Virus record (IMG/VR): IMGVR_UViG_3300013181_000003
Location: 1 to 32,467 of that record
Source of the DNA: a virus
Strand: one strand, 5' to 3'
DNA: 32,467 nt
A program made the position numbers and the translations under genes. Shown piece after piece: positions 1 through 32,467 of this stretch. The number at the start of each line of letters is the position of its first letter. The first letter of the stretch is position 1. A model generated the notes under the pieces. The model was not told where the DNA came from. It searched no databases and saw only the letters and a program-made list of their open reading frames with translations.

Positions 1-14
1 TTTGTTGCTTTCAT
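1..14 (-). CDS. Start of a further gene, cut by the left edge
   Basis: An ATG on the minus strand overlaps the TAA of the preceding small gene (TAATG), the same coupling seen elsewhere in this phage. Only the first four or five codons (M-K-A-T) lie inside the window, so no product can be named. The call rests on the overlap alone. Confidence 0.3.
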
Positions 15-112
15 TACGGTAAATAGTAAGTTAATGTTCCTAATATAATTAAAAATATTAATACTACTATGTAAGTAATAACTGCCCATGTATAAAATTC
101 TTTTTTTTCCAT
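14..112 (-). CDS. Small single-pass membrane protein (32 aa)
   Basis: A 32-residue frame that starts ATG and ends TAA. It has a charged N-terminus (MEKKEF) followed by one hydrophobic helix of about 20 residues rich in Ile, Val and Leu, then a short polar tail. It begins 12 bases after the preceding gene stops, and its stop overlaps the next start. Function is unknown. Its size and topology would fit a phage-encoded membrane peptide. The position inside a packed cistron string is the main support. Confidence 0.5.
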   Translation of the reverse strand: MEKKEFYTWAVITYIVVLIFLIILGTLTYYLP

Positions 113-123
113 ATTCTTTTTTT

Positions 124-327
124 TTATCCATAAAACTGAAGATACATTTTTATAGCATCCTCTTCATTACTTGCATTAAAGCTACTACCAGTATATTTAC
201 CATCTTTGAATATTTTAAACCAAGTAAATCCCATACCATATTGACTATTAAAATAATCTTCCATCGCATCAAAATTTGATTGTTCATTATTATTTTCTCT
301 AATTGCTTTTAAATCTTTAATTTCCAT
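124..327 (-). CDS. Hypothetical protein (67 aa)
   Basis: This small soluble protein begins MEIKDLKAIRE and contains an aromatic stretch (GMGFTWFKIFKDGKYTGSSF) like a two- or three-stranded sheet, followed by a short acidic helix. It is the first gene after the structured terminator that closes the terminase operon. I do not recognise the family. The ATG is preceded by an A/T-rich leader without a Shine-Dalgarno sequence, as is usual here. Confidence 0.6.
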   Translation of the reverse strand: MEIKDLKAIRENNNEQSNFDAMEDYFNSQYGMGFTWFKIFKDGKYTGSSFNASNEEDAIKMYLQFYG

Positions 328-350
328 AGTTATTTGTTTTTTGTTGTTTT

Positions 351-402
351 AAAAAGGTGCTGCCCTTTCGGCCTAGGTTCCTATATGGGTTATCAGCACC
401 TT
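351..402 (-). terminator. Rho-independent terminator with a structured loop, downstream of the large terminase gene
   Basis: On the minus strand a perfect 9-bp stem (AAGGTGCTG, 394-402, with CAGCACCTT, 354-362) is followed by a short U run. The 31-nt apical region is unusually long and GC-rich for this genome. It can form inner pairs (CCC with GGG, and a GAAA-capped GCC/GGC). The U run exists only in minus-strand transcripts, so the element reads as the end of the terminase operon. The rest of the 328-482 gap holds only a weaker imperfect inverted repeat at about 408-436. Confidence 0.6.
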
Positions 403-482
403 GACAAACACATTCATAGCTAATGTAGGTGTTTTTAACAAACTATCAACATTAATTATAAATTTTAACATTTCTTTAACAT

Positions 483-1655
483 TTACCAGATATGATACTC
501 TCCTTTATTAGGATCTTGTAATTGAGATGTTAAAGCATATCTAGCTGCATCTATAGCATGATCTCCAGACATAGGGTTAGGCTTTTGCTGTACATTACCT
601 TGTTTATCTTTTAGCCAAACATAACCTTGTAATTCTTTTATTAAGTTTTTAGATCTCTGTGTGACAAATATTTTATTCTGATTAATTAGATTGATTCCAT
701 ATACAATACTATCTCTTCCTTTGCTAACAGGAAATATCTGATGACCATAACTGTTTAATTCTGCTATTGATTTAGGTTCTGCACTATCTGCCCATATTGC
801 TCCTAGTATATCGTTATTCTTTATGAATTGACTTATGTGTGAGTTTAGCATACCTTTTCTATAGAGTACTTCATCAAATATATATGCATCATCTAGTTTG
901 TATAGTGCTACTAATCCTGCTTCGTCGATACTATATCCGAAATCTAACCCGTGACATAATAATCTAGCATTTGGTGGTATTACTTCTATTTGTTTCCAGT
1001 CAGGTATACATGCTCCTTCTAATGTACCTATCTCTCCTAATCCATAAACTCTCCACCAATTTGCCCAATAAGTGCTGTTAGATGCTTTCTCTCGAGCTTT
1101 CTCAATTTCTTTAACAATACTATCAGGAAGTTGATTATTGTCCTTATAAGTTAATGTAATAAAGTCAGAATCTTCTGTATTAACTAATTCTTTATCTACC
1201 CAGAATAAATTAGTTGGATTATAATCAAGCCAGATGTTTCCAGAAGTACGTATAGATAATTGCTGGTAAGCTTCAAAGGTTACATTGTTACACTCATTAA
1301 TAAACAAATCTGTTCTTCTAGATCCTCTTAACTTATCTGGCTGGTCTGTAGAAAAGAACTCTATATAACTACCATTGCTAAATGTATACTTTAATGTTGT
1401 TCTATTATACTTCTCTTCGTAATATCTGTTTAATCCTTTTAGGATGTTTAGAAAGTCTTTTAATGCTCCTCTTCGTAAATGTGGTACTGATTCTGATACT
1501 ACACTTATCTCGCTTCCTTCATTTCTTATTGCTTGATCTATCAGAATAGATAAAATAGCTATTGTTTTTCCTGCTGATGATCCTCCTCTGACAATCTTAA
1601 CTCTCTTGTCTAGTTTAAGCAGTTTGTCAAACGCTATCGTTTTCTTTACACGCAT
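483..1655 (-). CDS. terL: Terminase large subunit (TerL)
   Basis: The DNA-packaging motor of the phage: an N-terminal ATPase plus a C-terminal RNase H-like headful or end-cutting nuclease. Visible are Walker A RGGSSAGKT (residues 23-31), a Walker B-like strand RTDLFINEC (114-122) and a coupling motif LDYNPTN (143-149). Nuclease acidic residues are D238 in GLDFGY, D290 in WADSAE, and D365 and D369 in SGDHAIDAARYA. The 390-residue length and motif pattern fit the PBSX/Terminase_3 group. The start overlaps the stop of the small-subunit gene (TAATG). Walker B reads N-E where D-E is usual; E121 is present as the likely catalytic carboxylate. Confidence 0.95.
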   Translation of the reverse strand: MRVKKTIAFDKLLKLDKRVKIVRGGSSAGKTIAILSILIDQAIRNEGSEISVVSESVPHLRRGALKDFLNILKGLNRYYEEKYNRTTLKYTFSNGSYIEFFSTDQPDKLRGSRRTDLFINECNNVTFEAYQQLSIRTSGNIWLDYNPTNLFWVDKELVNTEDSDFITLTYKDNNQLPDSIVKEIEKAREKASNSTYWANWWRVYGLGEIGTLEGACIPDWKQIEVIPPNARLLCHGLDFGYSIDEAGLVALYKLDDAYIFDEVLYRKGMLNSHISQFIKNNDILGAIWADSAEPKSIAELNSYGHQIFPVSKGRDSIVYGINLINQNKIFVTQRSKNLIKELQGYVWLKDKQGNVQQKPNPMSGDHAIDAARYALTSQLQDPNKGEYHIW

Positions 1656-1885
1656 TACTCAATAAACAGGGGAGTGTCTTCGTTTATTGTAATATCTTTT
1701 GTTTCTTTTGGTTTACCAGCATAATAATTATAAAACAGCTGGACATACTTAAAGTCTCCTCTTTCTACTCCTTCTTTCAGAGCTATATATGCAGCATCTT
1801 CTAATGGACTTAACTTTTCTATTAAGTTAATCTCATCTGCTTTAGATTTTCTACCTGCTCCTTGTCTTTTTCCTCCATGTGCCAT
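1655..1885 (-). CDS. terS: Probable terminase small subunit
   Basis: A 76-residue protein starting MAHGGKRQGAGRKSK, a basic Gly/Arg-rich N-terminal arm common in phage small terminases and related DNA-binding proteins. A helical segment follows (residues 18-55) and then an acidic tail. It lies directly before the large terminase and overlaps it by one base. The position and the DNA-binding arm support a role in recognising phage DNA for packaging. It is shorter than many small terminases (usually above 130 aa), so another DNA-binding role remains possible. Confidence 0.65.
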   Translation of the reverse strand: MAHGGKRQGAGRKSKADEINLIEKLSPLEDAAYIALKEGVERGDFKYVQLFYNYYAGKPKETKDITINEDTPLFIE

Positions 1886-1937
1886 AACTTGAAAAAATTT
1901 GATTAATCAATAGTACAATAAAAAATGTTATCATTTG

Positions 1938-2351
1938 TTAATCAAGCATATTAACTTGCTCATACTTTTTTTTAAGTTCCTCGTATTGTTTTTTTAGCTC
2001 TAGATAATTATCTAATATTCTCTCTATATTGTATTCTATCTTTTTATCTGCTTCATCGTACCCTAAATGTTCTTTAAATTTTGTATTTAGTTTACTATAG
2101 GTATTTAGTAATCCTTCGTCTTGCTTTAACCAAAATGGCAACGCATCTGATGCATGCATAACTGTTGCGTGGTTTTTACCTACAGATTTTCCTATTTTAA
2201 TATAAGTCATATTAGTGTACTTACGTAGTAACGCGTAATACATTGCTCTTGTTTCTACAAAATCTCTGTCTCTGCAGTTTTTAACAGATGGACTATCTAG
2301 ATCTATATTAGTCTCTTCTTTTATTATATTTTTTAATTCGTCCGTAATCAT
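1938..2351 (-). CDS. DnaA domain IV-like DNA-binding protein
   Basis: Residues about 28-72 resemble the C-terminal helix-turn-helix of the bacterial replication initiator DnaA, including a GKNHATVMHA segment (59-68 region) that matches the DnaA signature G-x-D-H-T-T-V-L-H-A. The AAA+ domain of DnaA is absent. The C-terminal third (about 106-133) is Lys/Glu-rich and likely a coiled coil, which could mediate dimerisation. In a replication cluster with a helicase and an SSB-like gene, it may mark the phage origin or recruit or compete with host DnaA (inference). It is 53 bases upstream of the terminase small-subunit gene. Confidence 0.8.
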   Translation of the reverse strand: MITDELKNIIKEETNIDLDSPSVKNCRDRDFVETRAMYYALLRKYTNMTYIKIGKSVGKNHATVMHASDALPFWLKQDEGLLNTYSKLNTKFKEHLGYDEADKKIEYNIERILDNYLELKKQYEELKKKYEQVNMLD

Positions 2352-2511
2352 AATATTTGTTTTCGTTAATTGCTTTTAATATTCCAGCACATGCTTCGTA
2401 GTTTTCTAAAATTTCATAAAGCTTTATAGCTCTTTCTAACTCATCAACAGATGCGCCAGAGGCTAAATCCATAAGTGCCATCAGATAATACTTTTCTATT
2501 TGCTCGTCCAT
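2308..2511 (-). CDS. Hypothetical protein (67 aa)
   Basis: A small, mostly helical acidic protein (two helices at about 3-40) with a basic tail ending KKYNKRRD. Its ATG overlaps the stop of the nuclease gene (TAATG), which supports translation by coupling. Its own 3' end overlaps the DnaA-like gene by 44 bases, longer than other overlaps here. No family is recognised. Confidence 0.55.
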   Translation of the reverse strand: MDEQIEKYYLMALMDLASGASVDELERAIKLYEILENYEACAGILKAINENKYYDYGRIKKYNKRRD

Positions 2512-3539
2512 TAGGCCAAGGTATCTCGTATAACATAATTATTTAGTTCTTCTTCTTTGTTTATAAAATACTTTTCATAGACCCTAAGTCCATATTCTAA
2601 TTTTTGTTTGCCTGATTCATAAAATAATTCTTCACAATCATATATTCCTAGATCTCCTGATGTTTTATCTATCACAAAGAAATAAAAACTTTTATAATCT
2701 ACCTTAAATAAATTACAATATATATATAATTGAACATCATAAGAGTATTTCTTTGCAGACCATTTAAATGCTTTTAGATCAGAAGTAGTTTTTAAATCTG
2801 CTACAAATCCATCTCCTAGTACATCTGCTTTAGCTCTGAACGGATAACCATGTAATATATCAAAACCAGGTTTTTCAAATTCTGAATCCCTAGTTAACTC
2901 TTGCCACATTTCATTTTGCTTTAACGCATCAACAGTATACATAGCTTTATCATATTCTCTTCTTGTATATACAAATTGATCTGTTCCTACTTCTGCTACT
3001 TTATCTTTATATTTTTTTGTTGTTGCTGATTGTACTTCTACAATATGGCATAAGCTGTCTAACTTTTCAGGTTCTAATGCTGCTAAGTGTATTAGTCTTC
3101 CTGTTTTAAATGCTGGACTATCTGTTTTATAATTTAAACTTCTTGCGTAGCTTTTAGGTGAATCGATTAGATATTTAATAGCAGATGAACTAAGGGCATA
3201 TTTTCCAAGCTCTCCGTAATAAAAAGAGTCATCATACATTTTCTTTAATAATTCTTCTTTATCGTACACATCTCCGTTTAATAATCTGATTTGTTCAAAT
3301 CTATCTTTTTTAGCATGTATTGATTTCATCTCTGGTATAGATATAAAACATGTATTGTTTGAATTATAACTTGGTGTTATGTTCATTAATAACGCGTCTA
3401 TCTCTCTAGGTCTAGTAAATTTAAACTCTTCTTCATTAATCTTTATACATAAACCTTCGCTTGCCCATTTTTTAAAGTTTATTTTAGGCGTCATAAATGT
3501 TATGTTTTTCCAATTTGCTTTCTTAATTACTTGCTTCAT
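2511..3539 (-). CDS. PD-(D/E)XK nuclease, exonuclease VIII-like (DUF3799-type)
   Basis: Residues about 115-325 show the layout of phage RecE/DUF3799-type nucleases. There is an entry helix with LSSSAIKYLIDSPKSYA, the GRLIH segment (147-151), KAD (237-239), the catalytic strand DLKTT (D248, K250) and the helix YDVQLYIY (267-274). Such enzymes resect double-stranded ends for phage recombination or degrade DNA for nucleotides. The first 110 residues form an extra N-terminal region I do not recognise. The protein (342 aa) is longer than a lone DUF3799 domain. The gene overlaps the end of the MazG gene by 17 bases and is coupled to the next gene. Confidence 0.8.
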   Translation of the reverse strand: MKQVIKKANWKNITFMTPKINFKKWASEGLCIKINEEEFKFTRPREIDALLMNITPSYNSNNTCFISIPEMKSIHAKKDRFEQIRLLNGDVYDKEELLKKMYDDSFYYGELGKYALSSSAIKYLIDSPKSYARSLNYKTDSPAFKTGRLIHLAALEPEKLDSLCHIVEVQSATTKKYKDKVAEVGTDQFVYTRREYDKAMYTVDALKQNEMWQELTRDSEFEKPGFDILHGYPFRAKADVLGDGFVADLKTTSDLKAFKWSAKKYSYDVQLYIYCNLFKVDYKSFYFFVIDKTSGDLGIYDCEELFYESGKQKLEYGLRVYEKYFINKEEELNNYVIRDTLA

Positions 3540-3825
3540 CTTTTACAAATGTATTATTTATCATTTTACCTTTTCTGTCTTTAATCTGATCATAAGCACT
3601 ATCTATACAGTGTTCAACTTCATATCCGTATAAATGTGATAGATTAGTTAGTACTACTATCATATCTCCTATTGCGTCTACTATTTCAGGTTTATCGTCT
3701 TTTAGTATTGCTTTTGATAGTTCACCTGCTTCTTCAATTAATTTTACTAATTGTGTTTTTGCGTCTCCGTTTTCATATAAACCTCTTTCTTCTGCCCACG
3801 CTCTTATTAATTCAAATCTATTCAT
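3523..3825 (-). CDS. MazG-like nucleotide pyrophosphohydrolase
   Basis: A 100-residue all-alpha NTP pyrophosphatase. The metal-binding signature is present: EEAGE with E31, E32 and E35, followed by E47, D50 and D54 in EIVDAIGD. Family members hydrolyse (d)NTPs to monophosphates and pyrophosphate. Phage copies are thought to shape the nucleotide pool or lower host (p)ppGpp. It sits directly downstream of the thymidylate-synthase-like gene, so a role in clearing an unwanted dNTP or supplying a dNMP to that enzyme is an attractive inference. Confidence 0.85.
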   Translation of the reverse strand: MNRFELIRAWAEERGLYENGDAKTQLVKLIEEAGELSKAILKDDKPEIVDAIGDMIVVLTNLSHLYGYEVEHCIDSAYDQIKDRKGKMINNTFVKDEASN

Positions 3826-4456
3826 TATTTCTATTTAAAAAATTATTATATATATGTAAGTTCTGAGAAAAATGATAATAATAACCTATTTTAAGTTCTA
3901 ATCTTTTACTCATCTCTTCTTGCAATTTGCTAAAACAATATTGGTCATTACAAAAACCAAACCATAAATCGTTTGATCTCATAAGCACACTCATGTTTAA
4001 TCTATTATTTAATATACTAAAATTAACAGCATATGTGCATGGTGTGTCGTTTTCAAAATTATATCTTTCTTTTGCATTGTATATACTTATACTTGCTCTT
4101 CTACTATCTGGATTATTTTTTAATTCATCTACTACATAATCCAATTGATTATTCTGCATCCAATGATAACCGTAATTAGAATTAACATTACCTGAAGCAT
4201 CCATACATGAATACCAGATTTTTGCTTTCTTTGCAATTTCTTCTGCATTTGGATTACCTGACAAATACCATTGCCATTCGTATTGTGCATACTTCTGACT
4301 CCAATTACGAAACTTTTCTGTTATATTATTTTCCATAGGATCTTTCAGATAAAACCCTACATTCAATACAGCTCTTGTATCTTTAATATCTATACCATCA
4401 TCTGATATTTTATTATACAGAAACCTAAATGCTTCGTTAGCGTTATCAAATGTCAT
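3818..4456 (-). CDS. Thymidylate synthase-fold enzyme, possible dCMP hydroxymethylase
   Basis: The protein carries the thymidylate synthase landmarks in order: YGYHWM (residues 95-100), the paired arginines RR (119-120), the catalytic cysteine C140 in DTPCTYAVNF, RSNDLWFG (160-167), and HIY near the C-terminus (H201, Y203). At the place of the Asn that contacts the pyrimidine in dUMP-specific enzymes (E. coli N177, in LPFN), this protein has Asp (D171 in GFCND). T4 dCMP hydroxymethylase has Asp there too, so dCMP may be the substrate. At 212 residues it is shorter than ThyA. I chose the ATG at 4456 over an in-frame TTG nine bases upstream. It overlaps the upstream gene by 11 bases. Confidence 0.8.
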   Translation of the reverse strand: MTFDNANEAFRFLYNKISDDGIDIKDTRAVLNVGFYLKDPMENNITEKFRNWSQKYAQYEWQWYLSGNPNAEEIAKKAKIWYSCMDASGNVNSNYGYHWMQNNQLDYVVDELKNNPDSRRASISIYNAKERYNFENDTPCTYAVNFSILNNRLNMSVLMRSNDLWFGFCNDQYCFSKLQEEMSKRLELKIGYYYHFSQNLHIYNNFLNRNNE

Positions 4457-4712
4457 TTTGCTCAAGGTTATTTAATGATGCTAAATAAGCTACCGCATCT
4501 AATAAGTTATCTTCTTTATAGTGGTATGCTTCTCTTGCTAGTTTCATAGCAACCATACAAAGATGCATATCTCTGTTGGTTATATCTTTACCTGTCATAC
4601 GTGATGCAAGGTCTGCTGCTCTCTGCATTGTTTCAAGCATAGGACCATACATTCTTTCTTTTTCTTCGCCTCTTGCGTTTATTATTTCGTCTGCTTTTCT
4701 AAGTATGTTCAT
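4446..4712 (-). CDS. DUF6378-like small protein
   Basis: An 88-residue helical protein with the pattern I associate with phage DUF6378 proteins: R-x-Y-G near residue 20-23, an I-T/N-x-D-M stretch, then MVAMKLAR (53-60) and a conserved acidic EDNLLDAVAYLA (67-78). The spaced acidic residues and helices recall a distant MazG-like fold, but I cannot assign an activity. It is co-transcribed with the thymidylate-synthase-like and MazG genes, so a nucleotide-metabolism role is possible. Confidence 0.65.
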   Translation of the reverse strand: MNILRKADEIINARGEEKERMYGPMLETMQRAADLASRMTGKDITNRDMHLCMVAMKLAREAYHYKEDNLLDAVAYLASLNNLEQNDI

Positions 4713-4745
4713 TTGTTTTATTTAAAGTTAATATAAAGTTAATAA

Positions 4746-5060
4746 TTATAATCCTAATTTTTTACTTTGATTATACTTTTTTACAATTTTATTTGCTTCT
4801 TCTAATTCTTTCTCTACTCTTCTTGCTCTTTCAAGAGCTCTGATTTTATCAGACCTATATGATTCTATAGTTTTATCATATGTTTTTCTTTCATACTCTA
4901 AGTGTGCTACATAAATTCCTATTTCTGCTAAACAGGTTTTACAGAGTTTTATGTCTTTGTTATCTGATTGTTTACCCCATTGGATTAACTTGTTTCCAAG
5001 GGTTTCATAGTTTGTTAGATATTCTAGTTCTTTTATTAGTTCCATTTTATTTGTATTCAT
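4746..5060 (-). CDS. Hypothetical coiled-coil protein with a CxxC motif
   Basis: 104 residues with a single CKTC motif (C40, C43) followed by a long charged helix (about 54-98) rich in Lys, Arg and Glu that should form a coiled coil. The protein type recurs in flavobacterial phage replication clusters as far as I know, but no function is established. The ATG overlaps the end of the upstream gene by 14 bases. Confidence 0.6.
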   Translation of the reverse strand: MNTNKMELIKELEYLTNYETLGNKLIQWGKQSDNKDIKLCKTCLAEIGIYVAHLEYERKTYDKTIESYRSDKIRALERARRVEKELEEANKIVKKYNQSKKLGL

Positions 5061-5448
5061 TATAAATTGCTTTTAACTTATTGTAAACCTGATTTACAAA
5101 ACAAGGACTACAATTAGTCATTTTTTTCTTATCCTTAAATACTCTATTATATATTTCAAGTATTCTATCTGGATCTTTTATTTGATTGCTTTCATTTTTA
5201 AAAGTTAAATCTAAAAAATTAAATTCATCTTCTGTTAATAATTCTGGCATTAAATAAGGAAACAGATCATTTAGTTTCTTTTTTCTTTTATCGCATCCAC
5301 AATCTGCGTCTAATGCATCTGCTACTGTATCTACTACTTTTTTAATTCCTGTTGCTTTAGTTATCTTCTCAACAGTATCACCAAATCCTTTTTCAGATCT
5401 AGCTTTATGATATTCAAAGTTTGCTTTAAATGTATTATAATCGCTCAT
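5047..5448 (-). CDS. Hypothetical four-cysteine protein (possible zinc site)
   Basis: 133 residues. Two cysteine pairs, CGC (C50, C52) followed by DKRKKKLN, and CSPC (C113, C116), could together bind one zinc ion. The DCGCDKRK motif is one I have seen in Bacteroidetes phage proteins of unknown role. The middle is helical and acidic; the N-terminal 40 residues are polar. It overlaps the sigma-like gene by 14 bases. Confidence 0.6.
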   Translation of the reverse strand: MSDYNTFKANFEYHKARSEKGFGDTVEKITKATGIKKVVDTVADALDADCGCDKRKKKLNDLFPYLMPELLTEDEFNFLDLTFKNESNQIKDPDRILEIYNRVFKDKKKMTNCSPCFVNQVYNKLKAIYNEYK

Positions 5449-5974
5449 AATCTTCGTTTTTGTAATCTTCGTAATCTTCTGATAATTTATCTTTAATTAT
5501 ATTTTTTGCGTTTTTTAATGAATTAAATATACTTACCCAACTAATTTTTGTTTCTGCTGCAATCTTTCTGATACTCATGTTTGTATCTCTGTAAAGTATA
5601 AAAAGTTTTTTATCATACCAATGCCAATCTTCTATTTCTTTGTCTATTTTTTCACAGATCATATTATAAGCTTCTTGTTCTCTTAAATCAGATTTATCTT
5701 CTAACTGAAGGATACCATCATCGATAGAAACTTTACTAACTTTACGTTTTGAATTATAGTATAAATAATAAGTAGTACGTAAAGTGAAATACATGTAACC
5801 CCTACGAATAGTACCATTCTCAATAACTTTTTCTGGTTTAGCATATTTATGTAATATTAAATAACTCTCTTGTACAATATCTTCTGCATAATCATATTCA
5901 CCAAATCCATTAACAATTCTGATCCACTCTTTATGTTGTTTAGCTACTATTCCTAACCACTCAGCTGTTCCCAT
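5435..5974 (-). CDS. Sigma-70-like factor (phage transcription regulator)
   Basis: The protein has the two-part layout of small sigma factors. A region 2-like helix with AEDIVQESYLIL (residues 30-41) is joined by an acidic linker to a C-terminal helix-turn-helix (MSIRKIAAETKISWVSIFNSLKNA, about 133-156), as in region 4. It could redirect host RNA polymerase to phage promoters. I chose ATG at 5974 (MGTAEWLG...) because related proteins I know begin near here. A GTG 33 bases upstream would add 11 residues and overlap the previous gene by 55 bases. Similarity is clear in pattern but the protein is divergent, and DNA binding without true sigma activity is possible. Confidence 0.65.
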   Translation of the reverse strand: MGTAEWLGIVAKQHKEWIRIVNGFGEYDYAEDIVQESYLILHKYAKPEKVIENGTIRRGYMYFTLRTTYYLYYNSKRKVSKVSIDDGILQLEDKSDLREQEAYNMICEKIDKEIEDWHWYDKKLFILYRDTNMSIRKIAAETKISWVSIFNSLKNAKNIIKDKLSEDYEDYKNEDYERL

Positions 5975-6165
5975 TTCACTGTAACATTTATAAAACCAAC
6001 GCAACACTGTAGTGTGTATTCGTCAAATCCATCATCGTATTGTTCTTTGTGATATAGGAAACCTATCATAATACCTTTTATAAGTGCAATATAAATGTCT
6101 GCATTTTTAACATGCCCTATCATTACAAATATCGTCATTAAAACAAGTAGTATAATAAGTATCAA
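5953..6165 (-). CDS. Small membrane protein (70 aa)
   Basis: The N-terminal 18 residues are almost wholly hydrophobic (ILIILLVLMTIFVMIG), a transmembrane segment. A second weaker hydrophobic part (IALIKGIMIGFLY) follows, and then an acidic YDDGFDEYTLQ region. The start is TTG, overlapping the helicase stop (TTGA), so translation is probably coupled. The GFLYHKEQYDDGFDEYT pattern resembles small proteins in other flavobacterial phages. Function is unknown. Confidence 0.55.
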   Translation of the reverse strand: MILIILLVLMTIFVMIGHVKNADIYIALIKGIMIGFLYHKEQYDDGFDEYTLQCCVGFINVTVKWEQLSG

Positions 6166-7064
6166 AATAATAAATCTTTTGTTTTTTCTGTTAATTCTTT
6201 ATCCATGAAAGTAAAACCTATATTATTTAATAACATTTTTAATTTTATAGGTTCATCAAAAGGAGTACATCTTCCTCCTGTTTCCATTTCTTTAATTTTT
6301 AATATGTAAAGATTAGAATAAATCCAATCTGTTGGATGAGATGTATATCGATGTATACAAATCAGATCATCACATCTATTACCCCATTTACCTCCACCTT
6401 CTACACTTGCCATGTTAAGTGGCATAGGTAATCCTTCATATTCATGACCTTTAGGATGTGTCCTTCTTAATGCTTCTGTTACTCCATGAGCATTTAAAAA
6501 TACAGTAATATTATTTTTCTTTGCAAATAATCTAAACTCTGTACTTACTTGATAATCGTACTCGTGTCCTCCTACTTCTCTATATAGTTGTTTATCTTTT
6601 ACTAAAGAGTTATATGGATCTATAAGTATCGCATGATAATCCCATGCTTCTTTGATTTGTTTTGCTTCTACTAAAAGTTCTGAATAAGTGTAAAGCTCTT
6701 CTACATCTATGATCTTAAAATATTTATCAGACCAATTTAATGCATCTTGTATCTCTGCGTCTTCTGCCTGCGTTATAGGCTTACGCATTTTAAACTCTAC
6801 TATTTTTCTTTGTACTGATTGAGGTGTGTTTTCTGATGACCAGATCAGAAATCTCTTTTTGTGTTTCAGAGCCCAGACAACGAATAAATACAATATAACA
6901 GTTGTCTTTCCAACATTCGCATGTCCAATTAATAAATTAAAATTTCCCTGCTTATATCGTAAATATTCGTCTATCTCTGGGTGTCCTATCTTTAACCCTT
7001 CTTTTACTCTTCCGTGTTTTATATCTAGTAATTTTTTAAATATCGAGGAAGAGTTTACTATCAT
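6162..7064 (-). CDS. DnaB-like replicative helicase (RecA-fold ATPase)
   Basis: A 300-residue RecA-type ATPase. Walker A is GHANVGKT (47-54). A catalytic Glu sits in SSEN (E78), Walker B is AILIDPYNS (D149), and a sensor-like FLNAHG (H193) follows. The N-terminal GLKIGHPEIDEYL resembles the entry to the DnaB C-terminal domain. There is no DnaB N-terminal collar and no primase domain, so it would need host primase or a primase outside the window. It sits directly downstream of the SSB-like gene. Confidence 0.85.
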   Translation of the reverse strand: MIVNSSSIFKKLLDIKHGRVKEGLKIGHPEIDEYLRYKQGNFNLLIGHANVGKTTVILYLFVVWALKHKKRFLIWSSENTPQSVQRKIVEFKMRKPITQAEDAEIQDALNWSDKYFKIIDVEELYTYSELLVEAKQIKEAWDYHAILIDPYNSLVKDKQLYREVGGHEYDYQVSTEFRLFAKKNNITVFLNAHGVTEALRRTHPKGHEYEGLPMPLNMASVEGGGKWGNRCDDLICIHRYTSHPTDWIYSNLYILKIKEMETGGRCTPFDEPIKLKMLLNNIGFTFMDKELTEKTKDLLF

Positions 7065-7076
7065 TTTAGTTTAATT

Positions 7077-7388
7077 TTAGAAAGGTAAGTTATCTGCTCT
7101 GTCTGGCATTTGGTCTGCCGTTGATGTTTCTGCAACTCTGTTGACGATTTTCCAACCAGTTACATTAATATAATATTTTCCTTTATACTCATTAGATCTT
7201 AAGTTAATAGCTATAGTAACTTCATCTCCAACTTTAAGGGTGTTTACTAAATCTATATTTTGGTTAACAAATTCCACTGGTATTTTTTGTGGATATTTAC
7301 CTGGAGTTTCTATTAATACAATTTTCTTTTTAAACTGTTTAATAGTTTCTAAATCTCCTATAGATTTTATAGTTCCTAATAATTCCAT
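7077..7388 (-). CDS. DUF3127-type OB-fold protein, probable ssDNA-binding
   Basis: Residues about 1-84 match the DUF3127 pattern: KYPQKIPVEFVNQ followed by LKVGDEVTIAINLRSNEYKGKYY and a closing Trp (VTGWKIV). This family, common in Bacteroidetes and their phages, has an OB-fold look. The C-terminus ends DRADNLPF, an acidic tip with terminal Pro-Phe like that of SSB proteins, which recruits replication partners. The helicase follows 12 bases later. I infer a single-strand DNA-binding role. Confidence 0.8.
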   Translation of the reverse strand: MELLGTIKSIGDLETIKQFKKKIVLIETPGKYPQKIPVEFVNQNIDLVNTLKVGDEVTIAINLRSNEYKGKYYINVTGWKIVNRVAETSTADQMPDRADNLPF

Positions 7389-7389
7389 T

Positions 7390-7620
7390 TTATTTATATA
7401 AATTGTTAAAGTCTTCTGTTGTTGGTTTCATATTACATTCAAAATATAAAAACTTTCTCAACATGTTTATATCATTCAATATATTTGTTCTCTCTTCAGA
7501 GGTTGCTTTTTGCCATTTATCTGACAATACAATTTCAATAGCTCCTTTTGCAGCTACTTGATTCGTAATAGATTCTTGTTGTGTAGACGTTGCTACAACT
7601 TTATCACTCTTTGTTATCAT
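7390..7620 (-). CDS. Hypothetical protein (76 aa)
   Basis: A small protein with a polar N-terminus (Thr/Ser/Gln-rich, residues 1-25) and two predicted helices (about 26-62) separated by an EERTN turn. It is directly upstream of the SSB-like gene with one base between them. No family is recognised; the place suggests a replication accessory role. Confidence 0.55.
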   Translation of the reverse strand: MITKSDKVVATSTQQESITNQVAAKGAIEIVLSDKWQKATSEERTNILNDINMLRKFLYFECNMKPTTEDFNNLYK

Positions 7621-7759
7621 TAAAAAAATTATTTAATATTAATTGTTTATCCTCTTTACTTAAAAAATCGGCTTGTAAGATTTCAAATAAAACAGTTCTT
7701 AATTTATCTATTTCTTCTTGCTTTTGTTTAAGCAAATTGATATAATGTATTTCAATCAT
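7604..7759 (-). CDS. Small helical protein (51 aa)
   Basis: A short frame from ATG at 7759 to TGA at 7604. Residues 8-28 (NLLKQKQEEIDKLRTVLFE) form a heptad-like charged helix, followed by a second acidic helix. It is the first frame after the promoter candidate at 7764-7794 and would be almost leaderless. It overlaps the next gene by 17 bases. It may instead be untranslated leader, so confidence is moderate. Confidence 0.45.
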   Translation of the reverse strand: MIEIHYINLLKQKQEEIDKLRTVLFEILQADFLSKEDKQLILNNFFNDNKE

Positions 7760-7763
7760 ATTA

Positions 7764-7794
7764 TAAAGCTAATAAAAAAAATTGTATTATTAAA
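7764..7794 (-). promoter_or_regulatory. Candidate Bacteroidetes-type promoter for the replication operon
   Basis: On the minus strand TTTA (7791-7794), exactly 19 bases, then TAGCTTTA (7764-7771). The Bacteroidetes vegetative consensus is TTTG-N19-TAnnTTTG, so each box differs by one base. It lies just behind the terminator of the NinG gene, where a new promoter is needed. The start point would fall within a few bases of the ATG at 7759. High AT content makes chance matches likely, so it needs testing. Confidence 0.45.
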
Positions 7795-7803
7795 AAAATG
7801 TTA

Positions 7804-7843
7804 ATAAAAAAAAGAGAGACTTGCTATTACCTAAATCTCTCTT
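7804..7843 (-). terminator. Rho-independent terminator after the NinG-like gene
   Basis: On the minus strand AAGAGAGA (7836-7843) pairs perfectly with TCTCTCTT (7812-7819) across a 16-nt loop, followed at once by a run of eight T. It starts 32 bases after the NinG stop and separates that gene from the replication operon. Confidence 0.75.
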
Positions 7844-7875
7844 CTTAAACAAAGAACAATAAAAACTAGAAAAAC

Positions 7876-8268
7876 TCACGTATGAAAAGAAAAGTCCTTT
7901 GATTTCTCGTTGTACTCTTCAATCATTTCTATGATTTCTATATCTGTGAATTTAGCAACTCCGAGACTTTTATCATATAATTCTTTTGACAAGTTATCAC
8001 CAAGATATAAACTATATTTATACTGCTCACCATATCTAAACACATTACACGCTACACATTGAGCATGTACATTACGTTCATCCCATCTAGTTGCATAATG
8101 TTTTCTTGATATAAAATGTCCTGCTTGTATTTTAGTCCAATGGTGTTTTTCACCACATGTAGCACATCTACAATAACCTTCTTGATCTGCATCTCTTAAT
8201 CTTATATATTTAGAAAATACAGCATCTAGTTTTTTTATGAGGTTCTTACGTTTAGGTTTTCTAGCCAT
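7876..8268 (-). CDS. NinG-like recombination nuclease
   Basis: A 130-residue protein of the lambda NinG type. It has a basic N-terminus (MARKPKRKNL), a zinc CxxC pair (C35, C38 in CATCGEK), QAGHFISRKHY (48-58) with the HNH-like His, then N66 and CVAC (C71-C74), and a helical tail. NinG proteins are linked to processing of recombination intermediates in phage DNA. It forms its own transcription unit between a promoter candidate at 8300-8330 and a terminator at 7804-7843. Confidence 0.85.
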   Translation of the reverse strand: MARKPKRKNLIKKLDAVFSKYIRLRDADQEGYCRCATCGEKHHWTKIQAGHFISRKHYATRWDERNVHAQCVACNVFRYGEQYKYSLYLGDNLSKELYDKSLGVAKFTDIEIIEMIEEYNEKSKDFSFHT

Positions 8269-8299
8269 TTAATTATTAATCTTAATACCACTAACCCAC

Positions 8300-8330
8300 C
8301 AAAGTTATTGACTTTTTTTTAAAAAGTAAA
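8300..8330 (-). promoter_or_regulatory. Candidate Bacteroidetes-type promoter upstream of the NinG-like gene
   Basis: On the minus strand TTTA (8327-8330), a 19-base spacer, and TAACTTTG (8300-8307), a perfect TAnnTTTG -7 box. The expected start point is near 8295, giving a leader of roughly 25 bases to the ATG at 8268. The rest of the 8269-8390 gap contains nothing else I can name. Confidence 0.6.
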
Positions 8331-8390
8331 TAGGTGAATTAATTTTGTTTTCAACATTAAATGTTAATATTGTTCCTTAAAGCTTATCTT

Positions 8391-8597
8391 TTATAGCTCT
8401 ACACCTCTTTTTTGTAGTTCGTTCAGAATTAAATGTTTTTTCCTTTTATACTGTGAGCTTTCATACATTGTTTTTAATTCTTCTACTTTAAAACTACAAG
8501 GAGGGTAATGTCTCCAAGTATATTGTTTGTCAGATATTATCTTGCCTCTTGCGTCTCTTTTATATTCTTTTGTAGATGGCTTTAATTTAATTGACAT
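8391..8597 (-). CDS. Conserved phage protein of unknown function (68 aa)
   Basis: A small basic protein with a Lys-rich N-terminal half, the motif TWRHYPPCSFKVEELKTMYE (about residues 27-46) and a basic C-terminal helix. I recall the YPPCS/ELKTMYE combination from other Bacteroidetes phage genomes but know no function. I place the start at the ATG at 8597, two bases after the holin stop. An upstream ATG at 8615 adds six residues and overlaps the holin gene. Confidence 0.6.
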   Translation of the reverse strand: MSIKLKPSTKEYKRDARGKIISDKQYTWRHYPPCSFKVEELKTMYESSQYKRKKHLILNELQKRGVEL

Positions 8598-8598
8598 A

Positions 8599-8973
8599 TT
8601 ACTTACTCTTATCATTTAATTTTTCAAATGTTCTCATACCGCCTAATCCTAACATACCAATAAGAACTGTCATTAAATGTTCCATTTGTAATGCTGGTGG
8701 TGCTTGACCTTCACCAAAATACCATACTAATAAATCTCTTAATATGAAATTATAAGCTAAAGCTATTCCACAAACCCATCCAATAAAAGGTCTCCAACCA
8801 GCAACAAATATAGTTCTATGCTGTGCTTCCATTTTATTAATTTCAGCTTGCATTTCAATAAGTTTTTGAGGATCTATTTCTTTTCCTTTGATTAATTCTC
8901 TAATCTCTAATCCAAGTCCTCCTATTTCTGATGGATCTTTAAATCCTAATAATCTTTTTAAAATTTTAAGCAT
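8599..8973 (-). CDS. Holin, 3TM/GTA-holin type
   Basis: 124 residues: an amphipathic N-terminal half, then TIFVAGWRPFIGWVCGIALA, which is characteristic of the 'holin of 3TMs, for gene-transfer release' family (R/T-x-x-AGWRPF-x-GWVCG). Hydrophobic segments lie at about 62-85 and 98-115, and the C-terminus is charged. It would form inner-membrane holes that release the endolysin. It overlaps the M15 peptidase stop by eight bases, giving a compact lysis cassette. Confidence 0.85.
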   Translation of the reverse strand: MLKILKRLLGFKDPSEIGGLGLEIRELIKGKEIDPQKLIEMQAEINKMEAQHRTIFVAGWRPFIGWVCGIALAYNFILRDLLVWYFGEGQAPPALQMEHLMTVLIGMLGLGGMRTFEKLNDKSK

Positions 8974-9328
8974 ATGTCCAAATTACTTTTTTAGTTTTAA
9001 TAGGATCGTTATCAACGTGTATAAATGTGTTTGCTATTCCAATCCTAGTGAATCCAGCTTGTAGTAGTGCTGATAGTATTTCGTATCTGTACGTAGAGGA
9101 TGTTGCATGTATATCGGCAGCGTATCCTCGTAAATGTGATGAATTCTCTGATCCTCCCACTTTTTTATTGTGTTCTTCAGATCTGAACCCGGAATTAATT
9201 TTAAATGGTATCCCTGCAATTTTACGTGCATGGTTGAGCATGCGAAGAAAAGTTGGATCCATATTGCGACCACTATCACGTATGTCAGGCGAGTCAAATT
9301 CACTGTATCTGAAATATGATTTTGTCAT
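8966..9328 (-). CDS. Endolysin, M15A-type peptidase
   Basis: A 120-residue peptidase M15 domain. It shows the zinc-site signature S-H-x-x-G-x-A-x-D (S64, H65, G68, A70, D72 in SSHLRGYAAD) and the second part H-V-D (H104, D106 in IHVDND). INSGFRS (44-50) is the typical substrate-side strand. These enzymes cleave peptide bonds in the peptidoglycan stem. There is no signal peptide, so release depends on the neighbouring holin. The domain takes up the whole protein. Confidence 0.9.
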   Translation of the reverse strand: MTKSYFRYSEFDSPDIRDSGRNMDPTFLRMLNHARKIAGIPFKINSGFRSEEHNKKVGGSENSSHLRGYAADIHATSSTYRYEILSALLQAGFTRIGIANTFIHVDNDPIKTKKVIWTYA

Positions 9329-9337
9329 AATATGACA

Positions 9338-9436
9338 TTACATTTTAAGTTTAGCTAACCACTGATTCCAAGCTTTAGCTACTGCAATATTAAATTTTTC
9401 TAGTTTATTTGCTATATATCTTAATATTCTTACCAT
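9338..9436 (-). CDS. Tiny amphipathic protein (32 aa)
   Basis: A 32-residue frame from ATG 9436 to TAA 9338. It reads as one amphipathic helix with Trp residues at 23 and 26 (KAWNQWLAKLK) and a net positive charge. It follows the 48-residue gene by one base and precedes the endolysin. It could be a lysis accessory peptide, but that is only positional inference. Confidence 0.4.
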   Translation of the reverse strand: MVRILRYIANKLEKFNIAVAKAWNQWLAKLKM

Positions 9437-9437
9437 A

Positions 9438-9584
9438 TTATTTTTTATCTATTAATTGAAATATCTTAATAACCGTATAAACCAACGTTGCTATAATTAG
9501 TAGTCCTTGTAGAGCTTCATTTATTTCTGCTATTGTTATTACGTACACTGCTATTCCTAATATTGTTGGTTCAAATCCATTCAT
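9438..9584 (-). CDS. Small membrane protein, possible second holin or antiholin (48 aa)
   Basis: A 48-residue frame from ATG 9584 to TAA 9438. A hydrophobic stretch at 7-19 and another at 28-43 are separated by an acidic turn (EINEAL), and the tail is basic (DKK). Two short membrane helices upstream of an endolysin and a known holin suggest a holin-like or antiholin role. The stop of the adhesin gene lies one base upstream of this ATG, so translation is probably coupled. Confidence 0.5.
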   Translation of the reverse strand: MNGFEPTILGIAVYVITIAEINEALQGLLIIATLVYTVIKIFQLIDKK

Positions 9585-9585
9585 T

Positions 9586-12500
9586 TTAATTTATTTTAAA
9601 TGCCATATATATAAAGTTTTTTCCTGAATCATTAAATGATGCTGAAGAAAAATTAAGACCTGTATCAGTAGCATATATGTTAGTATCTGATGTTGTTTCA
9701 GCATTAGATGCATTAGCTTTTAATCTTGCGTCAAAAGGTTGCGTATCACCTCTTACACTATCAAGTATAAACCAATCTTGATTGTCATCATACTTTCTTA
9801 ACATTACAAAATCTGGTCTAAATCCTAATGTAACAGTTTGTGATGTTCCATTACCAGAGTAAGTTCCAATCTTGCTATATCCAGATACTGAATGGAAAGC
9901 ATAACCAATATATTCTTCTCCGCTATCATTTAAAGCTTGATTTGCGTGAAATTTAACTGTTGTTGCAGTTGGGTCAAAAGTTACATTAGCTGAATTTGCT
10001 TTAGAATTAATTAGATTTAAAGATAAATAATCTCCTTCTGAAAATCCTGAATATAATACTTGCCAGTTGATTGCACTTCCTGTTAATTGTTTCCCAATCC
10101 ATAGCTCTGGAGCAGATGATAAGCCGTGAGGAACTCTTGTTCCTGTTACACCAGTCCCTTCATATTTAACTATACTAAATCCTGCATTAGCATTTGCACT
10201 AACTATTGATTTTGGTGGAGCACCTAAAGTTAAATCATCATTATCAGATGTGGTTTCTGCATATAAAGCTGCAACACCTATATCAGATACTGCACCATTA
10301 TATATTCTTAATTGGTCTATTTCGCCATCATAAAAACCATTTGAATCATCATCCTTACGAGTACCAATTCTCATATTACCAGTCATTCGCATAGTTGTAG
10401 TGTAACTTTCACCAGTAGTCAAAGCTTTAGAAACCCCATCAATATATATTTTTGCACTTGTGTTTGAAGTTCCATCTACAACTAAAGCAACGTGATGATA
10501 ACTACCATCATATAATGATGATGAATCTGATGCACTCATTGCTGTAAAACCTGCTCCGCTTGTTGTATTGTTAGGAAAAATTCCAAATTTTGTTCCGCTT
10601 GAAGCTAAACCTATTCTATTTGAGTTTACATTAGAATCCCCCTCAAATTGAAATATTGTATGGTCATCATTATATTGTGATGATTTCATCCAAAAACTTA
10701 CAGTAAAACTTGTTTGTTGTGAAAAACTTGTGCTAAAAGTAATTTTACTATTAGTACCATTAAAATCTGCTGCTTTATTAAATTTACCAGTAACATAAGA
10801 TACATTAGAAGCAGTCCCATTATAATCACCTGTTACATCATTCGCATTATCCTCAAATTTATATACTGCTAAAGCTGATCCTCCAAAAATCGTAGGCTCA
10901 TTATCATCGGCTTTCCACGCCCAAGCAACGTAATCCTCACCATTTGCATTTGTATAACTACCAGTACCTGCTACTGTAAACCCATTAGCATCATAAGTTC
11001 TAACGCCATTTGATGCTTCTGCTACTTGTGCTCCAGTAGTATTTGAAGCTAAAGCATTATGCATTCTAATACTATCAAATAATTGATGGTATCTATCTGC
11101 AGTGTTTCTATTTTTAATCCACACAAAATTTGGTTGGAAACCTAACCCATCAATACTTTGTGATGAACCTGTACCTGTATAAGCTACTGTTGTAAAACTT
11201 TTTGCTACTGTTGGTGCTTCTGTGTCAGGGTCTGCAGCAAATGCCATATAGATATATGTATCGCTTGACCTGTTTAATGATTGAGATGATGTTGGTCCTA
11301 CTTGGAAACCATTACTTAAAAAATCTAAATCAAACCCTGATGTATTATTTTCTTCAGCATTACTTGAATTAGCCTTTATGTGTTTTGTTCTTGGGTTTGT
11401 TAGGTTTCTTTTATTATCAAACATTACCCAGTGTGTATTAGCAAATGAAGTGTTTTTTACCATTACAAAAGCAGGTTCAAAACCTGTTTCTATAATAGGT
11501 CTATCATCAGCATCTCCTGTACCTGTGTATGAGCCAAACTTTGAAAAGCCATCGACTGAATTGAAACAGTAGGCAACGTAAGTTTGTCCATTTGTGTTTA
11601 CAGTTACGTCTGTTCCTATTTGATTTGTTGTAGCACTTATCGTTTTATATGCGTTAGTGTCTGTTCCTGCTGCTCCAGTACCTTGTAAATACATATAATT
11701 ACTTGCAGATAAAGAACTTGACCAAACAAGCCAACCCTCTGCAGAGCTTGTTCTTTTTGTAATTATTAAATCTGGTGATTCTGATAATCCGTGACCGTAA
11801 GTGCCTGTGCTACCTGTTCCACTATATGTAACGATTGAAAACCCTGAATCTTGATTTGCTTGTACTGTACTTGTAATCGTTCCATCAGTATTGCTGCTTG
11901 TAGTTCCTCCGTTTGCTTTTAGACACCAAGCTACGAAATCTTGTCCATTAACATTTGATGAACCACTACCATTAAATGTAAAACCGCCTGTATCAAAAGA
12001 AATTAATTTTCCATTTGAATTTTCTGCAACAGTCTCATTAGGGTATATTCTTTTAGTTGCACCTCTTGTTGAATCAAAAACAACGTGATTATATCCTGCT
12101 GCACTTCTTAATTTTAACCAAACAAAATCAGGAGTGAAATTTAATCCGTATTCGTATGAAACATTTGTAGCACTACCATCGTATGCTCTCATATCATCAT
12201 TTGCATTCCCTTCAAATCTATAAGAAGCTACAAGTGAGTTTTCATTATACAATGTAGTTACTTCACTTGCTGATAATGCTTTGTTGAATACTCTAAATTG
12301 GTCTAAATCTGCATTTAAATAATTTGTCGAATAATATGGTCTCCTACCAATAACTGCATCACCTGTTACATTTAAAGTTCTTGTTACAGTACCTTTACTT
12401 TCACTATTTATATATAATGTTATTATAGCATCAGCAGGTGCAGTATCATAAACTAAAACAAAATGATACCATTGTCCAGTTGATAACCCTAAAGATGTTG

Positions 12501-13521
12501 CTAAATTATCTGAATTACCATTGTTATCGTGTGCGACAGTACCTAAAGAAGAATCTATATATAAACTTGTATGAGTAAATGCAGTAACTGTATCACCTAT
12601 TCCGTAAAAATGTTGTGTACCTGAACTGCTATTAAAATTAACCCAAAACGATACAGAGTGTGATGAATCACCATTTACTCCCCAATCACCGTTTGGGTTT
12701 ATATAACTACTACTTCCATTAAAACTTGCTGCTTGTCCATATCTTCCTGCTGCATATTGTATTGAAGTTCCAGTTCCATCGTAGTTCCCACTTAAATCTG
12801 TTTCATCATTTTCAAACTTATAAGTAGCAATACAAGAACTATCTCCAAGTACTTGTAGTGTGTCTGTTGTATCTTCTGATAATGGGTCTAATGATTCTAC
12901 TGTTGCTGCAGTCTCCGCATATAGTGTTGAAACTTCTGATGATGATAATTCTTTTTGAAAAAATCTTATTTGGTCAAGTAATTTAGGATTTGCACTTCCA
13001 GAACCATCATTATTCCCTATAATTATATCTGATTGACTTTGTGTTTGTGTTCCTGATGTACTTTTAGATGTTTGAGCAACACCATTTATATAAGGTGTTA
13101 CAGTATTAGTCGAACCATTATGAGCTAAAACAACGTGTGTCCAATCAGTAACATCGTGTGATATAGATATTGCTTGAGCTGCTGAATTATAAAAATTATA
13201 ATAAACTGTATCATTTTTAACTTGTGTGTTAAAATTATGTGTTTGTCTTGCGTATATTACAGGCGCAAAACCTGTAGCATTTGTTTTAGCCCAATATGAA
13301 ATAGTCCAACTTTTATTTATATTACCTATGTCTAACTCTTGAGATATAGATACTTTTGCATTTGTCGCATTAAAATAAGCAGCTGCTCCAAACTTACCTC
13401 CGTTAATAGAATGTGATGATGAACCATCACCCTCGTATAATACTACTCCAAAATGTTCACTTGGTGTTATTCCTCCTGGTGCTGCGGCAGCTCCCTGTAA
13501 TAATCTCTTATTTACAGCCAT
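9586..13521 (-). CDS. Giant tail fibre/adhesin with LamG and DUF7483-like modules
   Basis: A 1311-residue modular protein. LamG (concanavalin-like) domains lie at about 40-205, 230-428 and 885-1090; each opens with a strand such as A-x-YKFE-x-N and ends with D-Q-x-R-x-F/Y followed by S-x-x-ALYAE. About six shorter modules of a second kind lie at 460-538, 556-660, 661-765, 775-872, 1112-1212 and 1216-1311. They share G-F-x-P-D-F-V-W-x-K, an H/W-x-x-x-DS-x-RG step and NG-x-x-YVA, which I associate with DUF7483 in marine phages. An orphan LamG opening (429-459) is spliced onto the first of these. The protein probably binds host surface polysaccharide. It follows a tail-fibre-assembly-like gene and precedes lysis. 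Confidence 0.8.
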   Translation of the reverse strand: MAVNKRLLQGAAAAPGGITPSEHFGVVLYEGDGSSSHSINGGKFGAAAYFNATNAKVSISQELDIGNINKSWTISYWAKTNATGFAPVIYARQTHNFNTQVKNDTVYYNFYNSAAQAISISHDVTDWTHVVLAHNGSTNTVTPYINGVAQTSKSTSGTQTQSQSDIIIGNNDGSGSANPKLLDQIRFFQKELSSSEVSTLYAETAATVESLDPLSEDTTDTLQVLGDSSCIATYKFENDETDLSGNYDGTGTSIQYAAGRYGQAASFNGSSSYINPNGDWGVNGDSSHSVSFWVNFNSSSGTQHFYGIGDTVTAFTHTSLYIDSSLGTVAHDNNGNSDNLATSLGLSTGQWYHFVLVYDTAPADAIITLYINSESKGTVTRTLNVTGDAVIGRRPYYSTNYLNADLDQFRVFNKALSASEVTTLYNENSLVASYRFEGNANDDMRAYDGSATNVSYEYGLNFTPDFVWLKLRSAAGYNHVVFDSTRGATKRIYPNETVAENSNGKLISFDTGGFTFNGSGSSNVNGQDFVAWCLKANGGTTSSNTDGTITSTVQANQDSGFSIVTYSGTGSTGTYGHGLSESPDLIITKRTSSAEGWLVWSSSLSASNYMYLQGTGAAGTDTNAYKTISATTNQIGTDVTVNTNGQTYVAYCFNSVDGFSKFGSYTGTGDADDRPIIETGFEPAFVMVKNTSFANTHWVMFDNKRNLTNPRTKHIKANSSNAEENNTSGFDLDFLSNGFQVGPTSSQSLNRSSDTYIYMAFAADPDTEAPTVAKSFTTVAYTGTGSSQSIDGLGFQPNFVWIKNRNTADRYHQLFDSIRMHNALASNTTGAQVAEASNGVRTYDANGFTVAGTGSYTNANGEDYVAWAWKADDNEPTIFGGSALAVYKFEDNANDVTGDYNGTASNVSYVTGKFNKAADFNGTNSKITFSTSFSQQTSFTVSFWMKSSQYNDDHTIFQFEGDSNVNSNRIGLASSGTKFGIFPNNTTSGAGFTAMSASDSSSLYDGSYHHVALVVDGTSNTSAKIYIDGVSKALTTGESYTTTMRMTGNMRIGTRKDDDSNGFYDGEIDQLRIYNGAVSDIGVAALYAETTSDNDDLTLGAPPKSIVSANANAGFSIVKYEGTGVTGTRVPHGLSSAPELWIGKQLTGSAINWQVLYSGFSEGDYLSLNLINSKANSANVTFDPTATTVKFHANQALNDSGEEYIGYAFHSVSGYSKIGTYSGNGTSQTVTLGFRPDFVMLRKYDDNQDWFILDSVRGDTQPFDARLKANASNAETTSDTNIYATDTGLNFSSASFNDSGKNFIYMAFKIN

Positions 13522-13523
13522 AT

Positions 13524-14006
13524 TTAATCTATATTAGGGAAATCATATTGCATTACTTTCTTTTTAGTAGTTAATGCATTTATTTCCGATTCAACTGTCT
13601 CTGATTGGTCTCTTAATGCTTGTCTTGCTGTAGCTATATCAGCTGGTATCTCTGTGCCATTATCTGCATTTCTAATTATATACCAATCTGTCGCTGCAAG
13701 TTTGCTTCCTATTTGACCTTTAAAGTTGTTTATTCTTTTTTCTTTTAGTTCTGCTAAAGTTTCACTCCAAGTAATATCTTCTGCATCTTTTCTAAATACT
13801 GATGAAGCTGAATCAAAATATATTTCTCCAAGTGTGTGTATTCTTGAATCATAATTCTCATCTATGATTACATCAAATAATCCTGCATCTCTTAATGCAT
13901 CAGCTGACATTGATCTTGCGTTTAGGTGAAAACCTGTTGAAGATCTAAATGATTTTGGTACGTCTGGGTACGTTGTAATAATTCCGTTGTTGTTTACTGC
14001 TTTCAT
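13524..14006 (-). CDS. Tail fibre assembly/tail chaperone-like protein
   Basis: The C-terminal half has the layout of tail fibre assembly proteins: W-S-E-T-x-x-x-LKEKR-INNFKGQ, then LAATDWYIIRNAD and a final helix with ARQALRDQSETVESEI. The N-terminal half (VPKSFRSSTGFHLN, LFDVIIDENYD) fits the small domain of such proteins. These chaperones fold or trimerise the fibre and are encoded next to it, as here (two bases before the adhesin gene). I chose the ATG at 14006 (160 aa), two bases after the upstream stop, over an in-frame upstream start at 14054. Confidence 0.65.
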   Translation of the reverse strand: MKAVNNNGIITTYPDVPKSFRSSTGFHLNARSMSADALRDAGLFDVIIDENYDSRIHTLGEIYFDSASSVFRKDAEDITWSETLAELKEKRINNFKGQIGSKLAATDWYIIRNADNGTEIPADIATARQALRDQSETVESEINALTTKKKVMQYDFPNID

Positions 14007-14007
14007 A

Positions 14008-14454
14008 TTATACTGCTTCTTGTGATATTGTGCCCCATTGCTCTGTTGCACCATTTGTTGATACTACTTGAATTAGATTTGATACAGTACCGTCATATGT
14101 ACCGCTAATTTCTTTTAAAGTTGTTGGTAAAGTTAAACCAAAGTCTCCTGTTACAATGATGTCTTTTACCATTCCTGTAGATACATTACTAAATGTTATT
14201 TCTGTTGCTTCTGTTATTGTAAGTGTATAAACTTGTGCGTCTGCAAAATCTATATCTACTGTTGCTGCTGCTGTTAATGCATCTACTGTTGTAAATTCGT
14301 CTGCTAGTTTAGCGTATGTGATACTATCATCAGCCACACCAGCTCCGTCATATAACTCTGTAAAGTTATCGTTCGTTTTATCAAATGCGGTTCTTATTGG
14401 ATCTCCTGTTCCGTCATTTGCTGTTGTTCCTATTCCTATTACTTGTTTTGCCAT
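14008..14454 (-). CDS. Fibre/decoration-type structural protein (148 aa)
   Basis: It begins with the motif IGTTANDGTGDPIRTAFDK followed by TNDNFTELY (residues 7-35), a very common N-terminal segment of phage tail-fibre or neck-fibre proteins that attach to the virion. A beta-rich domain with a Thr/Ala composition follows (60-145, FADAQVYTLTITEATEITFSN). The overall design resembles the protein at 19810-20268. It is probably a virion component; exact location is unknown. Confidence 0.6.
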   Translation of the reverse strand: MAKQVIGIGTTANDGTGDPIRTAFDKTNDNFTELYDGAGVADDSITYAKLADEFTTVDALTAAATVDIDFADAQVYTLTITEATEITFSNVSTGMVKDIIVTGDFGLTLPTTLKEISGTYDGTVSNLIQVVSTNGATEQWGTISQEAV

Positions 14455-14456
14455 AA

Positions 14457-14624
14457 TTAATATACTGTTTTATCTGATGTAAATTCTGTTGTGTCTGCTA
14501 ATACTAGCGTTGTATCTGCTCTAAAATATGATCCGTCTGCGTCAAATGGATAGATTATACCCCAACCATTCGCTTCATTAACGTTTCCGAACCAACTCTC
14601 ATCATATATTGAACCAAATCCCAT
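14457..14624 (-). CDS. Tiny conserved protein, paralogue A (55 aa)
   Basis: A 55-residue frame starting MGFGSIYDESWFGN and continuing EANGWGIIYPFDADG, with a Thr/Asp-rich tail. Its first 26 residues are nearly identical to the 28-residue protein encoded immediately upstream, while the codons differ at many third positions. That pattern shows selection at the protein level. Similar MGFGxIYDxxWWG peptides occur in other phages as far as I recall. Function is unknown; the position is between head-connector and fibre genes. Confidence 0.6.
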   Translation of the reverse strand: MGFGSIYDESWFGNVNEANGWGIIYPFDADGSYFRADTTLVLADTTEFTSDKTVY

Positions 14625-14625
14625 T

Positions 14626-14712
14626 TTCTTATACTGGATATATTATTCCCCATCCGTTTGCTTCGTCTTCGTTACCCCACCAGCTTTCGTCATATATAGA
14701 ACCGAAACCCAT
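14626..14712 (-). CDS. Tiny conserved protein, paralogue B (28 aa)
   Basis: A 28-residue protein, MGFGSIYDESWWGN then EANGWGIIYPV, a shortened twin of the protein encoded one base downstream. It starts behind the recurrent leader TATTGTAATAAT-ATG, identical over 12 bases to the leader of the protease gene at 21711, which supports real translation. Confidence 0.55.
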
Positions 14713-14716
14713 ATTA

Positions 14717-14785
14717 TTACAATAAGTTTTTTAATTTTTTGTTATTCTTTGTAAGCTCTAAAATATAATTTTTTAATCTTGTCAT
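14717..14785 (-). CDS. Possible 22-residue basic peptide
   Basis: An ATG-TAA frame of 22 codons encoding a Lys/Leu/Asn-rich amphipathic helix (MTRLKNYILELTKNNKK...). It fills the gap between the DUF6712-like gene and the tiny paralogues. It could be noise in AT-rich DNA; only the tight packing supports it. Confidence 0.25.
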   Translation of the reverse strand: MTRLKNYILELTKNNKKLKNLL

Positions 14786-14814
14786 ATTATATTCTTTAGG
14801 CTTGTACTTTTTCT

Positions 14815-15315
14815 TTATAATACCCATCCCTCGAAACTTGCATCTTTATCTGGATATACATCCTCGTTAGAATTGCTATTATACTCTGGAAAACTATCAT
14901 TATTAAAGCTCATGTAACTAATAAATCTATCTGTATAGTATTGAGCTAAATTTCTTTCTTTTTCAATTAAAAAGTCTATTTCTTCTTTATCTACATTAGT
15001 AGCGTTTTCACTTGTATGCTTGTAGACGCCTTTATTAGCTAATGTGTAGGCACTAAAAGGTAAATATTCTACCATTGCCCAATGTATTAGCATAGGTTTT
15101 ACATAATCTGTTACCAGAGTTAAATAACTTCCTGTTAAACTACTTGATATAATATCTGATTCTATTTTTTCTAATAGATCAGTACCTAAATAATTCTGTA
15201 TATGAATGTCTTGTGCAATCTTAACAAACTGAATAAATTTGTCAGTATCTACATTACCATTCATTGCTGTAAACTTTACTATATCTTTTCTACTTATTAA
15301 TAATGCTTGTGCCAT
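14815..15315 (-). CDS. DUF6712-like head-tail connector protein
   Basis: 166 residues, mostly helical, with AQDIHIQNYLGTDLL (about 34-48), TDYVKPMLIHWAMVEYLPF (68-86), ANKGVYKHTSEN and a final helix with QYYTDRFISYMSF. This combination is typical of the DUF6712 family found just downstream of portal genes in Bacteroidetes phages. By place and helical make-up it is probably a head-completion adaptor. It starts three bases after the portal stop. Confidence 0.75.
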   Translation of the reverse strand: MAQALLISRKDIVKFTAMNGNVDTDKFIQFVKIAQDIHIQNYLGTDLLEKIESDIISSSLTGSYLTLVTDYVKPMLIHWAMVEYLPFSAYTLANKGVYKHTSENATNVDKEEIDFLIEKERNLAQYYTDRFISYMSFNNDSFPEYNSNSNEDVYPDKDASFEGWVL

Positions 15316-15317
15316 GT

Positions 15318-17072
15318 TTATCTAGGGTTTTTATATCCGTTATTTGGCATATCTATTGGTCTAGTTGCCACTTTTTTATCGTTTGTTTCAGGTTTAAAAC
15401 CTTCTTTTTTTGCTTTACTTACAGAAACTTCTGATCTTGGGTTTTTAGGATCTGGATTTACGTTTTTCTTTTTACTCATATAAGTTTTACGCATCCAGTA
15501 GTGATGACAATTAGCACCACCTTTATATAACCAAATATCATAAGTATTTGGTGAACCTTTTGGTCCAAATCCTGCATTTACTTCTTGATTAGACATTTTA
15601 TCAATATCTTCTTTTCTGTAAATCTTTTTAGCTGATACCATTTTTTGACAAAACTCTCTAGAATTATCACTTACTTTTAATGGAGCGTATTGATACCTTA
15701 CTCTAAATCTTAATCCTTCTTCATTTTCTCCATCTTGTTCTGATTTAGCATTTGGTCTTGCTGTTCCTGTTTTTGCTAATCCTATCATCTTATCTAATCC
15801 TTCTTCTTGATCATAATCTACAGCTCTTTCATCTACAAGCTCCCAACCTTCATCTAACATTTCTTGTTCATCTTGACCTGCTTCTATTAATTGATCAGCT
15901 ATTTTATTTAATGTTTCATCATCTATATCTGCTGATAATTTTACTCCTGTTTCTTCTTCTCTTGCTTCATCTGTAATAGCATTATCTGTTTCAATAAACG
16001 CTAAAGGTTGTAGAGTTTTAAAGTATAAGTTTAAACTAATATCATTAACAGCTAAAATTGAATCTATACAACCAACTAATAAATCTTGATATGGTTTAAT
16101 AGTTATGTTGTCAAACAACAAAGAAGCTGTCTCTATTTCTTCCGAGTTAGATCCTAATCCATTATTTTCTGTTCTAATACCTAAAAGTAAAGGAGAAGTT
16201 ACTCTGTGTCCTATAATTAATTTTCTTGAACATTCATTAGCTAAATACTCGTAGTGAGCTGGTGCGTCATTTAAAGGAACGTCATCTATAGTTGTTTTGC
16301 TTTCTGCATTATTGTTAAATGCTATAATAACTTTTTCTCCTCTTGCTCCAGTTAGCTTGTTCATTACATCATTTTTAACCTGGTATTGCTTTTCTCTATC
16401 AGGGACACCGTTATTAAAATTTACAACTTTAGTTCCTGAAAATTGGTTTTGTACGTCATTAATTAAATAATCTGCAATCTCTGATTCTAATTCAGCATAA
16501 GCAAGTGCTCCTTGATAATCTACTGGACAATAATAATCATATCCACTTACATATCTTTTTACCATTTTTATTTCTGGTTCTTTACCATTACCAAATCCAA
16601 ATGCTGCTATTCTTTTAGGTTTACTATTAGGTTTTATCTTGCTCCAGTCATGAAAATAGTAATAAGCTTCTATTTCTCCATCATCATTCATTTTTTCTGC
16701 TCTTAATGTTTGTCTTGGAAAATGCTCTGCTTTTATTACTCTACCATTTTGATATAAAATCTGGAAGCTACCCTCTCCTAATAATTTAAGATCTAATATT
16801 ACATTTCTCAAATCATTATCTCCAAAAATAGATCTCATTGCTGCATACTCATCTGGTTTTCTGTTGCTATCTGTAGCATCTAAACCTTTACCGTATATTA
16901 ATTGTGATATACCTTGTATAATAGCGTTGTTTGTTGCTGAATTGATAAATAATTTTATTAAATAAGAATAGTAATCATTATCATCACCATAATTAACCCA
17001 TTCTTTGTATTTATCTTCCTTTATTTTAGGTCTGTTGTATTCTGATAAATTAACTATATGTAAATTGTCCAT
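15318..17072 (-). CDS. Portal protein with a C-terminal Cys/His domain
   Basis: 584 residues. Residues about 1-365 match phage portals: N-terminal wing (ATNNAIIQGISQLIYGKGL, 47-65), GEGSFQILY (99-107), and the clip/stem part with HRVTSPLLLGIRT (289-301) and the LGSNSEEIETA helix entry (306-316). The portal is the dodecameric head vertex that the terminase docks on. Residues 367-450 are an acidic linker. Residues 453-535 form an extra domain ending YDIWLYKGGANCHHYWMRKT (C522, H523, H524), followed by a basic disordered tail. I know this CHH module only as a phage structural add-on. Confidence 0.85.
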   Translation of the reverse strand: MDNLHIVNLSEYNRPKIKEDKYKEWVNYGDDNDYYSYLIKLFINSATNNAIIQGISQLIYGKGLDATDSNRKPDEYAAMRSIFGDNDLRNVILDLKLLGEGSFQILYQNGRVIKAEHFPRQTLRAEKMNDDGEIEAYYYFHDWSKIKPNSKPKRIAAFGFGNGKEPEIKMVKRYVSGYDYYCPVDYQGALAYAELESEIADYLINDVQNQFSGTKVVNFNNGVPDREKQYQVKNDVMNKLTGARGEKVIIAFNNNAESKTTIDDVPLNDAPAHYEYLANECSRKLIIGHRVTSPLLLGIRTENNGLGSNSEEIETASLLFDNITIKPYQDLLVGCIDSILAVNDISLNLYFKTLQPLAFIETDNAITDEAREEETGVKLSADIDDETLNKIADQLIEAGQDEQEMLDEGWELVDERAVDYDQEEGLDKMIGLAKTGTARPNAKSEQDGENEEGLRFRVRYQYAPLKVSDNSREFCQKMVSAKKIYRKEDIDKMSNQEVNAGFGPKGSPNTYDIWLYKGGANCHHYWMRKTYMSKKKNVNPDPKNPRSEVSVSKAKKEGFKPETNDKKVATRPIDMPNNGYKNPR

Positions 17073-17073
17073 A

Positions 17074-17421
17074 TTATAGTACTATAAATTCGTTTGTTGT
17101 TTCTTGCTCTTCGTATTCATTATTGTTTACAGAATAAGTAGAAACAGTTTGATTTGTGCAGAATATTTTGTCTTTATAAATAACATTTCCGCTTTTTTTA
17201 ATAGTCAATGTATAAAATGTATCTTCTACTAATGTAAATACAGCAGAGTATTGATAATAATAGTCTACTGCTGTAAAAGAGTTAGTATCTGCATCATGTA
17301 CTGACTTGTTTGTTGTTTCATTTATAATTGATATGTTATAAATGTTACTTCCAGAGGTCTCATATTCTCTTGGTATAAAATTTATCGTTTGAGAACTAGA
17401 TGTGTTCTGTAATATTATCAT
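17074..17421 (-). CDS. Conserved phage structural-region protein (115 aa)
   Basis: A beta-rich protein beginning MIILQNTSSSQTINFIPREY, with alternating strands (NIYNISIIN, AVFTLVEDTFYTLTIKKSGNVIYKDKIF) and an acidic tail. I recall similar small proteins beside portal genes of Bacteroidetes phages, but there is no known function. It is the first gene after the terminator at 17464-17487 and has a candidate promoter right before it. Confidence 0.55.
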   Translation of the reverse strand: MIILQNTSSSQTINFIPREYETSGSNIYNISIINETTNKSVHDADTNSFTAVDYYYQYSAVFTLVEDTFYTLTIKKSGNVIYKDKIFCTNQTVSTYSVNNNEYEEQETTNEFIVL

Positions 17422-17431
17422 ATATATACAA

Positions 17432-17462
17432 TAAAATTAGTGTTATTTTGTTAAGTATTAAA
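17432..17462 (-). promoter_or_regulatory. Candidate Bacteroidetes-type promoter before the portal-region genes
   Basis: On the minus strand TTTA (17459-17462), a 19-base spacer, and TAATTTTA (17432-17439). Each box is one base from the consensus. It lies between the terminator at 17464-17487 and the ATG at 17421, where a new start would be needed. The transcript leader would be only a few bases. Chance matches are frequent in such AT-rich DNA. Confidence 0.4.
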
Positions 17463-17463
17463 C

Positions 17464-17487
17464 AAAAAAAAAGAGGCAAATTGCCTC
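17464..17487 (-). terminator. Rho-independent terminator after the tail-tube-like gene
   Basis: On the minus strand GAGGC (17483-17487) pairs with GCCTC (17473-17477), extendable by AA/TT towards the loop, and is followed at once by a run of nine T. It lies about 30 bases after the stop of the tail-tube-like gene. Confidence 0.8.
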
Positions 17488-17514
17488 CTTTCTTTTTAAA
17501 TAAAATAAATATTA

Positions 17515-18063
17515 TTAGAAGTCTGAACCAGATGTTACAGTTACTGTACTAGTTAATCCTCCAAAAGGATCTGCTTCTGTTGCACCTTCTAGGAAGTTAG
17601 CAGGTAATTGCTCTTGACCTGTAAATGTCAATGTATATCCTGAAAGATCTCCCATTGCTGCACCAGTTACTATAGTACCTCCACTACAGTCTGCTCCATG
17701 CTCTGCTCCCATTAAAAACGCATTACCGTTGTAATCTGCAACTACAACATGCGGTCTACCATAAGCTAAAAGTTTAATTTCTTTATGATCTGCTGCTGAT
17801 AATTTTTTTAATGTTAAATTTAATGTTTGCTCAAAGAATGTCGTACCATTCTCTCTTGATGCATTTATTGTTTGTTCGAAAGATGAGTTTCCTTTTAATT
17901 CGTATTTGTATGCTGTTACAGCACCTAAATCATCTATTACATCTGTGTTTGTTGAATCATACGCAATAGTTATGTCTCCATAATCAATGAAGTAAACTGC
18001 TTTAATACCACCAACTACGTCTTTACAAGGTTCTATTCTTCCTTTAGTTAAATCACAAGCCAT
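17515..18063 (-). CDS. Major tail (tube) protein, probable
   Basis: 182 residues starting MACDLTKGRIEPCKDVVGGIKAVYFIDYG, a beginning typical of a protein family found after the capsid gene in Bacteroidetes phages. The body is beta-rich, with YKYELKGNSSFEQTINASRENGTTFFEQTLNLTLKKL and GYTLTFTGQE, the long-strand pattern of tube proteins. The position directly after the major capsid gene and between two strong terminators suggests high expression, as expected for a tube subunit. No direct homology could be tested. Confidence 0.65.
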   Translation of the reverse strand: MACDLTKGRIEPCKDVVGGIKAVYFIDYGDITIAYDSTNTDVIDDLGAVTAYKYELKGNSSFEQTINASRENGTTFFEQTLNLTLKKLSAADHKEIKLLAYGRPHVVVADYNGNAFLMGAEHGADCSGGTIVTGAAMGDLSGYTLTFTGQEQLPANFLEGATEADPFGGLTSTVTVTSGSDF

Positions 18064-18076
18064 ATTTTTTAAGTTT

Positions 18077-18105
18077 AAAAAAAAAGGGTGGTAGAATACA
18101 CCACC
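18077..18105 (-). terminator. Rho-independent terminator between capsid and tail-tube genes
   Basis: On the minus strand GGTGGT (18100-18105) pairs with ACCACC (18087-18092) around a 7-nt loop, followed by C and a run of nine T. An alternative outer pairing, AAGGGT with ACCCTT, is also possible. Only 13 bases separate the T run from the next ATG, so it probably works as a partial terminator with read-through. Confidence 0.7.
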
Positions 18106-18137
18106 TACCCTTCTTTATTGTTATACAATTATTTTAA

Positions 18138-19085
18138 TTACGAAGTTGCGTATAATACAATATCGCCACCGATTGCGTGCTGGATACCAGCTGTAAATCT
18201 CATTACGATTCTAACGTTTTGAGATCCATCTAGGTCAGCCATATCTAATACTTTTACTTCGTTGTGGTCAGATAATAAACCTGTACCGAAGAATAAGTTA
18301 GATTTTTCTGCTGCTACTGCGTCATTGTCAGATAGACCTGGTGCTAATACAACTGGAATACCGTCAAAGCTTAAACCTTGTCCCATGTTGTACCATTGTG
18401 TACCTCTGTCTCCTGTACCTGCAGCTCCTAAACCAGATGCTCCAAATCCACCTAATGCTCTAACGTAGTTTCTGTACATGTTAGAAGGTAAGTAGATAGT
18501 CATGTCTTCTGCACCGTATACTGCGTTTGGAATTGCATCAGCAATTTTCCCAAGCTCTGTAATAATGTTTGCAGAAGTTGAAGCTGTACCTGTTACGTCA
18601 TTTACGTCTCCGTCTGCACCTAATGTAGTTACGAATCCGTCAAATTCGCCATCAGTTGCATCAGTACCTGTCCAGATGTTTTGCTCGATTTTTTCTGCAA
18701 CTTTACCTGCTACGTGTCCGATTAACCAATCAGAGAAGATAGGAGGCATTTGCTCGTTAATAGTTGAGTAACCCATTTGAACAGCTTCCCAATCTGCTAC
18801 GTAATCTTTTTTACATAACTCAAGGTTTACTTGAAATTCTTCTGGAGTTAAAACTCTTTCAGTTAATGTTAAAACATCAGCTTGACCTGAAAAATCACAT
18901 GCTGCGTTTTTAACAATACTTGTAGAAGCAACTTTTTTCATTACTTCTGATTTCTTTACGTTAGGTCTAATAGTAATTAAACCTTGTGATAAAGTACTTC
19001 CGCTTAATAAAGCAGCTGAAACATACTTACCGGCAAATTCACCAGCGTATGTTGTAGTTATTGATGTTGTTGAACCACTTGCCAT
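18138..19085 (-). CDS. Major capsid protein (HK97-fold, probable)
   Basis: 315 residues directly downstream of an acidic scaffold gene and upstream of tail genes, the standard place of the coat protein. An N-arm rich in Thr/Ser/Gly (1-35) is followed by a helical P-domain-like segment (AGKVAEKIEQNIWTG, about 123-137) and an A-domain-like part with DMTIYLPSNMYRNYVRAL and FDGIPVVLAPGL. The C-terminal strand is NVRIVMRFTAGIQHAIGGDIVLYAT. Base composition is visibly richer in G and C than its neighbours, as expected for a highly expressed gene with selected codons. No protease-type delta domain is present; the scaffold is a separate protein. Confidence 0.85.
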   Translation of the reverse strand: MASGSTTSITTTYAGEFAGKYVSAALLSGSTLSQGLITIRPNVKKSEVMKKVASTSIVKNAACDFSGQADVLTLTERVLTPEEFQVNLELCKKDYVADWEAVQMGYSTINEQMPPIFSDWLIGHVAGKVAEKIEQNIWTGTDATDGEFDGFVTTLGADGDVNDVTGTASTSANIITELGKIADAIPNAVYGAEDMTIYLPSNMYRNYVRALGGFGASGLGAAGTGDRGTQWYNMGQGLSFDGIPVVLAPGLSDNDAVAAEKSNLFFGTGLLSDHNEVKVLDMADLDGSQNVRIVMRFTAGIQHAIGGDIVLYATS

Positions 19086-19097
19086 TTTTATATATTA

Positions 19098-19772
19098 TTA
19101 ATTATTAAATTTTGAAATTGTTTGAAATACTCTATCCAAAGTACCTAACGGTCTTTTTTGTGCATAGAGGATTGTATCAGGTTTCTCTTCTGTTTCTGGG
19201 TTATGCTTAACCTTTTCTACTTCAGATAATTCCTCTTTGATGTCTTCTTTTTCTTCAGAAGCCTCTACTTCAGTCATTGCTTCAATCATTGTTACAATAT
19301 CTGATATAGCTTGTTTTACTTCCGCTAATTCTTCTTTAGTAGCATATTCTGCTGCTGCTTCGACTTCTTCAGCCGCAGGCTCGCCTATTGAAGCAATCAC
19401 ACCTTCCTCTTCAACAACTAGTTCCCTAGCGTCTTCAAGATCGTATGTGCCAACTGGTAAAGCTACTTTCTCGTCTTCTGTAACGATAAAAACTTCGTTA
19501 CCAGCTTCGAAAGCTTCTGCTTCTACTGTTGTACCGTTTTCAAGCTGCATAGTTGCAAGCTCTACTTTTTCTTCTACTTGATCTTTTGATAAAGTTTCTT
19601 CTGTAGCTTCTGTTTCAGTAGCTTCTTCAGTTAACTCAACTGACTTTTCCTTGACGGTAGCCTCTGTTGCTTCAACTGTTTCCTCTACTACTTCTTCAGA
19701 AAGCACAACTTCTTCTTTAGCATCAATACCTAGTAGGTCTTTTACTTGTTTTAACATTTCTGTCGCTTTCAT
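19098..19772 (-). CDS. Capsid scaffolding protein, probable
   Basis: 224 residues of very acidic, mostly helical protein: Glu alone makes up about 53 of 224 residues. A compact beta-rich part at about 70-130 (ATMQLENGTTVEAEAFEAG ... VALPVGTYDLEDARELVV) is embedded between helical acidic arms. This LENGT/EAFEAG/LPVGxY pattern recurs in prohead core proteins of other phages as far as I know. A short basic C-terminal tail (YAQKRPLGTLDRVFQTISKF) could bind the capsid protein. The gene ends 12 bases before the capsid gene and begins after the leader AATTGTAATACT-ATG. Confidence 0.8.
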   Translation of the reverse strand: MKATEMLKQVKDLLGIDAKEEVVLSEEVVEETVEATEATVKEKSVELTEEATETEATEETLSKDQVEEKVELATMQLENGTTVEAEAFEAGNEVFIVTEDEKVALPVGTYDLEDARELVVEEEGVIASIGEPAAEEVEAAAEYATKEELAEVKQAISDIVTMIEAMTEVEASEEKEDIKEELSEVEKVKHNPETEEKPDTILYAQKRPLGTLDRVFQTISKFNN

Positions 19773-19809
19773 AGTATTACAATTAAATTAATTAGTGTTT
19801 GTTATATTT

Positions 19810-20268
19810 TTATGCTTTAGCTTGAATAATAAACCATTCTGTTCCATTACTCCAAACAGTTATACCCTCATATTCTTTATTAATTCTATATGCAGCAGTA
19901 GCACCGTCTAAATTCTGCCCAGAAGTTGGTGTTAAATCTGCATGTGTTGATGTACTAAATGTTGAATCAGATATAATTCTAATAACTCTATTTGTGCTGT
20001 TTGTAGATGTTGCATCTGGTAAAGTTAGTTCTACTGTTCCTGTTGATCCAGACCAAGAAAGTACAATAAGCTCACTATCATCATAAGTAGAACTACCTAA
20101 ATCTACAGTTCCACCTGCTACACTTACTGTTAGTGTTGTAGGTACTAAATAATTTACTACATCTTTAATAGTTGAATATTTAGTTGTGCTGCTTTGTACA
20201 ACTGCTATTAATTCTGATCCTTGTAATGCAGTAGCTGCATTTAATTGTGATATTTTTTTATCTGCCAT
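19810..20268 (-). CDS. Small structural protein (fibre/decoration type, 152 aa)
   Basis: It begins MADKKISQLNAATALQGSEL, then IAVVQSSTTKYSTIKDVVNY, a common N-terminal module of phage structural proteins that anchors to the capsid or neck. A beta-rich domain follows (residues 50-150) with SELIVLSWSGSTGTVELTLPD and a last segment EGITVWSNGTEWFIIQAKA. Being between the protease and scaffold genes, it could be a head decoration or head fibre protein. Confidence 0.6.
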   Translation of the reverse strand: MADKKISQLNAATALQGSELIAVVQSSTTKYSTIKDVVNYLVPTTLTVSVAGGTVDLGSSTYDDSELIVLSWSGSTGTVELTLPDATSTNSTNRVIRIISDSTFSTSTHADLTPTSGQNLDGATAAYRINKEYEGITVWSNGTEWFIIQAKA

Positions 20269-20278
20269 TTTATCTAAA

Positions 20279-20482
20279 TTATAATTCTATTTTACTGTTA
20301 TCTTCTTGTAATAAAAAATCAAAGTTTTCTTGCTTCAAATATCCTATTGGTCCAGTTAAACTTCCTATTCCTTGTGCAAAGTAATCGTCTGGATCACAAC
20401 AAGACCTAGAATATGTACCATCTCGACATAAACATCCTCTAGTATTGTTGCTAGGTACATTATAATGTCTTTTATATCTCAT
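20279..20482 (-). CDS. Cys-rich conserved phage protein (67 aa)
   Basis: Four cysteines in two pairs, RGCLC (C17, C19) and SCCD (C28, C29), with DGTYSR between them, then the AQGIGSLTG segment. I recall the RGCLC-x-DGTYS-x-x-CCD pattern from many Bacteroidetes phages, always in the head gene region. The cysteines could bind a metal or form disulphides. I chose ATG 20482, which overlaps the protease stop (ATGA), over a TTG 15 bases upstream. Confidence 0.7.
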   Translation of the reverse strand: MRYKRHYNVPSNNTRGCLCRDGTYSRSCCDPDDYFAQGIGSLTGPIGYLKQENFDFLLQEDNSKIEL

Positions 20483-21711
20483 TTTATAGGCACACAATTA
20501 GGAACTTTTTTTCCATTTTTCATTTTCCATCCTATCATTTCATATCCTTCCCAACAAGGTTCTTTTAATTCTTGTTCGTGATCTTTACAAGGCATATACC
20601 AAGTCTGACCATTTACTTCATGCTCATGGAATCCTTCACATCCCATTTCTTCTGCTTTTATTATTGCTTCTTGCTTTGTGTCATAGGCTCTTTTACCATC
20701 TATAACAATAGAAGAAAGAGATAACTTATCTAAACTTCTTAATTTTCTTTCTGCCCAAGACTTTGCGGATTTACCTCCCCATAATAAATAAGAAATATAA
20801 CCACAAGCTTCTGTATCTCCTGTTTTGTAATACTCTTCTGCTCTTGATAGATAACTATACATTCTTTTTATAGTCTCTACACTTAATTTTTGTTTTCTAG
20901 CAAGTTGTTGTGCTCTTACTTTACCTACTTGTGTTGCACATTTGTTGTTTACCTTCTTATTTAACTCAATTCCTCTTTTTGCATTGTTTGCTACTGCATC
21001 AGGATAGTCGTTATAAGTCTCTAACTCTGTTTTCTTGCCAGATTTATATCTTTTATCTTGTTTTATGATTGCTTTTACAGCACTTAATAGCTCTTTCGCT
21101 TCTTTTTCTTCGATTTCTTGGATTTCTTCATCTTTACATATACATTTTGGTAATTTTTGCTCACAACCACAGTCTGAAAGCTTATTTGGCTCATTTGGTC
21201 GTTCTAATTTGTCTGCAAAGTAGCCTTCTATTGAAAAACCTTTAACTTTGCCTGTTTTTACATAGTTTTCCCATACATCATCATTCTCTACCTTCATAGA
21301 AACCATCCAAGTGCCTAATGGCACGTCCATATCATACATTTTTGTCTTATCTTGCTCACCTTCTACTATCCAACTCTCTACAACTGTTAATCCGTTTAAA
21401 GGTAGCTCATGTTCTAACGTAGATCTGTGTTGTTTTGCTCTTTTTAAGAATAATTCACTTGCTTTTCTTACAGTATTACGTGAAAAGTATATGTAATACT
21501 CCTTATCTGCACTTTTTCTATATATAGGTTTATTAGGAATAAGTGCTGGTCCTAATAATAATCTTTTTTCTTTGTCTAATTCTGCAAGTTTAAATTCTTG
21601 ATTCTTTAAATAGACAAAATCTTCTTGAATTGCAGGATTCTCTACAATACTAATGGCATCAATACCTGATACCTGATCTTCTTCGTCAATAAATAATTCT
21701 ATGATGTCCAT
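20479..21711 (-). CDS. XkdF-like head maturation protease with fused C-terminal domains
   Basis: Residues about 1-170 match the XkdF-like putative serine protease. They open with DEEDQVSGIDAISIVENPAI, and H101 lies in STLEHE. PLGTWMVSMKVENDDVWENY (131-150) is followed by KVKGFSIEGYF, with S160 the likely nucleophile. After a Cys-bearing acidic linker (175-205), residues about 233-325 form a second helical domain (YPDAVANNAKRG ... GKVRAQQLA ... CGYISYLLWGG ... WAERKL) known to me from other phage head proteins. The C-terminus ends CWEGYEMIGWKMKNGKKVPN plus CVP. It would cleave scaffold and capsid during maturation. Unusually it lies after the tape measure gene. Confidence 0.75.
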   Translation of the reverse strand: MDIIELFIDEEDQVSGIDAISIVENPAIQEDFVYLKNQEFKLAELDKEKRLLLGPALIPNKPIYRKSADKEYYIYFSRNTVRKASELFLKRAKQHRSTLEHELPLNGLTVVESWIVEGEQDKTKMYDMDVPLGTWMVSMKVENDDVWENYVKTGKVKGFSIEGYFADKLERPNEPNKLSDCGCEQKLPKCICKDEEIQEIEEKEAKELLSAVKAIIKQDKRYKSGKKTELETYNDYPDAVANNAKRGIELNKKVNNKCATQVGKVRAQQLARKQKLSVETIKRMYSYLSRAEEYYKTGDTEACGYISYLLWGGKSAKSWAERKLRSLDKLSLSSIVIDGKRAYDTKQEAIIKAEEMGCEGFHEHEVNGQTWYMPCKDHEQELKEPCWEGYEMIGWKMKNGKKVPNCVPIK

Positions 21712-21742
21712 ATTATTACAATAGTGTTTTTATAATTTTGTT

Positions 21743-23389
21743 TTAATTCCCTAATGTTGCCTGATTACTTGTCTTTCTATCTAATGCTTGTTGTGTACTT
21801 ATATCTGTACTAACAACATAAGCTCTTACTGGTTTTTGTTGTGCTGTTGCTATAGTTTGTGCTAATTGGCTTGTTTCTGTTGCTCCTACTACATTAAATG
21901 CTGGTGGAGTTGATACAGCTGCTGGTACAGATGCTGTTCCTCCGCCTCCTGTTGCAAAAGCTGGAGGTGCAGGTTCTTTAGTTGATGTTATGTTTTTAAC
22001 ATTTGCAAGACCAGTTGCAATAACTGATGCTGCACCAATAAATCCAAATATACCACCTTGTGCTAATGCTTTGTTAGCTCCTGCATATGTATCTATAATA
22101 GCTTGTGTTATTGCTATAGCTTTTCCAAATTTACTATTTTGTCCTACAAGACCTGCTATTGCTCCAAGTGCACCTGAAACTGCTGCCACTTTAGCGTCTG
22201 CAATTTCTTTATCTCTTTTATTTTCTTGTGCAGTAGATTCTGCTCTAAATTTATTTAATTCGTTTTCTGCATCAATTCTTTCTTGTGTGTTTTCTTTATA
22301 ACTTGCAACTTTTCTTTTTAAAGTTTCTTCTATTTCTTTTCTTTCTGCTGCTTCTATTTCTTTTAGTTTTTCAAGTCTTATTACTTCATTGTCGATTAAT
22401 TCAGCTTCTGCATTATTTGTAATACTTGCTGCCTCTTGTGCACCTTGTGCTCTGCTAAAATCTAACTCTATTAATTCTTTACTTAAAGCAGCTTGATTAG
22501 TTTTTTGTTCTGATCTTTGTCCATCTATTCTTGCTTCAATAGCTGCTAATTCATTTTGAGCGTTTATAAGTTCTACTTGTGCATCAACATTATCTTCATC
22601 TAATGCTAATTTTGCTTTGGCAGCTTGTATACCAATATTTGCATTTTCAATCATTTTCTTTTCTTGCTCATCAAGTATTCTACCCAACTCTTCATTAGCT
22701 GCTATTCTTGATTGAACTGATTCCCTTGTGTCATCTCTTAATTGCCTTTGTTGTTCTGCTTGTCTATCATATTGTTCTATTAATCCTTGATTTGTAGCTT
22801 GTGCTATTTTATATTCTTTATTTAACTCGACAATGTTTTCTGCCTCCTCCATTAACTCATTAACATAATCAGATACAGATCCTGTTAATTCATCTAATAT
22901 TTCTTTCCCTCCTTTTTGTGCTTTGTTAAATTCAATTTGTGCTAACGTTACATCAGCTACTGCTCCAGCAAAATCTAAAGTAAATGCTTTTAACGCTGCT
23001 TTTCCTAAAAAGCCTAATGCTTCTACTGCATCTATTATAGGTTGTTTAATAGAATCTATTATTGCTGCTCCAAAGCTTTTTATGTTATCTATTCCAGAAA
23101 ATAAAAATTTAAATAAATCGTTAAAAGCTAACTTTAATGCTGTTGTGCCTTTTGCAAGAGTATCTACAACTTTTTGATTTGAATTAAAGGTTTGGGATAA
23201 TATTTCTAGTATTTTGTTAAATGCTTTTACAGCTACAGTTCCCTTAAATATATTATTAAGGCTAAACATAGACTTTCCAGCTGCTTTAGCACCTTCTTGG
23301 ATTCCTTTTAGTCCTACACCTACTTGTTGCAGGTTCTTTTCAGCACCTTCTTTTTTAACGTTAATCTCTATGTTTATTTCTTTTGGCAT
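21743..23389 (-). CDS. Tape measure protein
   Basis: 548 residues with the tape-measure make-up. The N-terminus is short and basic. A hydrophobic region at about 90-160 (LFKFLFSGIDNI, AALKAFTLDFAGAVADVT) leads into a long charged coiled-coil stretch (about 165-400, Glu/Lys/Gln-rich). A second hydrophobic part at about 400-465 (VSGALGAIAGLVGQ, IFGFIGAASVIATGLANV) comes next, then a Gly/Ala/Pro linker. The C-terminal segment RAYVVSTDISTQQALDRK is typical of Bacteroidetes phage tape measures. It sets tail length and spans the membrane during DNA entry. Its presence and the lack of sheath genes point to a siphovirus. Confidence 0.85.
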   Translation of the reverse strand: MPKEINIEINVKKEGAEKNLQQVGVGLKGIQEGAKAAGKSMFSLNNIFKGTVAVKAFNKILEILSQTFNSNQKVVDTLAKGTTALKLAFNDLFKFLFSGIDNIKSFGAAIIDSIKQPIIDAVEALGFLGKAALKAFTLDFAGAVADVTLAQIEFNKAQKGGKEILDELTGSVSDYVNELMEEAENIVELNKEYKIAQATNQGLIEQYDRQAEQQRQLRDDTRESVQSRIAANEELGRILDEQEKKMIENANIGIQAAKAKLALDEDNVDAQVELINAQNELAAIEARIDGQRSEQKTNQAALSKELIELDFSRAQGAQEAASITNNAEAELIDNEVIRLEKLKEIEAAERKEIEETLKRKVASYKENTQERIDAENELNKFRAESTAQENKRDKEIADAKVAAVSGALGAIAGLVGQNSKFGKAIAITQAIIDTYAGANKALAQGGIFGFIGAASVIATGLANVKNITSTKEPAPPAFATGGGGTASVPAAVSTPPAFNVVGATETSQLAQTIATAQQKPVRAYVVSTDISTQQALDRKTSNQATLGN

Positions 23390-23529
23390 TATTTGTCTCT
23401 TTTATATTGTTCTAATGATTCTTTTATTGTTTCTGGCATTTTATTTTTGCCAAGAGCTAAATCTATATGCTCTCCTTTAATGTTTTCTTCTTTTGCTAAT
23501 CGCAATAATTGTAATACGTTTCCTAACAT
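23389..23529 (-). CDS. Small helical protein before the tape measure (46 aa)
   Basis: A 46-residue frame starting MLGNVLQLLRLAKEENIKG and ending in a basic helix (ESLEQYKRDK). It overlaps the glycosyltransferase-like gene by seven bases at its start and the tape measure start by one base (TAATG) at its end, so it is wedged into a coupled series. A tape-measure partner role is possible from position only. Confidence 0.55.
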   Translation of the reverse strand: MLGNVLQLLRLAKEENIKGEHIDLALGKNKMPETIKESLEQYKRDK

Positions 23530-24407
23530 GTTGCTTCTAATACTTGCTTATAATAATAATAACTACAATGCGTTTTTGTTATATCCAAATCTGATGGTGG
23601 ATCTTGTTTTGTATACTGTGATTTTACAAATAGTCCTTTATGTTTACCTGTTACTCCTGCATTATGCAAAATTCTTTTTCCTTCTAACATTCCAAGCGGA
23701 TCTGTTGCCCAACAAAAGTCTAACTCTTCTGAAATCTCTGTTTTAAATCCTCTTTTCCAAAATTGCCATAAAGTAGCCCACATTTCAGCTGTCCACGATT
23801 GAATAGGATATGTTCCTTCGTACTTATCTTGATGACTATGATTGTAATCTCGCATAACTCTATAAAGTGCGTTAGAATTAGTGTAAACGTCTTTCCAGAA
23901 TTTGCCATCTGTACCTGTAAAAATAAATTGAGCTCCTCCTGCTTCTAAATCTCTCTCTTCTAATATTCTTTTATCTATTTTTGCTGCATCTGCCATTAAA
24001 TCTAAAATTTCTTCACCTTTTGACCTTATATATTTAAGTCCTATGTAAGATCTAGTATTTGACATAAATACTGTGTCTTTTGGAAAATTAGGTAGAGGTT
24101 TTAATAATATTGTATCTGCATCTGCATAATAATATTGATCACCATGTGTACAAGAGCAGCTACCAAAATATTTACTCATTAAATATGGTTTTACTGCTGG
24201 TGAATAAATACCTTGTATATAAGGATAGCTTTTAAAAGTAACAGTAGGATATTTTTTTCTTAATTTATCGAATCTGTACTCACCTGTATCACCTAATAAT
24301 ATAATAATGTCATTAGGATCTACTCCATTTTTTAAATACGAGTATATAAGTGTGTCTATTTGCCACTCATAATATTTTGTTTCTGGTTGTGCTGATATAT
24401 ATTTCAT
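23523..24407 (-). CDS. Glycosyltransferase-like protein (GT-A fold)
   Basis: 294 residues. The N-terminal part (QIDTLIYSYLKNGVDPNDII, residues 16-35) begins a Rossmann-like sheet. YYYADADTILLKPLP (92-106) holds a DxD metal/nucleotide-sugar motif (D96, D98). LEAGGAQFIFTG (154-165) resembles the acceptor-side strand, and ILHNAG (246-251) supplies the late His that often binds the metal in GT-A enzymes. The overall pattern resembles peptidyl-Ser/hydroxyproline glycosyltransferases more than lipopolysaccharide enzymes. It lies inside the tail operon, immediately after a tail-tip protein with poly-Thr tracts, so virion glycosylation is a reasonable hypothesis. No transmembrane segment is seen. Confidence 0.7.
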   Translation of the reverse strand: MKYISAQPETKYYEWQIDTLIYSYLKNGVDPNDIIILLGDTGEYRFDKLRKKYPTVTFKSYPYIQGIYSPAVKPYLMSKYFGSCSCTHGDQYYYADADTILLKPLPNFPKDTVFMSNTRSYIGLKYIRSKGEEILDLMADAAKIDKRILEERDLEAGGAQFIFTGTDGKFWKDVYTNSNALYRVMRDYNHSHQDKYEGTYPIQSWTAEMWATLWQFWKRGFKTEISEELDFCWATDPLGMLEGKRILHNAGVTGKHKGLFVKSQYTKQDPPSDLDITKTHCSYYYYKQVLEATC

Positions 24408-24408
24408 A

Positions 24409-27400
24409 TTATGGACAAGCTGGACATGTTGTTGATGTTAATGTTTGTGTTAAATGATTCCATTGATAATATGTACTAAAGTCAGCTGTAAAGAATTGTG
24501 TTGCACCAAGTGTTGATGAACAAGTATCATTTGAATATATAGCTGTTGCTGTACTTATATCATTTGAATCCATGTAAACTATTTTTGTTACTGTTACGTT
24601 ACAACATACATCTTCTGCTGATATAGCTGATTTATATAATAACTGACTTCCACAAGTAACTGTTGTAGTAGTAGTTGTAGTCGTTGTAGTTGTACAAGAA
24701 CCTGTAATAGTACCATAATCTGTTGGTGTGCTAACTGCACCAGTACCAATAATATCATAACAGTTTGAACCATCTGTAGATATTGTGATGTCAATATCTC
24801 CTACGTTGTATGCTGCATCTAATTGTACATATGTTACAAATGTATCTGACTGTCTTTCTACTACAAATACATTATCTGGTCTAGACGTAGTAGTCGTGGT
24901 AGTAGTCGTAGTTGTAGTTCCAGTACAATCATCACAATTATTAAATCCTTCATAGTCATATGCAGGTTCTCCTCCAACACAAGATTGTTGTAACACCCAG
25001 TCAGTATCTTGGTTTCCTGTACCTGTTGTTGGATTTTTATAACACTCTCCTGTTGATACATCTTTTATAACTGCTGGGAATCCTGCTGATGAATTATTAC
25101 CTACAGTTATTGTAGAATCTAATCCTGTTGCACAATCTACATATTGTCTAAATACTGTAAGTGTTGGTTTTGATGGTATTGCATCACAAGGATCTGTAGT
25201 TGGTTTAGGTGGACAAGATCCTACATTTTCCCATACTTGTAGACTTGATGGTTCATAATATCTATAATTTACTAAATCAGTATAAAATCCTTCTGGTGCT
25301 CTTGCAGGAGTTCCTACATTAGATGCACTTGTGTACATGTGATCATTACTTGTTGCTGTCGATAAAGTTCTGTTGTTATCAAAATAATAATAAGCAAATA
25401 CTCCTTGTGAATCATCACAATATTGATTTAGCACATTCCAACCAGTTCCTAAATAATAAAGTCCATTAGCGTCTATACAATTTATACAAACACTAAAACT
25501 AGAACCATTCCAATATCTTCTTACGGTGTTGTCTGAATCTAATGAATAATGACCAGCTGGTGCTGCTACATTACAATCAGCATAAGTATATATGTTTGTT
25601 ATGTTACAGAAATTGCTTTGCGTTTGAGACAAACTAGCACCATTTACGTAATAATATCCTTTATTTTGTGTATTCTCACATACATCATTAGTAGAAGAAT
25701 ATCTTAAATAGAATGGTGTTTTTGTTGCTAGACATGGATCAGTAGTAGTTGTCCCTGTACACGCATCACAACCTGTTCCTTCTCCATCTCCTACTGTAAT
25801 ACCATTATTTGTTGCCCAATCTGTTTCAAATGCTGTTGCTGATGTATAGTAACATTCATTATTTATAGTTATATATGTTCCTGTTGAACTAGAACCTACT
25901 GTAAAGGTATCTCTTGATCTTACATATACTGTTTGTCCCGCTACTGATTCTCCACTACAACCTGTTACTACATAGTAGTTATATACAATTAGTTGTATTG
26001 TTGCTGCTGAAAAGTCTGTCGTTACAGTTTGACTTGTCGTAAAAGTTCCACCTGCATTGTTTACAGTTGGTGCACCACTTACCCATTCAAATCCTGAATT
26101 TAAACTAATAGTAGTTTGAAAATTAAATACCGTACCTGCGTTTTGTGTTTTAACAGTTCCATCAACATCACCACCTATAGTAAACCCTAAAGATGCTGGT
26201 GAAAATCCAGATGCAGTAATATTTGATGTATCTACAGATAAAGTTACATCTATAAGAGTTTGTGTCGTCCAAATTACTGTGTGTGTATCACTAACAGTAA
26301 CAGATCCATCCGAAGCTGTACAAGTATAAGTATAAGTTCCAGCTGATGTTTCTGTAAATGTTATTGATTGTGTAGATCCACTAGCAGAACCTCCAGACCA
26401 ACTATAACTTGTTGGAGTAAATCCTGTAGGAAGTGCTGTTAATGTTAGATTATTATTTACTGTTTTTTGTGTAGGTCCACCAATAGTTATATACTCCCCA
26501 GTAGATTGTACTGCACCTGATAATGTTGTATTTACAGTTAGGTTACTTGTACCAACAATTCCCTGTGCATTTTGTACTACAGGTCCTGATGTAAACTGGA
26601 AATTTGTATTTGGTGTAACAGTTGTATTAAATGAATATGTTTGACCTTCTTCTAAATCTAAAAAGTCTCCTTGTTGATTACCAGTAATGTTATATCCTGA
26701 CGTTGGTCCTGTAATATTATTTACAATATTTAATGTTATTCTATATTTCTTTGGTGTCCATAAAACAATATGTGTATCTACAAACTCTGCGCTATCATTA
26801 CTATCTGTAGCTGTACATGTATATGTTACGTTACCTGTATTTGCATTTGTTATAGTTACTGATGCAGTTGTTTCTCCTGCTGCTTCACCACCTGCCCATA
26901 AATAACTTGCTGTACCTACAAAGTTATTTGCTGTAGCTGTAAGAGTAATATCATTTGTTTGCTGTGCTGATGTTGGTCCTGTTATAACTAAACTTCTTCC
27001 TACATCACAAGTCGTATCAGCTGTAGGTGTTAAACTATCTACTGTACCTAATGTAGAATCTGCTGTACACTCTTCGCTTACATCAGGATCTGTTGTTGTT
27101 GTGTCTATAGGTGTTGATCCTCCAATAGATACTGTATCTTGGTTTAATAATTCTAATCTTGATCTACCAGTTGTAAAATCAGTTTCTATTTCATTTATTC
27201 TATAGTTTCTATCACTAATAGCAATTATATCTGATAGTATAAACTCCTGCATCATCTTAATAGGAAGATATGCGTGTATTGTTGTTAGTCTTTTATCTAA
27301 TTGAAATACATCTGATATATATGTTTGGTAATATTCTGTAAATAATGTTTTATCAAAATTTGCAAGCTGTGTATATTCGTTTATCTCTTGTTTAAAGTTT

Positions 27401-29199
27401 ATAGCAAACTCACTTTCTGCTGGATCTATATCTACACTATTTAAAGGTATATAGTAATCTGTTATATCATTATATCCACTTGTCTCGCCTGTTAAAAATC
27501 TAATTGTTGTTGCAGATGTTTGTCTATACGCATAAAATAACAATGGACTACCATAATAAGGATCATTATTATCATCTACAAACCATCCTACTTGTGCACT
27601 AATATTTGTACCTGCATCTTGTAGTCTTTCAAACTTCATATGCTCAAAAGGCAATATGATTTCATATGTTTCTGGATTAGCATCATAATAATCATCACCT
27701 CTATAGCTTTCTGTACCCCATCCTGTATTAGATAATTGTTCATGTTGCTTTGCTAGCTTCGTACCTAATCCTTCGTATTTTAAATCTACTTCTTTATAAG
27801 GTAAAGCTGCATCTACACTTGCATCAGTTACATCTACATAATCTGTTATATCCCATACTGTATCTCCATCATAATATTCATCTAATGTCTTAACAACTAT
27901 AACGCCATTTTCAGTATAAGCTGTTAGGTTAAACATTTTAAATATACCAGTTAAGAAATCTATAACTTTTATGTCTGGTATTTGTTCTGAAACCGCAAAT
28001 GTTCTTGTATTGTTAAATGTAAAGCCTCCAGATTGCATAGGATATTCAGCAGCTGAATCTGGATAATATAAAGGATCTAAATCCCATTGTGATGATGTGT
28101 TGAATGTTATAGATGAATCAGATGATTCTACAAACACCTCATATGTTCCATTTGTTAGATAACCATTTATACTCGCTGTAGTGCTATTTGTAACAGTTAC
28201 ACTTAAATCATCTCTTGTATCTCCGTTTTCTTTTATAAATACTTTACCAGAAAAATTAGAATCAGCTACAAGTGTTACAGAGAAGTCTATAAGTCCTGTA
28301 GCGTTTTGCACTACAATTCTATCTCCAAAACTTCCTACTTCTGGAATTTCTTGATAATAATCTATTAAAAAATTAGTTATTCTTTTTGTTACTGCTTGTT
28401 CTTCAAATGCTTTACCCTTTTTTCTATGTAGCCATAAAAATAAATCAAAGTATTTATCATTAGTTGTGTTAAAAAAGTCATTAGAAAATGTAAGACCATA
28501 TTTATCTTCTATAGCTCTTATAATTGCATCTACTGGTATTGCATATTTTAATTCTTCCCAATATACTCCTTGATGACTTGTAGATTTAGGATATAAGTTA
28601 CCTCCACTAGCATCTGGATAATCTGTTGAATCTGCATCTTGATAGTATAGTCTTGTAGTGTGTGATATTAATGGTGCTATTACTCCTCTTGGATAATTTA
28701 TGTCTGTTGTTCTGTCTGGATGTGAATATGTAACCTCTGTGTTAGATGGTGCACCTTTTAATAATAACTCTACAGTTGCTGCATCATAGCTTTTATCAAA
28801 ATCAGATAATTCTAATGAACTTAAGTTGTCATCTCCTAATAAATCGTTTAGATCAATGGTGTTTCCAAAAAAAGTAATTCTATATTGATTAGGTTTACCA
28901 TCTTTTAGATCTACACCATCTAATTTTATTTTACCTGTTTTATAAGGTCTGTGATTTAATTCTATTGTTGCTGACTTTTTTAATCTACCATCAAATCCAT
29001 CAGAAATAGAATAGTTATAATAATGTTCAAATATTTTGTTGTTAGTTTTAGATGCAGGTATATTAAAGGTCCTTGTAAACTCTACAAATATTTTAGAAAT
29101 ATCTCTAACGTTCTGTATTGACTGAACTACGTTTACAGATTCATCTTTAAACAAATCTACTCTTGTTCCTTCTATATATAACTGTAAAACCGCTTTCAT
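24409..29199 (-). CDS. Giant tail-tip/baseplate protein with Ig-like and Cys/Thr-rich modules
   Basis: 1596 residues. Residues 1-690 form a structural part beginning MKAVLQLYIEGTRVDLFKDE, a tail-tip type found downstream of the 29200-30144 homologue in Bacteroidetes phages. After a TTTTDP linker (700-705), residues 735-1070 contain Ig/PKD-like repeats with Y-L-W-A-G-G, S-Y-S-W-S-G-G and YTCTATD/YTCTASD strands. Residues 1075-1596 are Cys-rich modules, several sharing an ECYY/ECYK turn, a DW, and a C-D-x-C-T-G exit. Thr runs follow: four at 1150-1153 and eleven each at 1428-1438 and 1503-1513. It probably carries the host-binding tip of the tail. Confidence 0.7.
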   Translation of the reverse strand: MKAVLQLYIEGTRVDLFKDESVNVVQSIQNVRDISKIFVEFTRTFNIPASKTNNKIFEHYYNYSISDGFDGRLKKSATIELNHRPYKTGKIKLDGVDLKDGKPNQYRITFFGNTIDLNDLLGDDNLSSLELSDFDKSYDAATVELLLKGAPSNTEVTYSHPDRTTDINYPRGVIAPLISHTTRLYYQDADSTDYPDASGGNLYPKSTSHQGVYWEELKYAIPVDAIIRAIEDKYGLTFSNDFFNTTNDKYFDLFLWLHRKKGKAFEEQAVTKRITNFLIDYYQEIPEVGSFGDRIVVQNATGLIDFSVTLVADSNFSGKVFIKENGDTRDDLSVTVTNSTTASINGYLTNGTYEVFVESSDSSITFNTSSQWDLDPLYYPDSAAEYPMQSGGFTFNNTRTFAVSEQIPDIKVIDFLTGIFKMFNLTAYTENGVIVVKTLDEYYDGDTVWDITDYVDVTDASVDAALPYKEVDLKYEGLGTKLAKQHEQLSNTGWGTESYRGDDYYDANPETYEIILPFEHMKFERLQDAGTNISAQVGWFVDDNNDPYYGSPLLFYAYRQTSATTIRFLTGETSGYNDITDYYIPLNSVDIDPAESEFAINFKQEINEYTQLANFDKTLFTEYYQTYISDVFQLDKRLTTIHAYLPIKMMQEFILSDIIAISDRNYRINEIETDFTTGRSRLELLNQDTVSIGGSTPIDTTTTDPDVSEECTADSTLGTVDSLTPTADTTCDVGRSLVITGPTSAQQTNDITLTATANNFVGTASYLWAGGEAAGETTASVTITNANTGNVTYTCTATDSNDSAEFVDTHIVLWTPKKYRITLNIVNNITGPTSGYNITGNQQGDFLDLEEGQTYSFNTTVTPNTNFQFTSGPVVQNAQGIVGTSNLTVNTTLSGAVQSTGEYITIGGPTQKTVNNNLTLTALPTGFTPTSYSWSGGSASGSTQSITFTETSAGTYTYTCTASDGSVTVSDTHTVIWTTQTLIDVTLSVDTSNITASGFSPASLGFTIGGDVDGTVKTQNAGTVFNFQTTISLNSGFEWVSGAPTVNNAGGTFTTSQTVTTDFSAATIQLIVYNYYVVTGCSGESVAGQTVYVRSRDTFTVGSSSTGTYITINNECYYTSATAFETDWATNNGITVGDGEGTGCDACTGTTTTDPCLATKTPFYLRYSSTNDVCENTQNKGYYYVNGASLSQTQSNFCNITNIYTYADCNVAAPAGHYSLDSDNTVRRYWNGSSFSVCINCIDANGLYYLGTGWNVLNQYCDDSQGVFAYYYFDNNRTLSTATSNDHMYTSASNVGTPARAPEGFYTDLVNYRYYEPSSLQVWENVGSCPPKPTTDPCDAIPSKPTLTVFRQYVDCATGLDSTITVGNNSSAGFPAVIKDVSTGECYKNPTTGTGNQDTDWVLQQSCVGGEPAYDYEGFNNCDDCTGTTTTTTTTTTTSRPDNVFVVERQSDTFVTYVQLDAAYNVGDIDITISTDGSNCYDIIGTGAVSTPTDYGTITGSCTTTTTTTTTTTVTCGSQLLYKSAISAEDVCCNVTVTKIVYMDSNDISTATAIYSNDTCSSTLGATQFFTADFSTYYQWNHLTQTLTSTTCPACP

Positions 29200-30144
29200 T
29201 TACCTAACTCTATCAATATGATCATGAGCATGCTCAAAATCTAATGTGTAATTTATTAATTTGTCATTTACACTTTTCTTAAATGTTAATGAATTTGTAA
29301 CAACATTTACTGGGTGTATCTCTGCTCCCATATGCATCCATACTTGTTCCGATAGCATTAACTGCTTCATTACTTCATTCATACCTTCATCAATATAACC
29401 TGTATTTAATGTCATTGTTTCTTGACCTGACTTTTGTAATGTTCTATACTGATGGTTATATCTTGAGTATGTACCAGTAGTTGATAAATTATTGTTTTTA
29501 TATTGCTCTATGCTTGTTGTAAGAGTTTCTACACTTTTCTTGTCAAAATAAATATCTTGTAATGCTCCATACTTATTTACAAATGTAACTTTCATTGCTG
29601 TGTATTTAGAGCAAGGTATTCTTTTAATAGTTACTGTTGTACTAGGTTGTCCTACAGCAATACTTGTTGTAGATCCTGTAAATGATTCGTAAACAATACC
29701 ACCAGAAGCAAGCACAGGTACAAACCCACCTTGATTTTCTGGAACATAAATAATAGTATTGTCTTGCATAATACATGAATAACCACTAGTACCACAGAAT
29801 TGTTTGTTAGTATATTCTGCATTATAGTAATCCCAGTAACCATCAAAACCATCATGTGTAAATGTTACAGATGTACCAGTAACAGATCCTCCTGCGTTAG
29901 CAGCATCATACCAAGTTATCTCGCCACTAATACTTACTTTCTGACTTAAATATGATCCTGAATATGTAATATCTAAATAATCTCTTGCTAGCTCTGCTAT
30001 TTCAAAAGTAACAGCATTAGTTGGTGTGTCTTTTATAATAGTATACCTTAATGTACCTTCAATAGTTAATTCCAGCTTTGCTGACTGTGCTCCTGATTGA
30101 GTGTGGTATTCGTAGTAAGGGCTTCTTAATCTTATATTTGCCAT
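29200..30144 (-). CDS. Tail/baseplate protein (distal-tail-like, probable)
   Basis: 314 residues, beta-rich throughout, starting MANIRLRSPYYEYHTQSGAQ, with FEIAELARDYLDITY (47-61), a central VPVLASGGIVYESF segment and a C-terminal NYTLDFEHAHDHIDRVR. I know similar proteins before the giant tail-tip gene in flavobacterial phages, without an assigned role. Its place and fold type would suit a distal tail or baseplate ring. The stop codon is directly adjacent to the next ATG. Confidence 0.55.
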   Translation of the reverse strand: MANIRLRSPYYEYHTQSGAQSAKLELTIEGTLRYTIIKDTPTNAVTFEIAELARDYLDITYSGSYLSQKVSISGEITWYDAANAGGSVTGTSVTFTHDGFDGYWDYYNAEYTNKQFCGTSGYSCIMQDNTIIYVPENQGGFVPVLASGGIVYESFTGSTTSIAVGQPSTTVTIKRIPCSKYTAMKVTFVNKYGALQDIYFDKKSVETLTTSIEQYKNNNLSTTGTYSRYNHQYRTLQKSGQETMTLNTGYIDEGMNEVMKQLMLSEQVWMHMGAEIHPVNVVTNSLTFKKSVNDKLINYTLDFEHAHDHIDRVR

Positions 30145-30147
30145 GTT

Positions 30148-30678
30148 CTATTGTTTTATTGTATAATCTAAAAATTCTTCTATATCTAATCCATAAGCTT
30201 GTCTTAATTCTTGTGGTAATCTTTTAAATCCTTTTTCAAAAGGTTTTGTAAAAAATAAACTTGCTTTAATTCCTTTATTCCATACAGATCTTGATATTAC
30301 ATAAGCTGTAGATTCATAACTAGTAAATCTACCTTTAGCATCTCTAAATTGAAATCTTCTTGCTTCTACCCAGTTTTTAATACCACCTCTTAATCCTCCA
30401 GACTTTCCTGTACCAGAACCAAACTTAAATGGACTTTTAGTAGATTCTGGATATGTGCTTGTTGCTCCTTTTACACCTTCATCTTGAAACTTACCATAAT
30501 CTTCCATCTCAAACTTTAAGCTAAAAGAATTAGGTCCTACATCTAATATACCTTTCAGAGAATTGTAAAGGTCTTTAGATACATTTTTATTACCTCTAGT
30601 TAAATTAGCTCTTGACTGTGAGATAACATAATCTTTAAATGCTTCTAATGCCTTTCTTGTATTCTCGTTGTTTAGCAT
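30148..30678 (-). CDS. Neck/head-tail connector protein (HK97 gp10-like, probable)
   Basis: 176 residues. The opening helix (NTRKALEAFKDYVISQSRAN) leads to NVSKDLYNSLKG and the segment MEDYGKFQDEGVKG (58-71), which is the typical turn of HK97 gp10-like neck proteins (YG-x-FQ-D-x-G). A basic Gly/Ser-rich loop and a final helix with KPFEKGFKRLPQEL follow. It overlaps the next upstream gene by seven bases, as neck proteins often do. Confidence 0.65.
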   Translation of the reverse strand: MLNNENTRKALEAFKDYVISQSRANLTRGNKNVSKDLYNSLKGILDVGPNSFSLKFEMEDYGKFQDEGVKGATSTYPESTKSPFKFGSGTGKSGGLRGGIKNWVEARRFQFRDAKGRFTSYESTAYVISRSVWNKGIKASLFFTKPFEKGFKRLPQELRQAYGLDIEEFLDYTIKQ

Positions 30679-31127
30679 ATTGTCATATCGTTTTGTACTT
30701 GTACATCAAATGTTGCTACCCATCCTGCTAGCTTGTTTTCAAATCTGTCTGTAAATGGTTCACATGCTACATCTACTTCTACTTGGTATTTATCTGTATA
30801 TAAATCTCCTCTTTGTAATAATGCTACTAATCTGTCTAATACTCCTAATTGTGTGTTTAACACATCTTGCTCATTGTCGTTACCTACAAATAAATCTGTT
30901 GTTTCGTCTTTGCTTATATCTACAATGTCCATACACATAACAGAAATATTAAACGTAAGTACTTTTGTATTTATAGTACATTGATTAACCATTATGTGTG
31001 ATAATGGAAATATTGTTTGCTTATTAAGATCTACATTATCGAAGCTACCATAAGAAACAGTATTAACAAATGGTTCTGCTTCTAGTGTGTCTTTTATCTT
31101 TTTAGTTATGTTGTAAAATCCTGTCAT
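30672..31127 (-). CDS. Tail completion/terminator-like protein (probable)
   Basis: 151 residues, alpha/beta, with VNTVSYGSFDNVDLNKQTIF (about 21-40) and a central strand INTKVLTFNISVMCMDIVD. A helix NTQLGVLDRLVALLQRG follows, then a closing beta segment GWVATFDVQVQN. This layout resembles tail terminator proteins that cap the tube; the family occurs in Bacteroidetes phages. The ATG overlaps the stop of the frameshifted chaperone (ATGA), linking it to tail assembly. Confidence 0.6.
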   Translation of the reverse strand: MTGFYNITKKIKDTLEAEPFVNTVSYGSFDNVDLNKQTIFPLSHIMVNQCTINTKVLTFNISVMCMDIVDISKDETTDLFVGNDNEQDVLNTQLGVLDRLVALLQRGDLYTDKYQVEVDVACEPFTDRFENKLAGWVATFDVQVQNDMTIC

Positions 31128-31872
31128 GCTGTTTTATGTTTTATTATGTTCTTTTCTGTTTCTAATTTATCTTGCTCATATGCTAAATATAAAAATGCTT
31201 CATGCATATTTATTTCACTAACTTCATTAATTTTGGTTGCATTTCCTCCAGCCAATCTATATAGCGAGTTATACCATCCCCACTTCCTAGCAAAGTTTCC
31301 CTCTGATGAGAGGTAAGTTTCGCTATTACCTCCTGATTCAAAGATTTCAGGATAGTTTTCAATAACTCGTTCTTTAAATTGTAAAAAAAAAGTATAGAAC
31401 CCATAACTATGTCTAGAGGCATCTGCTTAAATTTCTCTGAATCCTGACTGCCTTCATAGTCTTTTATAATGTATTTGTCTTTATATGTATCTTTGATTGG
31501 TCTGTATAATACTGACATTGCTTTATGCATGTTGCTCCAGTCTCCTAAAGTTTTATCTAAATCAATATATTCTCCTAATGATATTTTATCTAGGTCTGGA
31601 ATAAACCCATAACTAACACCATCCATTGTAAATGTAGGCACAAGCTTAACGTCTTGTGAAAATAGATCATTAATCATATTTGAGACTTTAATGACACTAT
31701 TAAACTCTACCTTAATTACCTGCTGTAAGTTTAAATTACAAAATATCTCTACAGTCTTGTGTAATAAGAAATTACTATTTTGATTGTCTTCTGTATTAAT
31801 ACTATGATACTTCTGATATTGTTCTAAACTAATCTCTCTTAAAGATTCTGGAACTTGTATTGTAACTTTCAT
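31124..31872 (-). CDS. Tail assembly chaperone, -1 frameshift product (249 aa)
   Basis: If ribosomes slip one base back on the T9 run (minus strand; 31383-31391) after residue Phe163, they enter a second open frame and continue for 86 codons to TGA at 31124. The added part reads like a real folded protein: FARKWGWYNSLYRLAGG, then INEVSEINMHEAFLYLAYE and a Lys/Glu-rich tail. This W-G-W-Y ... LA-G ... E-x-F-x-Y-L-A-Y pattern is that of the T part of lambda-type G/GT chaperones. The stop overlaps the next gene's start. A sequencing error in the homopolymer would be an alternative, but both frames past the run look protein-coding. Confidence 0.65.
31210..31872 (-). CDS. Tail assembly chaperone, zero-frame product (220 aa)
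   Basis: A 220-residue alpha-rich protein. The middle DLDKISLGEYIDLDKTLGDW (93-112), followed by HKAMSVLYRPI, belongs to a type I have seen in Bacteroidetes phage tail modules. After LFFYNL (161-166) the zero frame continues with a charged helical tail and stops at 31210. The gene would supply the short (G-like) chaperone, while slippage yields the longer GT-like form. It follows the leader TATTGTTATAAT-ATG and is the first gene after the terminator at 31908-31937. Confidence 0.65.
   Translation of the reverse strand: MKVTIQVPESLREISLEQYQKYHSINTEDNQNSNFLLHKTVEIFCNLNLQQVIKVEFNSVIKVSNMINDLFSQDVKLVPTFTMDGVSYGFIPDLDKISLGEYIDLDKTLGDWSNMHKAMSVLYRPIKDTYKDKYIIKDYEGSQDSEKFKQMPLDIVMGSILFFYNLKNELLKTILKSLNQEVIAKLTSHQRETLLGSGDGITRYIDWLEEMQPKLMKLVK
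31383..31391 (-). promoter_or_regulatory. Slippery T9 run for programmed -1 frameshifting
   Basis: On the minus strand nine consecutive T follow a C. In the zero frame they are read CTT TTT TTT TAC. A one-base backward slip keeps Phe pairing in both ribosomal sites (T-TTT-TTT heptamer). The -1 frame is open from about 31426 to 31124. I see no clear stimulatory hairpin just downstream. Confidence 0.6.
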
Positions 31873-31907
31873 ATTATAACAATAAATATTGTTGTTTTTT
31901 GTATAAT

Positions 31908-31937
31908 AAAAAAAGAGGACTATTTCTAATCCTCTTT
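31908..31937 (-). terminator. Rho-independent terminator before the tail operon
   Basis: On the minus strand AAAGAGGA (31930-31937) pairs perfectly with TCCTCTTT (31912-31919) over a 10-nt loop, followed by a T run (seven T). It lies about 35 bases after the preceding gene's stop, in the 31873-31971 gap. Confidence 0.8.
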
Positions 31938-31971
31938 AAACAAAATTAAATATGAAAAAAAACTATTTTAA

Positions 31972-32217
31972 TTAATAGTTATCCCTTTTGACTTTACTTT
32001 GTCTTGCTATAGATTCGTTTGCTCTGTCATATGCCCACTTATAAGCTTCTGCTATTTTGTCTAATAATTCTTGTGTATGTTGTTTAAATACTTGTGTGCC
32101 TTTCTTTATTTGTCCTTTATAATTCATTACAAGTATTACATTAGGATTTTTTCCAGATGTTAACGGTTGACGATAAACTCTTATATCGTTTTTAATACAC
32201 CATTTGAAAATCTCCAT
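31972..32217 (-). CDS. Hypothetical protein (81 aa)
   Basis: From ATG 32217 the protein reads MEIFKWCIKNDIRVYRQPLT, then a strand NVILVMNYKGQIKKG and a helix ELLDKIAEAYKWAYDRAN, an alpha/beta layout with a basic tail. A TTG 60 bases upstream would add 20 very basic residues and overlap the previous gene by 86 bases, so I prefer the ATG. No family is recognised. It ends the transcription unit before the tail operon. Confidence 0.6.
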   Translation of the reverse strand: MEIFKWCIKNDIRVYRQPLTSGKNPNVILVMNYKGQIKKGTQVFKQHTQELLDKIAEAYKWAYDRANESIARQSKVKRDNY

Positions 32218-32392
32218 CTCTCTCTGGTGTTGTTTTTTTGTTTTTATTTCTAGCGATTTCTTCTTCAAGTTCTTCAATTACTTTTAAAAGTTTTTTAGTT
32301 ATTCTTATTGATGATCCTTGTGTAAGGTCTCCATGATGAAATAGTTCGTACTGAACTAATACAAGTTTCTTTCTAGCTTCCTCTAATGACAT
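32192..32392 (-). CDS. Hypothetical helical protein (66 aa)
   Basis: A 66-residue, mostly helical charged protein: MSLEEARKKLVLVQYELF, then a short loop (HHGDLTQGSS) and a second helix TKKLLKVIEELEEEIARNKN, suggesting an antiparallel helical hairpin. It overlaps its upstream neighbour by 20 bases and the next gene by 26. Function is unknown. Confidence 0.55.
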   Translation of the reverse strand: MSLEEARKKLVLVQYELFHHGDLTQGSSIRITKKLLKVIEELEEEIARNKNKKTTPERDGDFQMVY

Positions 32393-32467
32393 AAAATAAA
32401 AAGTTTGTTAGCATTATCATCCAGAAAGTAAATTGAGGTAATCCCCATACAATATACTTTATTATTC
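32373..32467 (-). CDS. C-terminal part of a small membrane protein, cut by the right edge
   Basis: An open minus-strand frame enters from the right edge and ends at TAG (32373). The visible 30 residues are hydrophobic and aromatic (KYIVWGLPQFTFWMIMLTNF, then FYVIRGS), a transmembrane segment with a short basic end. It overlaps the next gene's start by 20 bases. The start lies outside the window. Confidence 0.5.
   Translation of the reverse strand, partial: IIKYIVWGLPQFTFWMIMLTNFLFYVIRGS

What the first reader, a model, noticed from the sequence alone, without database searches (positions are those of the whole stretch)
31124..31872. Probable programmed -1 frameshift in the tail assembly chaperone gene
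A T9 run (minus strand, 31383-31391) sits inside the 220-residue frame. The -1 frame is open from about 31426 to 31124, roughly 300 bases, and encodes a protein-like tail (WGWYNSLYRLAGG ... HEAFLYLAYE) that stops in an ATGA overlap with the next gene. Both frames past the run look coding, as in lambda G/GT. Ordinary gene calling shows only the 220-residue product or a 27-residue remnant at 31124-31207. The gene also lies about 8 kb before the tape measure rather than right next to it.
Basis: partly seen in the sequence, partly recalled or inferred. Interest (0 to 1): 0.8.

Follow-up and report, generated by a model that had tools for sequence, protein, structure and literature searches.

The report
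Frameshifting tail-chaperone gene at T9 run
A phage gene makes two proteins, a short one and a longer one read partly in a second frame, by slipping on a run of nine Ts that hundreds of relatives keep almost without exception; the pattern suggests the RNA-copying enzyme slips rather than, or as well as, the ribosome.

Summary
All 298 relatives with both halves keep two overlapping frames joined at a T run. In 296 the second half lies in the -1 frame behind at least nine Ts; the exceptions are one T8 (frame relation kept) and one T11 (frame relation changed). The T9 also stands in the cultured Nonlabens phage P12024L, where the halves are annotated as two hypothetical genes. Substitutions show purifying selection on both frames in the overlap and on the -1 frame only from the run onwards. 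Distant phages (Duneviridae and others) encode the joined protein as one uninterrupted ORF, without a T run, so the 249-residue fusion is the natural long protein. So this is programmed recoding, with predicted 220- and 249-residue products. 'Tail assembly chaperone' is well supported but inferred. The mechanism is open: run length (>=9) is conserved across three registers, no structure or Shine-Dalgarno stimulator is found, and nine is the published threshold for RNA polymerase slippage. Transcriptional slippage is therefore favoured (about 0.6) over pure -1 ribosomal frameshifting. New variant of a known kind.

The parts
31210..31872 (-). Frame-0 ORF, 220 aa: short product. Residues 1 to about 163 are shared with the long product; the tail after the run is 57 aa
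   Evidence: phrog_32199 (unknown function) E 1.8e-19; AlphaFold2 pLDDT about 83-95 by 10-residue block to residue 170, then falling
31383..31391 (-). T9 slip site, read CTT TTT TTT TAC in frame 0; holds heptamer T_TTT_TTT
   Evidence: T>=9 in 296/298 relatives
31124..31390 (-). -1-frame extension (FFLQFKERV...KWGWYNSLYRLAGG...KHKTA, stop), giving the 249-aa long product; whole -1 frame open from 31426
   Evidence: conserved KWGWY and C-terminal helix; selection
31210..31382 (-). Stretch coding in two frames at once (frame-0 tail and -1 extension)
   Evidence: synonymous excess in both frames across 68 disjoint pairs: z 6.5 (frame 0) and 16.8 (-1)
31124..31127 (-). ATGA overlap of the extension's stop with the next gene's start
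30672..31127 (-). Next gene, 151 aa, directly after the recoded gene in nearly all relatives where it could be traced; tail-terminator-like by size and position only
   Evidence: synteny; phrog_30964, unknown function
483..1655 (-). Terminase large subunit, which lies directly upstream of the recoded gene in relatives; the window is cut between the two
   Evidence: Pfam Terminase_3, Terminase_3C; synteny
21743..23389 (-). Probable tape measure protein, 548 aa
   Evidence: phrog_3336 E 2.5e-5 and phrog_1538 E 0.0021, both tape measure; better-scoring hits are to unknown or other structural families

Best explanation
The gene encodes a two-form tail assembly chaperone. Standard expression gives the 220-aa short form. 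On the T9 run, RNA polymerase slips and puts an extra U into part of the mRNAs (U10, or other lengths that restore the -1 frame); ordinary translation of these gives a 249-aa long form with a helical C-terminal domain. The T_TTT_TTT heptamer that every T9 run contains may let ribosomes add to this. The short:long ratio would then govern loading of the tape measure and tail tube, as G:GT does in lambda. Shown here: the architecture, its conservation, selection on both frames, the run-length rule and the homology of the fusion. Inferred: that both proteins are made, the polymerase as slipping agent, and the chaperone role.
For: (1) All 298 relatives holding both halves are split in frame at a T run; 296 have the C half in the -1 frame and T>=9 (275 T9, 18 T10, 3 T12). 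(2) Both frames are under purifying selection in the overlap; the -1 frame is not, upstream. (3) In 77 of 125 diverse representatives the -1 ORF has no ATG/GTG/TTG from its opening to 60 nt past the run, and 4 have an ATG, so internal initiation is unlikely. (4) Run length is conserved, not register: Ts up to the end of the last TTT codon plus Ts after it are 8+1 (102), 9+0 (7), 8+2 (7), 9+1 (5), 11+1 (2), 7+2 (2); none totals under 9 against 8.0 expected on permutation (0 of 100,000 reach this). Losing the downstream T and losing an upstream T each arose twice on the tree, always compensated. (5) The two Phe codons are TTT in all 125, while three other conserved Phe codons use TTC in 21-30% with 23-28 changes on the same tree; for most, C at the last position would be silent in both frames. 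(6) No structure around the run; purine-rich upstream motif in 11 of 102. (7) Nine A/T is the published threshold for bacterial transcriptional slippage, and a run of Us in Shigella mxiE gains a base to join two ORFs (PMC1088944; PMC5009743). (8) The fused family aligns end to end with single-ORF proteins of Duneviridae, Bacteroides and Microcystis phages (hhalign 98%, E 2.6e-14), upstream of an annotated tape measure in two and without a T run.
Against: No RNA or protein data. Any T9 also holds T_TTT_TTT, so ribosomal slippage is possible at every site. TTT is expected to slip better than TTC on the ribosome too (own knowledge), so point 5 does not discriminate. The run-length rule rests on four independent compensated losses, and L284 has T8. 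The representatives of point 4 are related, so the permutation figure overstates the strength. The tail role rests on remote homology and gene order; Pfam and PDB searches gave no tail chaperone.
Confidence: 0.6

Rival explanations
1. Classical -1 programmed ribosomal frameshifting at T_TTT_TTT, as in lambda G/GT: two tRNA-Phe slip back together on a plain mRNA.
For: Every site holds an in-register T_TTT_TTT, also L284 with T8; tail chaperone genes are a classic -1 PRF site (PMC5009743); two tail-chaperone frameshift genes measured at 6-7% (PMC3711429).
Against: A heptamer needs T7; totals of 7 or 8 are absent in 125 representatives though three registers occur. No downstream structure and few Shine-Dalgarno-like sequences.
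Confidence: 0.33
2. Sequencing or assembly indel in a homopolymer: the gene is really one continuous ORF.
For: T runs are error-prone; Flavobacterium phage 6H shows such a break where its near relatives are continuous; distant homologues are single ORFs.
Against: 296 of 298 contigs keep the same frame relation, as does a cultured phage. The frame-0 tail past the run is itself under selection.
Confidence: 0.01
3. Two separate proteins: the extension is translated on its own by internal start or re-initiation.
For: P12024L annotates the second half as its own gene overlapping the first stop.
Against: -1-frame selection starts at the run, ahead of such starts; most -1 ORFs lack a start there; distant relatives encode both halves as one chain.
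Confidence: 0.03
4. The recoding is real but the protein is not a tail assembly chaperone; it serves packaging or neck assembly beside the terminase.
For: The gene directly follows TerL and lies far from the tape measure; no Pfam or PDB match.
Against: Single-ORF homologues lie two genes before (Ingeline) or about 5 kb before (laban) an annotated tape measure; Foldseek finds a protein annotated tail assembly chaperone (A0A8S5V8Z8, E 5.7e-3).
Confidence: 0.15

Closest known systems
Lambda gpG/gpGT and other frameshifted tail assembly chaperones
   Same: Short form plus a longer form through a shift into the -1 frame near the end of the gene; small helix-rich protein in the late region of a tailed phage
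   Different: Homopolymer T>=9 instead of a mixed heptamer; no stimulator found; next to the terminase, not between tail tube and tape measure; no detectable sequence similarity to Pfam families
Shigella mxiE and Thermus dnaX transcriptional slippage at nine U/A
   Same: Run of about nine, indels in mRNA give a second protein; mxiE gains a base at a run of Us to join two overlapping ORFs
   Different: Cellular genes; slippage shown there by experiment, only inferred here
Nonlabens phages P12024L/P12024S genes (P12024L_40 and _41)
   Same: Direct homologue at about 31% identity; T9 and -1 frame verified in P12024L
   Different: Annotated as two hypothetical proteins; frame-0 product 175 aa, so a much shorter tail after the run
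Single-ORF proteins of Flavobacterium phages 2A and laban6-1, Cellulophaga phage Ingeline, Bacteroides phage BT-TP2
   Same: Both halves, aligned end to end by profile comparison
   Different: One uninterrupted frame, no T run, so long form only

Membership tests
Frameshifted tail assembly chaperone (lambda G/GT kind) | Two overlapping ORFs, second in -1 frame, joined at a conserved slippery site | tested here: met
Frameshifted tail assembly chaperone (lambda G/GT kind) | Both frames under selection as protein | tested here: met
Frameshifted tail assembly chaperone (lambda G/GT kind) | Gene directly upstream of the tape measure gene (usual, not universal) | tested here: not met
   7.7 kb away, follows TerL; single-ORF homologues are nearer the tape measure
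Frameshifted tail assembly chaperone (lambda G/GT kind) | Sequence or fold match to a known tail chaperone | tested here: inconclusive
   no Pfam or PDB match; one predicted viral structure annotated tail assembly chaperone, E 5.7e-3
Frameshifted tail assembly chaperone (lambda G/GT kind) | Short form binds tape measure; ratio needed for tails | not testable with these tools
   needs experiment
Programmed -1 ribosomal frameshift | X_XXY_YYZ heptamer in register | tested here: met
   T_TTT_TTT at the sites; any T9 contains it
Programmed -1 ribosomal frameshift | Stimulatory RNA structure or Shine-Dalgarno-like element | tested here: not met
   mean z near 0 around the run (no pseudoknot prediction was made); 11/102 with purine motif; stimulators are usual, not obligatory
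Programmed transcriptional slippage | Homopolymer A/T run of about 9 or more conserved as such | tested here: met
   threshold from PMC1088944
Programmed transcriptional slippage | Heterogeneous mRNA lengths at the run | not testable with these tools
   needs RNA data

The most novel reading that the evidence does not exclude
In a large, almost uncultured group of mainly marine, probably flavobacterial phages, the ratio of the two tail-chaperone forms is set by RNA polymerase slippage on a conserved run of nine or more Ts instead of by ribosomal frameshifting: the same two-product output as lambda G/GT, reached at a different step of expression, in a gene that distant relatives keep whole.
Probability: 0.58. 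Interest if true: 0.72.

Novelty: new variant of a known kind. Interest (0 to 1): 0.57.

Why it matters
Tail chaperone frameshifting is a textbook case of a conserved output. A whole phage group that gets it through a T>=9 run, possibly at transcription, would parallel the two routes known for dnaX (ribosomal in E. coli, transcriptional in Thermus) and would be directly testable in P12024L, a cultured phage. It also gives a likely name to two separate 'unknown' PHROG families (32199 and, weakly, 38404) that are one gene, and supplies single-ORF relatives for comparing long-only with two-form systems.

Tried and rejected
Indel error and phase variation: rejected. Independent start in the -1 frame: disfavoured. 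Stimulatory RNA structure: none found. Pfam and PDB sequence and fold searches of the frame-0 product, and a second-look PDB alignment of the extension: no informative match. A profile scan with the extension alone had no column block conserved enough. Flavobacterium phage 6H looked like another frameshifted relative, but near relatives are continuous, so its breaks are probably errors. The literature library held no paper describing transcriptional slippage in a tail chaperone gene; the three papers listed that hold both terms are a review, a prediction tool and a survey.

Full report
WHAT IS THERE. On the minus strand, 31872-31210 is a 220-codon ORF. It contains T9 at 31391-31383, read CTT TTT TTT TAC. 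The -1 frame is open from 31426 to 31124 and a -1 shift on the run gives a 249-aa protein ending in an ATGA overlap with the next gene (30672-31127).

IS IT REAL. A scan of IMG/VR with the fused protein gave 57 relatives at 35-81% identity in the best segment; every one has exactly T9 at the site, as does the cultured Nonlabens phage P12024L, whose two halves are annotated as separate hypothetical genes. Three further scans and a genome scan brought the set to 301 loci plus the window. Some of these are the same contig fetched twice with different flanks; unique sequences and representatives were used for the statistics below (239 unique, 125 below 85% nucleotide identity). Splitting the family profile at the junction and searching all forward frames gave both halves in 298: 296 have the C half in the -1 frame behind T9 (275), T10 (18) or T12 (3); L284 has T8 with the same frame relation; L256 has T11 with the other relation and may be an error. 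The background rate of A/T runs >=9 in the same DNA is about one per 22 kb.

BOTH FRAMES CODE. In 68 disjoint pairs of close relatives, substitutions upstream of the run are synonymous in frame 0 far above expectation (0.66 against 0.24) and depleted of -1-frame synonyms. In the overlap they exceed expectation in both frames (frame 0: 0.35 against 0.28, z 6.5; -1: 0.45 against 0.25, z 16.8) and not in +1. After the frame-0 stop only the -1 frame shows it (0.64 against 0.25). Selection on the -1 frame alone would deplete frame-0 synonyms, as it does past the stop, so the frame-0 tail is selected in its own right; finer windows agree, though the middle one (60-120 nt) is weak for frame 0. The nine sites of the run hardly varied in the 68 pairs: none of the eight bases before the end of the last TTT codon changed. 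Some nearly invariant frame-0 residues (the GxG near residue 198) are imposed by KWGWY in the other frame, a caution against reading frame-0 conservation by eye. An internal start is unlikely: 77 of 125 representatives have no ATG, GTG or TTG in the -1 ORF up to 60 nt past the run, and the -1 constraint begins at the run.

THE LONG PROTEIN IS A KNOWN SHAPE. Foldseek with the two half-models found viral proteins of 240-267 aa that match both halves in one chain, for example A0A516L611. Via the match to Flavobacterium phage 6H, single-ORF relatives were found in phages 2A, laban6-1, Ingeline, BT-TP2 and a Microcystis phage. Profile comparison of the fused family with these five gives 98% probability, E 2.6e-14 for one comparison, over 222 columns that run through the junction. 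The frame-0 product alone aligns only to about residue 175, soon after the run, and the extension alone aligns weakly at the matching place. These relatives have no T run at the junction. So where the halves share a frame there is no run, and where they are split there is.

WHICH STEP SLIPS. A ribosomal -1 shift needs only T_TTT_TTT, seven Ts. The run was divided into Ts up to the end of the last TTT codon and Ts after it: 8+1 in 102 representatives, 9+0 in 7, 8+2 in 7, 9+1 in 5, 11+1 in 2, 7+2 in 2; no total falls below nine, against 8.0 expected when the two counts are shuffled. On a tree built without the junction, loss of the downstream T arose twice and loss of an upstream T twice, each time made good on the other side; four events are too few for a formal sign test. 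All three possible registers occur, so length matters, not register. The two Phe codons are TTT in 125 of 125, while other conserved Phe codons switch between TTT and TTC 23-28 times on the same tree; in most representatives a C at the last position would be silent in both frames. No RNA structure and few Shine-Dalgarno-like sequences accompany the site. Published work puts efficient bacterial RNA polymerase slippage at nine A or T, and describes joining of two ORFs by an inserted base at a run of Us in mxiE (PMC1088944; PMC5009743). I therefore favour transcriptional slippage, with ribosomal slippage as rival or helper. T8 in L284 and the lack of any RNA data keep this open.

WHAT THE PROTEIN DOES. 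The order TerL, (the 31972 gene, in the nearer relatives), this gene, g30672, g30148, g29200, g24409 is conserved; the window is cut between TerL at its left end and this gene at its right end. The distance from the tape measure is shared by P12024L if its gene 50 is the tape measure (its size, 686 aa, equals the length of phrog_32985, the best match of the window's 548-aa protein). In Ingeline and laban the single-ORF homologue lies upstream of an annotated tape measure gene and is followed by a gene of about 150 aa as here. One predicted structure among the matches is annotated tail assembly chaperone. The two-product architecture in a late gene is itself typical. The role is therefore likely but inferred. 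PHROGs file the halves apart: phrog_32199 (clear match) and phrog_38404 (weak, E 0.039), both of unknown function.

VERDICT. Real, conserved, unannotated programmed recoding; a new variant of the tail chaperone frameshift, probably working at transcription.

Noticed in passing
window 1-1655 and 31210-32467: The window looks like a circularly permuted genome cut between TerL (left end) and the recoded gene (right end): relatives have TerL directly upstream of the gene. No end repeat was reported for the record.
   Followed up: partly
L303 (Flavobacterium phage 6H, KC959568) 10068-10927: The chaperone-like gene appears broken in frame in the deposited 6H sequence, while phages 2A, 23T and FPSV relatives are continuous; probably sequencing errors.
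   Followed up: partly
L256 junction at about 3487: T11 instead of T9, changing the frame relation to +1; either an assembly error or a gene relying on a one-base deletion in the transcript.
   Followed up: no
L284 junction at about 3476: The only T8 (GGT TTT TTT TCT) among 298 loci with both halves; a natural test of how short the run may be.
   Followed up: no
window 24409-29199: 1596-aa protein with long poly-threonine stretches (TTTTTTTTTTT) near its C-terminus.
   Followed up: no
window 17464-17472 and 18077-18085: T9 runs (minus strand) just after the ends of the genes at 17515-18063 and 18138-19085, between genes; likely parts of terminators.
   Followed up: no
BFVD A0A516L611, A0A516L5A8, A0A6J5N0W0: Viral proteins of 258-267 aa holding both halves in one chain; could be true single-ORF relatives or homopolymer errors in the source assemblies.
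   Followed up: no
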